From Candidatus Omnitrophota bacterium (GTDB lineage Bacteria > Omnitrophota > Omnitrophia > Omnitrophales > Aquincolibacteriaceae): a stretch of DNA of 60,390 nt. A program made the translations under genes and the position numbers. Of the stretch, positions 1 through 60,390 are shown piece by piece. The stretch covers positions 1-60,390 of the forward strand of contig JACPXL010000074.1 in the NCBI GenBank assembly GCA_016196555.1, written 5' to 3'. The notes under the pieces were generated by a model. That model was not told the origin of the DNA. It was given only the letters and a program-made list of their open reading frames with translations, and ran no database searches. Position 1 is the stretch's first letter; every line of letters starts with the position of its first letter.

Positions 1-252
1 CAGCCGGGCATCCTGCTTGATGAATTTGAGATTTTCGACTTTCCTTTTAAGGGATTTTTCTCTTCCGATCTTCATCCATTTTTCAACCCGGTCAATTCCG
101 AGAAAATTAATTTCAGGATATTCCGGGGCCTTGGCCACTAAGAACTTCCCCTTTCCGCATCCGATTTCAATTTCCACCGGATTCGAATTTCCGAAGAGTT
201 CATAGAGATCAATTTTTTCAACCGCGGGAGCGGAAATGATCGAAGTATTCAT
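1..252 (-). CDS. trmB: tRNA (guanine-N7-)-methyltransferase, N-terminal part (cut by window edge)
   Basis: The minus strand from the ATG at 252 stays open for 84 codons to the window edge. The SAM-binding start is clear: EIGCGKGKFLVAKA near residues 28-41, then NFLGID and a downstream QDAR, which is the TrmB arrangement. TrmB methylates G46 of tRNA using S-adenosylmethionine. The start codon overlaps the stop of the upstream rRNA methyltransferase gene in an ATGA, so the two are probably translationally coupled in one RNA-modification operon. About two thirds of the protein lies outside the window. The family call rests on this N-terminal third only. Confidence 0.85.
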   Translation of the reverse strand, partial: MNTSIISAPAVEKIDLYELFGNSNPVEIEIGCGKGKFLVAKAPEYPEINFLGIDRVEKWMKIGREKSLKRKVENLKFIKQDARL

Positions 253-1307
253 GATTTTAAAAGGACCAGGGTTTCCAGATGTTTTGTTTTCGGAAAGAAA
301 TCAAAAGGGACTATTTTTTCGATTTTCCATCCTGCTTGGGTAAAAAGCAAGAGGTCGCGCAAAAGCGAATCGGGATGACAGGAAAGATAAAGCAGTTCAT
401 GAATTTTTTTGGCTTTCGTCAGCATCGCAATCGCTTCAGGACTGAGGCCGCGGCGAGGCGGATCAATCATGGCGATCACACGTTCCGCACTGGCCGCTTC
501 AAGCAAAACCGGAAAAAGCTCTTCCACTTTTCCAGCGTGAATGCAGGCTTCATCCAGACCGTGATACGCGGCGTTATGACGCACCAAGCTGATTGAAGCA
601 GGCGCTTCTTCCATCATGGCGATTTTGCCGGTTTGATCCGAGAAATAAATTCCGAAAAGCCCCACGCCCGCATAAAGATCGATAAAAAAAGTTTCGCGGT
701 CAAACCGGACCAGATTTTGAATCTCTTCCATTAAAAGAGGCAGAATGGATAAATTCGCCTGAAAAAAAGTGTCGAGTGAATAAAAAATCCTTTTGCCGTG
801 AATTTCCGTCCAAAGATAATCTTCGGGTTTCAAAAGGAGCGATCGCCGGCCTATCCCTCCCCACAGCGTTCTTCCATCCTGCGAAGTTTTGACCACAAGA
901 TTGGCGGTACCATAATTTTCCGGCATTTTTTCAACCGCCGTTTTTTTAAGTTCTGGGATGAATTCGGAAATTTCCCGGCGGGCAATCGAGCAAGATTCGA
1001 TATCAATGACTTGATGACTTGAAGACGGCTGAAACCCCATGAGAAAACCGTCTTTTCTGCGCCTGAGCGTCAAATCGAGACGGCTGCGGTAAAAATAAGG
1101 CTGAGGCGAAGCTACGATTGGTTTAAAAATATTGTCTCCGGCCTCCAGCCCTTTGGTCATTAATTCGCGCAGCTGCGATTCTTTTTTCTGAAGTTCTTCT
1201 TCATAGGAAATGTCCTGATAAGCACAGCCTCCGCAAATACCAAAAACCGGGCAAAGCGGTTTGACTCTCTCAACCGGGATTGAATGGGTAAGGGTTATGG
1301 ATTCCAT
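249..1307 (-). CDS. TrmA/RlmD-family RNA (uracil-5-)-methyltransferase
   Basis: A 352-residue class I SAM methyltransferase of the TrmA/RlmD family, which makes 5-methyluridine in rRNA or tRNA. Cysteines near residues 19, 25 and 28 (CPVFGICGGC) plus C107 fit the [4Fe-4S] cluster of RlmD-type enzymes. The SAM loop is DLYAGVGLFG, DPPRRGL follows, and LSCHPDSL carries the catalytic cysteine near the C-terminus. The N-terminal TRAM domain found in E. coli RlmD is missing, so the protein is shorter than that enzyme. The ATG at 1307 is the only good start. The stop overlaps trmB. The exact target (23S U1939, U747 or another site) cannot be read from sequence. Confidence 0.85.
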   Translation of the reverse strand: MESITLTHSIPVERVKPLCPVFGICGGCAYQDISYEEELQKKESQLRELMTKGLEAGDNIFKPIVASPQPYFYRSRLDLTLRRRKDGFLMGFQPSSSHQVIDIESCSIARREISEFIPELKKTAVEKMPENYGTANLVVKTSQDGRTLWGGIGRRSLLLKPEDYLWTEIHGKRIFYSLDTFFQANLSILPLLMEEIQNLVRFDRETFFIDLYAGVGLFGIYFSDQTGKIAMMEEAPASISLVRHNAAYHGLDEACIHAGKVEELFPVLLEAASAERVIAMIDPPRRGLSPEAIAMLTKAKKIHELLYLSCHPDSLLRDLLLFTQAGWKIEKIVPFDFFPKTKHLETLVLLKS

Positions 1308-1340
1308 AGTTTTGGACAGCGGCTTTCAGTATCCTGGGAA

Positions 1341-1371
1341 TTGGACAATGGGTCAAGAAAAATGCTAAACT
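1341..1371 (+). promoter_or_regulatory. Candidate promoter abutting folB
   Basis: TTGGAC at 1341-1346 and an extended -10, TGC-TAAACT, with its hexamer at 1366-1371 lie just before the folB ATG at 1380. The -10 ends 8 nt before the ATG, so the transcript would start at or next to the start codon. No Shine-Dalgarno sequence is present. The 19-nt spacer is long, so the extended -10 carries most of the argument. Confidence 0.45.
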
Positions 1372-1379
1372 CCGGCGCT

Positions 1380-1757
1380 ATGCAAGACAAAATCTTTCTT
1401 GAGGCCCTTGAGGTCCGATGCATCATCGGAATTTTTGACTGGGAAAGAAAGATTCGTCAAAAAGTTTTAATCGATCTTGAAATTCCGGCCGATATCCGCC
1501 GCGCCGCTAAAACCGACAGAATCCAAGATGCCCTGGATTACAAACGCATTGCCAAACACACCCTGCAATTTGTTTCAAAAAGCCGTTTTCAATTGATTGA
1601 AACCTTGGCGGAAAAACTCGCTGAGTCTCTCCTCGCTCATTTCCGAATCCCGGAAATCAAACTGCGCATTTCAAAACCGGGCGCGATCCGGGGCTCCAAA
1701 AACGTAGGTATTGAGATTATCCGGAAGCGCTTATCCCTTTCAAAAGCCGGAAAATGA
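1380..1757 (+). CDS. folB: Dihydroneopterin aldolase (FolB)
   Basis: A 125-residue protein that cleaves 7,8-dihydroneopterin to 6-hydroxymethyl-dihydropterin and glycolaldehyde in folate synthesis. Family marks are the N-terminal LEALEVRCIIGIFDWER segment, the VLIDLEI strand, DYKRIA, the active-site FQLIETLAE segment and the C-terminal KLRISKPGAI strand. The ATG at 1380 gives the usual family length (about 120 residues). An in-frame start at 1284 would add 32 unrelated residues. The stop overlaps the folK ATG, so folB and folK form a two-gene folate unit with matching consecutive reactions. Confidence 0.9.
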   Translation: MQDKIFLEALEVRCIIGIFDWERKIRQKVLIDLEIPADIRRAAKTDRIQDALDYKRIAKHTLQFVSKSRFQLIETLAEKLAESLLAHFRIPEIKLRISKPGAIRGSKNVGIEIIRKRLSLSKAGK

Positions 1758-2224
1758 TTTATTTTCTAAGTCTTGGCTCGAACATCGACCCGCAAAAAAA
1801 TATTCCTGCCTCAGTGGCTTTTTTGAGAAAAAAATTCCGGGTCCTCGCAGTTTCCTCAGTTTACGAAACGGAGCCGGTAGGGACCGCCTCGAGCGGCAAA
1901 TTTTGGAATTTAGCCGTTCAATTCGATTCTGATTTAGAGGAAGATGTTTTGGCCGTCATTCTCCGGCAAATGGAAGAAATGCTCGGCCGCCGGCGCAGCA
2001 TTTCGGACAAATTCGCGCCGCGCACAATCGATATGGATTTACTGCCGCAGCCGGATTACCAACATCAGGCCTTCATTATGGTCCCGCTGGCCGAGATTGC
2101 TCCGCAGGAAAAAGATCCCGAAACCGGAAAAACTTTTGAGCAATTAGCGGAGGTTTTACGGAAAAAAGAAGCGGGGAAATTCCGGAAAATCGAAACGGTT
2201 AAAGAGCAAAAGCCGCATATTTAG
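1754..2224 (+). CDS. folK: 6-hydroxymethyl-dihydropterin pyrophosphokinase (FolK)
   Basis: A 156-residue HPPK, which transfers pyrophosphate from ATP to hydroxymethyl-dihydropterin, the step after FolB. The sequence shows LSLGSNI at the N-terminus, SSVYETEPVG, the FWNLAVQF strand and the APRTIDMDLL motif that carries the magnesium-binding aspartates. The loop after IDMDLL (PQPDYQHQ) lacks the common LLYG continuation, a minor divergence. It starts inside the folB stop codon (ATGA). Its 3' end overlaps by 26 nt the end of a convergent small exported-protein gene. Confidence 0.9.
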   Translation: MIYFLSLGSNIDPQKNIPASVAFLRKKFRVLAVSSVYETEPVGTASSGKFWNLAVQFDSDLEEDVLAVILRQMEEMLGRRRSISDKFAPRTIDMDLLPQPDYQHQAFIMVPLAEIAPQEKDPETGKTFEQLAEVLRKKEAGKFRKIETVKEQKPHI

Positions 2225-2504
2225 CATAAGGAGCGGCACCGCGCGCAACATCGGCCCCTCCGGAAATGGCTCCGGTAACTGCTTGAAAAGCCCCCCCGAT
2301 GACTCCCGTCACAATCCCAAAAGGAAAAGAAGTGGCTGAGCCTTGAATAATAGTGGCAGGAACGCGTATGACCGTCGCCAAAAGTTTAGCAATGCCTCTA
2401 AAAATAAGGCCGACATTGTCCTGCGCATAGGCCGTATGAGAACAGAAAAGGCAAAGCGAAATGAGAAAAACAAGAATCGTTTTTGAACGCTTTTTATTCG
2501 ACAC
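2199..2504 (-). CDS. Small exported glycine-rich protein
   Basis: A 101-residue protein with a clear signal peptide: KKRSK, then a hydrophobic ILVFLISLCLF stretch, then an AYA cleavage site near residue 27. The mature part is small, hydrophobic and rich in Gly and Ala (TSFPFGIVTGVIGGAFQAV), and could associate with membrane. The start is GTG at 2504, preceded at proper spacing by GAGGGG. It runs convergently into folK. I do not recognise a named family. Its size and composition recall the two small exported proteins at 21825-22759, but I see no convincing alignment. Confidence 0.65.
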   Translation of the reverse strand: MSNKKRSKTILVFLISLCLFCSHTAYAQDNVGLIFRGIAKLLATVIRVPATIIQGSATSFPFGIVTGVIGGAFQAVTGAISGGADVARGAAPYAKYAAFAL

Positions 2505-2603
2505 GAATCCCCTCTTTCCTTTCAGCGGTTCTAATGGATTAACGGCATTTGCTAGTCAATGCTTGCGCCTTTTATTTCTTAGCGTTTTGTTCTCTTTTTT
2601 TGT

Positions 2604-2631
2604 TTGCACTTTTCCAAAATTCGGATACCAT
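2604..2631 (+). promoter_or_regulatory. Candidate promoter abutting the epimerase start
   Basis: TTGCAC at 2604-2609, a 16-nt spacer and TACCAT at 2626-2631 lie directly before the ATG at 2640. No Shine-Dalgarno sequence is present (the 7 nt before the ATG are mostly C). If used, the mRNA would be leaderless. The -10 box is weak. Confidence 0.35.
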
Positions 2632-2639
2632 AACCCCCC

Positions 2640-3599
2640 ATGAAAAACATTCTCGTGACCGGAGGGGCCGGCTTCATCGGTTCCAACCTTTTGCTGGAAC
2701 TCCAGAACCGTTTTCCCAAAGCCAATTTGATTGCGCTGGATGATTTCCGAAGCGCAAGTTTTAAAAATCTCGCAGGCTACGGAGGAGATTTTATTGCCGC
2801 CAATGTGGCGGAAACCGACTGGCTCAAATCCTTCAAAAATCGCCCTCTCGATATTATTTTCCACCTCGCCTCTATTACGGACACGACGGTACTCGATGAA
2901 AAAAAGATGATGTTCGATAATGTCGAGGGATTCCGCAATATTCTCGATTTGGCCGTGGAAAAGAAATCAGTCCTTATTTATGCTTCTTCTGCCGCGGTTT
3001 ACGGCAGTCAGAATATGCCCATGAAAGAGGAGCATGGCGGCCGTCCCAATAATATTTACGGATTTTCAAAATGGGTGATGGAAAATCTCGCCAAAACCTA
3101 CGAAGGAAAAATTCCGCGAATTATCGGTCTGCGCTATTTTAATGTTTTCGGCCCGAGAGAATCTTTCAAGGGCGCCGCAGCCAGCATGATTTATCAGCTC
3201 GCCCATCAAATGATGGCCGGCAAAAGGCCGCGCGTTTTCAAATACGGCGAACAAAAACGGGATTTTGTTTATGTGAAGGATGTCGTAGCCCTTACTCTTC
3301 AAGCGCTTGAAGCGAAGGAAAATACCGTGGTTAATTCCGGAAGCGGCGGGTCCACTTCTTTCAACGAAGTCATTGATATTTTAAATGAGGCACTCGGAAC
3401 TAATCTCGAGCCCGAATATTTCGACAATCCGTTTGATTTTTATCAGAATTTCACCCAGGCCGATATGAGCTATACCGCTAAGGCCCTAGGGTTCAAACCC
3501 AAATATTCCACCCGCGACGGCATTATTGATTATGTTCAGAATTATCTTCTCAAAGACCAGAAGTCTAAAGCGGAGACTGCGTCTTTTCGTTCAATTTAA
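2640..3599 (+). CDS. NAD-dependent epimerase, ADP-glycero-manno-heptose 6-epimerase-like
   Basis: A 319-residue short-chain (extended) reductase. The NAD-binding GGAGFIGSN motif is at residues 8-16, the catalytic tyrosine lies in NNIYGFSKW (YxxxK), and [10 protein letters not shown] follows. The C-terminal segment [15 protein letters not shown] strongly resembles the substrate-side region of HldD/RfaD, which epimerises ADP-D-glycero-D-manno-heptose to the L form used in LPS inner core. A related UDP-sugar 4-epimerase role is the main alternative. No heptose kinase or transferase is nearby to confirm it. The 3' end overlaps the histidine-kinase gene by 35 nt on the opposite strand. Confidence 0.75.
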
Positions 3600-5904
3600 A
3601 TTGAATGGGAAGACGGAAAGCAAACCGGCTTCCTTTCCCAAGTTCACTTTCGACCCAAATTTTCCCGCTATGAAGCTCCACGATTTCCCGGGCAATGGCC
3701 AATCCCAATCCTGTACTTGAAACACCCGCCGGCTGAAGTAAACTGACCTGAACAAATTTATCGAAAATCTTTTTTTGATCCTCAGGACTGATCCCGATGC
3801 CCGTATCGCGGACTGCAATTTCCACCGCGCCGGCCGGCCCCATGGAAGCATCCGCAATCGGTCCCTCGATTTCCACGGTAAGAGTTCCGCCGTCCGGCGT
3901 GAATTTCACCGCATTGCCCATAAAATTTGTCAGCACTTGAGTGATCATATCTGGATCAACTTCTGCTTCTAAGAGAGTTTCCGGAAAACGGGTTTCCACT
4001 TTTAATTTTTTATCTTTGATCCAAGTTTCCATCGTGGAAATCACATGGCGGACAAGTTCCCGGACAGGGACTTTTTTGGAATGAGGCGTCATTTTCCCGG
4101 CTTCCAGTTTAGAAATATCCAGAAGATCGTTGATTAATCGGGAAAGACGGTCGATATTCCGGTTGGCAATATTCAAGAATTTTTCCTGCTCCGGATTGAC
4201 CTCCCCCACGTCTTTGGCCAAAATCAGAGCAAGGGATTTTTGAATGGCGACAAGCGGCGTGCGAAGTTCGTGTGAAACGTTAGAGACAAATTTTGTTTTG
4301 AGTTCAGAAAGTTCTTTTTCGCGCGTCACATCGCTTAAAACCGAAACCATTCCTACCGTATGCCCGTCTTCATTTTCAATCACGGCCGTGCTGGCCTGAA
4401 GCACCCTTTTGGTTTCGTCATTTAAACTCAGAAGCTCCACATGTTTGGATGTATCGTGGACATCGCGAAGATTTCCTGCAGTCATGGCCACCATATGTTC
4501 AGTTCCAATCCCGTCGGTCACATGTTTTCCTTTTTTTTCCGCCTGCTTGACTCCGAGCAGACGTTCCGCGGCAGGATTCATTAAAATAACTTTTCCATTT
4601 TTATCCACCACCAGAAGCCCTTCGGCCAAATTGCGGATGACGCTGTCCACTCTTTCCTTTTCATCTTTAAGGCGTTTATTTTCCCGCTTCAGCACCATGA
4701 CGTCTCCACCGCCGCCCAACCCTTTATCAAATTGCTCGGCCTTGCGGCGAAGCTCCTGGAGTTCTTCAGCTCCAATCGTGACCCGGCTTTTTTTATGAAC
4801 CGCCACCTCTTCTACTTGTTCAAAAAGCGTATTCACTTTTTGACCTTCAAGGCCGGCTTCGGTCAAACCCGTTTTAATTCCCGGCGTCACCCGGCGGCGA
4901 ACCGCGGGGTCTTTTAATAATTTTCCGGCCATTTTCTGAAGCTTTTTAAAATCATCCGGATAATCGCGATGGGTTTTGACAAGCATTTTCACCCGGAGCT
5001 TATCTGTTCCTTCTTCAAAAATTTTGGGGATTTTATTTTTAAGAATTTCAAATTCTTCGCCTTCGCCAAGCTTTTCAAGCGCTTTTTGAAGTTCTTTGGA
5101 AAATTTTTCCATCGCACGGGTAATGTCTTTGCCTTGCGCCACCAAAAAGGAAATAAGGCTTTCAATAAGGAAATTGACGATTTTGCGTATGACCTGTTCG
5201 AGCTGGTCCGCGTCTTTTGCGCTTTCAAGCATCAGCTGGGCCGCCTCATGCGGTTTTTTTTCAAGTTGAATAATGATTTTTTCTGAATCGAGCTCTACGG
5301 CCGGAATGGCTTCTCCGGAACCTTTTTTTTCTTCCCGCATTTTTTGAATGACTTCCGAAATACTCACCAGCGGTTTTCCTGCTCCGCCGCCGGAACCTCC
5401 TCCTCCATGGCCCGGCCGCTCTCCTTCTTTTAATTCCGGCCCTTCCTGTGCAACAACAACTTGCCCGTCTTCAACCAGTTTGAATTTTCCCGTCAGCATT
5501 CGAATATGCTTAAATCCCTTCATTTCAAAGGCCTTGAGAAATCCCCCGCGCTCTTGAAGAACTTTGGGGCGCTGGGACATCAAAATCATAAACTCCGTGA
5601 TCTCTTTTAAATCCAGTCCTTTGACAAAAGTAATTCCTTCGATTTCCATTCGCTCGAGTTCTCGCGCCAGGTCCTGGGTCGCAGTTTCTTTTTCACTGAC
5701 GAGCTGGCCATCAAGAAGAAGTCGGTGGCGCATAGTCCCTAAAGTCACTTTTTCTTTTTTTTCGAAAAATTTACCCACTTCGTTCATCAGCGCGTTTAGA
5801 CTTTGCTGGGCAATGGGGTGTCTTTCCGAATAAAGACGGAATTGTTTCAGCGTGTAGGTGAAGGATTTAATGAAAGGTAAATGTTCCGAGGAGATTTCTT
5901 TCAT
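3565..5904 (-). CDS. PAS-domain sensor histidine kinase with a long N-terminal helical region
   Basis: A 779-residue soluble-looking hybrid. Residues 1-160 are a helical domain of unknown family, followed by a Gly-rich hinge (167-175) and a long helical and coiled region to about 415. A PAS domain spans roughly 420-525. HisKA has the phospho-acceptor H545 in SHELRTP, and HATPase_c shows N664, DTGIG (700-704) and GLGLA (732-736). No membrane segment is seen, so the signal is probably cytoplasmic. It lies 36 nt downstream of a single-domain response regulator, its likely partner. The last codons overlap the convergent epimerase gene. Confidence 0.88.
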
Positions 5905-5940
5905 AAATTCGGGATCAAAAAATCAGCCGCCGGTTCGAGG

Positions 5941-6318
5941 TCAGGTTGGAGACGGACGTTTGAGGTTTTTTTCAATGCTAATAAGAAGAGATTCCATGTT
6001 GACCGATTTGACCACATAATCCTGGACGCCCTCCAGTTGAAACATGTCCTTCATGGGTTCGTAAGAAGTCAAAACAATCAACGGAATATGTTTCGTCTCG
6101 GAATCTTTTTTGAGCCGGCGCACAAAAGTATAGCCGTCCATTTTGGGCATTTTGATATCCAAAATGATCAGGGCAGGTTTATAGGTTTTGAGTTTCTCAA
6201 GTCCATCTTCGCCGTTGGCGGCGGTCGTCACTTCATAACCGTGTTTTTTGAGGTCAAATTCCAGGATTTGGATGAAATCAAGATCGTCATCCACCAGCAA
6301 AATCTTTTTTTCCCCCAT
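5941..6318 (-). CDS. Single-domain response regulator (CheY-like)
   Basis: A 125-residue receiver with no output domain. Acidic pocket residues DDD lie at 10-12, the phospho-acceptor D54 is in LIILDIKMPKMDG, the switch threonine is in VLTS, and the conserved lysine is in YVVKS. The ATG at 6318 is chosen because GGAGG sits 6-7 nt upstream; a GTG one codon earlier is possible. The gene directly precedes the histidine-kinase gene on the same strand, so the two form a probable two-component pair. Output must be by protein contact rather than DNA binding. Confidence 0.9.
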   Translation of the reverse strand: MGEKKILLVDDDLDFIQILEFDLKKHGYEVTTAANGEDGLEKLKTYKPALIILDIKMPKMDGYTFVRRLKKDSETKHIPLIVLTSYEPMKDMFQLEGVQDYVVKSVNMESLLISIEKNLKRPSPT

Positions 6319-6393
6319 CACTTCCTCCTTTATCTTCCACTCTTTTATCGTCTAAGCCGGAGGATAACTAAAACCTACCCTTTAAAAACTCCT

Positions 6394-6421
6394 TTGTCAA
6401 AAACCAATAAATCATTACACT
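6394..6421 (+). promoter_or_regulatory. Candidate promoter abutting the AI-2E transporter gene
   Basis: TTGTCA at 6394-6399, a 16-nt spacer and TACACT at 6416-6421. Transcription starting 7-8 nt after the -10 would begin at 6428-6429, exactly on the second in-frame ATG (6429), which favours a leaderless message starting with MTREQF. Confidence 0.45.
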
Positions 6422-6422
6422 A

Positions 6423-7481
6423 ATGGCCATGACACGCGAGCAATTTATCGGCCTTTTCTTTATCGCCCTTCTGGTCTTTGTGGTCTATCAGATCTTCCTT
6501 ATTTTTGCCCCCTTCATACAAAGCATTTTCTGGGCGGCTATCCTCGCATTCGGCTTTTATCCGGTTTACGAATACCTCAAGAAGCGCTTCAATATCCATG
6601 AAACCCTCGCCGCCATTCTCCTGACGGCCTTTATTTTTATGATTATCGTCCCTCCTCTTGTCCTGTTAATCGTAAGTGTTACAAGCCAAGCTATCGAACT
6701 TTATCAATCTACTTCTAACTACATCCGTGATGGGCATCTTGAGAAAGCGCTCGATCAGCTCCGCGCCTGGGGACCGGTGCAAAAAATTGAGTCCGACGTC
6801 TCCCAATGGGAACCCCTTAAAAAGACTTTGACCGCCTGGGTCTTAAATTCTTCCAAAACACTGGTCAATTCGACCGTCAATCAGGTCGGCGTGATTACCA
6901 AAAATATCTTCTTTATCGCCTTGAATATTTTTATGACCACTTTTCTGATTTTCATCTTCCTGAAGGACGGCATGCAAATTTACAATTTTATTTACCGCAT
7001 TGCCCCGCTTGAGGAAAAAAACAAAAAATCAATTTTCCGGCAGGTCAATGACACTTTTTCAGCCGTCATTCGCGGACAGATCCTGACCAGTCTTGCGCAG
7101 GCCACGGTGGCAGGTTTTATTTACTGGGTCCTGGGCATTCCTGCTCCTGTTTTTTTCGCTGCCGCAACATTTCTTGCCACTTTAATCCCGGTTGTCGGCG
7201 CCGCAAATGTCTGGCTGCCGCTTGTGATTTATCTTTTAACGCTTGAACAGTATATAAAGGCCGCTGTCCTGGCCGTGCTTGGCTTTTTGGTCATCAGCTT
7301 GATTGACAATATTATGAAGCCGGCACTTATTGGAGAAAAAACCAAGCTTCCTTATTTTCTCCTCTTCTTCGGAATTTTAGGCGGGCTTCATGTTTATGGT
7401 CTGATGGGTGTCTTCCTCGCCCCTGTCATCCTTTCCCTTTTCTTCGTCTTAGTCAAAATTTATCAGGAAAAGTTCCTATAA
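6423..7481 (+). CDS. AI-2E family (PerM/UPF0118) membrane permease
   Basis: A 352-residue polytopic membrane protein of the AI-2E exporter family. Hydrophobic segments are at about 8-45, 60-85, 155-180, 215-270, 280-300 and 310-345. The family's conserved centre is present: NDTFSAVIRGQI, a Gly/Pro-rich LGIPAPVFFA and LIPVVG. Members transport small metabolites or act as Na+/H+ antiporters, so the substrate cannot be predicted. Two ATGs (6423, 6429) are possible, and promoter position favours the second. The next gene begins about 30 nt after the stop and may be co-transcribed. Confidence 0.88.
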   Translation: MAMTREQFIGLFFIALLVFVVYQIFLIFAPFIQSIFWAAILAFGFYPVYEYLKKRFNIHETLAAILLTAFIFMIIVPPLVLLIVSVTSQAIELYQSTSNYIRDGHLEKALDQLRAWGPVQKIESDVSQWEPLKKTLTAWVLNSSKTLVNSTVNQVGVITKNIFFIALNIFMTTFLIFIFLKDGMQIYNFIYRIAPLEEKNKKSIFRQVNDTFSAVIRGQILTSLAQATVAGFIYWVLGIPAPVFFAAATFLATLIPVVGAANVWLPLVIYLLTLEQYIKAAVLAVLGFLVISLIDNIMKPALIGEKTKLPYFLLFFGILGGLHVYGLMGVFLAPVILSLFFVLVKIYQEKFL

Positions 7482-7513
7482 AAGCGAAAACTTTTTTCCA
7501 GACTTTCGGCCTT

Positions 7514-7867
7514 TTGACTTTTTTGTCCTGCATCCTTTTGACGGTGGAATACCTCAGCGCGTCCCTGATGGGAATCAAACCATCCCCGGTTTACCGCGTT
7601 CTTCCCCTGACCGCAATTCCCCATTATGGAAAATCTCTGTTTGAATCAATGACGAATCGTGGGACGGGTCAGGAAACGAAATTTGAGAAAAGGAAATCAA
7701 AGGAAGAAATTACGCTTTATTTGAAAAATGGAGGCGAAATTACGGGCGAACTCTTATCTGAAGAAGGCGATTGGATTACGCTTGGAATCAGCGGCAGTGA
7801 AGCCGGTTTTCACGCCTCGGAAATTGCCCGCATGGTCCGGAAAGACCGGATGCCGGACGCAAAATAA
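7514..7867 (+). CDS. Small membrane-anchored protein of unknown function
   Basis: About 117 residues from a TTG at 7514. The frame is open upstream into the permease gene, so the start is uncertain. The N-terminus has a hydrophobic stretch (TFLSCILLTVEYLSASLMG) that could be a signal or anchor. After a basic linker, the C-terminal 50 residues (LYLKNGGEITGELLSEEGDWITL and onward) look like a small Sm-like or SH3-like beta barrel of the kind with a 'GELVEE' strand pair. I recognise no named family. Its last 58 nt overlap the end of a convergent gene on the other strand. Confidence 0.55.
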   Translation: MTFLSCILLTVEYLSASLMGIKPSPVYRVLPLTAIPHYGKSLFESMTNRGTGQETKFEKRKSKEEITLYLKNGGEITGELLSEEGDWITLGISGSEAGFHASEIARMVRKDRMPDAK

Positions 7868-8433
7868 AATAAAATTGCGACACGCAGGACCATTCCCGCG
7901 ACCGAAAAATTCGCCGCAAGCTGCAAAATCGAATCCAGCGTAAAAAAGATCGTTCCCGCCGCCAAGGCCTGCTTTTGACGAAGAATCACTCTCACCGCAA
8001 AGAGAAAATAAATCAATGCCCCCAGGAGAAGAAGCATGCGGTCACGAAGGGCATCGAGATCGGGAACATAGACAGTCCCTACTACCGCAAAAATCAAATT
8101 CACGCCTCCCACAAAAAGCAGGGCGCAAGCGGCATCTTCCACGGCCGTATCGATTTTTTCATGATGAGTTTGAATTTCCATTTCCGGAGTAGTCGGCTGG
8201 CCGTCCACTTTGATAAGAAAAATTTCATGAAAGTAATCAAAAAGATTGTAATGAACCGTGATGATATGCTTCCCGCCGCTTCCAATTTCAAAAGAATGGT
8301 CGATCCTGAAGAAAAAAAGCTTTCTTAAAACCACTTTCCGGTCCACGGACACCGTCACAAAGCCCGTCAGCCAATTGAGATGAAAATCCAGCCGGTGCTT
8401 TTCGTCGATCCCTACGATATAAGCTTTATGCAT
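7810..8433 (-). CDS. Predicted membrane protein with N-terminal soluble domain
   Basis: A 207-residue protein. The first 105 residues look like a beta-rich soluble domain (MHKAYIVGID, HRLDFHLNW, VSVDRKVVL). Three to four transmembrane helices follow, around 105-130, 135-155, 160-185 and 185-200. The ATG at 8433 has GGAGG 7 nt upstream; an in-frame start at 8457 has none. It starts 8 nt inside the 3' end of the metallophosphoesterase gene, so they are probably coupled. No named family is recognised. The C-terminal 19 codons overlap the convergent gene at 7514-7867. Confidence 0.65.
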   Translation of the reverse strand: MHKAYIVGIDEKHRLDFHLNWLTGFVTVSVDRKVVLRKLFFFRIDHSFEIGSGGKHIITVHYNLFDYFHEIFLIKVDGQPTTPEMEIQTHHEKIDTAVEDAACALLFVGGVNLIFAVVGTVYVPDLDALRDRMLLLLGALIYFLFAVRVILRQKQALAAGTIFFTLDSILQLAANFSVAGMVLRVAILFYFASGIRSFRTMRAISEA

Positions 8434-9304
8434 TCTGAACACCTCCGCCCGATACATTCAGGATAATCGCTTCCGGACGGCAGAGAAGTCTCAGGACTAC
8501 ATACCGCCCCGCTCCCATACCGCGGGAAATAGAACAAATTGCGCCCTGAACTTTTTTTATACCGCCCGCGTAGGAACGCCCCATCATGGTATGAGTAATA
8601 ATCGGTCCGACCACAGGAAACCTGATCTGTCCGCCATGAGAATGACCGGAAAAGGAAAGGTCGATTTCATTTTCTCCAATATCCAAAAAAACATCCACGG
8701 TGTGCGTTAAAAGAAGATTGATCTTATTGCGGTTGAAATTTTCCATGGCCTGGCGAATATTGGCGTGGGCCGTGGTAGCATCGTCCAGCCCGTGAATTAA
8801 AAGCGGTGTTCCAAAAAAATCCACTTCGACGGTTTTATTGCGAAGGACCTCGGCACCGATTTTTTTCAGCTCTTTCTGCAGTTTTGCCGCAGGATTGAGA
8901 TTTTTAGGGTGCGGCTGCCCGGGGAAATTATGCAGAAAGAAATCGAGCAGGGTGTAATTATAATAATCATGATTGCCAAAAACCACAAACATGCCGCTCG
9001 AAGGTTTTAATTTCCGTATATGCTCAATCGCAAAAGGAACCCCTTCTGGGCAATCGATAATGTCCCCGGTGATAAAAACGAAATCGATTTTTTCCCGGCT
9101 TAAACGGTCAAAAAAACGGGTAAGCGGCGGATTAGGTCCGGCAAAATGAATGTCCGAAAGATGCATAATCCGGATGGGACGGGCCAGTTTCTTGTGAATC
9201 GAAATATTGTGGCGGCTAATTTCATAAAATCGGGGTTCGCATAAAAACATCCAGAAAAGAAGGCCGGCAAAGAAAAACAGGGAAACTAAAAAAAGAGGAC
9301 TCAT
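8426..9304 (-). CDS. Membrane-anchored calcineurin-like metallophosphoesterase (YkuE-like)
   Basis: A 292-residue protein with one N-terminal transmembrane helix (PLFLVSLFFFAGLLFW) and a full calcineurin-type metal site: LSDIHF, TGDIID, FGNHDY, LLTHT and SGHSHGGQIR. These coordinate a dinuclear metal centre. Related YkuE/YaeI-type enzymes hydrolyse phosphodiesters of nucleotides or lipids such as UDP-diacylglucosamine, but the substrate here is open. The ATG at 9304 is preferred over a TTG one codon earlier. It is followed, with overlap, by a membrane protein gene, and preceded 16 nt upstream by the pilT-like gene. Confidence 0.85.
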   Translation of the reverse strand: MSPLFLVSLFFFAGLLFWMFLCEPRFYEISRHNISIHKKLARPIRIMHLSDIHFAGPNPPLTRFFDRLSREKIDFVFITGDIIDCPEGVPFAIEHIRKLKPSSGMFVVFGNHDYYNYTLLDFFLHNFPGQPHPKNLNPAAKLQKELKKIGAEVLRNKTVEVDFFGTPLLIHGLDDATTAHANIRQAMENFNRNKINLLLTHTVDVFLDIGENEIDLSFSGHSHGGQIRFPVVGPIITHTMMGRSYAGGIKKVQGAICSISRGMGAGRYVVLRLLCRPEAIILNVSGGGVQNA

Positions 9305-9319
9305 CAAACGTTTAAATCG

Positions 9320-10429
9320 TTAAGCGCCAAGGATTTTCCCGCTTCGGCCGTCCATTTGAATCCCCTTCATCATATTTTCGAGTTCCTGGGGCCGTGTGCT
9401 GGATTTCAAGGCTTCATCCGTAGAAATTTTTTCGTCTTTCCAAAGTTTAAAAATGGCGTCATCAAAAGTCTGCATGCCTTCCTGGGCACCGTTGCGCAGG
9501 GCCTGGGACATACGGTCGAACTTTTTTTCGCGCACAAGCTGTCGCGTGGTGTAATTACCCACCATGATTTCAAAAGCGGGTATCAGCGTCTTCCCGTCCT
9601 TACCCACGAGAAGTTTTTGCGTCGTAAAACAGGTAAGATTAAAACTTAAATAATTGAGAATTTGGTCCCGTTCGGCCGGAGGGAAAAATCCGAGCACGCG
9701 GTCAAAAATCTGAATCACGGATTGGGCGTGCACCGTGGCAATCACAAGACGGCCGACTTCAGCGGAGGCCAGCGCAAAATTGAAGGTCTCCGCGTCGCGC
9801 ATCTCACCAATTACCACCACATCGGGCGATTCACGCACGACATATTTCAGCGCGGAGTTGAAATCATTGGCATCGATCCCGATTTCTCTTTGATTGATGA
9901 GGCATTTTTTGTCTTCATGGAGATATTCCACCGGATCTTCAATAGTAATGATGTGGCGTTCCACGGTTTGATTCATCATATCAATCATGGCGCTGATGGT
10001 GGTGGTCTTGCCGGAAGCCACGGTGCCGGCGACAAGAATAATGCCGGAGCGCTCCAGAGCGATCTTCTTTAAGACCGGCGGAATATTTAACTCTTCAAAA
10101 CTCGGAATGGTTTTCCAAAGCGTGCGGATGACAAGCGAATAAGTCCCCTGTTGGAAAAAAATATTGGCGCGAAACCGCTGGGTGGAGCCGAACAGGGCGA
10201 AAGCAAAATCAACACTCCGGTTTTTTTCAAGCAGGACTGTTTGATGCGGGTTGAGAAGGGTTTTGACAATTTGCTCCGTGTCTTCTTCCTTCACGACGGG
10301 AAACGGCATTACGGCAACAACACCTCCCACCCTTGTCCTGGGGACTGAACCTACTTTAAGAAAGAGATCGAGTCCTTTCATTTCAAGGACTTTTCCCATC
10401 ACCTGGCTTAAATAGGTTTTTGCGTCCAT
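9320..10429 (-). CDS. PilT/PilU-like type IV pilus retraction ATPase
   Basis: A 369-residue secretion ATPase of the PilT/PilU group. The Walker A motif is GTVASGKTTT (usually GPTGSGKSTT in PilT). The Asp-box region TIEDPVEYLHEDKKCLINQREIG, the Walker B segment and the His-box TVHAQSV are also seen. It would power pilus retraction from the inner face of the inner membrane. No other pilus gene is in the window. The C-terminal 100 residues and the altered Walker loop place it nearer PilU-like paralogues than to classical PilT, with moderate certainty. Confidence 0.85.
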   Translation of the reverse strand: MDAKTYLSQVMGKVLEMKGLDLFLKVGSVPRTRVGGVVAVMPFPVVKEEDTEQIVKTLLNPHQTVLLEKNRSVDFAFALFGSTQRFRANIFFQQGTYSLVIRTLWKTIPSFEELNIPPVLKKIALERSGIILVAGTVASGKTTTISAMIDMMNQTVERHIITIEDPVEYLHEDKKCLINQREIGIDANDFNSALKYVVRESPDVVVIGEMRDAETFNFALASAEVGRLVIATVHAQSVIQIFDRVLGFFPPAERDQILNYLSFNLTCFTTQKLLVGKDGKTLIPAFEIMVGNYTTRQLVREKKFDRMSQALRNGAQEGMQTFDDAIFKLWKDEKISTDEALKSSTRPQELENMMKGIQMDGRSGKILGA

Positions 10430-10433
10430 ACCG

Positions 10434-10760
10434 CTATTTTTTTTCGAAGGCGTCTTTTAAAATTTTTTCCAGTTCGCCGGAATCGCGCAATTCGTGCATG
10501 ATGTCGCAGCCGCCTATTAGTTTTCCGTCCACAAAAATCTGAGGAAATGTCGGCCACTGGGAATATTCCGGAAGCGCCGCACGAATATCCGGATTGGCCA
10601 AAATATCGATGGCCTTGAACTTATAAGGAAAGTTTTTCAAAATCCCTACCGTGGCTGCGGAAAATCCGCACTGCGGGGCGTCGGGCGTTCCTTTCATGAA
10701 AACAATGATTTTATTGCCTTCGATTTCTGATTTGATGCGGTTGATTACGTCTTGCGACAT
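10434..10760 (-). CDS. grxD: Monothiol glutaredoxin, Grx4/GrxD family (CGFS)
   Basis: A 108-residue monothiol glutaredoxin with the diagnostic motifs FMKGTPDAPQCGFS, WPTFPQIF and GGCDI. Proteins of this family bind a [2Fe-2S] cluster between two monomers with glutathione and pass it to targets. Immediately upstream on the same strand (17-nt gap) is a BolA-family gene. The Grx4-BolA pair is a known functional partnership in Fe-S trafficking and iron sensing, and the pairing here supports both calls. The ATG at 10760 is preceded by GGAGGAA. Confidence 0.93.
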   Translation of the reverse strand: MSQDVINRIKSEIEGNKIIVFMKGTPDAPQCGFSAATVGILKNFPYKFKAIDILANPDIRAALPEYSQWPTFPQIFVDGKLIGGCDIMHELRDSGELEKILKDAFEKK

Positions 10761-10777
10761 AGATTCCTCCTTCGAAT

Positions 10778-11023
10778 TTATTTAGAAATTTGTTCCGGAG
10801 TCAAAGTCTTTATTTTAAGGGCATGAATTCGTCCATCTTCGAGCGGTCCCTGCAGGGCCTGATTGACGATTCGATGCTGTTCGATCAAACCTTTCCCACG
10901 GAAATCCTGCCACACCACCCGCACCTCAAAATGGTCGTTTGTTCCCGTCAAATCGACGGCGGAAGCCAGCGCCCCCGGGAGATTGCGCTGAATGATATTT
11001 TCAATTTCTTCTGGAGTAATCAT
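10778..11023 (-). CDS. BolA family protein
   Basis: An 81-residue BolA-like protein. The core is helix-rich at the N-terminus (ITPEEIENIIQRNLPGA), followed by DHFEVRVV and the conserved LIEQHRIVNQAL region with the histidine that helps bind a cluster with a glutaredoxin. The ATG at 11023 gives the normal family length; a longer in-frame start at 11092 adds an unrelated 23 residues. It lies directly upstream of the CGFS glutaredoxin gene, its expected binding partner. The C-terminus (LKIKTLT) matches the closing strand of short YrbA/IbaG-type members. Confidence 0.88.
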   Translation of the reverse strand: MITPEEIENIIQRNLPGALASAVDLTGTNDHFEVRVVWQDFRGKGLIEQHRIVNQALQGPLEDGRIHALKIKTLTPEQISK

Positions 11024-11139
11024 AGGCGTCCTATCATAAGCAAAACCCTTAAAAATGCAATGCTTTAAACGCTGAGACAGCCGACTTGACATTCCGGATG
11101 ATTTTGACGATAACCCTAGTTGACTCGCGAGGTATTCGC

Positions 11140-12279
11140 ATGATCCGGAAAAAGTCCATTGTTGCTATTTTTTTAATGCTTTATTTTCTTTTGCTGGCCA
11201 TGCCTTCTATCCTTTTTGCGCTGACACCCGAAGAAGAAGTAAAACAGGAGCAAGTTATTCAGCGCAGCGAGGAAGAACGCCGGCAGCGGGCGTCTCTGCG
11301 CTTTCGCGAACTTTCCCTGGCGGAAGAACAGGCAGCCCTGCAAACCCGTCCTTCTAAAAAACGCTTCATTGATAAATTCGACGTTTCATTCTCTTATTTG
11401 GAAAGTTTTGACCGCAATGCCAATTTTGATTCCGCTCACAAAAAAGACTGGACCCAGCAAATGACGCTCAACGCTTATTTCCGGGACGTTCCTTTTTCCT
11501 GGATGCGCTATCAAATCGATTACCGTCTTGATACGGCCCTTCATCAGCATTTTGAAGCCAATGATTCCTTTACTCAGGAAATAGGCGGCAAAACGGATTT
11601 TAAAATTCTTAAAAGTCTTTTCCTCGACACTGCCTATCATGTCGGATATTTCCGCTATCCTTCATCCACACAGTCCAGTTATTTGCGCCATCAAGTCATT
11701 GCCGGACTCAAACATTACCCCTTTCGGACACAGCGTTTTTATCACCGCCCAAACTTCACCTGGGAATACCGTGACTATCGCTATCGGAAAGCACGGACCA
11801 CGGTGGACGGCCTCGCCGTCAACACCGCCACCAGACGCCGGGACATCACCTACAGAATCGACCATGAAATCGGGATCGATCCCTGGAAAACAACTCATCT
11901 CGTTGTTCACAATCAAATCGGATTCAATGATTCCAATGATGGGCATCAGGATTTTTATGATTATGCTTATTTCCGTACTTCCCAAATTTTGAGCGGCTCT
12001 TACAAAAAATGGTATGCGTTCTCGGGTTTTCAATTCCAGCACAATAATTATACGGCGCGCCAGCAGCAGGGCACGGCAGAGTCCGAAGATCTTCCCACCG
12101 TTTTCGGTGGAATTTTTTATACCTTATCAAAATATTTGTCAGTGGGATTCAATGCCTCTTATTTCAGCAGTGACTCCAATTATCCTGATTTGGAATATTC
12201 CGGTGCGACGTTTACCCTGGGATTCTATTCCAACTTTAAGCCCTCCGAAATCCTGGATAAAGCTCATAAAATTTTATAG
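11140..12279 (+). CDS. Predicted outer-membrane beta-barrel protein
   Basis: A 379-residue exported protein. The signal peptide (MIRKKSIVAIFLMLYFLLLAM to about residue 27) is followed by an E/Q-rich helical linker (about 28-70). The rest is alternating amphipathic strands rich in Tyr, Phe and Arg, ending in LGFYSN, as in outer-membrane barrels. The ATG at 11140 has GAGG upstream. A good promoter (TTGACA at 11086-11091, 17-nt spacer, GATAAC at 11109-11114) precedes it. It is followed by a FecR-domain gene, so the pair may act together at the cell surface. No named family is recognised. Confidence 0.7.
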   Translation: MIRKKSIVAIFLMLYFLLLAMPSILFALTPEEEVKQEQVIQRSEEERRQRASLRFRELSLAEEQAALQTRPSKKRFIDKFDVSFSYLESFDRNANFDSAHKKDWTQQMTLNAYFRDVPFSWMRYQIDYRLDTALHQHFEANDSFTQEIGGKTDFKILKSLFLDTAYHVGYFRYPSSTQSSYLRHQVIAGLKHYPFRTQRFYHRPNFTWEYRDYRYRKARTTVDGLAVNTATRRRDITYRIDHEIGIDPWKTTHLVVHNQIGFNDSNDGHQDFYDYAYFRTSQILSGSYKKWYAFSGFQFQHNNYTARQQQGTAESEDLPTVFGGIFYTLSKYLSVGFNASYFSSDSNYPDLEYSGATFTLGFYSNFKPSEILDKAHKIL

Positions 12280-12340
12280 CAATTTATAACTTTATAGCTC
12301 ATAATCTCGCTAAAAGACCTCTCAGCGGTTATTCTTCTTA

Positions 12341-13744
12341 ATGATTATGACAAAAAAGTATTTATTCCTCGTTTCTGTTTTTGTCCTCGGAATTTTTATC
12401 AGAATTCCAACCGGGTTGTCCCAGCATGCGGGAGTCAATCCGCCGGTGGCTGAACCCGCTAAAAATGTACAAACTGCCGCCGCAGATTCTTCTCAAGGAG
12501 AAACCACGCAGGAAAAATCCCTGCTTGATCATAAAGCCGTGATTTTCAATGTCAGCGGTGAGGCCCTTATTTTAAGGAAGGGAGATTCTGCCTGGAAACC
12601 GCTCGCCAAAAGCGAAGTGATTACAGAAGGCGATCAGGTAAAAACGGGGAAAGATTCTTTCATTGAAATTTCCTATGACGAATTTTATATGAATATTGCC
12701 CGCATCGGCGCAAACACTATTGCCGAATTTCGCTCCATCGAACCCACTGACATTTATATTTCTAACGGAGGAATTTTTAATGATTTGGAAGGTCTGACCA
12801 AGGGGTCAACGTACGAAGTCGCCACTCCCACTTCGGTGGCAGGAGTCCGCGGCACAGAATTTCTGCGCGCTTATGATGCGCAGACAGGCATGGACACCAC
12901 CATTTGCGATCGCGGAGCCGTGGACGTGTTTCCTCTCACAGCGGAGGGAGAGATAGTCCGCGAAGCCAGAGTTCAGGTGGAAGGCGGCAAGGCGCTTGAA
13001 ATGAACGCCCAAGTGATTGCAGAAAAAAATTTCGATTCCATGAAGCCCGTAGAAATGACGCCTGAACATCATCAAATTATGGGAGAAATGGTCGAGGCCA
13101 AAGAAAATCTCACGCGGTTTGTGGGAGATCCTCAAGTTCTGGAAAAAATGCATGAAATGTTTACGGAAATGCAAAAAGACCCTGAGAAAATGGCCCGCAT
13201 CACCAATGAATTGCGGGAAAAAGACCGGGAGATTTTTGGAGGACCGAACGGGCCCAATGGACCGCAAGGGCCAAGCAGACCGGACAATCCGGATAATCCG
13301 AATGATCCCAATGACGGGATAAACCCTAAAACCGGAGACCCTAGAGTTGTCGTGGACCCCAATAATCAGCCGATGCTTCCGCAACCTGGCGGGCCAAATC
13401 CAGTTCAGAATTTTGAGCCAAACCGGACTTTTGAGCCGCCGCAAAATTTGGAGCGCGATTACACCAGTTGGGAAAAACAAAATTTTATGCCGGAAAATCG
13501 CAATGAACCGGTGCAGCCCCCTGCCATTCATGACCCTCAGCGTTTCCAGGAAATACAGAATCAAACCGGGCAATTTATTCAGAAAAATATAGAACAGCAA
13601 ATTCAGCAGCAATTCCAGGACAATCGCCAGAATGAGAACAATACCATTCAGCAAGAAAACCGGATTCAAGAAATTATAAAGAATATTTCTCCAACCTCAG
13701 AATTTTGCAGCCGCCATCCCGGTGCCCCGGGTTGTAATAAATAA
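12341..13744 (+). CDS. Exported FecR-domain protein with proline/asparagine-rich tail
   Basis: A 467-residue protein with a signal peptide (to about residue 28) and a FecR-like beta domain at about 65-230. Its usual elements are visible: VFNVSGEALILRKG, LAKSEVITEGDQVKTG, and VATPTSVAGVRGTEF. The region 300-350 is a collagen-like, low-complexity GPNGPNGPQGP / NPDNPNDPND tract. The C-terminal 100 residues are Q/N-rich and end with three cysteines (C455, C463, plus a near-terminal GCNK). FecR domains alone, without an anti-sigma part, usually sit in surface or peptidoglycan-facing proteins. It follows an outer-membrane barrel gene. Confidence 0.75.
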   Translation: MIMTKKYLFLVSVFVLGIFIRIPTGLSQHAGVNPPVAEPAKNVQTAAADSSQGETTQEKSLLDHKAVIFNVSGEALILRKGDSAWKPLAKSEVITEGDQVKTGKDSFIEISYDEFYMNIARIGANTIAEFRSIEPTDIYISNGGIFNDLEGLTKGSTYEVATPTSVAGVRGTEFLRAYDAQTGMDTTICDRGAVDVFPLTAEGEIVREARVQVEGGKALEMNAQVIAEKNFDSMKPVEMTPEHHQIMGEMVEAKENLTRFVGDPQVLEKMHEMFTEMQKDPEKMARITNELREKDREIFGGPNGPNGPQGPSRPDNPDNPNDPNDGINPKTGDPRVVVDPNNQPMLPQPGGPNPVQNFEPNRTFEPPQNLERDYTSWEKQNFMPENRNEPVQPPAIHDPQRFQEIQNQTGQFIQKNIEQQIQQQFQDNRQNENNTIQQENRIQEIIKNISPTSEFCSRHPGAPGCNK

Positions 13745-13762
13745 TCACTCGAGATTAAATCA

Positions 13763-14353
13763 TTGAAAATTAGAATTTATCTGGCTTCTATTTCCGAGCG
13801 CAGGAAAATCCTGCTCAGAAAAGCAAGGATCCCTTTTGCGATTATTCCTTCCTCTTATCATGAAAAACATGAAACTCATGGCCGTCCTTCCCGGCTCGTG
13901 ATGCGTCATGCTGTCGGCAAAGCGCGTAAGGCAAAAATTTCCGGGATTAAACACCGGGACAAAACATGGATTTTGGGCGCGGACACTTTAGTTTATTTCC
14001 GAGGCCGGCTTCTTGGTAAACCCGTCAATATGGCTGAAGCGCGGCAAATGCTGAACGCGATGACAGGCCGCCGCCACTGGGTTTATACGGGAATTGCCCT
14101 GAAGTATTTAAAAACCGGAAAAGAAAAAGTGGCTTTCGACAAAACCGAGGTGAAATTTAAAAAGTGGAATGAAAATCAGATTGAAAAATATCTCGTCAAA
14201 GCCAATCCGCTTGATAAAGCCGGTGCCTATGCCATTCAGGTCCGCCCAGCTATTGTAGCGAGATACAAGGGATCGCTGAGCAATGTTATTGGTCTGCCGT
14301 TGGAACTTCTTAAAAAGATACTCCGGCAGATTGAGCGAGAAGTTTCTTCCTGA
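13763..14353 (+). CDS. Maf-family nucleotide pyrophosphatase
   Basis: A 196-residue Maf/YhdE/YceF-type nucleoside triphosphate pyrophosphatase, which removes non-canonical or excess nucleotides (dTTP, UTP or modified forms). The family pattern is LASISERRKILL at the start (normally LASxSPRR), then ILGADTLVYF, GKPVNMAEARQML, the RRHWVYTG motif and DKAGAYAIQ near the end. The start codon appears to be TTG at 13763. Its 3' end overlaps by 44 nt the convergent SpoU-type methylase gene. Substrate choice between the YhdE and YceF subfamilies is not resolved. Confidence 0.83.
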   Translation: MKIRIYLASISERRKILLRKARIPFAIIPSSYHEKHETHGRPSRLVMRHAVGKARKAKISGIKHRDKTWILGADTLVYFRGRLLGKPVNMAEARQMLNAMTGRRHWVYTGIALKYLKTGKEKVAFDKTEVKFKKWNENQIEKYLVKANPLDKAGAYAIQVRPAIVARYKGSLSNVIGLPLELLKKILRQIEREVSS

Positions 14354-14852
14354 AATGATAGGCTGCGATACCGAAGGCCACCGTCACATTCAGTGAGTTT
14401 TTGGCTCCCCCCATGGGAATTTCAATCGCCCCGTCACAAAGCGAAACGATTTCATTCTGAATTCCGCTGATTTCATTACCAAGCAGAAGGGCTACTGGCG
14501 CAGCAGGTGAAAACTCATCATAGGAAATGCTTTTAATGGTTTGCTCAAGAAGAATGATTTGATAATTCTGCGCCTTTAGCATTTTGACGCAATCAAGAAC
14601 ATTGCGGCAATATTCCCACGGCACGGAAAGCTCCGCGCCCAAAGCGGTTTTAGAAATTTTCGAATCCGGCGGAAAGCCTGTAATGCCGCAAAGCCAGACT
14701 TTCTCCACGCCCGCGCCGTCCGCTGTCCGGAAAATCGAGCCGACATTGTAGAGGCTGCGCACGTCATTCAGGATCACGGAAAAAGGAAGTTTCGGCGCGC
14801 GGCCGCTTTCCTTTTGCCTGGCCAATAATTCTTCATGGGTTAATTTGCGCAT
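14310..14852 (-). CDS. SpoU/TrmH-family RNA 2'-O-methyltransferase
   Basis: A 180-residue SPOUT methyltransferase that methylates the 2'-OH of a ribose in tRNA or rRNA. The three SpoU motifs are present: LNDVRSLYNVGSIFRTADGAGV, LLGNEISGI and IEIPMGGAKNSLNVTVAFGIAAY, which together form the trefoil-knot SAM site. No extra N-terminal RNA-binding domain is present, as in TrmL-like short members. The gene begins inside the 3' end of the acyltransferase gene (20-nt overlap) and ends overlapping Maf on the other strand. Confidence 0.88.
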   Translation of the reverse strand: MRKLTHEELLARQKESGRAPKLPFSVILNDVRSLYNVGSIFRTADGAGVEKVWLCGITGFPPDSKISKTALGAELSVPWEYCRNVLDCVKMLKAQNYQIILLEQTIKSISYDEFSPAAPVALLLGNEISGIQNEIVSLCDGAIEIPMGGAKNSLNVTVAFGIAAYHFRKKLLAQSAGVSF

Positions 14853-15801
14853 TTTCCCTGCCTCCGCCCCGGTAGGAATGGCTTCCGCCTTCTTTCCAGC
14901 GGCGATGCCCCCATGTCCATTGTCCCGGATAAGTCATGATGGTTTTTTCCAGCCAGCGATTGAGTTCTTGCGTGGTTTTTTCTTCCCATTGATTTTGCGC
15001 ATCCTGAATTCCGATTTCAGCATCGATGTGAATGGTATAACAGCCGTTGCCCGTACGAATGCAATAAGCAGGAACAAGCGCGCACCCGGTTTTTTTGGCA
15101 AAACGAGCCGGAATGGTAGTCACCGACGTCGGCTTGCCAAAAAAATCCATCCAAATACCATCGGACCCCGCCCATTGATCAATCAGAATCGCCGCAAGAT
15201 GATTATTTTTAAGCTCAGCTAAAACTTTTTTCACGGCCTTGGATTTGTCGATGGGATTAAGTTGGGTTTTACGCCGAAGTTCCTGAATCCAGGAATAAAG
15301 ATAAGAATTGCGTATCGGACGCACCACGACCGAACAGGGATATCCTCGCAAATAAGGGAGAAAAGCCAAATATTCCCAGGCCCCCACATGAGAAATCACA
15401 AAAATGATTCCCTTTCCTTTGGCAAAGGCGCGGTCGAGGTGTTCCGTGCCTTCAAAAGTAAAACGCTCCCGGGCTTCTCTCAACATCACCGGGATTCGGA
15501 AAAATTCTATCAGCGCCGTCGCCGTGTGGCGGAAGGATTCACGCGCAATGCGGTTTTTTTCTTTTTCCGATATGGAATGACCGTAAGCAATGTTGAGATT
15601 ATGAAGGGCGGTTTTGCGGCGTTTAGGCGCGGCAAAATAGAGAAAATCCGCCGCATGTTTGGCAATCCAGGTGCAAACGGATAAAGGAAGGGCGTTTAAA
15701 AAAGCGACGAAGGTGCGCACTCCCAGGTATTCGATAAAATCCCAGCCGGGAATAAAATTCCGCGGACGGATTTTTTTCTTTTTCTTCATCAAATCAGTCA
15801 T
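14833..15801 (-). CDS. LpxL/HtrB-family lipid A (late) acyltransferase
   Basis: A 322-residue membrane-associated acyltransferase of the LpxL/LpxM/HtrB family, which adds secondary acyl chains to lipid A at the inner membrane. A hydrophobic N-terminal segment (around 27-55) anchors it. The catalytic HxxxxE motif is in SHVGAWE, VVVRPIRNSYLY follows, and the downstream IDQWAGSDGIWMDFFGKPTSVTTIPARFA block is typical. It supports an LPS-bearing outer membrane. The C-terminus is basic and overlaps the next gene. Acyl chain and acceptor specificity cannot be inferred. Confidence 0.85.
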   Translation of the reverse strand: MTDLMKKKKKIRPRNFIPGWDFIEYLGVRTFVAFLNALPLSVCTWIAKHAADFLYFAAPKRRKTALHNLNIAYGHSISEKEKNRIARESFRHTATALIEFFRIPVMLREARERFTFEGTEHLDRAFAKGKGIIFVISHVGAWEYLAFLPYLRGYPCSVVVRPIRNSYLYSWIQELRRKTQLNPIDKSKAVKKVLAELKNNHLAAILIDQWAGSDGIWMDFFGKPTSVTTIPARFAKKTGCALVPAYCIRTGNGCYTIHIDAEIGIQDAQNQWEEKTTQELNRWLEKTIMTYPGQWTWGHRRWKEGGSHSYRGGGRENAQINP

Positions 15802-15853
15802 AGAGGCATACTGTATAAAATTCCCGGGCGTTTCGCAACGTTCGAGAAAAAAT

Positions 15854-17029
15854 TTACCGGGGGCTCAGAGACAAGCTTTGGCGGGTAGCCTTCAGATGCC
15901 GGGAAAGAAAACGGGTGCCGTGCGGTGTGGCCATCGAGGGTAATTCATGGTATTTGAGAAGATAAGCGCGAATATCTTGTTTACTGTTAACCATGGAAGT
16001 CTTGGAAACTGCCGGACGGATCCAGCGAAATGAGGCCGTTTTTTTTGCAAAAGACCGGGTCATTCCTTTTTCATGGGCAAGACCTCGAAAAACCAAGTGA
16101 ATGGCATCCGGGTTATGAAAACCGTCCTGCATAATTCGGGAGCTCAAATTTTCGTCGCGCGTTTCCAATGATTTCGAAATATATTGATACGCCATTCCCA
16201 GTCCTGCCATGGCCCGGTCTGATTTATTTTGTGTAAGCCAGTGTACTGTGACAAGGCTCATCACATCGCGCCTTAAATCATCCGCATAGGCCTCAAAAGA
16301 AGGCCCTTCAAATTCAATGCGGATTTTCCAGCCGAGATTTTTTAGATGATCAATTCCCTCTCGTAATTTTTTGAAAAATGGATTTTGTGTATTTTGAAAA
16401 GCCGCCGCCGCATTTTCTTCTTTGACGGCTTGATTGAAAAAATTTTCTAAAAGAACCTGAGATTCGGGACTGAGTCGGTCTTGCGATAATTCCTCATACC
16501 AATTTTTTCCTGAGGGCGCTGTCTCACCGAAAAGGATTTGAAGTCCCTGCACATTTTGAGGGAGCGCAGCCGGATAGGCATTTTCAATCCAAATGACGAG
16601 AGGAGTATGCGCCGGTTTCATTTCTCTCAATATGGAGCGCGCCTGACGAATGGCCCAGGCCCCATCTTCCGTAGTTGAATGCGCGGAAAAAATCATTCGG
16701 ACGGCAGAAACGCCGAGATTGCTTCGGGCACTACGTGCCCTCGCAATGACAGCTTCGTCATTGCGAGGAATGCCCGGGGGGAAGGTCTGACGAAGCAATC
16801 CAAAGCCAGATTCAGATGTGCTGGGATTATCGTACTCCCCGGAAATCCCTTCAAAAAAGGCAGGCGCAGATTGGGCCAAAAGCAAATGCAAATCGCCCAA
16901 GAGAACCATCCATACGACGAGAAAAGAAATCCCCCGATTAAAAATTTTCAACGCTCTGTCCCCTTTTTTAGGATTGAAATGGAGCCGTAGCGGATTAGCT
17001 ATCGGCAAAAGATTGCGTAAGATTAACAT
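15854..17029 (-). CDS. Exported protein of unknown function carrying an in-frame palindromic repeat
   Basis: About 391 residues from the ATG at 17029. A TTG at 16951 with AGGGG upstream would start directly before a normal signal peptide (KIFNRGISFLVVWMVLL) and may be the true start. The mature part is helical, with no family I recognise; a basic C-terminal 60 residues (RSFAKKTASFRW) stand out. Residues around 77-104 are encoded by a GTCATTGCGAGG-type palindromic repeat (16717-16800) and read as the tell-tale IPRNDEAVIARA peptide. The reading frame stays open through the repeat, so the gene may still be functional. Confidence 0.6.
   Translation of the reverse strand: MLILRNLLPIANPLRLHFNPKKGDRALKIFNRGISFLVVWMVLLGDLHLLLAQSAPAFFEGISGEYDNPSTSESGFGLLRQTFPPGIPRNDEAVIARARSARSNLGVSAVRMIFSAHSTTEDGAWAIRQARSILREMKPAHTPLVIWIENAYPAALPQNVQGLQILFGETAPSGKNWYEELSQDRLSPESQVLLENFFNQAVKEENAAAAFQNTQNPFFKKLREGIDHLKNLGWKIRIEFEGPSFEAYADDLRRDVMSLVTVHWLTQNKSDRAMAGLGMAYQYISKSLETRDENLSSRIMQDGFHNPDAIHLVFRGLAHEKGMTRSFAKKTASFRWIRPAVSKTSMVNSKQDIRAYLLKYHELPSMATPHGTRFLSRHLKATRQSLSLSPR
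16717..16800. repeat. Palindromic repeat, family A (GTCATTGCGAGG type), inside a CDS
   Basis: Two inverted halves. The left half starts GATTGCTTCGGGC and ends CTCGCAATGAC; the right half starts GTCATTGCGAGG and ends GACGAAGCAATC. The same two end motifs recur at 49408-49486 and 52525-52587, there in the opposite order around the centre. It is 84 nt (28 codons), which keeps the surrounding frame. Confidence 0.85.
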
Positions 17030-17126
17030 GCGGCCTTCCCAAATACAAAATAGCTGAAACTTTCTTTCAGTTTTGGCGGGCGATGATCACAAATGCTATA
17101 AAATGCTAAAAGTGATTTTTGCGGCT

Positions 17127-17858
17127 TTAAAACATCTGCGGCTTTTTATGCTGCCAAAGCAAATGGGCTGCTATCAAACTGATCCCAATCGAGGCCAAAG
17201 TATCCGAAGGCCAGTGCTTGCTTTCCGCAATACGAAAAAGGGCGGTGCAAAAGGGCAAGAAAAAAACGCTCCAACGCAAAAAATGATTTCGAATAACAAA
17301 AAAAATAAAACTTGCCGCTCCGGCCACGAGGACGACGTCCCCCGACGGAAGGCTTTGAAAAACATGCCGATTCTGCAGAAGGCCGTCTAAATTAAAAAAA
17401 GAAAAAGGGCCGAAATTTCCATAAGGGCGCGCTCTCAGAAAAACAAATTTCAAAAGATGGCCGGTGAGACCGCTTAATGCGCTCCCAAGAAAAAGGCCGA
17501 TGGCGATTTCCTGAAAATTTTGGCGGCGGGTGGCCATGGCAAACAAATTAAGCATTCCCAAAAAGACCCAAAATTCCACATTGCTGCTGATAAGATCGCC
17601 GAATTTAATCATTCCTTTTAGTAGAGAGATTTCCTTAGCGCCCTGAACCCAGGAATAAATGGCCTGGTCAAAAAACATAGTGCCCGCCACAATCAAAATA
17701 ATGAGGATTAAAAAGAGTGCGTAAGGCCGGAATGAAAGCCCCTTCAAATAAGAGCCCATTCCTTTAAAATATCCGCGGAAAATGATGTTCAGAGAAATCA
17801 GAATAATTAAAGCGGCCGCTAAAAGACGGGGATTAAAGGGAAGCCACTCTCTCAGCAT
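17127..17858 (-). CDS. PAP2-family membrane phosphatase with altered motif 2
   Basis: A 243-residue polytopic membrane protein of the PAP2 (phosphatidic acid phosphatase type 2) superfamily. Motif 1 is K137-x6-R144-P145 and motif 3 is R209-x5-H215-x3-D219. Motif 2 reads PSGD at 171-174, where the family normally has PSGH; the lost histidine is a general acid in characterised members, so activity or specificity may be changed. It follows the DUF2063 gene of the bufferin operon after 9 nt and is probably co-transcribed, which could link it to envelope maintenance under the same stress. Confidence 0.8.
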   Translation of the reverse strand: MLREWLPFNPRLLAAALIILISLNIIFRGYFKGMGSYLKGLSFRPYALFLILIILIVAGTMFFDQAIYSWVQGAKEISLLKGMIKFGDLISSNVEFWVFLGMLNLFAMATRRQNFQEIAIGLFLGSALSGLTGHLLKFVFLRARPYGNFGPFSFFNLDGLLQNRHVFQSLPSGDVVLVAGAASFIFFVIRNHFLRWSVFFLPFCTALFRIAESKHWPSDTLASIGISLIAAHLLWQHKKPQMF

Positions 17859-17867
17859 AGAAGCCGA

Positions 17868-18683
17868 TCAATCGGCGGAGAGGTTGAAATTTTTGAAAAG
17901 CCCTTTTTCGGCCCATTCAGAAAACCAAGCCGCAAGCGGGAGAGATTCCATATTCGGCATTTCAGCCAGGGCTTCGAGGGCCTCTCCTAAGCTGATTTTT
18001 GAAAGTAACTTCTCAAGAAGAAAATAGCTTTCTTCGGAAATTAAACCGCATTGAACTTTCACTCCTTGTCGGGAAATAAGAATCGATTGAGGACGGTCCA
18101 CCAAATCAATATCGACTTGCTGAATAGAAAGTTTGCGGGCCTGCCAAATATCCAGCACCGGCCAAGCGGATGTCATCACTGAAACAGAAGGCTGAAATAT
18201 AAAACGGATTTTTTCCCATGCCTCGGGCGTAATTTCTTTTAAACGCGATGGATCCATCGGCCCCTCATCAAAAGCATGAAAGGCCATGGTCACCTGCCAT
18301 TCCAACCTTGCGAGATCACTCAAAAAAGGAAAATCCTTCATCAAATCCGTGCAGTCCGGGCTTTTTAGAAATTCTGCGAGACGGCGGCCAATATAAGTCA
18401 GATTATAATGCGCTGAAGGATAATGCCGGCTGTAGGCGTGGGCTAATTCATGAAAACGTGCCGCCCCAATCACAAAACGAATGGCTTCGTAAACTTCGCT
18501 GAAAGCTTCTTCCGTGCGCGCAATCAATCCCCCGGCGTAAACGGCGATGCGTTCCACGCCCGGTTCCCCGCCCTGCGGATTGAGGTAATTTTCGAAAGAA
18601 TCTAAAGAAGTCTCATCGCCTTCACTCTGGCGAATGCGGGATTTCATCCACTTCTGGATTTCAGCGAGCGACGGAGAGGCCAT
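17868..18683 (-). CDS. DUF2063-family partner protein of the bufferin system (BufC-like)
   Basis: A 271-residue protein beginning SLAEIQKWMKSRI, with an N-terminal helical domain typical of DUF2063 (RIAVYAGGLIARTEEAFSEVYEAIRFVIG) and a C-terminal winged-helix-like part. DUF2063 proteins accompany MNIO enzymes and are thought to recognise the precursor peptide and aid its modification. The ATG at 18683 (with AGGA upstream) lies within the 3' end of the MNIO gene, so translation is coupled. The order precursor, MNIO, DUF2063 is the canonical bufferin arrangement. Confidence 0.85.
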   Translation of the reverse strand: MASPSLAEIQKWMKSRIRQSEGDETSLDSFENYLNPQGGEPGVERIAVYAGGLIARTEEAFSEVYEAIRFVIGAARFHELAHAYSRHYPSAHYNLTYIGRRLAEFLKSPDCTDLMKDFPFLSDLARLEWQVTMAFHAFDEGPMDPSRLKEITPEAWEKIRFIFQPSVSVMTSAWPVLDIWQARKLSIQQVDIDLVDRPQSILISRQGVKVQCGLISEESYFLLEKLLSKISLGEALEALAEMPNMESLPLAAWFSEWAEKGLFKNFNLSAD

Positions 18684-19509
18684 TAAATTCCTGATAAATC
18701 GCCCGGGCATGATCGCATTCTTCGGCAAGACGTGAAAAATCGGGAATATCTTCATCCCATTCGATCAAAGTTGATACGGGCCCAAAAAGCTTCAGGGCCT
18801 CACGATAAAGCCCCCAAACCGTTTCGATAATGGGTTTGCTGTGAGTATCAAAAAGAAATTTTCCCATATTGGTATGCCCCGCCAAATGGAATTGCCCGAC
18901 AAATTCCGCGGGGATTTGCTTGATGTAATGAAAAGGATCAAAATCATGATTGACCGCATTGACATAGACATTGTTGAGGTCGAGAAGAATTCCGCAGCCG
19001 GACCGCTTGGCGATCGCCGCCAGAAATTCCCATTCAGGCATGGTGGAATGTTTATAAGAAATATAAGTGGACACATTCTCAAGCAAAATAGGGCGCCCGA
19101 GAAATTCCTGGATTTGCCGGACGCGGAGGACAATATGCTGCAGCGATTCTTCCGTAAAAGGAAGCGGGAGAAGATCGTGCAAATTCTCTCCCTGCGTAGA
19201 ACTCCAGCACAAATGGTCCGAAACAATTTCCGGCTGAATGCGGTCCACAAGCGTCTTCAAACGTTTTAAATATTCCGGATTAAGCGGGTCGACAGAGCCG
19301 ATCGAGAGTGCAACTCCGTGAAGCGCAACAGGGTAATGTTGTCTTATTTTTTCCAAAATGCGCAGGGGCTGGCCTCCGGAATCCATAAAGTTTTCCGTGA
19401 TCCCTTCAAACCAGTCCATTCTGGGCCAGGAATCAAGAATAAAGTCATAATGCTTTGTTCTTAATCCGACCCCGCAGCCAAGCTGCGGCCATTCATGAGA
19501 CATTTTCAT
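18661..19509 (-). CDS. MNIO-family (DUF692) multinuclear iron oxidase (BufB-like)
   Basis: A 282-residue TIM-barrel iron enzyme of the MNIO family. Likely metal ligands of the family are all in place: H64 (ALHGV), H99 (SDHL), E144 (LLENV), the DLNN segment at 177-180, H208 and H212 (FHLAGH), D221/H223 (DTH) and E250 (IEWDE). MNIOs modify cysteines of precursor peptides, for example to oxazolone-thioamide or thiooxazole groups. The small Cys-rich gene 29 nt upstream is the obvious substrate, and the DUF2063 gene overlapping downstream is the usual partner. Confidence 0.92.
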   Translation of the reverse strand: MKMSHEWPQLGCGVGLRTKHYDFILDSWPRMDWFEGITENFMDSGGQPLRILEKIRQHYPVALHGVALSIGSVDPLNPEYLKRLKTLVDRIQPEIVSDHLCWSSTQGENLHDLLPLPFTEESLQHIVLRVRQIQEFLGRPILLENVSTYISYKHSTMPEWEFLAAIAKRSGCGILLDLNNVYVNAVNHDFDPFHYIKQIPAEFVGQFHLAGHTNMGKFLFDTHSKPIIETVWGLYREALKLFGPVSTLIEWDEDIPDFSRLAEECDHARAIYQEFNGLSVAR

Positions 19510-19538
19510 TCCCCTGTTGCGCTTACGGTTGGCGTTAA

Positions 19539-19832
19539 TTAGACAGCCGGTTCAGCCGTTAGACGGCCACCTTCTGTTTTTAAGCATTCTTCTTGCGACA
19601 TACCCACGGATCCCTGGCCTTTGCAGGCGTTCTTACCCGCACAGCTGTGGCCTTTACCGCCGCATTCTCCGGTGCCTTTGCATTGATTGACACCGTAGCA
19701 CGAGACTTTTTCGCCGGCCGCTTCATCAGCAGCTTGAACTGTGCTGTTTTTAATCATGACACCGGTCACAGCAAGCAAACCGGCAACGGATGCGGCAAGT
19801 AACGCGAGCTTTTTATTTTTCTTCACTTCCAT
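19539..19832 (-). CDS. Bufferin-type RiPP precursor, exported and Cys-rich (BufA2-like)
   Basis: A 97-residue precursor with a signal peptide (KKNKKLALLAASVAGLLAVTG, likely cut near residue 34) and a Gly/Lys/Cys-rich core with six cysteines at 45, 51, 57, 64, 70 and 83. The SCYGVNQCKG motif and the repeated C-x-G-x-x-x-C-K-G spacing are those of BufA2-type bufferins, which are modified by an MNIO enzyme and exported to bind copper or other thiophilic metals. AGGAGGAAAG precedes the ATG at 19832. It heads the operon with the MNIO and DUF2063 genes. The metal bound here is not shown by sequence. Confidence 0.9.
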   Translation of the reverse strand: MEVKKNKKLALLAASVAGLLAVTGVMIKNSTVQAADEAAGEKVSCYGVNQCKGTGECGGKGHSCAGKNACKGQGSVGMSQEECLKTEGGRLTAEPAV

Positions 19833-19896
19833 TTCACTTTCCTCCTGATTATGTTGTACTGCTTTTTGTTCTAGTTACTGCGGGTTATAAATCCAT

Positions 19897-20487
19897 TTAT
19901 TCCTGAATTGCTTCAATCTCCAGCGTGATCTCGACTTCTTCTCCTACGAGCAGCTGTCCCGTTTCTACTGCTTCATTCCAATTAAGCCCGAAATCCTTAC
20001 GATTGATTTTAGCCGTTGCGGTAAATCCAGCGCGGACATTTCCCCAAGGATCTTTTCCGACTCCGTGAATTTCCAAATCAAAAACCACTTCTTTGGTGAC
20101 TCCATGAATGGTCAAATTGCCGTGAAGCTTTGCTCTTCCATCGGCAACGTCGGTCACCTTTGTGCTTTCAAATGTCAGGGTGGGAAATTTTTCCACATCA
20201 AAAAAATCTTTGCTGCGCAAATGCTTGTCGCGCGGAGGAACGCGGGTGTCAATGCTTGCGGCCTGAATCGTGGCCGTGGTTTTCCAGGTTTCCGGTTTGT
20301 CCGGATCATATTCGACTTTTCCTTCAAACTGAGTGAAATTGCCGCTGACCTTGGAAAAGAGATGGCGGATTTTGAAGTTGATGGAAGTATGATCGGGATC
20401 CAGATTATAATTCGCTGCTAAACCGCATGGGACATGGGAAAGGAAGGTTAAAAGCAGAAGGGCGATGAAAGAAACTCTGAAACGCAT
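19897..20487 (-). CDS. Periplasmic YceI-family lipocalin-like protein
   Basis: A 196-residue secreted protein: signal peptide to about residue 24 (ALLLLTFLSHVPCGLA), then the full YceI fold. Marker segments are NYNLDPDHTSINFKIRHLFSKVSGNF, the HLRSKDFFDVEKFP motif, LHGNLTIHGVTKEV and NRKDFGLNWN. YceI proteins bind isoprenoid or amphiphilic molecules such as polyprenyl chains in the periplasm. It is 64 nt upstream of the bufferin precursor on the same strand, so it could be part of the same stress response. GGAGG precedes the ATG. Confidence 0.92.
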   Translation of the reverse strand: MRFRVSFIALLLLTFLSHVPCGLAANYNLDPDHTSINFKIRHLFSKVSGNFTQFEGKVEYDPDKPETWKTTATIQAASIDTRVPPRDKHLRSKDFFDVEKFPTLTFESTKVTDVADGRAKLHGNLTIHGVTKEVVFDLEIHGVGKDPWGNVRAGFTATAKINRKDFGLNWNEAVETGQLLVGEEVEITLEIEAIQE

Positions 20488-20550
20488 GAAATACCTCCAA
20501 AAGGGTGAAAGTGGCTGATTTCGCGGCCAGAAGCCTGATGCAAAATGGGT

Positions 20551-21741
20551 CTATTTTGGCCATAAAATCATGAAATGCAATAACTTTTTAAGAAGATAGC
20601 GGGCGGCAACTTCATTGCCAAGTACCGTGTAATGATGAGTTGCCCCGAAAAATTCTTCCACTGGATGGTCCTCCAGCGCGGGGATAAAGGCCTCCAGGAG
20701 GTCCGCATAACGGTATTTCTTTTCGTCAAAATGCCGTATCAATTCACCGTAAATTTTCCTGCCGGTCCTTTTGTAATCCCGAATATCTCCTTCATTCGGA
20801 AAAAGGACAATCAACGGAACAGCCCCATGATTCAACACTTCTTCATAAAAGCGGTCAAAGAGCTTGAGTGTAATTTCTAAAGCCTCGGAATGCGGATTAT
20901 AAACTCCGTCCGTCAAAATCTCATCTTTACGAAATCTCGAATGAATCCTATGCCGCACAATTTTAAAAAGTCTCACGGTGGCAAGAAAATCGTAAGGGCC
21001 GGCTAGATAGCTCCGCTTGAAGTAAAAATCATGCGTCCCGAGCCGGTTCAAAATCATTGCTTCCTGTTTCAACAAAGCCTCATAATCCTCCAAGCGGGAT
21101 AATGGATTCTCCCTCAGGATTAAATCTTCCCCCCGCAAAATAAAACGCGGCTTTGAAAGCGCGAAGCCGGATTCCGGAAAATAAAAAAGGCGGAAAGTAT
21201 TCACCACGCGGTGAATATTCTCTGACATAAATCCAATGAGAACAATCGTCGGGTTGAAACGTATTCCGTCCTCCGTGTAGCGCAAAAATGCCTGATCGAA
21301 TCCATAACCGCCGACTCCGAAATTCAGCACTTCAAAGCGCGGGTCCATGGCCGCCAATTTTTCTTCCCAGGTATCGGCGCCAGGCACATCATCGCCATGT
21401 GTATAAGAATCTCCAAAGGCAGCCACACGGATTTTTCCGGCTTCGGGCTCCAGAGAATACTCCTGATCTGAGCGAATACCCTGAGAATTGGCATGATGAT
21501 GCCCCTGGACTCCTCCGGGTCTTATCGTCCATCCAAGAGAAGGATGATGCATTAAATAAGATTTTTTTCCCTTCAAAATACCTTGAAGATTGGCCTTACT
21601 CTTCTCTGAAAGAGCAAAACTCCTGGGCGCATAGTTCACAGATTTTATTTTATTGAGCAAAAAAAGGCTGAGGCGGGACATGCCTTCCACGGCAAAAAAG
21701 AAGCATAAGATAAGCAAAATCCAGAAAAATATTTTTTTCAT
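20551..21741 (-). CDS. Membrane-anchored SGNH/GDSL hydrolase
   Basis: A 396-residue protein with one N-terminal membrane helix (IFFWILLILCFFFAVEG) and an SGNH hydrolase fold outside the membrane. The nucleophile block is AFGDSYTHGDD (Ser near 112), the Gly block is NFGVGGYGFDQ, and GATHHYTVLGNEVAA at the C-terminus supplies the catalytic His. In place of the usual DxxH the sequence has ATHH, so the Asp is displaced. Such proteins often act as esterases or O-acetyltransferase-like enzymes on envelope polysaccharide. GAAGGAAA precedes the ATG. It is divergent from the TIGR04073-like pair. Confidence 0.75.
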   Translation of the reverse strand: MKKIFFWILLILCFFFAVEGMSRLSLFLLNKIKSVNYAPRSFALSEKSKANLQGILKGKKSYLMHHPSLGWTIRPGGVQGHHHANSQGIRSDQEYSLEPEAGKIRVAAFGDSYTHGDDVPGADTWEEKLAAMDPRFEVLNFGVGGYGFDQAFLRYTEDGIRFNPTIVLIGFMSENIHRVVNTFRLFYFPESGFALSKPRFILRGEDLILRENPLSRLEDYEALLKQEAMILNRLGTHDFYFKRSYLAGPYDFLATVRLFKIVRHRIHSRFRKDEILTDGVYNPHSEALEITLKLFDRFYEEVLNHGAVPLIVLFPNEGDIRDYKRTGRKIYGELIRHFDEKKYRYADLLEAFIPALEDHPVEEFFGATHHYTVLGNEVAARYLLKKLLHFMILWPK

Positions 21742-21788
21742 AAGTTTCCTTCTTTAACGTCTATTTTACTGATAACTTTGATTGATGA

Positions 21789-21817
21789 TTGACTTCAAGA
21801 GGGCTTGAGGGTAACAT
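21789..21817 (+). promoter_or_regulatory. Strong candidate promoter abutting the TIGR04073-like pair
   Basis: TTGACT at 21789-21794, exactly 17 nt of spacer, and TAACAT at 21812-21817. The ATG at 21825 is 8 nt after the -10, so the transcript would start on or next to the start codon. The nearest purine-rich stretch (GAGGG) lies inside the promoter spacer and would not be transcribed. Confidence 0.55.
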
Positions 21818-21824
21818 TTTGCCC

Positions 21825-22172
21825 ATGCCCTTATTGCGAAAAATGATTCTAACGCTTCTCTTTCTCCCCCTCATCTCCATGCCGGTCCTCGCCGCCTGGG
21901 ATTTTCCTGCCAGCCCCTGGACCAAAGAAAAAACGTATGCGGACAAAATGACTTACAAACTTGGTTTCGGCACTATGAATGTCCTCACCGGCTGGACGGA
22001 TTTGCTCTTTGAACCGTCACGTTCCGGCATCATCAAAGGAATTCCGCTGGGCGCCATTCACTTCGTAACGAATGTGGTGGGCGGCGTACTTCATGTGGGA
22101 ACATTTCCAATCCCCGTCGACATTCCCCTGCCGGACGGCGGAGTCAATTTTGAGTCCTCGAGAGTAAAATGA
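21825..22172 (+). CDS. Small exported protein, TIGR04073-like (exosortase-associated)
   Basis: A 115-residue protein with a signal peptide (LLRKMILTLLFLPLISMPVLA) and a mature part beginning AWDFPASPW. The pattern KLGFGTMNVLTGWTDLLFEP followed by a Gly-rich membrane-like stretch and GTFPIPVDIP resembles TIGR04073, a family noted for co-occurrence with exosortase systems in PVC-type bacteria. The function is unknown. The next gene starts within its stop codon and is a recognisable paralogue (shared KLGFG, N.L.GW, TFPIPVD). No exosortase is in the window. Confidence 0.65.
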   Translation: MPLLRKMILTLLFLPLISMPVLAAWDFPASPWTKEKTYADKMTYKLGFGTMNVLTGWTDLLFEPSRSGIIKGIPLGAIHFVTNVVGGVLHVGTFPIPVDIPLPDGGVNFESSRVK

Positions 22173-22759
22173 AAAAACTGACGGCCTTTTTAATCATGTT
22201 TGTTTTTTTCGTTTCAAATTCTGCTTCCGCTTCTCCCTGGGCGGAAGAAGCGGAATATTTCCCCAGAATATTCGGGAAACTTGGATTCGGCCTAAAAAAT
22301 AGTCTGCTCGGCTGGTCGGAAATATTTATTCAGCCCACACAGCCTAAATATAAAACGGATTGGGAAGGATTTTGTGTTGGAATGGCGGCCGCGCTGGTTG
22401 AAACCGGCAATGGGTTGATTCATCTTGTGACTTTTCCCATTCCGGTGGATGTTCCGGACATTGGCCGGGGAGTTCATATTCCAAAACGAGAAGTCGATCG
22501 TTCTAATGAACATCCGAAATTGGAAGCCGCCATGCAAAAAGCGGTGGAACGAGCTGCCGGAAAACCGGTCAAAGCCATTGAGCCTGAAGCTGAGCCGGCC
22601 CCTTCTCCTGCCGAGTCACCAGTCCCCGCAGAAACGGTTCCTCCGCCGGTTCCCGCTACGGTCAGCGCGGAAATTTCCACTCCCAGCCCCAGCCCGATCT
22701 CAAGCGAATCACCTGCTGCAGAAACGCCCGCTCCTGTTTCTCAAGACCTTCAATATTAA
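22169..22759 (+). CDS. TIGR04073-like exported protein with proline-rich tail
   Basis: A 196-residue paralogue of the upstream gene, translated from an ATGA overlap. After the signal peptide (AFLIMFVFFVSNSASA) come KLGFGLKNSLLGWSEI, an 11-residue longer spacer (PTQPKYKTDWEGF), LIHLVTFPIPVDVPDI and then a C-terminal extension. Residues about 130-196 are rich in Pro, Ser, Ala and Glu (PSPAESPVPAETVPPPVPA), probably a disordered wall- or periplasm-spanning tail. Two diverged copies in tandem suggest they act as a pair. Confidence 0.65.
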   Translation: MKKLTAFLIMFVFFVSNSASASPWAEEAEYFPRIFGKLGFGLKNSLLGWSEIFIQPTQPKYKTDWEGFCVGMAAALVETGNGLIHLVTFPIPVDVPDIGRGVHIPKREVDRSNEHPKLEAAMQKAVERAAGKPVKAIEPEAEPAPSPAESPVPAETVPPPVPATVSAEISTPSPSPISSESPAAETPAPVSQDLQY

Positions 22760-22849
22760 TTACTTATTAAACTATTCAATTTGTCCTCATTCGGCCGATA
22801 TTGTAATAGTCAATACAGCGGCTGCCAATGCCAAACAGGAGGCTGACTT

Positions 22850-23170
22850 ATGGACATCACCCGCATGCTTCTCCGGAAAAAAACCACCCAATTACGTAAT
22901 GATTTCACGGAACTACGCCGCAGCATTGCCCGCCACCCTTATGAGGAGGCCAAAAATCTCTCCATTATTGTTCAAGTCAAAGCCGAAGAAACGGACATTT
23001 TGTTTTATCTGGTGGAAAACCTGGAAGTCATCGAGGGCAATTTTGAAATGTCGGACCTTGAAGATAATTTAAACCGTCTCAGACGCGCCTTTCACAGCAC
23101 GTCGAGACAATGGCAGTCCCTTCACACTAAAAATACACGACGTGAGGAACAGCCCGGCATCGCCGCCTAA
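22850..23170 (+). CDS. Small helical protein of unknown function
   Basis: A 106-residue, charged, soluble protein predicted to be almost all helix (KKTTQLRNDFTELRRSIARH; LEDNLNRLRRAFHSTSRQW), so probably a coiled-coil or helical bundle. AGGAGG sits 6 nt before the ATG at 22850, one of the best ribosome-binding sites in the window. No signal peptide or cysteine is present. I recognise no family. It precedes the FmdB-like and WD40 genes on the same strand and may be in their transcript. Confidence 0.6.
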   Translation: MDITRMLLRKKTTQLRNDFTELRRSIARHPYEEAKNLSIIVQVKAEETDILFYLVENLEVIEGNFEMSDLEDNLNRLRRAFHSTSRQWQSLHTKNTRREEQPGIAA

Positions 23171-23185
23171 CCCACAGCGGATTGT

Positions 23186-23416
23186 ATGCCCATTTATGTT
23201 TATGAAGTCATTCTTCCTGGCGGGAAGTCAGGAAAACAATTTGAAGTCATACAAAAATTTTCTGATCCTCCATTAAAAAAACACCCTAAAACAGGAAAAC
23301 CGGTGCGGCGAATTGTCACCACACCGGCCATTCTCAACAACCGCTTTGATAAAACCGTCAAAACGATGGGCAAGAAAGACAAAAAATTCCTGAGAAATCT
23401 CAAAGGTCAAAAATAA
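23186..23416 (+). CDS. FmdB-like small protein lacking the zinc-ribbon cysteines
   Basis: A 76-residue protein with the FmdB/CxxC_CXXC_SSSS skeleton: MPIYVYEV at the start, FEVIQKFSDPPLKKHP, then GKPVRRIVT. In normal members the segment after MPIYEY has CxxCG and a second CPxCG follows, together binding zinc. Here those positions are ILPGGKSG and HPKTG, with no cysteine at all in the protein. The C-terminus is lysine-rich (KKDKKFLRNLKG). It thus looks like a zinc-free derivative whose fold must be held another way, or a decaying copy. Confidence 0.7.
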   Translation: MPIYVYEVILPGGKSGKQFEVIQKFSDPPLKKHPKTGKPVRRIVTTPAILNNRFDKTVKTMGKKDKKFLRNLKGQK

Positions 23417-23526
23417 AAGTTAATACCCGTCAGCACTTGAAGGTAAAAATTCTTCCCCTGAAATTAATGCGCGGCGCTATTGCCGTTTTTTTCACAGTGA
23501 TAAAGATCCTAGAAAATCCGCATGCC

Positions 23527-24609
23527 ATGAATGCCGAAATGAAGCCGCGCCGGCTTTTGATCGTTCTGCTCATGACAATTTTGCTATTCCACTCCGCTTT
23601 GACCTTTCCTTCTCTAACCGCCCAAAGAGGGGCCATTTATCAAATTGTCTTTTCACGTTCCGGCGATAAATTGGCTTACACCCGATACGATGAGATTTTA
23701 TTTTGGGATTGGAAAAGAGGCGAAAAAATTTCTTCCTTTCGCCACACGGCGCCCATTGCTTCCCTGGTTTTCTCGGGCGATGAAAATCATGTTCTTTTTG
23801 GAGACGATAACGGCGGTGTTTACGTTTGGAGCCTTGCCACAGGCAAAACCATCCGGACCTTTCATTTTCCGTCCGGAAACCTAAGCGCCGACATTTCTCC
23901 GGACGGCAAATATTTTCTGATCGGGAATTTTGACGGCCAGATTTTTTTGGGTGAAACAAATCACTGGAAAATTCTCCGCCAACTGGATTCTCACAACTTC
24001 GCAGTCCGCGACGTGCGTTTTACTCTCGATAGCCGCTTAGCTTTTTCCGCCGGTTGGGACCAAATGCTTAAGCGGCACAATTTTATCAATGGCCCCCCTT
24101 CCGGCGAGGCCAAAATTTTTAAATCAGGCGTCCGGGGTTTGAAAGCCCATCTGGGAATGATCAACTGCGTGGCCGTTACCGGGGACGGAAAACGAATTTT
24201 AACCGGCAGTTATTGCGATGGGGCGGGCTATTTTCCTTACCGGCCCAAGCAGGATGAGGTCTTAAAACTTTGGGATGTGTCGACGGGAAATGTCCTTCTG
24301 GGAATGAGTTTCGATAAGGGCGTATTAGATATCGAAACCAGCCCGGTCCCGGCAGAAAAAAAAGCTTATTTGATCACGGCCGCCCGCCGCCTCGGTCCGG
24401 GAGGTTTTCTTTATGAACTCGATATCGCCGCTTGGAAGGCCAAAGAAGTTTTGACCGATTCGCCCTTGCGCGGGGAAATTTCCGCCATCGCCCTTCACCC
24501 CTCAGAGCCGGTGATCGCTCTCGGAACCTTAGAGGGGAATGTTCTTTTTTTCAACCGTCAGAATTATGACCTTCTCGCCGCCCCCGGGACGATGCGGAAA
24601 AAATCATGA
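23527..24609 (+). CDS. Exported WD40-repeat protein
   Basis: About 360 residues. The signal or anchor segment RRLLIVLLMTILLFHSALTF is followed by a beta-propeller made of WD40-type blades: IVFSRSGDKLAYTRYDEILFWDW, SLVFSGDENHVLFGDDNGGVYVW, DISPDGKYFLIGNFDGQIFL, and later blades ending in VLKLWDV. Start choice is uncertain: ATGs at 23527 and 23539 both fit, while upstream non-ATG starts add an unlikely leader. Propellers of this kind are scaffolds, so no reaction can be assigned. The stop overlaps the start of a polytopic membrane protein gene. Confidence 0.7.
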   Translation: MNAEMKPRRLLIVLLMTILLFHSALTFPSLTAQRGAIYQIVFSRSGDKLAYTRYDEILFWDWKRGEKISSFRHTAPIASLVFSGDENHVLFGDDNGGVYVWSLATGKTIRTFHFPSGNLSADISPDGKYFLIGNFDGQIFLGETNHWKILRQLDSHNFAVRDVRFTLDSRLAFSAGWDQMLKRHNFINGPPSGEAKIFKSGVRGLKAHLGMINCVAVTGDGKRILTGSYCDGAGYFPYRPKQDEVLKLWDVSTGNVLLGMSFDKGVLDIETSPVPAEKKAYLITAARRLGPGGFLYELDIAAWKAKEVLTDSPLRGEISAIALHPSEPVIALGTLEGNVLFFNRQNYDLLAAPGTMRKKS

Positions 24610-26096
24610 AACAAATTTTTGAAAAACTTTTACCTTCCGCTTTGTTTCTTTCCCTGCGAGGGCAAAAACTATTTTTCGAAAAAAATCCTAAACTCCGTTA
24701 TTTTCTTTTAGGGGCGGGGATTATCGGCATTATTTTGTGGCAGGTTGGTTTTTATATCCAGCACGACCGTCTCGATTCCAGCTATCGCAACCGGGCATCC
24801 CTAGGAACAAACTGGCAGCCGCATTTTGTTTTCTTTTATGTCACGGGACTTTTCCCCGTCAGAAGCCTGTCTAGCAACCCCCTTCCTTCCGGCAAAGAAA
24901 ATCTCCTTCAATTGATCCATGAGTATCCCCAGTCCATCACCGCATGGACCATTCCGAATGAACGCCTCTCTCTTTATTTTTATTATCCGTCAACCTGGCT
25001 TCGAGGCAGTCCCTATCAAGCAGACCTCAGAATTACCAATGCAGCCGCCTTTATTTTGAGCCTGGTGTTTCTTTATATCGGCTGCTGGTATGCGGGATTG
25101 GAAATATTGGGAATTTTTCTTGTCCTTCTGTTAGGCTCCAATCCTTATGAATTATTTGAAATTTATTCCAATCAAAATGTATTCGGTTGGCCCATCCTGG
25201 CAAGCCTCCTGATCCTCACTCCTTTTTTGCCGATTTTGTGGGCACGACCCCTGCCGCGTCATTACGGGTGGCTGACCGCCTTAGCGGCCGGCATTGTCAC
25301 CGGTTCCGCGCGCCATATTCGTCCCGAAAGTCTGGCCATGATCTTGGCCGCGGCTACGGGATTTTTTTGGATGGTTAAAATTTCCTGGAAAAGAAAAATT
25401 TTTCTGGCATTCCTCTGTCTTTTTTCTTTTATGCTCACCAGCAAAGGATGGGAATATCATTGGACAAATCTTCAGTCAAAAACCCACGCGGTCCTTGCCG
25501 AAGCAGGCGTCAAAATCTCCCAAAAAACACCCGAGCCTGTTTATCATGTATTCTGGATGAGTGTTCTGGAAGGCCTCGGGGATTTCGACACAAAATACGG
25601 ATACCTTTGGGACGACCGGGTATCCTATGCCCTCGCCCAAAAATACAAACTTCCTCCGTGTGAAGCGTGCCGAAAAAAAATTCTGTCGGACCTCAGCAAA
25701 GATCCGGGCTGGTTTTTGACCATTCTCGCAAAAAGAACGTGGCGGATTCTGGCCGAAAACACACCGCCCCGGATCAGCGCCGGTTCGCGCGGGTGGAATA
25801 TTCCTTTGCCGGGATGGTTGGTCATTGTCTTTATGATTTATTTGACCGTGGCGTCTTTTTTCCGGCGGGAGTACCGGTTGCTCAGTCTTGTGGTGTTTTT
25901 ACTGCCCACCGCGGCGGCTCCCCTGCTGATATTCTCGGATTATGGCGTCAGCCATTACTCCGTGGTTCATCTGGGAGTGGCGGCAATCTTGGCGACGCTG
26001 ATTGCGGAAGAAATGATTCGGATATTTAAATTGAATAATCCGAATCAAAAAGTTTCATTTCCTTCGGGGTCACAAAAACCTCTTCGTCCTTCTTGA
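24606..26096 (+). CDS. Polytopic membrane protein, possibly GT-C-like
   Basis: A 496-residue membrane protein with about ten transmembrane helices (near 34-52, 140-160, 163-182, 195-215, 222-240, 243-258, 262-282, 405-425, 430-450 and 455-475). Between them lie large soluble loops: about 55-135 after the first helix (rich in Tyr and Trp) and 285-395, which holds a CEAC pair. This layout resembles GT-C glycosyltransferase or PMT-like proteins, but I see no clear catalytic motif. Translation is coupled to the WD40 gene (ATGA). The last 71 nt overlap the cysA-like gene on the opposite strand. Confidence 0.6.
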
Positions 26097-27087
26097 AATG
26101 AAAACGGCGATATTTTTCCTGAGAAAGTTCGATATAAATGGTGTCGCCGGAAGGAGTGACGACTTCCATCTTGGCCACGGGGCCGGCGGCATTCACGTAT
26201 TTGACCGTCGCCTTGAAAGATTGCGGGCCCGGGGTTCTTTCGACATCGAATAAATGCGGGCGGATATAAATCGTGGCGTTCTTGGCGGTGGGTTTTAAAT
26301 TCTCTCCAAGGGCAACCGGCGTATCCGCCAGATAAACTTTTCCATCTTCAAACCGGCAGTGAAAGAGATTCACGTTGCCCAGGAAGTGATACACAAAAGG
26401 ATTGGCCGGGTGATGATACACCTCATCCGGAGTTCCGATTTGTTCGATTTTTCCCTGATTCATGACCACGACACGGTCGGCCACTTCCAGCGCTTCTTCT
26501 TGATCGTGTGTGACAAAAACACTGGTCATATGAAGTTTGTCATGAAGTTCGCGCAGCCACTGGCGAAGTTCTTTGCGCACGCGGGCATCAAGCGAACCGA
26601 AGGGCTCATCGAGAAGCAGCATTTTAGGCTCAATCGCAAGCGCGCGCGCCAAAGCCACACGCTGGCGCTGGCCTCCGGAAAGCTGCGAAGGAAAACGCTT
26701 CGCCATCCCTTCCAGTCTGACAAGCTTGAGAAGTTCATTCACTTTTTCGTGAATATTTTTTTTCGAAGGACGGACGGCGCGCGGCCTTACCGTTAAACCG
26801 AAAGCAATATTGTCAAAAACCGACATGTGACGGAAAAGCGCGTAATGTTGAAAAACAAAACCGACATGGGCATTGGATGAATCCTTGGCGGCGTCTTCCC
26901 CCTCAAAAGAGACATTTCCATCGGTCGGCAATTCAAGGCCCGCAATGACTCTTAACAGAGTCGTCTTGCCTGATCCGGAAGGGCCGAGAAGCGCCACAAG
27001 CTCTCCGGACTTAATTTCAAAGTCCACGCGATCGAGCGCGGTAAAATTCCCGAATTTTTTCACCACCTGATTAATTTTTATACTCAC
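26026..27087 (-). CDS. cysA: Sulfate/thiosulfate ABC transporter ATPase (CysA)
   Basis: A 353-residue ATP-binding subunit. Walker A is GPSGSGKTT, the Q-loop is FVFQHYALF, the signature is [15 protein letters not shown], Walker B is [12 protein letters not shown] and the H-loop is VTHDQEEA. The C-terminal regulatory domain resembles the CysA-type TOBE region ([11 protein letters not shown]). The GTG start at 27087 overlaps the cysW stop as GTGA. It is the last gene of the rrf2-sbp-cysT-cysW-cysA operon and powers sulfate uptake at the inner membrane. Its 3' end overlaps a convergent gene by 71 nt. Confidence 0.93.
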
Positions 27088-27887
27088 GACACCACTCCTC
27101 TTTCGCGCGCGACATTCCACTCAATCAAATGTTTAATGATCAAGGTGACAAACGCCAGAAACATTAAAAGCGACGCCACGGCAAAAGCCGCGGTAAAATT
27201 ATATTCGTTATAAAGAATTTCCACATGCAGCGGAATGGTGTTGGTCAGTCCGCGAATATGGCCTGAGACCACGGACACCGCTCCGAATTCGCCCATGGCG
27301 CGCGCATTGCACAAAATCACGCCGTAAAGAAGCCCCCATTTAATATTGGGAAGTGTCACGCGCCAAAAAGTCTGCCAGCCATTGGCCCCTAAAATCACGG
27401 CCGCATTTTCTTCGTCTGCCCCCTGCGCTTCCATCACCGGAATAATTTCCCGTGCCACAAAAGGAAAGGTCACGAAAATGGTAGCGAGCACAATCCCCGG
27501 AACCGAAAAAAGGATTTTTATATTATGGGCGTCAAGCCATGGGCCGAAAAGTCCCTGGGCCCCGAAAAGAAGAACGAAAATCAATCCTGAAATCACAGGT
27601 GAAACCGTAAACGGCAAATCAATGAGTGAAAGGAGGAATTTTTTCCCGGCAAAATCAAATTTAGTAATGGCCCAGGAAGCTGCGAGACCAAAAATTAAAT
27701 TAAGAGGAACGCTGATCGCCGCCGCCAAAAATGTAAGCCGTATGGCAGCCAGCGCGTTGGGGTCAGTGAGAGCTTGAAAATAGGCGCCGATCCCCTCTCC
27801 GAAGGCGTTTTGAAGGAGAATGGCGATTGGAAGAAGCAGAAAAATACTGAGAAATAAAACCGCCAGCACAATTAATATTTTTTTCAT
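27084..27887 (-). CDS. cysW: Sulfate ABC transporter permease (CysW)
   Basis: A 267-residue inner-membrane permease with six predicted helices and the EAA loop ([32 protein letters not shown]) that docks on the ATPase. Conserved CysW features include [26 protein letters not shown] and [14 protein letters not shown]. The gene starts 1 nt after the cysT stop and ends overlapping the cysA GTG. CysT and CysW form the heterodimeric sulfate channel. The neighbouring periplasmic binding protein supplies substrate. No cysteine-synthesis genes are in the window. Confidence 0.93.
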
Positions 27888-28715
27888 TTATATTTCCTGA
27901 TATCGCCGCGTCCAGCCTTGCAGCATATGAATTCCGACAAGAAGTGAAAACGAAATCACCAGCATGAGCGAAGCAATCGCGGTGGCTCCGGCATAATCAT
28001 ATTGTTCCAATTTGGTCATAATCAAAAGCGGCAGAATCTCGGTTTTAAACGGCATATTGCCTGAAATAAACACGATTGAACCGTATTCTCCCAGTGCGCG
28101 CGCAAAAGCCATGGCGGTCCCGGTTAAAAGCGGCGGCAGAAGAATGGGAAAAATCACTTTATAAAAAGTCTGCCAAGGATTCGCGCCAAGGCTGTGGGCA
28201 GCTTCTTCGATTTCCTTATCCAAATCCTGCAGCACGGGCTCTAGAGTACGCACCACAAAAGGCAATCCAATAAAAGTAAGCGCGATAATAATTCCGAGCG
28301 GAGTGAAAGCGGCCTTAATTCCCAAGGGCGCGAGCATTTTCCCCATGATTCCATTGGGAGTATAAAGTGTGGTGAGGCATATTCCCGCCACGGCGGTGGG
28401 AAGTGCAAAAGGAAAATCCACCAGCGCATCCATGATTTTTTTGCCGGGGAAATCGTAACGCACCAGGACCCAAGCCACCAGTAATCCAAAAACCGCATTG
28501 ATTAAAGCGCTGACAAAAGCCGTCATCAAACTTAAATTCAAACTCGCGAGCACGCGTGGAGAGCTGATCGCAGACCAGAAATGCCCGGCTCCAAGCACCG
28601 TTGCTTTGAAAAATAAAAGCGAAAGCGGAATGAGAACCACTAAGCTGAGATAAAGAACGGTAAATCCCATAGTCAAGCCGAAACCCGGAATCACACTATG
28701 TTCTTTAAGTTTCAT
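27888..28715 (-). CDS. cysT: Sulfate ABC transporter permease (CysT/CysU)
   Basis: A 275-residue permease paired with CysW. Markers are [28 protein letters not shown], the EAA loop [27 protein letters not shown] and [15 protein letters not shown]. The ATG at 28715 is chosen because GGAG sits just upstream and it gives the family's usual length; an upstream in-frame extension to 29000 is only the reverse reading of the binding-protein gene. It begins 10 nt after the sbp stop. Six membrane helices are predicted. Confidence 0.93.
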
Positions 28716-28725
28716 AGTTGCTCCG

Positions 28726-29733
28726 TCATTGATAAATTTGATCGAAAATTCCGCCGTCACTGAAATGCTCGGCTTGCGCCTTTTGCCAGCCGCCGAAATG
28801 CTCAATCGTGACGAGTTTAATTTGAGGAAATCGAGCTTCATATTTCTTGGCGACGGTTTCAAGACGCGGGCGGTAATAATGTTTGGCCGCGATTTCTTGT
28901 CCTTCTTCCGAATAAAGATATTCCAAATAAGCTTTTGCGGTTTCTTCCGTGCCGTGTTTTTTCGCCGCTTTATCGACCACGGTAACGGGAGGTTCCGCAA
29001 GAATGCTGATCGAAGGATTGATCATTTCGAATTTATCTTTTCCAAGTTCATGAATCGCCAAAAAGGCCTCGTTTTCCCATGCGATCAAAACATCGCCGAT
29101 TTCCCGCTCCACAAATGTGGTCGTGGAACCGCGCGCACCCGCATCGAGCACAAGGACATTTTTAAAAAGAGACGAGATAAAAAGTTTGATTTGATCGGCA
29201 TTGCCGCCGAATTTTTCTTGAGCAAAGGCCCAGGCCGCCAGATAATTCCAGCGTGCCCCGCCGGAAGTTTTGGGATTGGGCATGATCACACCAACACCCG
29301 GCTTGACCAAATCGTCCCAGTCTTTGATTCCCTTGGGATTACCTTTGCGTACCAAGAACACAATGGTGGAAGTATAAGGCGCGCTGTTGTCAGGCAATTT
29401 GGATTGCCAATCTTTGCTGATGAGTCCGCCCTTTTGCCAAAGCGCATCCACATCGTAACCAAGCGCTAAAGTCGCCACATCGGCATCCAAGCCGTCAATC
29501 ATGGCGCGCGCCTGTTTCCCGGATCCACCGTGCGATTGATTGATGGTGACATTCTGGCCGGTCTTTTCTTTCCAATATTTGGCAAAGGCCTGATTGAATT
29601 CTTCATAAAATTCGCGCGTGGGGTCATACGAAGCATTAAGAAGTGTGACGCTTTTTTCGGCGGCGAAAACCGGAAGGCCGGCCGCTTGAATTAAAATTCC
29701 CGCAAACAAAGCGATCATTATTTTTTTAAACAT
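28726..29733 (-). CDS. sbp: Periplasmic sulfate-binding protein (Sbp/CysP)
   Basis: A 335-residue solute-binding protein with a signal peptide ([21 protein letters not shown]). The sulfate-binding protein signatures are seen: [16 protein letters not shown] near the N-terminus, [26 protein letters not shown], and [16 protein letters not shown]. It delivers sulfate or thiosulfate to the CysT-CysW-CysA transporter encoded directly downstream. It follows the Rrf2 regulator gene after 18 nt and so shares its promoter. Sbp and CysP cannot be told apart by eye. Confidence 0.93.
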
Positions 29734-29751
29734 AATGTAGGATTCCCCTGA

Positions 29752-30204
29752 TTAGATGAAATACATGCCGGCTACATGCGCAGCCCGGCCTTTCTCAATC
29801 ATATCTTCCAGCGTAATGTTGTCGAGAATTTGGCTTTGCGCTTCGTACATTTCTTTCATCACCAGTCGAAGCGTGCAGGTATTTTCATCTTCACATTCAT
29901 CGCATTTTCGATACGCGGTTTTGCTTAAACAAGGAAGCGGCGCAAGCGGTCCTTCCAAAAGGCGCAAAGTGGTGCCGAGTTTTATTTCCGAAGGCTTTTT
30001 AGCCAGAAAATACCCGCCGCCTTTTCCTTTTTTGCTCTGTAAAATGCCGTCATTTTTGAGCTCCAGAAGAATCAATTCGAGAAATTTTTTGGGGATATTC
30101 CCTCTTTGCGCCAGGTCGGAAATAAGCTCAGGTTCTTTTCCCCAACCTGATTCAGCTAAAAGAGTTAGCGCCTTTAAGGCGTATTTTGTTTTCTTGGATA
30201 TCAT
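29752..30204 (-). CDS. Rrf2-family transcriptional regulator of the sulfate operon
   Basis: A 150-residue Rrf2 winged-helix regulator. The DNA-binding part has KYALKALTLLA, a recognition helix in NIPKKFLELILLELKNDG and the wing SKKGKGGGYFL. Four cysteines at 92, 101, 104 and 110 form a possible Fe-S or redox site, like IscR/NsrR types but with different spacing. It is the first gene of the sulfate uptake operon, so a CymR-like role in sulfur control is likely. No Shine-Dalgarno sequence is evident. A strong promoter overlapped by repeats lies just upstream, suggesting autoregulation. Confidence 0.9.
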   Translation of the reverse strand: MISKKTKYALKALTLLAESGWGKEPELISDLAQRGNIPKKFLELILLELKNDGILQSKKGKGGGYFLAKKPSEIKLGTTLRLLEGPLAPLPCLSKTAYRKCDECEDENTCTLRLVMKEMYEAQSQILDNITLEDMIEKGRAAHVAGMYFI

Positions 30205-30257
30205 ATATAGTCTAGTAACTCGCTAGAGTATATAGTCTATGTAATACCAGTTGTCAA
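30204..30257 (-). promoter_or_regulatory. Promoter and candidate operator of the rrf2-sulfate operon
   Basis: On the minus strand TTGACA (30257-30252), exactly 17 nt of spacer and TATATA (30234-30229) make a near-consensus sigma-70 promoter with start expected near 30222. An 11-nt direct repeat, TAGACTATATA, occurs at 30239-30229 (over the -10) and again at 30214-30204, spaced 25 nt. Between them is a dyad TCTAG-N7-CTAGA. This placement over the -10 and start site fits a repressor site for the Rrf2 protein encoded next. Confidence 0.65.
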
Positions 30258-30296
30258 GTGAGTTTTTTGAATTAAAAGAGAATTTTTTTATTGCGG

Positions 30297-30911
30297 CTAC
30301 TGTTCCGAGTCGAAGAGACTGCCCGAATTCGATGCGCCCGGAATCGCAGAGACTTGGAATTTCTGATACCCCGCCGGAATTTCAAAAAGATCGGGCGGTT
30401 GAGGACCCGATTGAATATTTTGATATTCCACGGACCAGCTGTCGTCCAAAGCCGCGACTTTCACAGGCACCGGATTGTCCGGGGCAATCCATTGATAAAG
30501 AGATTCCGGCTTGCCGTCTGGCGGCGTATAAGTCACCTTGAATTTTTCGGCCCGTTTTCCGTCGACAGATTCAGACCCCATGGTTACGCGCTCGGTTTCG
30601 CCGGGAATTTCCTGCATCATACGCAGCGCCATTCCGCTGTCGATCGCGTTTTCCATGTACCTATGCTGGGAAGGGATTAAAACCCAGGAAAGATTTTGAT
30701 CAAAACGATTAATGATAATATTTTCTCCCATTTCCAGCCGGATTTTTCCGTTGGAAGAGAAAAATTTCCCCGCCATTTTTTGACCGCCGATAGTTGAAAC
30801 CATTTGCGCCGAAAATTCGGGCTGTGCATCGGCCTGGGCCATAGCTGTATTGCCGGCAGAAAATCCAATCGCGGCAGCCAAAAGAAAAACTTTCGTTATT
30901 GTTTTCATCAT
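30297..30911 (-). CDS. Exported DUF4412/LolA-like protein
   Basis: A 204-residue secreted protein: signal peptide KVFLLAAAIGFSAGNTAMA, then a beta-rich domain with the alternating pattern of DUF4412 and outer-membrane lipoprotein-sorting (LolA-like) proteins (FSAQMVSTIGGQKMAGKFFSSNGKIRLEM; INRFDQNLSWVLIPSQHRYME; AEKFKVTYTPPDGKPESLYQWI). Such folds bind lipid moieties in the periplasm. The gene stands alone, its stop about 90 nt from the rrf2 start. GGAGG precedes the ATG. Function is inferred from fold-like pattern only. Confidence 0.65.
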   Translation of the reverse strand: MMKTITKVFLLAAAIGFSAGNTAMAQADAQPEFSAQMVSTIGGQKMAGKFFSSNGKIRLEMGENIIINRFDQNLSWVLIPSQHRYMENAIDSGMALRMMQEIPGETERVTMGSESVDGKRAEKFKVTYTPPDGKPESLYQWIAPDNPVPVKVAALDDSWSVEYQNIQSGPQPPDLFEIPAGYQKFQVSAIPGASNSGSLFDSEQ

Positions 30912-30983
30912 GGACTCCTCCAGGGAAAGGTTATTTTGAGGGCATGTTAGGACAAAAATACCGGAAAAGCAAACGTTTCGCGG

Positions 30984-31012
30984 TTGCGCGGCGAGGACTT
31001 TTTAAGTAAACT
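30984..31012 (+). promoter_or_regulatory. Candidate promoter just before the diguanylate cyclase gene
   Basis: TTGCGC at 30984-30989, 17 nt of spacer, TAAACT at 31007-31012. The ATG at 31022 follows 10 nt after the -10, so the untranslated leader would be about 2-4 nt. No Shine-Dalgarno sequence is visible. Confidence 0.4.
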
Positions 31013-31021
31013 TGATCTCTT

Positions 31022-32218
31022 ATGATAAAAACTGAGGCTCCGCCCGCCCCGCGTTTTCCTATGTTTGCCAAAAAGACTGTGATCGGCCCGGAACTTCTCG
31101 CCGCTTACGCCCGGCACGTCAATCAGCTTATTTTGTTCCGCATCCGAATCACCCTTCCGATCGGCGCCTGCCTTTATCTTTTGTTCAATTACGTGGACTA
31201 CAATATTTATCCTGAACAAACCATTCTTTTTCTCAAACTCCGAATTTTGGTGGTGTTCATTCTGGCTTTGATTGTCGGCCTTAGCTTTGTCAAAAAAGCC
31301 GCCGACCATTTCATCTGGTTTGCCGACCTTTCCATCGCCGTCATGGCCGCCGGAATTATTTTTATGATTTACAAAACAGACGGCGCATTGAGCCATTACT
31401 ATGAGGGGATCAATCTCACCTTCTGGGGCTTGATTTGCATGAACAGTTTCTCCATGCGCCACAATGCTTGGACCGGGATTTTCATTCTCTTCCTTTATGA
31501 AATTGCTGCGCTCATGAATCGCACGGGTTGGGACTTTGCCAGCTTTGTTCTCGCCAATTGTTTTATGGCCTCCACACTTTTGCTCGCCTGCCTTATGAAT
31601 AAATTCTACAGCGCCCAGCATTTCAGCGGATTCGTCGCCAATGAGCAGTTAAAAGAGAATGAAAAAGAACTCGAAGAAATCAACGTCAAGCTCGTCCGGC
31701 TTTATCATGAGGCCGATCAACTTTCCAAAACCGACGATCTGACGAAAATTTATAATCGCCGGCATTTTATCGATATTCTGGAGCGAAGGCTGGACTTGGC
31801 CAAAAGATTAAAGACTTTCTTTTATCTGGTGATTTTCGACATCGATTATTTCAAAGACATTAACGACACCCACGGCCATTCGACCGGAGACAAGGTGATT
31901 TTCGAAGTGGCCCAGACCGTGCAGAAATTATTGCGGCCGGACAGCTTTATCGGGCGGTACGGCGGAGACGAATTTATTTTTATTATTGATCAGGCGGAGA
32001 AAGCCAGTTTGATTGCACGGGTTGAAAGCATTGGAGAAGCGGTCAAAAATTTGTCTATTCATACCGGCAAAACGGAAATCAAAGTTTCGGCAAGCTTCGG
32101 GGCCGTGAAAGTCGACCCGCAAAAATTTGAAGACGTGCAGCCCATTATCGATATCGCGGACCAGGCGCTCCTGGACGTTAAAAAACACGTGCGTGGAAAA
32201 GTTTTATTGATTGAGTAA
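31022..32218 (+). CDS. Membrane-bound diguanylate cyclase (GGDEF)
   Basis: A 398-residue protein. About six membrane helices span residues 35-195 (LILFRIRITLPIGACLYLLF onward) and form an unclassified sensor region. A coiled linker lies at 205-235, then a GGDEF domain at about 236-395. The active motif is intact (GGDEF at 314-318, with DIDYFKDIND and GHSTGDKV upstream), so it should make cyclic di-GMP from two GTP. The allosteric I-site RxxD is degenerate (RPDS before the motif), so product inhibition may be absent. No partner gene is adjacent. Its end overlaps the MEKHL gene by 15 nt. Confidence 0.9.
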   Translation: MIKTEAPPAPRFPMFAKKTVIGPELLAAYARHVNQLILFRIRITLPIGACLYLLFNYVDYNIYPEQTILFLKLRILVVFILALIVGLSFVKKAADHFIWFADLSIAVMAAGIIFMIYKTDGALSHYYEGINLTFWGLICMNSFSMRHNAWTGIFILFLYEIAALMNRTGWDFASFVLANCFMASTLLLACLMNKFYSAQHFSGFVANEQLKENEKELEEINVKLVRLYHEADQLSKTDDLTKIYNRRHFIDILERRLDLAKRLKTFFYLVIFDIDYFKDINDTHGHSTGDKVIFEVAQTVQKLLRPDSFIGRYGGDEFIFIIDQAEKASLIARVESIGEAVKNLSIHTGKTEIKVSASFGAVKVDPQKFEDVQPIIDIADQALLDVKKHVRGKVLLIE

Positions 32219-32689
32219 CCGGATATTGGTAAACGTCACGGCCTGGCCTGCGTGACGGCCTTTTTCGTCCCTCAAATTCCAAACCGTGGCCTTGAGAATT
32301 TCAAAACGCTTCCCCTTACTCGAAATACGAATCCCGCGATAATCATCCACATACCCTTGTTTTTTCACGGTTTCCAGAAATCGCGCGCGCTCGTCCCGCT
32401 CGGCCGGCTCAGCCGTGTTCTGCCCCGGAGTACGCGTAAAAGTGTCCCAATCCATTTCCCAAAGTTCGAGCGCCTTTTGATTGCCGTAATTAAGTACCGG
32501 ATCGTTTTCAGTACCCGCCGAAGCCAGCACAAAAGGTGCAAAAAAAATCTCTTTGGCTAGAATTTCATCCGGTTTGTCTTCCGGCCACAGACTTTTGCCT
32601 TTCGAGTGGCGGTAACTGGAAAGAATCAGGCGGGTTTGCCGGGCCATAAAACCGGAATGTTGTGTGGGAAATTTTTCAGGCGGCGGCAT
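32204..32689 (-). CDS. MEKHL-domain protein
   Basis: A 161-residue protein. Most of it is a MEKHL domain, a PAS-related module first named in plant HD-ZIP III proteins: LILSSYRHSKGKSLW, FFAPFVLASAGTENDPVLNYGNQKALELWEMDW and RGIRISSKGKRFEILKATVWNL. The likely role is binding a small ligand or oxygen sensing. The ATG at 32689 begins inside the 3' end of the upstream cupredoxin-like gene, so both are coupled. There is no DNA-binding or kinase part, so the output is unknown. A longer in-frame start at 32827 is only overlap. Confidence 0.8.
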   Translation of the reverse strand: MPPPEKFPTQHSGFMARQTRLILSSYRHSKGKSLWPEDKPDEILAKEIFFAPFVLASAGTENDPVLNYGNQKALELWEMDWDTFTRTPGQNTAEPAERDERARFLETVKKQGYVDDYRGIRISSKGKRFEILKATVWNLRDEKGRHAGQAVTFTNIRLLNQ

Positions 32690-33386
32690 TTTGAAAGGTG
32701 TAAGAAAAATCTTCAATCGATTTCTCGATTTTGACCGGGACATCCGCTTCGCCCAAGGTCTCATGCCAAACATGAATGACATAATTCCCGGCCGGAACAT
32801 CGCGCAGGACAAACTCACCGTTTTCACCTGAGACGGCGTAATAAGAATTGGGGGCGCTCACCACAAAAGCGTGCATCCAGGGATGAAGACCGCAGCGCAA
32901 AAGATAAGTCCCGGATTTTTTTAAACTTCTCTCCACAGGTTTGGCCTTTTCGTCCATTTCGAAACGGTCCAGCATTTGGGCGCCGTCAAAAATGCGCACA
33001 TCATGCGCCATGGGATCGGAATTCAAAACATGAAAGGGACGGTCCTCACGTACCACAAAAACATGCGGGCTGAAATTGCAGTCTTTTTGATCGAGCTCAG
33101 GAACAGGGACAGGTCCTGCCGGTTCAGGGAAAGGAATGTCTTTGTCGCTTTTAAGGGAAATCACCGCGTTTTTTAAAAATCCTTCCGGCGAGACAATCAG
33201 CGATTGAGAAATTTGCTCGCTCGCACAGCTGTCCGGCTGTTTTTTGTGGACTTGGATTTTTTTTAAGGCCGGAAAAGGGGGCGCAACTGCGATTTTCCCC
33301 TGAATTTCATAAGCTTCAAGGACTGATGAAAGACTCAGGCAAAAAAAGAGCGCGGTAATTATTGCAATTCTTCGACGTATTTCCAC
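32676..33386 (-). CDS. Exported cupredoxin-like/carboxypeptidase-regulatory-like protein
   Basis: About 236 residues from a GTG at 33386 (start uncertain). An N-terminal signal segment (IAIITALFFCLSLSSVLEA) is followed by a beta-sandwich. The middle has a cupredoxin-like part (FVVREDRPFHVLNSDPMAHDVR; GTYLLRCGLHPWMHAFVVV-type) with His/Cys/His/Met-like residues in the RCGLHPWMH motif that could hold copper. The C-terminal 50 residues (GEFVLRDVPAGNYVIHVWHETLG) form a carboxypeptidase-regulatory-like repeat. It overlaps the preceding DUF4430 gene and the next MEKHL gene, making a tight three-gene unit. Confidence 0.7.
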   Translation of the reverse strand: MEIRRRIAIITALFFCLSLSSVLEAYEIQGKIAVAPPFPALKKIQVHKKQPDSCASEQISQSLIVSPEGFLKNAVISLKSDKDIPFPEPAGPVPVPELDQKDCNFSPHVFVVREDRPFHVLNSDPMAHDVRIFDGAQMLDRFEMDEKAKPVERSLKKSGTYLLRCGLHPWMHAFVVSAPNSYYAVSGENGEFVLRDVPAGNYVIHVWHETLGEADVPVKIEKSIEDFSYTFQNAAA

Positions 33387-33751
33387 TCCAACACATCTCC
33401 GCGCTTGAGTTTTTTCTTGCGGGGCGAAACTTTCTTCGAGCCATTTACCGAGCACGTCCACCACCAATTTTTCACGGGGTCCACTTTGACACCGTCAATG
33501 GCCATGATTTCCCGCAGGCTGCAGCAGGTTTTTCCGGACAAAATAGGAAAAACCTGGGACACCGCCTCTTTGGGTGTCGTGCCTTTTTCCACCGTGATGG
33601 TATCGTCGTATTTGGGTTTTCCGGCAGGCCCGAAATCGACAATCAAATGAATGGGAAATGTTTTCGCTTTGCGCGCCAGGGCATCCGTAGAAGGCAGCAA
33701 AATCGAAGTGACGGCAAAAAAAAGCAAAGCAAAACGCACAAAAAACTGCAT
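33359..33751 (-). CDS. Exported DUF4430-like protein
   Basis: A 130-residue secreted protein: signal peptide VRFALLFFAVTSILLPSTDALA, then a domain with TFPIHLIVDFGPAGKPKYDDTITVEKGTT, LREIMAIDGV and NWWWTCSVNGSKK. This is the DUF4430 pattern, a beta-grasp domain related to the transcobalamin C-terminal fold. A CC pair (KTCCSL) and a WWWTC motif are striking. Cofactor or ligand is unknown. It is the first gene of the unit with the cupredoxin-like and MEKHL genes. Confidence 0.75.
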   Translation of the reverse strand: MQFFVRFALLFFAVTSILLPSTDALARKAKTFPIHLIVDFGPAGKPKYDDTITVEKGTTPKEAVSQVFPILSGKTCCSLREIMAIDGVKVDPVKNWWWTCSVNGSKKVSPRKKKLKRGDVLEWKYVEELQ

Positions 33752-33775
33752 ATTCCTAACTCCTGAAAATAAAAT

Positions 33776-34315
33776 TTATTTTACGAGTTTATTAAATTTT
33801 GCGCCTTCCAAAGTCAAGTTGTACATCAAACCCTTTTGACCCAAAACGAAAGCCACAATAGGTTCATCCGTCTTACGGGTGTCAATCGATCCGTCCGCAC
33901 CCACCGAAATGAGGGCCACGGAACCATCAATGCCGGCCTGCCATCCGCTGCCCGCTCGGAAGCCATCAAGCGCCGAATCCTCCATGAAAAACAGATAAAG
34001 ACTGCGGACCTGAAATCCTAATTGAAATCCAAACGAACCGCCGACAAAGCTGTAATAATTGACCGTCTGTCCGTTAATTCGAAGCGCACCTTGTCCATAT
34101 TCAGCGCCAATACCGATTCCGCCTTTATAAACTCGGGGAATAACCAGCACACCCTTACTTCTTTGGATAATATCCGCAGAGCCGTAAACTTTGGTCTTAA
34201 AATTTTCGAGCGCAGCATCGGTTTTAAGATCAATTTCCTCGGCCGTCATCGCCAAAGAAAACTTGGGGAAAATCATCATTGCAAAAATCAAAAACAGGAG
34301 AAAACGGTTTCTCAT
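33776..34315 (-). CDS. Exported SYLF-domain (Ysc84-like) lipid-binding protein
   Basis: A 179-residue protein: signal peptide (FLLFLIFAMMIFPKFSLA), then the SYLF/Ysc84 fold. Typical segments are SKGVLVIPRVYKGGIGIGAEYGQG, YYSFVGGSFGFQLGFQVRSLYLFF and GWQAGIDGSVALISVGADGS. SYLF domains bind phosphoinositides in eukaryotes; bacterial exported members are envelope proteins of unclear role. The ATG at 34315 has GGAGGAC at good spacing and is preferred to a TTG at 34330. Confidence 0.85.
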   Translation of the reverse strand: MRNRFLLFLIFAMMIFPKFSLAMTAEEIDLKTDAALENFKTKVYGSADIIQRSKGVLVIPRVYKGGIGIGAEYGQGALRINGQTVNYYSFVGGSFGFQLGFQVRSLYLFFMEDSALDGFRAGSGWQAGIDGSVALISVGADGSIDTRKTDEPIVAFVLGQKGLMYNLTLEGAKFNKLVK

Positions 34316-34473
34316 TTTGTCCTCCTTCAAGGTTCACAACATCCATTAAGGTGTAATATTTTACCCTGTATAGACTAAAATATCTGCAACATTATTTCTC
34401 GTCCCCAATAAGGGAAATTCATAATTGGAAGTTTTGTGAACATTGTGGCCGCGAGACGGTCAAAAGTCGGTTT

Positions 34474-36546
34474 CTATTCTTCCAGCCACGCCTTGGCGGC
34501 GGTAATTTGATCGGGCCAGCCAAAGAGAATGAGAGTATCGCCTGCTTCAAGGAGGGTTTCGGGGTCGGGGTTGTTGATGGTGATTTCGGCTTTCTGAACA
34601 CCGAGGACACTAACGCCGGTTTTGCGGCGGAGTTTGAGGGATTTCAAGGTTTTGCCAATGCAAGCAGCCCCGGCAGAAATCTGAAAAGATTCGGTTTTGG
34701 GAGTGCCGGTTCTTTCCGCAACTTCCTTAAAAGGTTCTTTCATTTTCTTATGTAAAAATCCGACGGCGGCTTTGATTTGATCCCGGTCCCCCATCAGGAG
34801 TAAAACATCGCCGGGTAAAAGTTTGGTTTCGGGCGAAGGATTGGGAATGGATTCTTCGTCCCGGTAAATCGCCACAATGCTCGCCCCGGTTTCAGAGCGC
34901 AGCCTTAAATCTCCCAGGCTTTGATTGACCGCCGATGGCTGATACGGCAAAAGAAAATCTTCGGTTTGGACTTCCCAGGGATATTCCTGCTGAATCAATT
35001 TTGACAAATCGTCATAGGCCGCAGGTTTGGCTTTTTTCGCCGGCAGCCCTTTGCCTTCGTCAAAAATTTCAAGCACCATTCTTTCTATTCTTTCATGAAT
35101 GCGCTGCATCGACCCCCAAAGCACGAAACCGGCCGCTAAAACTATCGCAACTGCAAAAACAATCCCATAAGAAAATCCCGGGAAAATTTGAAAACGATTT
35201 TGAATTCGGTTCAAACCGTAAAGTGTGATTCCACTCACAAAGGCATAAAACATAAAACGGAAAATATAGGGTGAGATTTTTTGCCAAACGACACTTCTAT
35301 GCCCCGATTTCTCGGCCGAAACTTTTTCCATCCAGGCAGTGTAAAGATTTAAAACTGTCCTCATCGGACGGGGCCGCAGCCGGTCGAGAATTCCGATAAT
35401 CGGGCGGGTGTTCTTGATCAAAAATGGCGTGGTGACCGTGGTGATACCCGACACCGCTACGGCAATAGGGTAAATAAAAGGGCTTGTGACATTGGTCGTT
35501 TCACCGAGGCGCGCGATAATAAAAGAAAATTCCCCGATTTGAGCCAGGCCAAGGCCCACTTTTAATGCGGTTTCTTCGCTATGCCCGGTCAAAAATGTGG
35601 CGAAGGAACAGCTGATCACTTTTCCAAAAATAGTGACCAGCGTAATCACAAGAATTGGGAACCATAACTCAACAAGCACCGAAGGCTGAATCAGCATCCC
35701 GACTGAGACAAAGAAAATGGCCGTGAACATATCTTTGATGGATTCCATTTTATGCGTAATTTCGCGGACTTGCGGCGTTTCGGCAATAATAGCTCCGATC
35801 AAAAAAGAACCCAGGGCGACCGAAAATCCTGATTTTGCCGCAATCAAAGAAACCGCAAAACAAAGCCCCAAGACAGTAATCACCATCATTTCCTGATTTT
35901 GAAAACGGGCAATATATTTGAGAATTCTCGGGACAATCAAAAAACCGGTAAGAAGAATTCCAAAAACGAATGATCCGACTTTCACCATGGCCACAACGAT
36001 TTCGCGGACTTCCAAAGAGCCTGTGGTGGCGATACCGGAAAGAATGGTGATGATCAAAATGGCAAGCAAATCTTCGACAATTAAAATTCCCAGAATGACT
36101 TGGGCGAATTTTTCCTGCATTTTTTTCATTTCCATCAAGACTTTGGCAATAATGGTCGTGCTGGAAATAGAAAGAATGGCGCCGAGGAATAGGCTGTTCA
36201 TAAAATTCCATCCGAAAGCGCGGCCGACAGCATAACCGGCCCAAATCATGAAAATAATTTCGAAAGTGCCGGCCACAAACGCGACGGCGCCTACTTTCAT
36301 GAGTTTGGTGAGGTTGAATTCCAGACCGATAAAAAAAAGCAGAAAAATAACACCGAGTTCGGAAAGGGTGTAAATACTGTGAATGTTATGCACTAAGGCA
36401 TAAGGAGGCGTGTGAGGACCAATAATGACGCCGGCAATGATGTAGCCGAGCACAACCGGCAAATGAAAGCGCTGGCAAAAAATCATAATGACCGCGCTCA
36501 CGACCATCACCATGGCCAAATCCTGAAGAAAAATCAATTCATGCAT
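34474..36546 (-). CDS. KefB/CPA2-type monovalent cation:proton antiporter with two RCK_C domains
   Basis: A 690-residue antiporter. Residues 1-400 form about 12 membrane helices with CPA2 features (LGYIIAGVIIGPHTPPY; ISSTTIIAKVL; FVSVGMLIQP). After further helices around 440-490, two TrkA-C/RCK_C domains follow at roughly 540-600 and 625-685 (GDVLLLMGDRDQI, GDTLILFGWPDQI). The nucleotide-binding TrkA-N domain found in KefB/KefC is absent. It would exchange K+ or Na+ for H+. The ATG is preceded by TATAAT at proper distance for a leaderless message and lacks a Shine-Dalgarno sequence. Confidence 0.88.
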   Translation of the reverse strand: MHELIFLQDLAMVMVVSAVIMIFCQRFHLPVVLGYIIAGVIIGPHTPPYALVHNIHSIYTLSELGVIFLLFFIGLEFNLTKLMKVGAVAFVAGTFEIIFMIWAGYAVGRAFGWNFMNSLFLGAILSISSTTIIAKVLMEMKKMQEKFAQVILGILIVEDLLAILIITILSGIATTGSLEVREIVVAMVKVGSFVFGILLTGFLIVPRILKYIARFQNQEMMVITVLGLCFAVSLIAAKSGFSVALGSFLIGAIIAETPQVREITHKMESIKDMFTAIFFVSVGMLIQPSVLVELWFPILVITLVTIFGKVISCSFATFLTGHSEETALKVGLGLAQIGEFSFIIARLGETTNVTSPFIYPIAVAVSGITTVTTPFLIKNTRPIIGILDRLRPRPMRTVLNLYTAWMEKVSAEKSGHRSVVWQKISPYIFRFMFYAFVSGITLYGLNRIQNRFQIFPGFSYGIVFAVAIVLAAGFVLWGSMQRIHERIERMVLEIFDEGKGLPAKKAKPAAYDDLSKLIQQEYPWEVQTEDFLLPYQPSAVNQSLGDLRLRSETGASIVAIYRDEESIPNPSPETKLLPGDVLLLMGDRDQIKAAVGFLHKKMKEPFKEVAERTGTPKTESFQISAGAACIGKTLKSLKLRRKTGVSVLGVQKAEITINNPDPETLLEAGDTLILFGWPDQITAAKAWLEE

Positions 36547-36552
36547 GCGCGC

Positions 36553-36558
36553 ATTATA
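36553..36558 (-). promoter_or_regulatory. Consensus -10 box for a leaderless antiporter transcript
   Basis: On the minus strand TATAAT (36558-36553) lies 6 nt before the antiporter ATG (36546-36544). Transcription 7 nt after the box would begin on the A of the ATG. The -35 region is not a good match. Confidence 0.45.
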
Positions 36559-36724
36559 ACCGCAGTTGACAATGCGCCTCCAGCTTTAAAAAAATCGGAC
36601 AAAAATGTCCGGAGTACTGGACAATTTTTAGACTATTTCTCCTCTCTCTAAGCAGATTTTAATTGGCATAAAAACTGCTTTAGTCATGATGAATGTCAGA
36701 TAAAACAAAGTGAGGAGAACAACA

Positions 36725-37273
36725 ATGAAAACAACAAATTACCTTTTAGGCGTACTTGCCGCAGCGCTGATATTTTCTGGCGCCCGTGCTTTTGCGCAAA
36801 GTGTGTATCCGCTGGATTCCCCTACCGCCGGGGCAGTGAATCATTTGATTGAGCGTTATATCGATAGCGAAAAGGGTTTTAAGGAATCCGCTGAGCAGGT
36901 TAAAGACGCTGATCTCAAAGCACGGTTTATGAAGCAATCCGAGGAACGCAAAAAGTTCCGTGAAGATCTTCAGGCCCAGCTGGCAGCAATCGGTGAAGAC
37001 TATGATAAAAGCGGTTCTATGGCCGGCGCCCTTCATCGCGCCTGGATCGATACAAAGTCCGCAGTCTCGCAAGATGATCTTGCGGTACTCAATGCGGTCC
37101 GTACCGGTGAGGAAGAAGCCGTGAAATCCTACAAAAATCTTTTGGGGAGCGACCTTCCGGAAAGCCTCAGAGATCCGATACGCCAGCAATATGAAGAAGT
37201 TTTGAAATCCTATACTTGGGTCATTGGGGAAATTAAAGACCGAAGTAAGGAAAAAGAAGCTGCAAAGCGCTAA
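36725..37273 (+). CDS. Exported four-helix-bundle protein (PA2169/DUF2383-like)
   Basis: A 182-residue protein. A signal peptide (TTNYLLGVLAAALIFSGARAFA) is followed by a DUF2383/PA2169-type ferritin-like helical bundle: AVNHLIERYIDSEKGFKESAEQVKDADLKARFMKQSEERKKF, then LHRAWIDTKSAVSQDD and EEEAVKSYKNLL. Family members are usually cytoplasmic, so export is unusual. Clear metal ligands are not seen in each helix. The ATG at 36725 has GAGGAGA at good spacing. Its end faces the end of the endonuclease gene. Confidence 0.8.
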   Translation: MKTTNYLLGVLAAALIFSGARAFAQSVYPLDSPTAGAVNHLIERYIDSEKGFKESAEQVKDADLKARFMKQSEERKKFREDLQAQLAAIGEDYDKSGSMAGALHRAWIDTKSAVSQDDLAVLNAVRTGEEEAVKSYKNLLGSDLPESLRDPIRQQYEEVLKSYTWVIGEIKDRSKEKEAAKR

Positions 37274-37294
37274 AGCTTATCTGACGAAGCAGGG

Positions 37295-37316
37295 TTTACG
37301 ATTTCAAAATCGTAAA
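37295..37316. repeat. Inverted repeat between convergent genes
   Basis: A perfect 10-bp stem, TTTACGATTT (37295-37304) and AAATCGTAAA (37307-37316), with a 2-nt centre, sits between the convergent ends of the helical-bundle gene and the endonuclease gene. It has no following T-run on either strand, so it is not a classical terminator. It could act as a bidirectional stop or mark the edge of an insertion. Confidence 0.45.
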
Positions 37317-37388
37317 ACTTTCCGTCCCAGACGGGCCCGCAAAACACTGATTGCCCCGCCAAGCGTGTTCGCCACAAGGTCCCACCCA

Positions 37389-37820
37389 TTATTCAAGCAA
37401 ATGCCAGGCTTCCCGAAAAATATGTGATTTTGGTTTGCGTTGCCGTTTTTCGGATTCAACCAATGCAATCGCGCTTTTGTAAGATAAAAATTCCACAATG
37501 GGTAGGACATAGCAAATATCAAGATTTTCGATATAACAAATAGCAAAATCGAAATCTCCAAGACCGTATAAAGCCCTCAACATTCTCCGTCGGTTGGTCT
37601 TCGTTCGACGTGTATCAACAAAATAACTTCCTTGGCAATGCCACGCACTTTTAATTTGTATCTTTATGAATTTTCCTTTCACGGCAATTACCAAATCATA
37701 AGGAAGCCGGTCTCCAACAGGACGCAGGACTTCACAACCTAATTTCAACAGTTTGGTAACGACAAAACTTTCAGAAATATCAGATTTTAATTTTGTATCA
37801 GAAGTTTCTTTGGTAAGCAT
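37389..37820 (-). CDS. PD-(D/E)XK homing endonuclease, I-Ssp6803I-like (group I intron-associated)
   Basis: A 143-residue protein resembling PDDEXK_5, the family of I-Ssp6803I, the homing endonuclease of a cyanobacterial tRNA-fMet intron (about 150 residues). Visible residues are E18 in SESFVVTKLLKLG, D42 in RLPYDLVI, and Q55-I-K57 in IKIQIKSAW; Q replaces the usual acidic residue of PD-(D/E)XK, as I recall for I-Ssp6803I. The ATG at 37820 follows GGAGGG. It is encoded 198 nt past the end of the split tRNA-fMet gene on the same strand, outside the intron. It is more AT-rich than its neighbours. It would cut intronless tRNA-fMet genes. Confidence 0.8.
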   Translation of the reverse strand: MLTKETSDTKLKSDISESFVVTKLLKLGCEVLRPVGDRLPYDLVIAVKGKFIKIQIKSAWHCQGSYFVDTRRTKTNRRRMLRALYGLGDFDFAICYIENLDICYVLPIVEFLSYKSAIALVESEKRQRKPKSHIFREAWHLLE

Positions 37821-37824
37821 GAGC

Positions 37825-37854
37825 TTCCCTCCTAAATTAATTTTTTGGAGGGAA
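37825..37854 (-). promoter_or_regulatory. Inverted repeat sequestering the endonuclease Shine-Dalgarno
   Basis: On the minus strand TTCCCTCC (37854-37847) and GGAGGGAA (37832-37825) form a perfect 8-bp stem with a 14-nt A/T-rich loop. The 3' arm contains the Shine-Dalgarno sequence of the endonuclease gene, 4 nt before its ATG. The folded RNA would block translation. Confidence 0.7.
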
Positions 37855-37980
37855 AATCGTATCGGCCGCGGGACGGCCATAAGTCCTGGAAAGGATTTAT
37901 CCGATTTTTCTGCAGGACAAACCGAAATATCCGCTGGGATGTCTGCAACCCGAATGGAAAATATTATATTTATTTCCAAT

Positions 37981-38007
37981 AAAAAAGCCCGTCATTTCTG
38001 ACGGGCC
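37981..38007 (-). terminator. Rho-independent terminator of the tRNA-fMet gene
   Basis: An 8-bp stem GCCCGTCA/TGACGGGC with a TTTC/GAAA loop (37987-38006), followed on the minus strand by TTTTTT. It lies 11 nt after the tRNA CCA end. A T-run on the plus side too makes it potentially bidirectional. The endonuclease gene therefore needs its own promoter or read-through. Confidence 0.85.
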
Positions 38008-38017
38008 TTTTTACAAT

Positions 38018-38316
38018 TGGTAGCGGGGACAGGATTTGAACCTGTGACCTTTGGGTTATGCATCCTACTACAGCTTTCGCTGCTCTGCGATTCGCGGATT
38101 TGTAGTCTGGACTATACCTTCATCCGCACACATCCTACGGATGCCTGCCGTCTAGTCTCTACACCTTCCCGTCGTTTCCGACAGGCTTGGCTCGGTATTA
38201 CCACTCCCGAACTTCCGGGTTAAGGCTTCACCGACTTTGACAGGTTATCAATCAACCGTTACCGGCTGACCAGCCCAACTTGAGCCCAACGAGCTACCGG
38301 ACTGCTCCACCCCGCG
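38018..38316 (-). tRNA. Initiator tRNA-fMet(CAU), interrupted by a group I intron
   Basis: Exon 1 is 38316-38283 (34 nt) and exon 2 is 38060-38018 (43 nt). Joined they give a 77-nt cloverleaf with anticodon CAT, an encoded CCA, a 5-bp anticodon stem TTGGG/CCCAA and T stem ACAGG/CCTGT. Initiator marks are the unpaired position 1-72 (C1 with U72), three G-C pairs at the base of the anticodon loop and the A11-U24 pair in the D stem. The split lies between U33 and C34, so the anticodon exists only after splicing. The 222-nt interruption has group I features. No second initiator tRNA is in the window. Confidence 0.93.
38061..38282 (-). other. Group I intron in the tRNA-fMet anticodon loop
   Basis: A 222-nt self-splicing-type intron without an ORF. 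The 5' exon ends in U and the intron ends in G, as group I introns require. P7 strands GACTA (38157-38153) and TAGTC (38114-38110) are seen, the latter within a GGTATAGTCC block typical of bacterial tRNA introns. Other stems: GGTT/AACC (38257-38243), CCCG/CGGG, GTCG-GAAA-CGAC (38182-38171), CATCC-GTA-GGATG between the P7 strands (P8), and CAGC-GAAA-GCTG near the 3' end (38082-38071). Two GAAA tetraloops are expected tertiary contacts. Exact P1 pairing remains open. Confidence 0.88.
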
Positions 38317-38367
38317 CCGTAATTTGGAATGACTACGATAAGTAGGAAGGTAACTCGAATGAGGGGT

Positions 38368-38396
38368 ATTCTAAGGGATTGACCCGGCTAATTCAA
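38368..38396 (-). promoter_or_regulatory. Promoter of the tRNA-fMet gene
   Basis: On the minus strand TTGAAT (38396-38391), 17-nt spacer and TAGAAT (38373-38368). The start is expected near 38361, giving a 5' leader of about 45 nt for RNase P removal. The -35 overlaps the stop codon of the upstream lipid-kinase gene. Confidence 0.6.
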
Positions 38397-39397
38397 TGGG
38401 TTTCTTGGTTCTGGCCGGCGCCGGGATTTGTCACTTTTGTGAGTTCTTCCGCCCCATAAACAAACATTGCCGCGCCCCGACAAACCCGCACTTTGAATCT
38501 GCCCGTCTTTTTCAAAATTTCGCCGTCATATTGCAGCCGCAGCGAAGGCAAACTCGCGATCTCAATTTCACTGGTCTGATAAGTTTCCATGACTTCGGGC
38601 ACATGATGCCGGGGAAATCCCAAACGCTCGCAAATGGCCGCCCACAAAACCGGAATCAGGCCGAACAGGCTGCGCGATTTAATGATCATAATTTCCACCT
38701 TGCCATCACGCGCATGTGCTTTGCCGACCAGCTTGAGATCAAATTGGATTTTTTCAAAATTAATAATAAGAATGCCGAGGCCCTCCGTGACGACTTCGCG
38801 TCCGTCCATCAAAAGGTGAAATTCCGCGCGCCGGGGAAAAAGACTCAGGAATGCGCTCAGCCAGTAAGCGGCCTGGCCCCATTGCGGTTTTAAAGACTGG
38901 GCGCGGCTCACCATTTGGGCCGAAAAGCCGCAGCCGGCCATCACGGAAAAATATATTTTGTCGCGCTTTCCTTCCACCTTTCGCCGTAAAAAACGACGGC
39001 GGAAATTATCGCGGCGCGAATAATGAAGGTATTCGATTTCACCCAGGTCCGTGGGGACCGCCCGGCCATTTAAAGTGATTTCAGCCAGCGCTTCCGCATT
39101 TGCGGGCATGCCTAAATTAAGCGCCAGAAGACTGGCTGTGCCTCCCGGATAAGCCACAATCGGCATTCCCGTATTCTGTAAAAGCCCCGCCGCGGCAGAC
39201 ACAGTCCCGTCACCGCCGGCCACCACCACGCGCTCGAAATTACCGGCATCGGCAAGAAGGTCCTTCAGATTAAAGCGCGGGGCAATGGTGCGAACTTCGA
39301 TTTCAGCTCCGCCCTTGGTAAGGGCTTCGCAATAAGCGGAGAATTTCACCTGCTTATGGCCGGACTTGGCATTGTAAATAATCAGAATTTTCGGCAT
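38393..39397 (-). CDS. Diacylglycerol kinase/YegS-like lipid kinase
   Basis: A 334-residue protein of the DAGK catalytic family. It begins ILIIYNAKSGHKQ and carries the nucleotide motif VVVAGGDGTVSAAAGLL (GGDGT at about 61-65), then AYPGGTASLLALNLGMP and a C-terminal beta domain with LRLQYDGEIL (the family's DGE). It would phosphorylate a lipid such as diacylglycerol or undecaprenol-type acceptor at the inner membrane. It is an isolated gene, divergent from an MFS transporter gene with 75 nt between starts. Confidence 0.85.
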   Translation of the reverse strand: MPKILIIYNAKSGHKQVKFSAYCEALTKGGAEIEVRTIAPRFNLKDLLADAGNFERVVVAGGDGTVSAAAGLLQNTGMPIVAYPGGTASLLALNLGMPANAEALAEITLNGRAVPTDLGEIEYLHYSRRDNFRRRFLRRKVEGKRDKIYFSVMAGCGFSAQMVSRAQSLKPQWGQAAYWLSAFLSLFPRRAEFHLLMDGREVVTEGLGILIINFEKIQFDLKLVGKAHARDGKVEIMIIKSRSLFGLIPVLWAAICERLGFPRHHVPEVMETYQTSEIEIASLPSLRLQYDGEILKKTGRFKVRVCRGAAMFVYGAEELTKVTNPGAGQNQETH

Positions 39398-39472
39398 AGT
39401 TTATTTTTACACGAATCTTCATGGCCCGCTATTTATTTTTATTGTATGATGGCGGCCGGGGAAATTTCACCG

Positions 39473-40656
39473 ATGAAAAACAAATCCATTCCCGGACTGG
39501 TCTGGACTTTCGGATGGGTCAGTTTTCTTACCGATATTTCCACCGATATGATTTTCCCGCTCCTCCCCATTTTCCTGACTCAATATTTAGGCGCCGAAAA
39601 AGGGTTTCTAGGACTCATCGAAGGGTTTGCGGATTCTACCGCCGCGTTTTTCATGCTTTTTTCGGGAATTTTGGCGGACCGCACCCGCGACCGCAGTAAA
39701 ATTGTACTCGCCGGCTACAGCCTTTCTTCCCTGATTAAACCTATTTTGGCCGCGGCCTGGACACCGTGGGTGGTTTTTTTCGTCCGTTTTAGCGACCGCA
39801 TGGGCAAAGGCCTTAGAACTTCGCCGCGCGATTCCCTGATTGCCGATTCCGTCGATCCCGCCGAGCGCGGCAAAGCTTACGGTTTGCAGCGTTCCATGGA
39901 CAATGCGGGAGCCATGCTCGGGCCTTTGATTGCCACATTTTTGCTGGCATTTTTTATCACAGATTTGCGTAAACTTTTTTTAATCGCTTCCCTTCCTGGA
40001 ATTTTGGCCGTGGCCCTGATTTTTTGGAAAGTGCGCGAAACTATTCCTCATGAAAAACGTGTCTCCGCCGGTAAGTTTCAAATTAAATTTCCTTCCGGAA
40101 AATTGCGCATTTATCTTTTCATTCTTTGCCTTTTTATTTTGAGCTGTTCTTCCGACGCCTTTTTGATTTTGCGGGCGCAAGAACTGGGTGTGCCGACCAA
40201 ATTCCTGCCCATTCTTTGGGCGATTCTGCAGGGAGTCAAAGCCTTCGCGGTTTTGCCTTTCGGCATTCTTTCGGACAAAATCGGAAGGCGCAAAACCATG
40301 CTTATGGGCTGGATTGTCTACACCTTGGTTTATCTTGGGTTCGGCAGGGCCACCGAAGCGTGGCAGGCCTGGGCGCTTTTTGCCTGTTACGGATTTTTTT
40401 ACGGCTTCACGGAAGGAACCGAGCGCGCCATTCTCGCCGATTATGCTGATCCCTCCATGCGTGGCCAGGCTTTTGGCTGGTATTATTTTGTGGTGGGGAT
40501 GATGGCGCTCCCGGCCAGCCTGCTTTTCGGGACGATTTGGCAAAGGTTTGGGTCCCAAACCGCTTTTACGCTGAGCGCTTCTATTTCTGCGCTTTGCGTT
40601 TTCCTTCTTTATCTTTTCCTCAGGCTGGTCCCTTCTTCAAAAAACACAGAAAAAAT

Positions 40657-40660
<4 letters not shown>
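39473..40660 (+). CDS. Major facilitator superfamily transporter
   Basis: A 395-residue, 12-helix MFS transporter. The N-terminus GWVSFLTDISTDMIFPLLPIFL and the motif-A-like GILADRTRDRSKIVLAGYSLS, with a second copy GILSDKIGRRKTMLMGW in the other half, are typical. The substrate is unknown; this subfamily is often annotated as a drug or nitrate/sulfate-like facilitator with no firm basis. The ATG at 39473 is chosen over upstream ATGs at 39443-39446, which fall within a TATGAT -10-like box; GGGGAA sits upstream of 39473. Its stop overlaps the divIC-like stop by 4 nt. Confidence 0.82.
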
Positions 40661-43606
<2,946 letters not shown>

Positions 43607-43608
43607 AT

Positions 43609-44202
43609 TTATGATTCCTTTTTAGTAGGCTTAACTGCTCCCGCAAATACCTGCCGCAAGGCTTCCGGATAAATTTCGTATTCAATATGATGGATTTTCG
43701 CCTCGAGACTGTCAAGTGTATCGTCACTGGCCACGGAAATCTTCTTCTGTAAGATGATTTGCCCCGAATCCACGCCCGTATCGACAAAATGGACCGTAAC
43801 GCCGGTCTCGCTGGCTTTGGCCTCAAAAGCATCGCGAATGGAATGGGCGCCCGGGAAAGCGGGCAGGAGCGAAGGGTGGACATTGATGATTCTCCCCCAA
43901 TGGCTTTGGACGAATTCGCGGCTCAATATTTTCATGAAACCGGCCAGCGCGATGTAATCAATTTTATGCTCTCGAAGATACCAAATCATTTCGTTTTCAA
44001 ATTCCTGCTTTGTTTTGAATTTTTTTCTGTCCACCACGCGCACGGTCACGCCAAGTTGTTCGGCCTTTTGAATGGCCGGGGCTTCGGGGTTGTCTGAAAT
44101 CACGAGTTCCGCCGCGGCCGGAATACGGCCGGCTTGAATTTCTTTGATAATATTCTCCATGTTCGTCCCGCTTCCGGAAACAAACAGCGCCAATCGAATC
44201 AT
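43609..44202 (-). CDS. purN: Phosphoribosylglycinamide formyltransferase (PurN)
   Basis: A 197-residue enzyme that transfers the formyl group of 10-formyl-tetrahydrofolate to GAR in purine synthesis. The phosphate-binding loop VSGSGTNMENI, the catalytic NVHPSLLPAFPGAHSIRDA (Asn and His) and TVHFVDTGVDSGQIILQ (Asp) are all intact. Translation is coupled to rsmI (ATGA). The stop is 2 nt from the start codon of the downstream lipoprotein gene. A folate link with folB-folK elsewhere in the window is only functional, not positional. Confidence 0.95.
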   Translation of the reverse strand: MIRLALFVSGSGTNMENIIKEIQAGRIPAAAELVISDNPEAPAIQKAEQLGVTVRVVDRKKFKTKQEFENEMIWYLREHKIDYIALAGFMKILSREFVQSHWGRIINVHPSLLPAFPGAHSIRDAFEAKASETGVTVHFVDTGVDSGQIILQKKISVASDDTLDSLEAKIHHIEYEIYPEALRQVFAGAVKPTKKES

Positions 44203-44879
44203 AATACCGCCTTACGGCCGGCACCGCTGACAAGAATTACAAATTCGCCGATGGCTTTTTTCTTAGAAAAATTCTCGATGAGTGTTGTGAGCGTCCCTCG
44301 CTGATATTCTTCGAATTTTTTTGTCAGTTCACGGCCGACGACCGCTTCGCGCTCTCCGAAAATTTCTTTCATGTCGTTTAAGGTTTGCAAAACACGGAAA
44401 GGAGATTCGTAAAAAATCAAAGTTTCTTCGCGCTCTTTGAGGTCGGAGAAAAAATTACGACGACCGGCGGGTTTTGCCGGAGGAAATCCGAAAAAAGAGA
44501 AAGAATCCACGGCAAGACCGCTTGCCGCCAGCGCGGTGATCAGCGCGCACGGCCCGGGCAGGGATTCGACTTGAATCCCCTCCCGCAAAGCGGCCCGCAC
44601 GAGCTCAAATCCTGGATCGGAAATAAGCGGTGTGCCGCCGTCTGAAACCAAGGCCGCGGATTGTCCTTCGCGCAAAGAGTATAAAATTTTTTCGATTTTC
44701 ATTTTCGCGCTGTGTTCGTGAAAGCTGATCATAGTTTTTTGAATTTCATAAGCATCCAGGAGTTTGCGGGTCTGGCGCGTGTCTTCGCAAATAATAAAAT
44801 CGCATGATTTCAATATATCCACGGCGCGAAAAGTGATGTCGCGCAAATTACCGATGGGGGTAGGAACAATGAAGAGCAT
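44199..44879 (-). CDS. rsmI: 16S rRNA (cytidine1402-2'-O)-methyltransferase (RsmI)
   Basis: A 226-residue tetrapyrrole-methylase-fold enzyme that 2'-O-methylates C1402 of 16S rRNA. It begins LFIVPTPIGNLRDIT and shows CEDTRQTRKLL, ALVSDGGTPLISDPG, LPGPCALITALAASGL and ETLIFYESPFRV, all RsmI signatures. The length is shorter than E. coli RsmI (286), lacking the C-terminal extension. A family B repeat lies just upstream of its start. Its stop overlaps purN. Confidence 0.95.
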   Translation of the reverse strand: MLFIVPTPIGNLRDITFRAVDILKSCDFIICEDTRQTRKLLDAYEIQKTMISFHEHSAKMKIEKILYSLREGQSAALVSDGGTPLISDPGFELVRAALREGIQVESLPGPCALITALAASGLAVDSFSFFGFPPAKPAGRRNFFSDLKEREETLIFYESPFRVLQTLNDMKEIFGEREAVVGRELTKKFEEYQRGTLTTLIENFSKKKAIGEFVILVSGAGRKAVL

Positions 44880-44890
44880 AAATAACGTTT

Positions 44891-45016
44891 GTCATTCTGA
44901 AGCCGAAGGCTGAAGAATCTCGGAGCGAGATCCTTCACCGCGCGCCTTTTGCGCGAGTACTTTTCGGGAAGAACTGGAGGTTCTTCTCCGAAAATGTGCA
45001 CTTCGTTCAGGATGAC
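44891..45016. repeat. Palindromic repeat, family B, long composite copy
   Basis: Starts GTCATTCTGAAGCCGAAGGCTG and ends CAGGATGAC. It has the family's GAAGAATCTC...GAGATCCTTC core, plus an inserted hairpin-rich middle (GCGCGCCTTTTGCGCG and TTTTCGG...CCGAAAA) that lengthens it to 126 nt. It fills the space between rsmI and the polyprenyl synthase gene. Confidence 0.8.
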
Positions 45017-45025
45017 AAGGTTTCA

Positions 45026-46015
45026 TTAGCGATTGCGCTCGAGCACGTAATCAACAAGGCGCTCGAAGCTTCGTTTGGCTGGCGAATCGCTGAAAACATC
45101 CAGGTCATTTCTTGCTGCCGCGCTGTATTTTTTGGCCTTTTCCATGGCGTAATCAATGGCGCCCGAATCGCGCACTTTATCCAGCAAAGTTTGGAATTTT
45201 CCGGGGGTTTCGGATTTAAAAAGCTGCATCAATTCGCCTTTTTTGGCAGGTTCGAGAATTTCAAAAAGCCGTATTAAAGGAAGTGTGAGCACACCGGCGA
45301 AACAATCCGCGCCCAGGGTTTTTCCGAATTCATGCTCATTACCGGTGAAATCCAGGCAGTCGTCCACAATTTGAAAGGCAATGCCGAAATCCCGGCCGAA
45401 ACGCCGGAGGGCGTGAATCTCGGCGGAATTGGCGCCCCCCAGAATTGCCCCCGATTCAAGCGCGCAGGCCAGAAGCGACGCGGTTTTTTTCTCAATAATG
45501 GCAAGGTATTCGGCTTCGCTCAAAACAAAATTATCTTTTTCTTTGAGTTCGTGGATTTCGCCGTCGCAGACTTCTCCGGCGGTTTTCAAAAAGGTAGAAA
45601 CAATGGACGGGTTTCCATTTTCAAAAATTGCGGCAATGGCTTTGTCATGCAAATAATCCCCCACCAGCACCGCCACTTCGGGGCCCCATTTGACATTGAT
45701 GGTGGGAATATTCCGCCTTAGGTACGCAGAATCGATAATATCGTCGTGAATCAGTGTGGCGCCGTGAAAAATTTCATAGGAAGAGGCGAGTTTGAGAAGA
45801 CGCGGCTCAAGCCCTTCATCCGTAGATTTTAATTCAGCGCCCAGAAGTGTCAGGGCCGGACGAAGTAATTTCCCTTTGCCGGAAAAAAAATAGCGTATGA
45901 CATCGGCCGCGAGTTCATTGGGCGTGGAAAGAATTTCCAGAATGGTTTCGGGAATCGCCTGAAGGCGCGATTCGACTGGGGCATAGATTTCTTCGAGAGT
46001 GGCGGCTGCTTTCAT
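45026..46015 (-). CDS. Polyprenyl (octaprenyl-type) diphosphate synthase
   Basis: A 329-residue trans-isoprenyl diphosphate synthase. The first aspartate-rich motif is DDIID at 91-95 (LIHDDIIDSAYLRR), the second is IVDDCLDFTG, and GKGKLLRPAL lies near the N-terminus. These bind magnesium and the diphosphates. Length fits long-chain (C30-C45) quinone side-chain enzymes such as IspB rather than FPP synthase, but chain length cannot be proven by eye. It is bounded on both sides by family B repeats. Confidence 0.9.
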   Translation of the reverse strand: MKAAATLEEIYAPVESRLQAIPETILEILSTPNELAADVIRYFFSGKGKLLRPALTLLGAELKSTDEGLEPRLLKLASSYEIFHGATLIHDDIIDSAYLRRNIPTINVKWGPEVAVLVGDYLHDKAIAAIFENGNPSIVSTFLKTAGEVCDGEIHELKEKDNFVLSEAEYLAIIEKKTASLLACALESGAILGGANSAEIHALRRFGRDFGIAFQIVDDCLDFTGNEHEFGKTLGADCFAGVLTLPLIRLFEILEPAKKGELMQLFKSETPGKFQTLLDKVRDSGAIDYAMEKAKKYSAAARNDLDVFSDSPAKRSFERLVDYVLERNR

Positions 46016-46071
46016 GACAGAATGGAAATTATAACAGGGATAATAACTTACAGCAATTAAGAATCTTATTC

Positions 46072-46131
46072 GTCATCCTGAGCGAAGCGAAGGATCTCGC
46101 GAGATTCTTCGGCCTTCGGCCTCAGAATGAC
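46072..46131. repeat. Palindromic repeat, family B, compact copy
   Basis: A 60-nt element: GTCATCCTGAGCGAAGCGAAGG at one end, GGCCTTCGGCCTCAGAATGAC at the other, with GGATCTCGCGAGATTC in the centre. This is the cleanest copy in the window and lies between rlmH and the polyprenyl synthase gene. Confidence 0.88.
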
Positions 46132-46134
46132 GAG

Positions 46135-46584
46135 TTAATGGGTATTATGATACGGCAGATTGCGCAGAATGGACCAGGCACGGTAAATTTGCTCGGAGGC
46201 GACGACCGCAGCCAGCTCATGCGGTAAAGTCAGGGGCCCGAAACTCCAGAGAAAATCCGGATTGGCTTTCTCAATTTCGGTTTTATCCAAGCCGTCCGGG
46301 CCGCCGATCACAATTTCGAGCTCTTTAACGCCGTCATTTAAAATTTGAGCGAGTTTAGAGGACAATTCTTCCGAGGAAATTTCTTTTCCTTTGCGTTCGC
46401 AGAACCAGATTTTTTTCGTGCCCTCTTTGGAAGGGCGCGCATCATTCCACCTTCCGACTTCAAAGGATGAAAAACGGGAAATCCTTTTCAGATATTCTTC
46501 GAAAAGGGCAAAGGCATTTTTATCTTTAAAAGCTGAGCGCCCGGCGGGACCTTGAATCCAGCCGAATGAAAAACGGATTTTCAT
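46135..46584 (-). CDS. rlmH: 23S rRNA (pseudouridine1915-N3)-methyltransferase (RlmH)
   Basis: A 149-residue SPOUT methyltransferase that modifies pseudouridine 1915 in 23S rRNA. The conserved SAM-binding knot is at the C-terminus: VIGGPDGLDKTEIEKA, WSFGPLTLPHELAAVVASEQIYRAWSIL and RNLPYHN. The N-terminus is more divergent than usual. Its ATG overlaps the stop of the upstream DUF6941-like gene (TAATG). The family B repeat begins 3 nt past its stop. Confidence 0.95.
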   Translation of the reverse strand: MKIRFSFGWIQGPAGRSAFKDKNAFALFEEYLKRISRFSSFEVGRWNDARPSKEGTKKIWFCERKGKEISSEELSSKLAQILNDGVKELEIVIGGPDGLDKTEIEKANPDFLWSFGPLTLPHELAAVVASEQIYRAWSILRNLPYHNTH

Positions 46585-47009
46585 TAAGCGGGAGGCGAGG
46601 GGGGTGGCTGCTGCGTTTGATGCTGCAAAATGGCGAAGGATTTGGTGCCGAAAAGTTCTTCGTCGGCAAAAATCCGGAATTCATATTTACCGGGATGTTT
46701 AAATTCCAGGCCTTTGAGATTGAAAACCAATTCATAAGAAGCCAGTTTGTCCGCCATTTTGAGGGGCCCGATCACGCCGCGGCCGTTCACATCGCCGGTC
46801 TGCAAATCCACAAGCTCCAGTTTGAATTGATATTCTCCCATGGCGCCGGTGAATTTTACGTACACGCTGAGCGATGCGTGGCGAAAAGGAAATTGCGTCG
46901 TGGCGATTTCTTCAAAAATACCGATCAGGCTTTTTTTATTCGTAGTCACTTCCGTAATAATGCTGTCACAAATCAGCATGGCTTCTTTGCCGGGCTTAAT
47001 TTTATTCAT
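46584..47009 (-). CDS. DUF6941-like protein of unknown function
   Basis: A 141-residue soluble beta-rich protein. The N-terminal pattern MLICDSIITEVTTNKKSLIGIFEEI and the strands LSVYVKFTGAMGEYQFKLELVDL match what I know as DUF6941, a C2/Ig-like domain of unknown role found in diverse bacteria. It ends in a Q/P-rich tail (QHQTQQPPPSPPA). The gene lies between thiD and rlmH with overlaps at both ends, so it is co-translated with them. Confidence 0.7.
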   Translation of the reverse strand: MNKIKPGKEAMLICDSIITEVTTNKKSLIGIFEEIATTQFPFRHASLSVYVKFTGAMGEYQFKLELVDLQTGDVNGRGVIGPLKMADKLASYELVFNLKGLEFKHPGKYEFRIFADEELFGTKSFAILQHQTQQPPPSPPA

Positions 47010-47794
47010 TGGGCCCCTTTCGTAGCTTGATGATTCACCGGACCCATGCCGCGGCCAAGGCCGGGGCTGGTCTGAATCGCATGGGTAATGTATTTTTTGG
47101 CTTCGCCCACCGCGGTGACCAAATCCATTCCCCGGGCCAAATTCGCGGTGATCGCTGCCGAATACGTACAGCCTGTGCCGTGGGTGTGTTCGGTCAAAAC
47201 CCGGGATTCGGAAAAGGTGTGGAATTCCCCCTGATAAAACAAAAGGTCCGCGGCATCGCCCGGAAGATGTCCTCCTTTGATTAAAACCGCCTTGGGCCCA
47301 AAACCGGCAATGGTTTTGGCGGCGCGGCGAAAAGACATATCATCCCCGATCGCAATCCCTGAAATTTTTTCTGCTTCTTCAAGATTGGGGGTAATAAGAA
47401 AAACATGGCGGAGGAATTTTTCACGCAAAATCTGGAGAGCCTTTTCTTCCATTAAAGTGCCGCCGTGTTTACTGGTTATGACAGGATCAACAATCAATGG
47501 GAAATTAAAATGGGCGGCACGTTCAGCGAGCGCCTCGATAATTCCGGCTGAACCGAGTGCTCCAGTTTTGGCGGCATGCGGCGTAATATCTTCCAAAATG
47601 CTATCGAGCTGTTTGATGACAAGATCCACATCGAGGATTGTGACCTGGTCCAGGCGCTGAGTATTTTGAACGGTCAGGAGTGTGAGCACACTCATGCCGT
47701 AAACCCCCATTTGATGAAAGGTCTTTAAATCGGCTTGAACGCCCGCTCCACCCGAAGGGTCGGATCCTGCAATCGTAAGGGCCACACGTTTCAT
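47006..47794 (-). CDS. thiD: Hydroxymethylpyrimidine/phosphomethylpyrimidine kinase (ThiD)
   Basis: A 262-residue ribokinase-fold kinase of thiamine synthesis, which phosphorylates HMP and HMP-P. Markers are ALTIAGSDPSGGAGVQADLKTF, VDPVITSKHGGTLMEEKA, TPNLEEAEKISG, KGGHLPGDAADLLF and the anion hole and catalytic segment THGTGCTYSAAITANLA. The ATG at 47794 gives the normal start (MKRVALTIAG); an in-frame start at 47833 adds 13 unrelated residues. ATGA overlap links it to the DUF6941-like gene. No TPP riboswitch is seen upstream. Confidence 0.95.
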   Translation of the reverse strand: MKRVALTIAGSDPSGGAGVQADLKTFHQMGVYGMSVLTLLTVQNTQRLDQVTILDVDLVIKQLDSILEDITPHAAKTGALGSAGIIEALAERAAHFNFPLIVDPVITSKHGGTLMEEKALQILREKFLRHVFLITPNLEEAEKISGIAIGDDMSFRRAAKTIAGFGPKAVLIKGGHLPGDAADLLFYQGEFHTFSESRVLTEHTHGTGCTYSAAITANLARGMDLVTAVGEAKKYITHAIQTSPGLGRGMGPVNHQATKGAQ

Positions 47795-47833
47795 AAGCGG
47801 GCTATTATATGTGAGAAAACCTTCCGAAGTCAT

Positions 47834-47841
47834 GCTAGAAT
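47834..47841 (+). promoter_or_regulatory. Extended -10 promoter abutting a lipoprotein gene
   Basis: TGC-TAGAAT (hexamer 47836-47841) lies 9 nt before the ATG at 47851, with no Shine-Dalgarno sequence between. The same TGCTA-A/G-A motif precedes folB and the HDAC-like gene at the same distance. Confidence 0.45.
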
Positions 47842-47850
47842 TTAGCTGCG

Positions 47851-48723
47851 ATGAGACTTTTCAAAAATCTTGGCTTTTGGGGTGTCCTGTTAGCGTTCAG
47901 TTTCTGCGGATGTGTAGGGCTGATGTTTCAGCAGGGCCCGGTTCAATTCGACGATCCAGCCGTGCGGCTTGGGATTGTAAGCCGTGAACCCACACCCGAA
48001 GAAGCTGCCGGAATTACTCTCCGCTTCCTTTCCCCTCCGGGCGGAATTTCTTCCGCCGTAGAAAAGACGGTGATGTTCGCGCAGATCAAAAATACGAACG
48101 GCCTTAAAGTAGAAATGATACGCCGGCAAAAAGATCATTATCAGCCCATCGAAGGGACCTCCCATTTCCTGCTCAAATCCGAAACGTTGATCGAAAATGG
48201 CGGCGGGAATATGCTGGAAGAAACGGAAATTTCAGACCGCGGTGAAATTGTGAAATTTATCCGCGGATTTCACAAATCCAAAATCGGGACTTTTCAAGTT
48301 GAGGCCTGGAGCCGTACCCCTCTTTTCCCCGAAGGGCCGGTCAAAGCCGGCGACACCTGGAATTATGAAGAATCCCTTTCGCTTCATCTTCAGTCCAAAC
48401 TCGTCAAACAAAAAAATCCTACGCCCTATGTGACGCGCGCGACAAGCAAGCTTACCGGATTTGCCACAGTCAAGGACCGCCCCGTGGCCGTCATTCAAAC
48501 GCGTTCTTCGCAGACCAAACAGGAAACCATCAAGGTACTTTTTAAAACCATCACGATGAATATTCAAGCCACGATTGATGAAACCGAATATTTTGATTGG
48601 AAAAATGGGGTGACGGTGGCGAAGGTCACAAAAACCAGCAGTTTTTCTTCCACGCCAAAGGGCGAATTTACGGACACCGGCGAAAGTCAATCGATTTACG
48701 AAATGACGGACAGCCATCAATGA
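47851..48723 (+). CDS. Lipoprotein of unknown function
   Basis: A 290-residue protein with signal LFKNLGFWGVLLAFSFCGC, whose lipobox (FCGC) puts the acylated cysteine near residue 21. The mature part is beta-rich: TLRFLSPPGGISSAVEKTVMF, FLLKSETLIENGGG, AGDTWNYEESLSLHLQ and TVAKVTKTSSFSSTPKG. The pattern KAGDTWNYEE recalls periplasmic domains that pair with DUF3108-like beta barrels, but I assign no family. It is convergent with an aminotransferase gene (6-nt gap). Confidence 0.65.
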   Translation: MRLFKNLGFWGVLLAFSFCGCVGLMFQQGPVQFDDPAVRLGIVSREPTPEEAAGITLRFLSPPGGISSAVEKTVMFAQIKNTNGLKVEMIRRQKDHYQPIEGTSHFLLKSETLIENGGGNMLEETEISDRGEIVKFIRGFHKSKIGTFQVEAWSRTPLFPEGPVKAGDTWNYEESLSLHLQSKLVKQKNPTPYVTRATSKLTGFATVKDRPVAVIQTRSSQTKQETIKVLFKTITMNIQATIDETEYFDWKNGVTVAKVTKTSSFSSTPKGEFTDTGESQSIYEMTDSHQ

Positions 48724-48729
48724 CCGCCG

Positions 48730-49932
48730 TCAGAATGACAGTTTTTTCAGCCGGCTGACGCCTTCCTGAAAAATTTCGGGCGCTGTGATCAGGCTTAGAA
48801 TCAGATAATTTCCTTCTGTTTCATAAAAATATCCCGGATGCACAAAAACGTCTTCTTCCTGCAAAAGTTTTAGCGTGATTTCTTCATCGGATTGGGCCCC
48901 GGGGATTTGAAGCATGGCATACCAGCCGCCTTCGGCTTCTAAAATCGGAAAGTGCTTTGCCAGAAACTGCCGGTTTTCAAAAATTCTCTCGAGAATTTCG
49001 GATTGAATCGCAGGATGCCATTCAAACCACGCTTCAAGGGCATTTTGAGAAGGGGTTGAAACCGACAAATAGGTGTCCGCAATAATTTCCAGACGGCTCA
49101 TTGCCTCTTGGACCAAATCGCCGGGTCCATTCACCACAATCCATGAAATTTTCATTTGCGGAAGGCCGAGTATTTTTGAAATTCCGGATAGTGTAAAAGT
49201 CAGTATTTCTTTTTCGCCGGCAAAGCTCGGCGCCTGCTCCGGAGTTTCTTTAAAACAAAAATCCAGAAAGACTTCGTCGGAAATGACGGCCGCATTGGTT
49301 TTTCGGCAAAATTTCCGGATGAATTCGAGTTCGGATTTTGTCACATAATTGCCCGTGGGATTATTGGGATGAATGAGCATGACGGCCTTGGGATTTTTGA
49401 ATTCTCTGTCATTGCGAGGAGTCCGAAAGGACGACGAAGCAATCTCAAAACCGGGATTGCTTCGCCCCTGCGGGGCTCGCAATGACAGCGGATAGCGAAT
49501 CACTTTCACATCATTCAGGCCGGCCAGATAATCCAAAAGCGGATAGCTCGGCTGGGGCGCGAGGACAGTGTCGTCTGGATTGGCTAAAAGGCGAAAGACA
49601 AAAGAATAGGCTTCACTTGTGCCGGCCGTGACAAAAATCTGCTCGGGAGAAATGCTCAAGCCCATATTTTCATAATAAAGCGCGATGGTTTCGCGAGCAT
49701 GCAGCATTCCGCGCGGATTGGGGTGATAGGCAAGATTGCGTTCATCTTCCAAATTTTTGAGAAGCTCCGGTTTCAAATAATCGAATTGGCAATGGGTAGG
49801 ATTGGACTGAATCAAATCAAAAAAAGGTTTTCCGCTTTTTCTATAGGCCTCGACTGCCAGCGTAAGCGCATTGGCCCCTATTTCCCAATTTGTTCTCTTG
49901 GCAAAAGGTTTCATGGTTGGTGATGATAACAT
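48730..49932 (-). CDS. Class I/II PLP-dependent aminotransferase carrying a repeat-encoded insert
   Basis: About 400 residues (ATGs at 49932 and 49914). Fold type I aminotransferase marks are seen: VTAGTSEAYSFVFRLL, QPSYPLLDYLAG, LIHPNNPTGNYVTKSELEFI, and FTLSGISKILGLPQMKISWIVV, where the PLP lysine is in SKILG. An unusual ~27-residue insert (RAPQGRSNPGFEIASSSFRT) at about 148-174 is coded by a family A palindromic repeat. It lies just before the NPTG substrate loop. The rest of the sequence is intact, so the enzyme may tolerate it. The amino donor and acceptor are unknown. Confidence 0.82.
   Translation of the reverse strand: MLSSPTMKPFAKRTNWEIGANALTLAVEAYRKSGKPFFDLIQSNPTHCQFDYLKPELLKNLEDERNLAYHPNPRGMLHARETIALYYENMGLSISPEQIFVTAGTSEAYSFVFRLLANPDDTVLAPQPSYPLLDYLAGLNDVKVIRYPLSLRAPQGRSNPGFEIASSSFRTPRNDREFKNPKAVMLIHPNNPTGNYVTKSELEFIRKFCRKTNAAVISDEVFLDFCFKETPEQAPSFAGEKEILTFTLSGISKILGLPQMKISWIVVNGPGDLVQEAMSRLEIIADTYLSVSTPSQNALEAWFEWHPAIQSEILERIFENRQFLAKHFPILEAEGGWYAMLQIPGAQSDEEITLKLLQEEDVFVHPGYFYETEGNYLILSLITAPEIFQEGVSRLKKLSF
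49408..49486. repeat. Palindromic repeat, family A, inside the aminotransferase gene
   Basis: A 79-nt element running GTCATTGCGAGG...GACGAAGCAATC then GATTGCTTCG...CTCGCAATGAC. It shares its long centre (CGAAGCAATCTCAAAACCGG) with the copy at 52525-52587. It is read in frame within the coding sequence. Confidence 0.88.
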
Positions 49933-49945
49933 ACTTTGCTAAAAT
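49917..49945 (+). promoter_or_regulatory. Candidate leaderless promoter of the HDAC-like gene
   Basis: TTGGTG at 49917-49922, 17-nt spacer, and the extended -10 TGC-TAAAAT with hexamer 49940-49945. The ATG at 49951 starts 6 nt after, so the expected transcript starts on the ATG. There is no Shine-Dalgarno sequence. Confidence 0.5.
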
Positions 49946-49950
49946 GCGGC

Positions 49951-50895
49951 ATGGTCACAGGACTTGTTTATGACGCGCGGTATCAAGAGCATGACACGGG
50001 CAAAGGGCATCCCGAATCCCCCGCAAGACTCGAAGCCATCATTTTCCATTTAAAAACTCTGCCGTGGTTTTCTAAGCTGAAAAATTTTCGCCCTGAACCA
50101 GCGGAAGAAAAGTGGCTTGAAACGGTTCACTCTTCCGAATATATACGCCGTGCGGAGGAAGTGGTCAAAAGCGGATTTGCTTATTTAGATACGCGCGATG
50201 TGATGATTTCGGAAAAGTCTTTTGAGATTGCCAAACTTGCGGCCGGAGGAGCGCTCACACTCGCCGATCAAATGATGGCCGGAAAAATTCGAAATGGATT
50301 CGCGCTGGTCCGCCCGCCGGGCCATCATGCCGAACGAGAATACGCCATGGGATTTTGTCTTTTCAATAATATTGCGATTTTGGCGCGCTACCTTCAAAAG
50401 CAGCACCGCCTTGAAAAAATTTTAATTCTCGATTGGGATGTGCATCATGGCAATGGCACGCAGCACACTTTCGAAGAAGACCCTTCGGTTTTTTATATCA
50501 GCCTTCATCAATTCCCGTTTTATCCGGGGACCGGCCGCGCAGAGGAAACCGGAGTGGGCCGCGGCAAAGGCGCAACCCTGAATTGCCCCATGCAAGGCGG
50601 CTCGACGGACCAGGATTATGACAGCGTGTTCGCGAAAAAAATCATGCCGGCCGCCAAAAAATTCAAGCCGGATGCAGTGCTCATTTCAGCCGGATTCGAT
50701 GCCCACGCGGCAGATCCGCTGGCACAGATTTCACTGAGCACGGAATTTTTCGGATGGATGACGGAGCGTGCCATGGAAATCGCCGATCATTCGGCAGGCG
50801 GGAAAATTCTCTCTCTTCTGGAGGGCGGCTACAATCTCGATGTTCTTCCCCACTGCGTCACTGCCCACTTAGAAACTCTCTTAAGAAGCAGATAA
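49951..50895 (+). CDS. Histone deacetylase-family (acetoin utilisation-like) deacetylase
   Basis: A 314-residue zinc-dependent deacetylase of the HDAC/AcuC/APAH superfamily. It begins TGLVYDARYQEHDTGKGHPESPARL, then has RPPGHHAE (catalytic His pair), DWDVHHGNGTQ (zinc Asp and His), SAGFDAHAADPL (second zinc Asp) and LEGGYN. Bacterial members deacetylate polyamines or lysine side chains on proteins such as acetyl-CoA synthetase; an acs gene is 1.7 kb away, so an AcuC-like control of Acs is possible but unproven. It is divergent from the aminotransferase gene. Confidence 0.9.
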   Translation: MVTGLVYDARYQEHDTGKGHPESPARLEAIIFHLKTLPWFSKLKNFRPEPAEEKWLETVHSSEYIRRAEEVVKSGFAYLDTRDVMISEKSFEIAKLAAGGALTLADQMMAGKIRNGFALVRPPGHHAEREYAMGFCLFNNIAILARYLQKQHRLEKILILDWDVHHGNGTQHTFEEDPSVFYISLHQFPFYPGTGRAEETGVGRGKGATLNCPMQGGSTDQDYDSVFAKKIMPAAKKFKPDAVLISAGFDAHAADPLAQISLSTEFFGWMTERAMEIADHSAGGKILSLLEGGYNLDVLPHCVTAHLETLLRSR

Positions 50896-50934
50896 TAATA
50901 TAATCTATAACCATATTTTATATGATTATAATAC

Positions 50935-50963
50935 TTGACTGCTTTTTAGCTTCCAACTATACT
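50935..50963 (+). promoter_or_regulatory. Consensus promoter for the small membrane-protein pair, likely leaderless
   Basis: TTGACT at 50935-50940, exactly 17 nt and TATACT at 50958-50963. The ATG at 50969 is 6 nt after the -10, so the start site would coincide with it. No Shine-Dalgarno sequence is present before that ATG. Confidence 0.6.
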
Positions 50964-50968
50964 TTCGC

Positions 50969-51151
50969 ATGCAAACACACGGAGAATTCTATGCTGATAA
51001 GGTTATGGATCTAGCCAATCTAAGCGCTGCAGCTCTAGTTTTTGGACAACTTTTATCAGAGAAGGCTAACTTGGATGCTGCCGCGTTCGGCAGTTCTATA
51101 TTTTGGATTGGAATTGTGATAAGCTACTTACTCAGAAAAGGGAAAAATTAA
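50969..51151 (+). CDS. Small two-helix membrane protein
   Basis: A 60-residue protein: a short charged N-terminus (MQTHGEFYADKVMDLA) and two hydrophobic helices (NLSAAALVFGQLL and AFGSSIFWIGIVISYLL) followed by RKGKN. The layout recalls the small DUF6722-type membrane proteins, but the match is weak. It overlaps the next, even smaller, membrane-protein gene by one base (TAATG). The region is clearly more AT-rich than flanking genes, which may mark recent acquisition. Function unknown. Confidence 0.55.
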   Translation: MQTHGEFYADKVMDLANLSAAALVFGQLLSEKANLDAAAFGSSIFWIGIVISYLLRKGKN

Positions 51152-51255
51152 TGGAAGGCGCTATCGTTTATCTGTCAATACTTTTCGGCTCTATTGTCAT
51201 TGTTTTTGGAAGCATTATTCTCTTCCAAAACTTCAAAAAACCTCACCGTCGTTAA
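51151..51255 (+). CDS. Very small single-helix membrane protein (34 residues)
   Basis: An open frame of 34 codons starting at the ATG that overlaps the previous stop (TAATG). The product is one hydrophobic helix (IVYLSILFGSIVIVFGSIILF) with a basic C-terminus (KKPHRR). GGGAAAAA lies upstream. The coupled start and the clear membrane-protein composition argue for a real gene. Its stop overlaps the end of the convergent hemL gene by 4 nt. A toxin-like or regulator-peptide role is possible but not supported further. Confidence 0.5.
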   Translation: MEGAIVYLSILFGSIVIVFGSIILFQNFKKPHRR

Positions 51256-52529
51256 TTCCTACCCAGAATTTTCTGAAAAATTCTTAGCGTGCTTTTTAAC
51301 TGAGCGGGAGTGTGCGCGGAAGAAATAAAATTAGCTTCGAATTGGGAAGGGGCCAGATAAATTCCGGCTTTGAGTGCGGCGTGAAAAAATTTGGCGTAGC
51401 GCTCAGTGTCGGATTTTTTTGCGCTGGCATAATCGGTCACAGGACCGTGTGTAAAAAATAAAGTGAACATAGAGCCCATTGCATTCACACAAAGCGGCAA
51501 ATCGTTTTCGCGAATCCATTTTCTAAGCCCTGCCGTCAATCCCACCGCATGACGGCTGAGCGAATCAAAATCCCGGCTTTTCAGGGCTTGCAGCATCCAC
51601 AAGGCTGCGGTCACGGCCATAGGATTTCCCGATAAAGTCCCCGCCTGATACACCGGCCCGGCCGGGGCGAGTTGGTCCATGATTTTGGAACGGCCGCCGA
51701 AAGCGGCGATCGGAAGTCCCCCGCCAAGAATTTTCCCCAAAGTGGTCAAATCAGGCTGAATTCCGAAAGACTGCTGCGCGCCGCCGCGCGAAATACGAAA
51801 ACCCGTAATCACTTCATCGAAAATTAAAAGAGCGCCGTATTTTTTGGTCAGCTTTCGCGCCGCTTCCAAATACCCGGCTTTCGGCAAAATCACTCCCATA
51901 TTGGCCGGCACCGGCTCTAAAATAAACGCCGCGAGATTCCGTCCTTCTTTTTTGAAAACTTTTTCCAGGGCGTTCATATCATTAAAAGGAATGCTGAGCG
52001 TAAGCCGCGCGAGTTCATCAGGAACGCCGGCGGAGTCCGGAATTCCGAATGTGGCGGCACCCGAACCCGCTTTCACCAAAAGACTGTCGGCATGGCCATG
52101 ATAACCTCCGTCAATTTTGAGAATTTTTTTGCGGCCGGTGAATCCGCGTGCAAGCCGTATCGCCGACATCACGGCTTCCGTGCCGGATGAAACCAAACGA
52201 ATTTTTTCCATGGAAGGAAAAAATGAATTTATTTCGCGCGCAAGCTTCACTTCTTTTTGCGTCGCGGCGCCGAAACTTGTACCGTACTCAATTTCACGGC
52301 GAAGGGTTTGAATTAATCCGGCAGGACTGTGGCCAAAAATAAGCGCTCCCCAGGACATGCAAAAATCGATATATTTTTTCCCGGATTCATCCCAAAGAAA
52401 AGGGCTTTTGCCTTTGCGTATGAAAACCGGTGCACCGCCAACAGCCTTAAAAGCGCGCACGGGAGAATTGACTCCGGAGGGAATATATTTTTGAGCGAGA
52501 GAGAAAAGAGATTTTGTTTTATTTGTCAT
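51252..52529 (-). CDS. hemL: Glutamate-1-semialdehyde 2,1-aminomutase (HemL)
   Basis: A 425-residue PLP enzyme that makes 5-aminolevulinate from glutamate-1-semialdehyde, the second step of the C5 pathway. Marks are YIPSGVNSPVRAF near the N-terminus, VSSGTEAVMSAIRLARG, DGGYHGHADSLLV, LIFDEVITGFR, and TTLGKILGGGLPI holding the PLP lysine. The ATG at 52529 gives normal length and lies on the terminal CAATGAC of a family A repeat. The frame remains open through the repeat to 52592, adding a repeat-coded peptide if used. HemA, HemC, HemD and HemB genes lie upstream on the same strand. Confidence 0.96.
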   Translation of the reverse strand: MTNKTKSLFSLAQKYIPSGVNSPVRAFKAVGGAPVFIRKGKSPFLWDESGKKYIDFCMSWGALIFGHSPAGLIQTLRREIEYGTSFGAATQKEVKLAREINSFFPSMEKIRLVSSGTEAVMSAIRLARGFTGRKKILKIDGGYHGHADSLLVKAGSGAATFGIPDSAGVPDELARLTLSIPFNDMNALEKVFKKEGRNLAAFILEPVPANMGVILPKAGYLEAARKLTKKYGALLIFDEVITGFRISRGGAQQSFGIQPDLTTLGKILGGGLPIAAFGGRSKIMDQLAPAGPVYQAGTLSGNPMAVTAALWMLQALKSRDFDSLSRHAVGLTAGLRKWIRENDLPLCVNAMGSMFTLFFTHGPVTDYASAKKSDTERYAKFFHAALKAGIYLAPSQFEANFISSAHTPAQLKSTLRIFQKILGRN

Positions 52530-52587
52530 TGCGAGGAGGCCGCAGGCCGACGAAGCAATCTCAAAACCGGGATTGCTTCGCAATGAC
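52525..52587. repeat. Palindromic repeat, family A, at the hemL start
   Basis: A 63-nt element: GTCATTGCGAGGAGGCCGCAGGCC...GATTGCTTCGCAATGAC. The ATG of hemL is within its outermost GTCAT on the minus strand, so the repeat supplies the start codon. It occupies the space between acs and hemL. Confidence 0.88.
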
Positions 52588-52591
52588 AGCA

Positions 52592-54604
52592 TTAAGATTC
52601 AAGGGATTCATATTGTTTTTTGAGATTTTCGACTACGGCAGGGTCCGCCAGTGTCGTCGTATCGCCCAGGGCCTTGCCCTCTGCGATGTCGCGCAAAAGA
52701 CGGCGCATAATTTTTCCGGACCGGGTTTTGGGAAGGTCCGCCGAAAAAAGAACTGCTTCAGGACGCGCGATCGAGCCGATTTTTTTTGCCACGTGTTCTT
52801 TCAAGGCCTTGGCAAGTTCCTCGCTGGGTTTGTGGCCGCTTTTCAGCGTCACAAACGCCGCCACGGCCTGCCCTTTGATGTCATGAGCTTTCCCAACCAC
52901 GGCGGCTTCCGCGACTGCAGGATGGTCCACAAGCGCGCTTTCCACTTCCATCGTCCCAATCCGATGGCCGGCCACATTCATCACGTCATCGACCCGACCC
53001 ATAAACCAAAAATAACCTTCCTGATCGCGATTGGCCCCGTCACCGGCAAAATAAACATCTTTTTTGGAAGGCCACTTCGACCAATATTGTTTTACGTATC
53101 TTTCGTCATCATTAAAAATCGTGCGAAGCATAGACGGCCAAGGTTTTGTCAATGCCACATAACCGCCGCCGGTTTCGATGCGTTCGCCGGCCTCATTCAA
53201 AATCTCCGCAGAAATTCCGGGAAACGGTTTTGTGGCGGAACCCGGTTTCGTGACGGTCATGCCCGGCAAAGGTGAAATGAGAATCGACCCGGTTTCAGTC
53301 TGCCACCAAGTGTCCACCACCGGGCATTTCTTGCGGCCGATATGCTCCTGATACCACATCCAGGCCTCGGGGTTAATGGGCTCGCCCACTGATCCCAGGA
53401 GACGCAGCGAAGAAAGATCGCAGCCGGCCGGAAAATCGTTTCCCCATTTCATGAATGCGCGAATGGCGGTCGGTGCCGTATAAAAAATCGTAACGCCGTA
53501 TTTTTCGATTAATTTCCAAAAGCGATTTTTCTCGGGCCAGTCAGGCGCACCTTCATACATTAAAACCGTGGCCCCATTCGAAAGCGGCCCATAAATCACA
53601 TAACTATGCCCTGTAATCCATCCGATATCCGCCGTACACCAATAAACATCTTCATCTTTTAAATCGAAAATCCATTTGGTGGTAGCATAAACCCCGGTCA
53701 GATAGCCGCCGGTTGTATGAACAATCCCTTTGGGTTTTCCCGTGGTCCCGGAAGTATAGAGAATAAACAACATGTCTTCGGCATCGGTTTCAGCCGGCTC
53801 GCAATAAGAGTCTGCCTCTTTCATTAATTGATGCCACCAATAGTCGCGCCCTTCCTGAAAAGCACATTGAAAGCCAGAATTGGCGGAACGCTGGACAACA
53901 ATGACATTTTTGACCGAGTTGACGCCTTGTAAAGCTTCATCAGTCACTTTTTTCAAATGGATTTGATTGCCGCGCCTCCATCCAAAATCTGCCGTGATCA
54001 CAAGTTTGGCCTGAGCGTCGTTCATGCGGTCACGCAAAGATTCGGCGCTGAATCCTCCGAATACCACGCTATGGACCGCGCCAAGACGGGCGCAAGCCAG
54101 GCAGGCAATAAGAAGTTCGGGGATGAGCGGAAGATAAAGTCCTACGCAGTCGCCTTTTTGAATGCCCAATTTTTTCAGGACATTGGCGCATTGATTGACT
54201 TCGCGGTAAAGGTCCCAATAAGTCAGTGTGCGTGTATCGCCCGGCTCACCTTCCCAAATCACGGCGGCTTTGTTGCGCTTATCATGATGGCCGGTCTGGG
54301 AAAAAACGTGGCGGTCCACACAATTGACCGAGGCATTGATTTTTCCGCCGACAAACCATTCGGCATGCGGCGGTTTCCAATCGAGGATTTTTTTCCACGG
54401 CTTCATCCATTGAAGTTCGGAAGCCCAAGCCGCCCAATAAGCCTCGGGATCTTTAGCGGCTTTTTCATAAATGGCTTCGTCTTTGATCCAGGCATTTTTT
54501 TGAAAATCCGCGGGCGGGGGAAATTTTCTGTTTTCCTGCAAAAGAACGTCAATCGCCGATTGGGAAACAACGGTTTGCGATAAATCGGTTTTAGAGTTCT
54601 TCAT
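52592..54604 (-). CDS. acs: Acetyl-CoA synthetase (Acs)
   Basis: A 670-residue AMP-forming acetate-CoA ligase. The N-terminal acetyl-CoA synthetase domain includes [17 protein letters not shown]-like sequence. The AMP-binding signature is [15 protein letters not shown], the adenylate motif is [10 protein letters not shown], the hinge and CoA part includes [23 protein letters not shown], and the regulated catalytic lysine lies in [12 protein letters not shown]. It activates acetate. The ATG at 54604 overlaps the upstream FxLYD-like gene. An HDAC-type deacetylase gene 1.7 kb away could reverse acetylation of this lysine. Confidence 0.97.
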
Positions 54605-54926
54605 CAAATTTCCAATTGGTATACAGATGATAATCGAGAATGCGTTCGGGGTATTCGCTGATGCGGAAGGTGAAGTTGGCGATGCCGCCTTGCGGCAATA
54701 TTTCCGGCTCAGGGGCCATGCTCGTGCTGAGGGCCGGGATTTTATTTTTATCGAAAATGACGACGCTTACGCGCAAATCGCGTATGGAATGCCCGATATT
54801 ATTGATGACAATCCCGCGCAATTCGGCACCTTTGTCGTGCTCGAAGCTGGAGGCCCCCCCTTTGACAATGACTTGTCGGGGAAGTTTTTGAAAACTTTCG
54901 ATTTCGGGAAAGGCTTCGATTCCCAT
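54591..54926 (-). CDS. Small FxLYD/Ig-like protein of unknown function
   Basis: A 111-residue beta-rich protein without signal peptide. The pattern [44 protein letters not shown], then [13 protein letters not shown], is that of FxLYD-type Ig-like domains, which are mostly found in exported or membrane proteins. The absence of a membrane anchor is odd. The 3' end overlaps acs by 14 nt. A GATAAT box at 54943-54938 ends 11 nt before its ATG, giving a leader of a few nt. Confidence 0.6.
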
Positions 54927-54971
54927 GGTAAGAGCGTATTATCCACGGAATATTGCCAAGCTCAAGCTAAT

Positions 54972-56648
54972 TTACGCGAGATGGACTTGTTCGATGAGCT
55001 TCTCGAGGCGGTCTTTCTGATAATTCTCGGAGGTAAGTTCTTTGCGTTCTTTGAGAACGCCGATAAAGGCCTTCACAACTTCGGGATCAAACTGTGTCCC
55101 CGAACACACAATGAGTTCATTGACGGCATCTTCAATAGTCATGGTTTTTTTGTAACGGCCGCCCGCAATGCGGATGGTGTCATAGGAGTCAATCACGGCA
55201 ATGATGCGCGCACCCAGCGGGATTTCATTCCCCTTCAGGCGGCATGGATATCCTTCCCCGTTAAACCATTCATGATGATGCAGCACCAGCACGGCCTCTT
55301 CCTGTAAAAATTTAATGGGCTTCAAAATTTTATAGCCCATGTAAGGGTGCTGCTTCATGAGTTCATATTCCGAGAAAGTCAATTTCCCCTGTTTCAAAAG
55401 AATGCTGTCAGGAATGCAGATTTTCCCAACATCATGAAGAAGCGCCGCATGCTCCACCACTTCGGCTTCATCCAAAGTCATGCCCATGATTTCAGCCACC
55501 TGCATGGAATATTTGGCGCAGCTCGCCGCATGACCTGCCGTGAAACGGTCTTTGCTTTCAAGCGCCAGGATCATGGCTTTGGAGGCATCGAGATACCCGC
55601 GCCGGGCGGTGTCGGAAATTTCGGAAAGATGGCGCTGAAAATTCATAATTTTATCGTCGCTGATTTTAAAACTCGGCATGCCTTCTGTGAAGACAGACAT
55701 GATGTCTTTATAAAGGGTCACGCGGTTACGGCCTCCGACTTTGGAGCGCAGCAGGGCCTGTCCGGCATAGGTCATCAGTTCGCAGCGATTTTGCATGGAA
55801 TCTTCGGGAAAAGCAGAAATGCCGATAGAAACGGTGAGATTAAATTCCAGCTGGCCCACTTTAAAAACATGTTCGGCGAAGGTCGCCTTCAAACGGGCCG
55901 CCAGATGCGCGGCGCCTTTATAATCGACATTCGGCAGAATCAAAGCAAATTCTTCCCCGCCATAACGGGCCACAAGATCGCTCAAACGGCAATTGTCAAA
56001 AAGAATATGGGCGCATTGTTTGAGAATGCTGTCTCCAATGCGGTATCCTTCTTTTTCATTAAATGTCTTAAAGTGGTCAATGTCGACCAGCAGACAGGAC
56101 ACAGGATATTTATGGCGAAAGGCGCGTGAAAATTCCTCGACTACACGTTCGTGAAGATAACTGTGATTTAAAAGACCCGTCAATTCGTCGCGGATCGCAA
56201 GTTTTTGTGCTCTTTCTTTCTTTTGAGTGAAAACTTTTTTGGGAGCATTTTTTTTGAATTTTTTGCATGATTCTCTGAGCTGACGCGCGAGGTCCGTAAA
56301 ATCTTCGCTGTTTCGCACAATCACATCCGCCACTCCCTGACGCACGGCTTCACGCACCAATTCATCATCGTGAATGGGGGTCATTAAAATAAAAGGGATT
56401 TGGGGATAGTTTTGATTAAACTGCGTCAAAATGCTCAAACCGGATTGGCCGTCGATTTGGGATTCGACCAAAAGTAAATCGTAGGAATTTTCAGCGAGTT
56501 TCTGATAGGCCTCTTCAAGATTCAGGGCATGATCAAAACGAGAAAAAAAATGCTTATTTTCTTCGAATTCTTTTTGCAGGCGGGAGAAAATCTCAAGATC
56601 ATTTTCCACCACAAGTACGGAAAAGCTCTGCCTTCCGCGGACCGCCAT
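54972..56648 (-). CDS. Response-regulator-like protein with GGDEF and HD-GYP domains
   Basis: A 558-residue c-di-GMP protein. The receiver (1-125) has E62 in LLLVESQ where the phospho-acceptor Asp belongs, and lacks the usual C-terminal Lys (IVRNSED), so it is a pseudo-receiver. The GGDEF domain (150-315) keeps GGEEF at 230-234 and an intact I-site RLSD at 221-224. The HD-GYP domain (345-530) keeps HDVGK (405-409), HHHEWFNGEGYP (457-468) and thus phosphodiesterase residues. Both synthesis and breakdown of c-di-GMP appear possible. The ATG at 56648 has AGGGGG upstream. Confidence 0.9.
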   Translation of the reverse strand: MAVRGRQSFSVLVVENDLEIFSRLQKEFEENKHFFSRFDHALNLEEAYQKLAENSYDLLLVESQIDGQSGLSILTQFNQNYPQIPFILMTPIHDDELVREAVRQGVADVIVRNSEDFTDLARQLRESCKKFKKNAPKKVFTQKKERAQKLAIRDELTGLLNHSYLHERVVEEFSRAFRHKYPVSCLLVDIDHFKTFNEKEGYRIGDSILKQCAHILFDNCRLSDLVARYGGEEFALILPNVDYKGAAHLAARLKATFAEHVFKVGQLEFNLTVSIGISAFPEDSMQNRCELMTYAGQALLRSKVGGRNRVTLYKDIMSVFTEGMPSFKISDDKIMNFQRHLSEISDTARRGYLDASKAMILALESKDRFTAGHAASCAKYSMQVAEIMGMTLDEAEVVEHAALLHDVGKICIPDSILLKQGKLTFSEYELMKQHPYMGYKILKPIKFLQEEAVLVLHHHEWFNGEGYPCRLKGNEIPLGARIIAVIDSYDTIRIAGGRYKKTMTIEDAVNELIVCSGTQFDPEVVKAFIGVLKERKELTSENYQKDRLEKLIEQVHLA

Positions 56649-56730
56649 ACTGCCCCCTTTTTAAAATCGAACTCTAGCTAGAAGTATAGCTGTGCGGAAA
56701 GGCCTTTTCAAATAAGGCGGGGAAATAGTT

Positions 56731-57756
56731 TTAACTATTTGATACTAATGAGGTTAGAGCGAATCCAGGCTCGTTATTCCAAAGGGCGATTTGTTTGGCA
56801 TAATAGGTGAGAAAAATACCCGCTCCGGCACGGGCCAGAGAGGTCATGGTTTCCATGACCATATTTCTTTCATCCACCATTCCTTTTTCACTGGCGGCCT
56901 TGATCATGGAATATTCACCGCTTACGGAATAAGCCGCAATTGGAACATCAAATTTTTGAGAGGCCTCGCGAATTATGTCCAAATAAGCCAGTGCGGGTTT
57001 GACCATAATGATGTCGGCGCCTTCTGCAAGATCCAGGGAGATTTCGCGCATGGCTTCTTTGCGATTAGCCGGGTCCATTTGATAAGTTTTTCTGTCTCCG
57101 GAAGCGGGTGCGCTGTGCGCTGCTTCGCGAAAAGGCCCGTAAAAAGCCGAGGCGTATTTTGCCGCATAACTCATCACCGGAAGATTCTGAAATCCTTTCA
57201 CATCAAGCGCAGAACGAATCGCTTTCACGCGGCCATCCATCATGTCGCTGGGCGCAACCAAATCCGCACCCGCTTCGGCGTGGGAAAGCGCAACATCGGC
57301 AAGAAGCCGGATTGAACTGTCGTTATCGATTTCCCCTTTTTCATTCACAAGCCCGCAGTGGCCGTGACGCGTATAAGCACAAAGGCAAATATCGGTGATG
57401 ACTAAAAGGTCGGGGAATTGCTTTTTTACGGCACGCAGGGTTTTTTGAATAATGCCTTCGCGCGACCAGGCTTGGCTGGCTTTTTCATCTTTTAAATCCG
57501 GAATACCAAAAAGAATCATGGAATGAATTCCTGCTTCGACTAATTCTTCTAATTCCGGAAGAAGGGAATCCGGCGAAAAGCGAGAAATGCCCGGCATGGC
57601 TTCGATAGGTTCCACAATGCCGCGGCCTTCCCTCACAAAATAAGGCATGATGAATTGATCGAGTGAAAGGCGGGTCTCGCGCACGAGCCGTCTTAAAGGT
57701 GCGCTGCCGCGAAGGCGCCGCAAACGCGTAGCAGGAAAAGATTCGTTATTTTGCAT
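56731..57756 (-). CDS. hemB: Delta-aminolevulinic acid dehydratase / porphobilinogen synthase (HemB)
   Basis: A 341-residue enzyme that condenses two 5-aminolevulinates to porphobilinogen. Conserved segments: RRLRGSAPLRRLVRET, the metal-site loop DICLCAYTRHGHCG (three Cys-type zinc ligands), PSDMMDGRVKAIR, SYAAKYASAFYGPFREAAHSAP (Schiff-base lysine) and MVKPALAYLDII (second lysine). The cysteines suggest a zinc enzyme. The start overlaps the 3' end of the cobA-hemD fusion by 11 nt. Confidence 0.97.
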   Translation of the reverse strand: MQNNESFPATRLRRLRGSAPLRRLVRETRLSLDQFIMPYFVREGRGIVEPIEAMPGISRFSPDSLLPELEELVEAGIHSMILFGIPDLKDEKASQAWSREGIIQKTLRAVKKQFPDLLVITDICLCAYTRHGHCGLVNEKGEIDNDSSIRLLADVALSHAEAGADLVAPSDMMDGRVKAIRSALDVKGFQNLPVMSYAAKYASAFYGPFREAAHSAPASGDRKTYQMDPANRKEAMREISLDLAEGADIIMVKPALAYLDIIREASQKFDVPIAAYSVSGEYSMIKAASEKGMVDERNMVMETMTSLARAGAGIFLTYYAKQIALWNNEPGFALTSLVSNS

Positions 57757-59302
57757 GAGTCATGGCCTCAACCAGTCCTAAAAGAGTGTGCTCCCGGGCT
57801 TCACGATAAGGTCTTAATCCGAAATCCAGCAGAGTGTTAGTGGTCACAGGACCAATGGAAATAAGCCGGCTTTTTGCCGCCACAGAGCCTTTTGCCCGGT
57901 TCAGCGCCTCAAAGAAATTTTTGACCGTGGATGAACTGGTGAACGTAATATAATCGATTTTCTCGGATTTGATCAAGCGTTCCAATTTGCTGTTCCGGTT
58001 CCCGGCTGGGACGGTGCGGTAAGCCACCACCTCGGACACAAAACCGCCTTGCTTCTCAAGTTCGTCCTTTAAAAATTTTGGGGCAATATCGGTGCGCGGA
58101 AGAAGAAATCTCTGGCCGGAAATTTGATTGCGCTGTTTGAATTCAGCGATCAAGGCTTCAGAAGTAAATTTTTTGGGAACAAGGTCGGCGAAAATTCCGT
58201 TCTCCCGCAATGCCCCTGCCGTCGCATCACCGATTGCCGCAATTTTGAGATGAGCAAGATTGCGCGCATCTTTTTTGTTTTCACGCAGCCGGGCAAAAAA
58301 ATAAGAAACGCCGTGAACACTTGTAAAAATAACCCAATCGAAACTTTTGATGCTCTTGACTGCCCGGTCCAAATCCTGCCAATTTTTGGGCGGTTCAATT
58401 TGAATCGCGGGAAATTCCATCACACGGGCCCCTTCATTTTCAAGAATACGTCGAAGCCCGCTCGCCTGGGTGCGCGCGCGGGTGATGAGCACGGTTTTCC
58501 CCGAGAGCGGTTTTTTTTCGGCGGAATTTTTGACGCCCGAAAACCAATTGAGTTTTTTCCGGTAACGATTGACCTCTCCGATAATCATGAGGGCCGGCGA
58601 GCTCATGCGCTGGGACTTCACCTTTTGAAGAATGCCGCCGAGATTTCCTTCCGCCACACGCTGCCGCGGAAGCGTTCCCCATTCAATCACACTTACGGGT
58701 GTTTGCAGTGATTTTCCCCCGTCTTTCAGGGATTTTACAATGGAAGCCAATCTTTTAATTCCCATAAAAGCAACCAGAGTCCCGTTAAAAGAGGCGAATT
58801 TTTTCCAATCAAGAGAGGACATTTTTTTGTGCGGATCTTCATGCGCCGTGGCAAAGAGCACGGCTGAAGACAATTTTCTATCGGTGACCGGAATTCCCGC
58901 ATAAGCCGGTACCGCATATCCGGCGCTTACGCCCGGAACAATTTCAAACGGGACATGATGATCTTTGAGATAAGAAGCTTCTTCGGCGCCGCGGCCAAAA
59001 ATAAACGGATCGCCGCCTTTAAGCCGGACCACGATTTTGCCTTTTTTGGCAATTCGGACAAGTATACGATTGATTTGCTGCTGGCGAATATTTCCGCCTT
59101 TTTCGCTGTCTTCCTCATCACTGCTTTTTTTGCCGGCATAAATTTTTTCAGCGCGGGCCGCAAAAGCAAGGATTTCAGGATTGACCAGCCGGTCATACAC
59201 GACGACATCCGCTTTGGCCAACAGCATAGCGCCGCGCAAAGTCAGCAGCCCGGAATCACCCGGCCCTGCACCCACAAGATAAACCGTCCCGTTTTTTTTC
59301 AT
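57746..59302 (-). CDS. Fused uroporphyrinogen-III C-methyltransferase (CobA) / uroporphyrinogen-III synthase (HemD)
   Basis: A 518-residue bifunctional protein. Residues 1-250 are a SUMT: VYLVGAGPGDSGLLTLRGAMLL, VVRLKGGDPFIFGRGAEE, PGVSAGYAVPAYAGIPVTDR and TLVAFMGI. After a linker, residues about 265-518 are a HemD fold (TVLITRARTQASGLRRILENEGA; FDWVIFTSVHGVSYFF; DYITFTSSSTVKNFFEAL; SIGPVTTNTLLDFGL). It cyclises hydroxymethylbilane to uroporphyrinogen III and methylates it toward sirohaem or B12. It sits between hemC and hemB, so the order follows the pathway. Confidence 0.93.
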   Translation of the reverse strand: MKKNGTVYLVGAGPGDSGLLTLRGAMLLAKADVVVYDRLVNPEILAFAARAEKIYAGKKSSDEEDSEKGGNIRQQQINRILVRIAKKGKIVVRLKGGDPFIFGRGAEEASYLKDHHVPFEIVPGVSAGYAVPAYAGIPVTDRKLSSAVLFATAHEDPHKKMSSLDWKKFASFNGTLVAFMGIKRLASIVKSLKDGGKSLQTPVSVIEWGTLPRQRVAEGNLGGILQKVKSQRMSSPALMIIGEVNRYRKKLNWFSGVKNSAEKKPLSGKTVLITRARTQASGLRRILENEGARVMEFPAIQIEPPKNWQDLDRAVKSIKSFDWVIFTSVHGVSYFFARLRENKKDARNLAHLKIAAIGDATAGALRENGIFADLVPKKFTSEALIAEFKQRNQISGQRFLLPRTDIAPKFLKDELEKQGGFVSEVVAYRTVPAGNRNSKLERLIKSEKIDYITFTSSSTVKNFFEALNRAKGSVAAKSRLISIGPVTTNTLLDFGLRPYREAREHTLLGLVEAMTHAK

Positions 59303-59320
59303 TGTTCCTTTGGCTTTTCC

Positions 59321-59415
59321 GTCATTCTGAACCGCCGACCCTCTGCGAGGGCAGTAAAAAGCACGAGGCGGTGAAGAATCTCACAACTGAGATCCTTCGC
59401 TCCGCTCAGGATGAC
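59321..59415. repeat. Palindromic repeat, family B, ending the hemC reading frame
   Basis: A 95-nt copy: GTCATTCTGAACCGCC at one end, CCGCTCAGGATGAC at the other, with the core GAAGAATCTCACAACTGAGATCCTTC. The hemC stop (59381-59383) lies within it, so HemC ends in the repeat-coded peptide RHPERSEGSQL. Confidence 0.88.
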
Positions 59416-60355
59416 GAAGAGTCGGCCGCACATTCTGTTTTATTTTTTCCAGAATCACTCGGCCACCGTTTGCTAAAATTAAATTCGCGAGATTTTCGCC
59501 AAGATGGGCCGCCTGATCGAGGGTGCCTTCGATTCTTTGCTCCACCCATTCATGCCCTTCCGTGGCAAAAAGCGCTCCGCGGGCAGTAATCCGCCCATTA
59601 TGAACCGCCGTCGTCACGCCGCAGGGAAGCTGACATCCGCCTTCAAGCCGGCGCAAAAAGGCGCGTTCGCAGTCCAGTCTTTTCCCGCTCAGCGCGTGAT
59701 GCAAAGGCTCAAGAATTTCATCCACTTCTTGGTCATTCACACGGCTTTGGACCGCAATCACACCCTGTCCCGGCGCCGGATAAAAAGTATCTTCCGGAAA
59801 AATTTCACTCACACAATTTCCGAAACCAATGCGTTTGATCCCGGCATAGGCAAGAACAACGGCGTCGAATTCTCCGTCATCGATTTTTCGTATACGCGTA
59901 TCCACATTGCCGTGAATTTCTTCGACAATCAGCTCGGCATTCCAGCGAAGGAGCTGCATTTTTCGCCTGAGAGAACTCGTGCCGATGCGCGCGCCCAGCG
60001 GAAGCTCGGAAAGTTTTTTCTTGTCACGGCTGACGAGACAATCACGCGGGTCTTCGCGCTCAAGCACCGCTCCGATTTTGAGTCCGTCCGGCATGATTGC
60101 CGCAAGATCTTTGGCGCTATGCACGGCCAAATCAATTTCACTTTTTAAAAGAGCGTCTTCAATTTCGCGTGTATAAATCCGTTTGGTTTCAAAAGGGGCC
60201 GTGCCGCCGCGGCGTATCATATCGCCGCTTGTTTTGATTTTAACAATCTCAACCGTGACGAGCGGAAAATCCTGGCTGATACGGGTTTTGACAAGCTCGG
60301 CCTGATAAAGCGCCAACTGGCTTCCCCGCGTTCCGATACGGATGGAGGATTTCAC
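59381..60355 (-). CDS. hemC: Porphobilinogen deaminase / hydroxymethylbilane synthase (HemC)
   Basis: A 324-residue enzyme that polymerises four porphobilinogens to hydroxymethylbilane. Marks are IRIGTRGSQLALYQAE at the start, HSAKDLAAIMPDGL, ARIGTSSLRRKMQLL, GNVDTRIRKID, and RRLEGGCQLPCG with the cysteine that carries the dipyrromethane cofactor. It starts with GTG at 60355, overlapping the stop of the upstream gene as GTGA. The last 11 residues are coded by a family B repeat, so the native C-terminus has been replaced or extended. Confidence 0.96.
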   Translation of the reverse strand: MKSSIRIGTRGSQLALYQAELVKTRISQDFPLVTVEIVKIKTSGDMIRRGGTAPFETKRIYTREIEDALLKSEIDLAVHSAKDLAAIMPDGLKIGAVLEREDPRDCLVSRDKKKLSELPLGARIGTSSLRRKMQLLRWNAELIVEEIHGNVDTRIRKIDDGEFDAVVLAYAGIKRIGFGNCVSEIFPEDTFYPAPGQGVIAVQSRVNDQEVDEILEPLHHALSGKRLDCERAFLRRLEGGCQLPCGVTTAVHNGRITARGALFATEGHEWVEQRIEGTLDQAAHLGENLANLILANGGRVILEKIKQNVRPTLRHPERSEGSQL

Positions 60356-60390
60356 TCGTCTTGGTCCAGATGAAAGAGCGACCGGAGGGC
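60352..60390 (-). CDS. C-terminal end of a gene upstream of hemC, probably hemA
   Basis: The last 12 codons (ALRSLFHLDQDE) and a TGA that overlaps the hemC GTG. The short SLFHL-type helix end is like the C-terminus of glutamyl-tRNA reductase, and hemA is the usual gene before hemC. HemL in this window needs HemA as its partner in the C5 pathway. The assignment rests mostly on context because only 39 bases are visible. Confidence 0.45.
   Translation of the reverse strand, partial: ALRSLFHLDQDE

What the first reader, a model, noticed from the sequence alone, without database searches (positions are those of the whole stretch)
37389..38316. Initiator tRNA-fMet gene split by a group I intron, next to an I-Ssp6803I-like homing endonuclease
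Seen: the minus strand at 38316-38283 and 38060-38018 joins into a complete 77-nt initiator tRNA (CAT anticodon, C1-U72 mismatch, three G-C pairs below the anticodon loop, encoded CCA). It is broken between U33 and C34 by 222 nt that carry a P7 pair, a P8-like hairpin and two GAAA-capped stems, and that end in G after a 5' exon ending in U. A 143-residue PD-(D/E)XK protein with E18, D42 and QIK follows 198 nt downstream. Known: I-Ssp6803I of a cyanobacterium is a PD-(D/E)XK homing endonuclease of a tRNA-fMet intron that cuts the anticodon region. Inference: this is a related mobile system in a different lineage, placed in a tRNA needed for all translation initiation.
Basis: partly seen in the sequence, partly recalled or inferred. 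Interest (0 to 1): 0.93.

Follow-up and report, generated by a model that had tools for sequence, protein, structure and literature searches.

The report
Intron-split start tRNA, endonuclease outside intron
In an uncultured Omnitrophota bacterium, the only start-codon tRNA gene we could find is interrupted by a self-splicing-type intron, and the DNA-cutting enzyme that probably spreads this intron sits just outside it; the same pair, with the enzyme gene inside or outside the intron, recurs across many bacterial phyla, so how such enzymes move into and out of introns can now be tested at one site.

Summary
Exons 38316-38283 and 38060-38018 (minus strand) join into a complete initiator tRNA. 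The 222 nt between them are a group I intron (RF00028, 52 bits), with P3 and P7 pairing in 76 of 76 homologues. The 143-aa protein is PF11645 (1.1e-38), and its only solved relative is I-Ssp6803I (7.5e-45). No intact initiator tRNA was found in the genome (86% complete).

This HEG subfamily occurs in Omnitrophota, Cyanobacteriota, Bacteroidota and several other phyla, almost always with an intron-bearing tRNA-fMet, in two layouts: in the intron's P1 loop (41) or free-standing nearby (44). At least 9 switches separate the layouts. Free-standing HEGs are under purifying selection and track their intron (Mantel r 0.88). In 15 cyanobacterial loci the free-standing HEG trails an in-register remnant of intron core, so it came out of an intron. 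Of 35 HEG-bearing Omnitrophota genomes none has an intact tRNA-fMet by pattern, against 207 of 317 without the HEG.

Best reading: a split homing unit, a new variant of the I-Ssp6803I/tRNA-fMet intron system. Splicing, cleavage and homing are inferred.

The parts
38283..38316 (-). 5' exon of tRNA-fMet (34 nt, ends at U33)
   Evidence: Joins with the 3' exon into tRNA-Met(CAT) by ARAGORN
38061..38282 (-). Compact group I intron, 222 nt, begins CAAG and ends in G; no ORF inside
   Evidence: RF00028 52 bits; P3/P7/P6/P8 covariation in 76 homologues; splice sites
38272..38286 (-). P1 helix: exon GGCU + intron CA pairs with internal guide UGGGCU across a 3-nt loop (AGU); U38283.G38275 at the 5' splice site. 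This loop is where the HEG sits in internal relatives
   Evidence: Unconstrained MFE fold; layout of relatives
38018..38060 (-). 3' exon of tRNA-fMet (43 nt, CATAACCC...CCA)
37981..38006 (-). Intrinsic terminator (GCCCGTCA loop TGACGGGC + T run) between tRNA and HEG
   Evidence: 6 terminator-like sites in the region against 1.6 expected; sequence
37828..37833 (-). Shine-Dalgarno AGGAGG for the HEG
37389..37820 (-). Free-standing PD-(D/E)XK endonuclease gene, 143 aa, I-Ssp6803I subfamily (E17, D42, Q55-x-K57)
   Evidence: PF11645 1.1e-38; 2OST 7.5e-45; alignment

Best explanation
A two-piece (split) homing unit. [quoted passage not shown] its cognate I-Ssp6803I-type endonuclease is encoded 198 bp downstream as an ordinary gene. 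The intron splices out so that the tRNA works. [quoted passage not shown] Repair of the cut from the intron-bearing copy would transfer the intron, and gene conversion reaching a further few hundred bp would carry the HEG along. In this subfamily the HEG has repeatedly switched between the intron's P1 loop and flanking DNA; at least in one cyanobacterial lineage it moved outwards. Shown: the anatomy, the family memberships, the two layouts, repeated switching, purifying selection, HEG-intron co-inheritance and absence of the intact site by pattern in HEG-bearing genomes. Inferred: splicing, cleavage specificity here, homing and co-conversion.
For: RF00028 match and covariation in P3, P7, P6 and P8. 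Spliced tRNA complete, no other initiator tRNA found. HEG belongs to the I-Ssp6803I subfamily with catalytic residues conserved, intact ORF with strong SD. The relatives scored for layout, 41 internal and 44 free-standing, accompany an intron-bearing tRNA-fMet. Free-standing HEGs: median dN/dS 0.09, internal 0.12. HEG and intron distances correlate: r 0.88 for free-standing, 0.57 for internal, permutation p 0.001 each. Of 35 HEG+ Omnitrophota genomes none has an intact tRNA-fMet by pattern, against 207 of 317 HEG- genomes; Fisher p 2e-15. Nine layout changes on each of the HEG and intron trees; AU test rejects one clade of Omnitrophota free-standing HEGs, p 0.005.
Against: No splicing, cleavage or homing data. 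The window's HEG has a long branch (0.78), so its specificity may have drifted. Among the 8 Omnitrophota free-standing loci alone, HEG-intron co-inheritance is not significant (r 0.36, p 0.13). Synteny around the tRNA is not conserved in family members, so no clean empty site was found for this very locus. The HEG/intact-site exclusion is not corrected for relatedness, and the genomes are incomplete.
Confidence: 0.76

Rival explanations
1. The HEG is a passenger on its way out: it once mobilised the intron, now has no role, and the intron is inherited vertically.
For: Long HEG branch. About half of the intron-positive Omnitrophota genomes have no HEG (78 by pattern, a few of them false, against 35 with HEG). 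A truncated HEG remnant exists in G223 (L157).
Against: Intact ORF, strong SD, all 43 invariant columns of the aligned subfamily kept; free-standing HEGs elsewhere have dN/dS near 0.09.
Confidence: 0.13
2. The free-standing HEG works mainly as an addiction gene: it makes loss or replacement of the intron-bearing initiator tRNA lethal by cutting any intronless allele, rather than driving transfer.
For: HEG+ genomes lack intact tRNA-fMet by pattern (0/35 against 207/317); the tRNA is essential and apparently single-copy here.
Against: The same pattern follows from ordinary homing; the scattered distribution over phyla points to transfer; the two roles are not exclusive.
Confidence: 0.08
3. The 3'-exon fragments and HEGs beside tRNA-fMet are traces of integrative elements that use the tRNA as attachment site, the HEG being their cargo.
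For: tRNA-fMet 3' fragments occur away from the tRNA in G003 and G014 (L207, L211) and behind the HEG in L035 and L045. In one Omnitrophota genus the HEG comes with AbrB-like and LAGLIDADG-like genes.
Against: No integrase next to the window's HEG in the ORF list. The Nostocales remnant behind the HEG is intron core P2-P4, not exon. Nearly all HEGs remain beside an intron-bearing tRNA-fMet.
Confidence: 0.08
4. Assembly or binning artefact.
For: Draft genome, 97 contigs, contamination 5.55.
Against: tRNA, intron and HEG lie mid-contig; the intron is of Omnitrophota type, and the same layout recurs in independent genomes.
Confidence: 0.02

Closest known systems
I-Ssp6803I and the Synechocystis PCC 6803 tRNA-fMet group I intron (655 nt, 150-aa ORF; PMC1995217)
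   Same: Same host gene, homologous intron type, same PD-(D/E)XK endonuclease subfamily (53% identity).
   Different: There the HEG is inside the intron; here the intron is 222 nt without ORF and the HEG is a separate gene downstream. Different phylum.
[quoted passage not shown]
   Same: HEG outside an ORF-less intron and beside the intron-bearing gene; presumed target is the intron insertion site.
   Different: Those are phage protein-coding genes, read as a step towards HEG entry into an intron. Here it is a chromosomal initiator tRNA, another nuclease family, many phyla, both layouts with repeated switching, and remnants that show outward movement in one lineage.
ORF-less group I introns in bacterial tRNA genes (cyanobacterial tRNA-Leu and tRNA-fMet, Azoarcus tRNA-Ile; PMC3984707, PMC5733544)
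   Same: Compact self-splicing-type intron in the anticodon loop.
   Different: Those carry no endonuclease of their own; here a cognate endonuclease lies next door.

Membership tests
Group I intron (RF00028) | Covariance-model score above the curated cut-off | tested here: met
   52 bits against 50; most homologues score 54-81
Group I intron (RF00028) | P3/P7 core pairing supported by covariation | tested here: met
   76/76 canonical at every P3 and P7 pair; P7 A-U/G-C/U-A, P3 U-A/C-G
Group I intron (RF00028) | U.G wobble at the 5' splice site and terminal G | tested here: met
   5' exon ends in U paired with G38275; intron ends in G
Group I intron (RF00028) | Self-splicing | not testable with these tools
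   needs RNA work
Initiator tRNA | CAT anticodon, unpaired 1-72, GGG/CCC at 29-31/39-41, complete cloverleaf | tested here: met
Initiator tRNA | Only initiator tRNA of the genome | tested here: inconclusive
   None other found but the genome is 86% complete
I-Ssp6803I homing endonucleases (PF11645) | Family profile and structural relative | tested here: met
   132.8 bits, cut-off 26.1; 2OST 7.5e-45
I-Ssp6803I homing endonucleases (PF11645) | Catalytic residues E, D, QxK | tested here: met
   D42, Q55, K57 invariant and E17 nearly invariant; the solved 2OST chain has Q there
I-Ssp6803I homing endonucleases (PF11645) | Encoded within the tRNA-fMet intron | tested here: not met
   HEG is 198 nt beyond the tRNA 3' end; a layout difference, not a sequence-family criterion
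I-Ssp6803I homing endonucleases (PF11645) | Cuts intronless tRNA-fMet at the anticodon | not testable with these tools
   Indirect only: HEG+ genomes lack the intact site by pattern
Collaborative homing pair | Free-standing HEG adjacent to the gene that holds an ORF-less intron | tested here: met
Collaborative homing pair | HEG target coincides with the intron insertion site | not testable with these tools
   Inferred from I-Ssp6803I

The most novel reading that the evidence does not exclude
The split layout is a selected, recurrent form of group I intron mobility on bacterial chromosomes: HEGs leave the intron (P1 loop) for flanking DNA, go on mobilising the intron in trans, and can return. 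The traffic would then be two-way, whereas the usual account has HEGs only invading introns.
Probability: 0.42. Interest if true: 0.78.

Novelty: new variant of a known kind. Interest (0 to 1): 0.64.

Why it matters
How a homing endonuclease gene comes to live inside a self-splicing intron is an open question argued from a few phage cases. Here one nuclease subfamily, one conserved target and one intron type occur in both layouts in dozens of sequenced bacteria, some culturable (Nostoc, Anabaena, Spirosoma, Arcicella), with at least nine switches, in-register intron remnants behind free-standing genes, and a genus in which the downstream HEG cassette is present or absent. Direction, mechanism and cost of the switch can be tested. 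The target is also the tRNA that starts all translation, so the host pays directly if splicing fails.

Tried and rejected
(1) Empty site by synteny in the same family: the neighbouring lipid/diacylglycerol-kinase-like gene has close orthologues only in G003 and G004, and no tRNA-fMet lies beside them. (2) First remnant test with nhmmer had a flawed control: short contig-end stretches entered the shuffle set unshuffled, so its p values were not used; replaced by the in-register offset test. (3) Intron remnant behind the window's own HEG: only AATGGG in the right place, z 3.3 against one profile and not best against the other; not claimed. (4) 3'-exon fragments behind the HEG in L035 and L045 first looked like proof that the HEG sat in a tRNA copy; similar fragments elsewhere (L207, L211) make att sites an alternative, so this is left open. 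(5) Stronger Shine-Dalgarno in free-standing HEGs holds only in Omnitrophota (4/7 against 1/36 internal, Fisher p 0.001), not in Cyanobacteriota or Bacteroidota. (6) Plasmids: no match; phage records: only distant partial matches. (7) The one apparent intact target in a HEG+ genome (G014) is not a tRNA (L211). (9) The primary papers on I-Ssp6803I (Bonocora and Shub 2001; the 2007 structure; the 2008 specificity study) are not in the library, so whether the downstream HEG of Nostocales was noted before could not be checked. (10) No structure prediction was run, because a solved homologue matches over nearly the whole length.

Full report
CHECK OF THE OBSERVATION. On the minus strand, 38316-38283 and 38060-38018 join into a 77-nt tRNA-Met(CAT) with C1 x U72, GGG/CCC under the anticodon loop and encoded CCA. 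ARAGORN finds it spliced, and unspliced only when introns are allowed. The only Rfam match in the 60-kb window is the group I intron model at 38293-38093, 52 bits, E 2.3e-10. The splice sites give a 222-nt intron, CAAG...GGATG, with P1 formed by GGCU^CA and UGGGCU, U.G at the splice site, and an unconstrained fold finds that helix. The match is only 2 bits above the cut-off, so I tested the fold on homologues: in 76 introns every P3 and P7 pair is canonical, with compensatory changes in P3, P7, P6 and P8. The group I assignment is secure.

THE PROTEIN. The ORF 37820-37389 (143 aa) matches Pfam PDDEXK_5 at E 1.1e-38. Its single sequence match among solved structures is 2OST, which is I-Ssp6803I (the name is from my own knowledge; the record says putative endonuclease), E 7.5e-45 over residues 8-142. 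The gene has AGGAGG at 37833-37828, and a strong terminator (38006-37981) separates it from the tRNA. It is therefore an independent gene, 198 nt beyond the tRNA end, and not part of the intron.

THE GENOME. It is a draft of 1.69 Mb in 97 contigs, 86% complete, in the phylum Candidatus Omnitrophota: the protein search placed homologues in genomes of the same phylum, and contigs of the same size and position are titled Omnitrophota in the public collection, for example G018:C1 (420119 bases) = JAKLIQ010000001. tRNA searches found 31 good tRNA genes; the two other CAT tRNAs lack initiator features. The pattern of an intact tRNA-fMet is absent. A missing second copy in the unassembled part cannot be excluded.

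RELATIVES. A profile search of 84,980 species genomes matched 260 stretches, 178 of them encoding a relative; 80 were kept, and IMG/VR gave 4. ARAGORN with introns shows that almost every HEG lies in or next to a tRNA-fMet with an intron of group I size. After removal of duplicates, 41 HEGs (with I-Ssp6803I) are internal and 44 free-standing. All internal HEGs examined start within about 30 nt of the 5' splice site and are followed at once by the internal guide sequence (TGGGCT or close): they occupy the P1 loop, often with the C-terminal codons running into P2 and P3. Free-standing HEGs mostly begin 54-113 nt downstream of the tRNA on the same strand. Cyanobacteriota were 24 free-standing to 1 internal among the loci kept, Bacteroidota 11 to 2, Omnitrophota mostly internal. 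The window's locus belongs to the Omnitrophota minority.

SWITCHING. On the HEG tree the layout changes at least 9 times (shuffled labels: 24-30 in the five values printed); one clade of Omnitrophota free-standing HEGs is rejected (AU p 0.005) and one clade of all free-standing HEGs is rejected (p 3e-71). The groups were named after the tree had been seen, and many forks are weak because there are only 137 columns. The intron tree also needs 9 changes and splits into an Omnitrophota type and a Cyanobacteriota/Bacteroidota type (100/98). Distances of HEG and intron correlate strongly even when the two are separate genes (r 0.88, 39 loci, p 0.001), though not significantly for the 8 Omnitrophota free-standing loci alone (r 0.36, p 0.13). 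The two parts therefore usually travel together. Free-standing HEGs show median dN/dS 0.09 (internal 0.12), so they are kept as working proteins (simple counting method, some pairs near saturation).

DIRECTION. Behind the HEG domain of free-standing Nostocales genes, in the register expected for an intron-internal HEG, lies degraded intron core (P2-P4). In 15 loci the in-register score has z 4.0-6.3 and beats every other offset tested within 300 bp on either side. These loci are one lineage, so this counts as one event, but it says that those HEGs came out of an intron. In Omnitrophota L035 and L045 a piece of tRNA-fMet 3' exon follows the HEG; similar pieces elsewhere could be attachment sites (L207, L211), so that is only suggestive. 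For the window itself the direction is not settled.

SITE OCCUPANCY. In 352 Omnitrophota genomes the intron-bearing pattern occurs in 78 (a few false), the intact pattern in 208 and the HEG in 35. Of the 35 HEG+ genomes, 32 carry the intron pattern. The single intact-pattern hit among them is not a tRNA (L211), so 0 of 35 against 207 of 317 without HEG (Fisher p 2e-15; not corrected for relatedness; 7 of 8 sampled intact hits were full intronless tRNA-Met). This is what an active endonuclease against the intact site would leave. In one genus (g45) the tRNA-fMet(intron)-tRNA-Ser interval is 132-182 nt without HEG, and in a member of the same family group 1,710 nt with a cassette of AbrB-like, LAGLIDADG-like and PDDEXK genes placed after the tRNA terminator: the downstream slot is itself gained or lost.

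MECHANISM. The best-supported reading is a split homing unit: intron in the target, endonuclease next door, transferred together by co-conversion. Cleavage and homing are inferred from I-Ssp6803I and from the occupancy pattern; splicing is inferred from the fold. Rivals are a decaying passenger, an addiction role, and cargo of tRNA-targeting elements.

KNOWN AND NEW. The Synechocystis intron and I-Ssp6803I are known (PMC1995217), and collaborative homing between a free-standing HEG and an ORF-less intron at the same site is known from phages and proposed as a route into introns (PMC3984707, PMC2988022). A library search found no report of this system in Omnitrophota. I could not read the primary I-Ssp6803I papers, so an earlier remark on the cyanobacterial downstream gene cannot be excluded. 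I file it as a new variant of a known kind.

Noticed in passing
L001 about 1453-1811 (G000:C5, same genome): A second group I intron (77.4 bits) splits a tRNA-Asn(GUU) in its anticodon; a serine-recombinase-like ORF runs into the tRNA 3' end, and a GIY-YIG-like ORF lies upstream, bounded by a partial copy of the tRNA 5' end.
   Followed up: partly
L133 3001-3492, L134 2287-2782, L135 3001-3506, L136 3001-3520: Four IMG/VR contigs carry this HEG with its stop codon inside, or directly at, the 5' end of an intronless tRNA-Met; in L133 and L135 the anticodon stem differs from the bacterial one just where the endonuclease should bind. A phage-borne cutter with its own resistant tRNA is conceivable.
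   Followed up: partly
L190 (G231), L163 (G232), L157 (G223) against L159, L160, L162: In one Omnitrophota family the slot between tRNA-fMet and tRNA-Ser holds a cassette (AbrB-like or small HTH gene, LAGLIDADG-like endonuclease, PDDEXK HEG or fragment) or is empty.
   Followed up: partly
L047, L048, L049, L051: Distant PDDEXK_5 proteins (about 30% identical) lie beside tRNA-Thr/Tyr/Gly clusters; in L049 a 95-bit group I intron sits between tRNA-Thr and tRNA-Gly, probably in tRNA-Tyr. Possibly a second tRNA-targeting branch.
   Followed up: no
L207 (G003), L211 (G014): Fragments of the tRNA-fMet 3' half away from the tRNA, possibly attachment sites of integrated elements.
   Followed up: no
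L035 1486-3084: The free-standing HEG frame runs on without a stop for 532 codons into downstream sequence, passing through a tRNA-fMet 3'-exon fragment.
   Followed up: no
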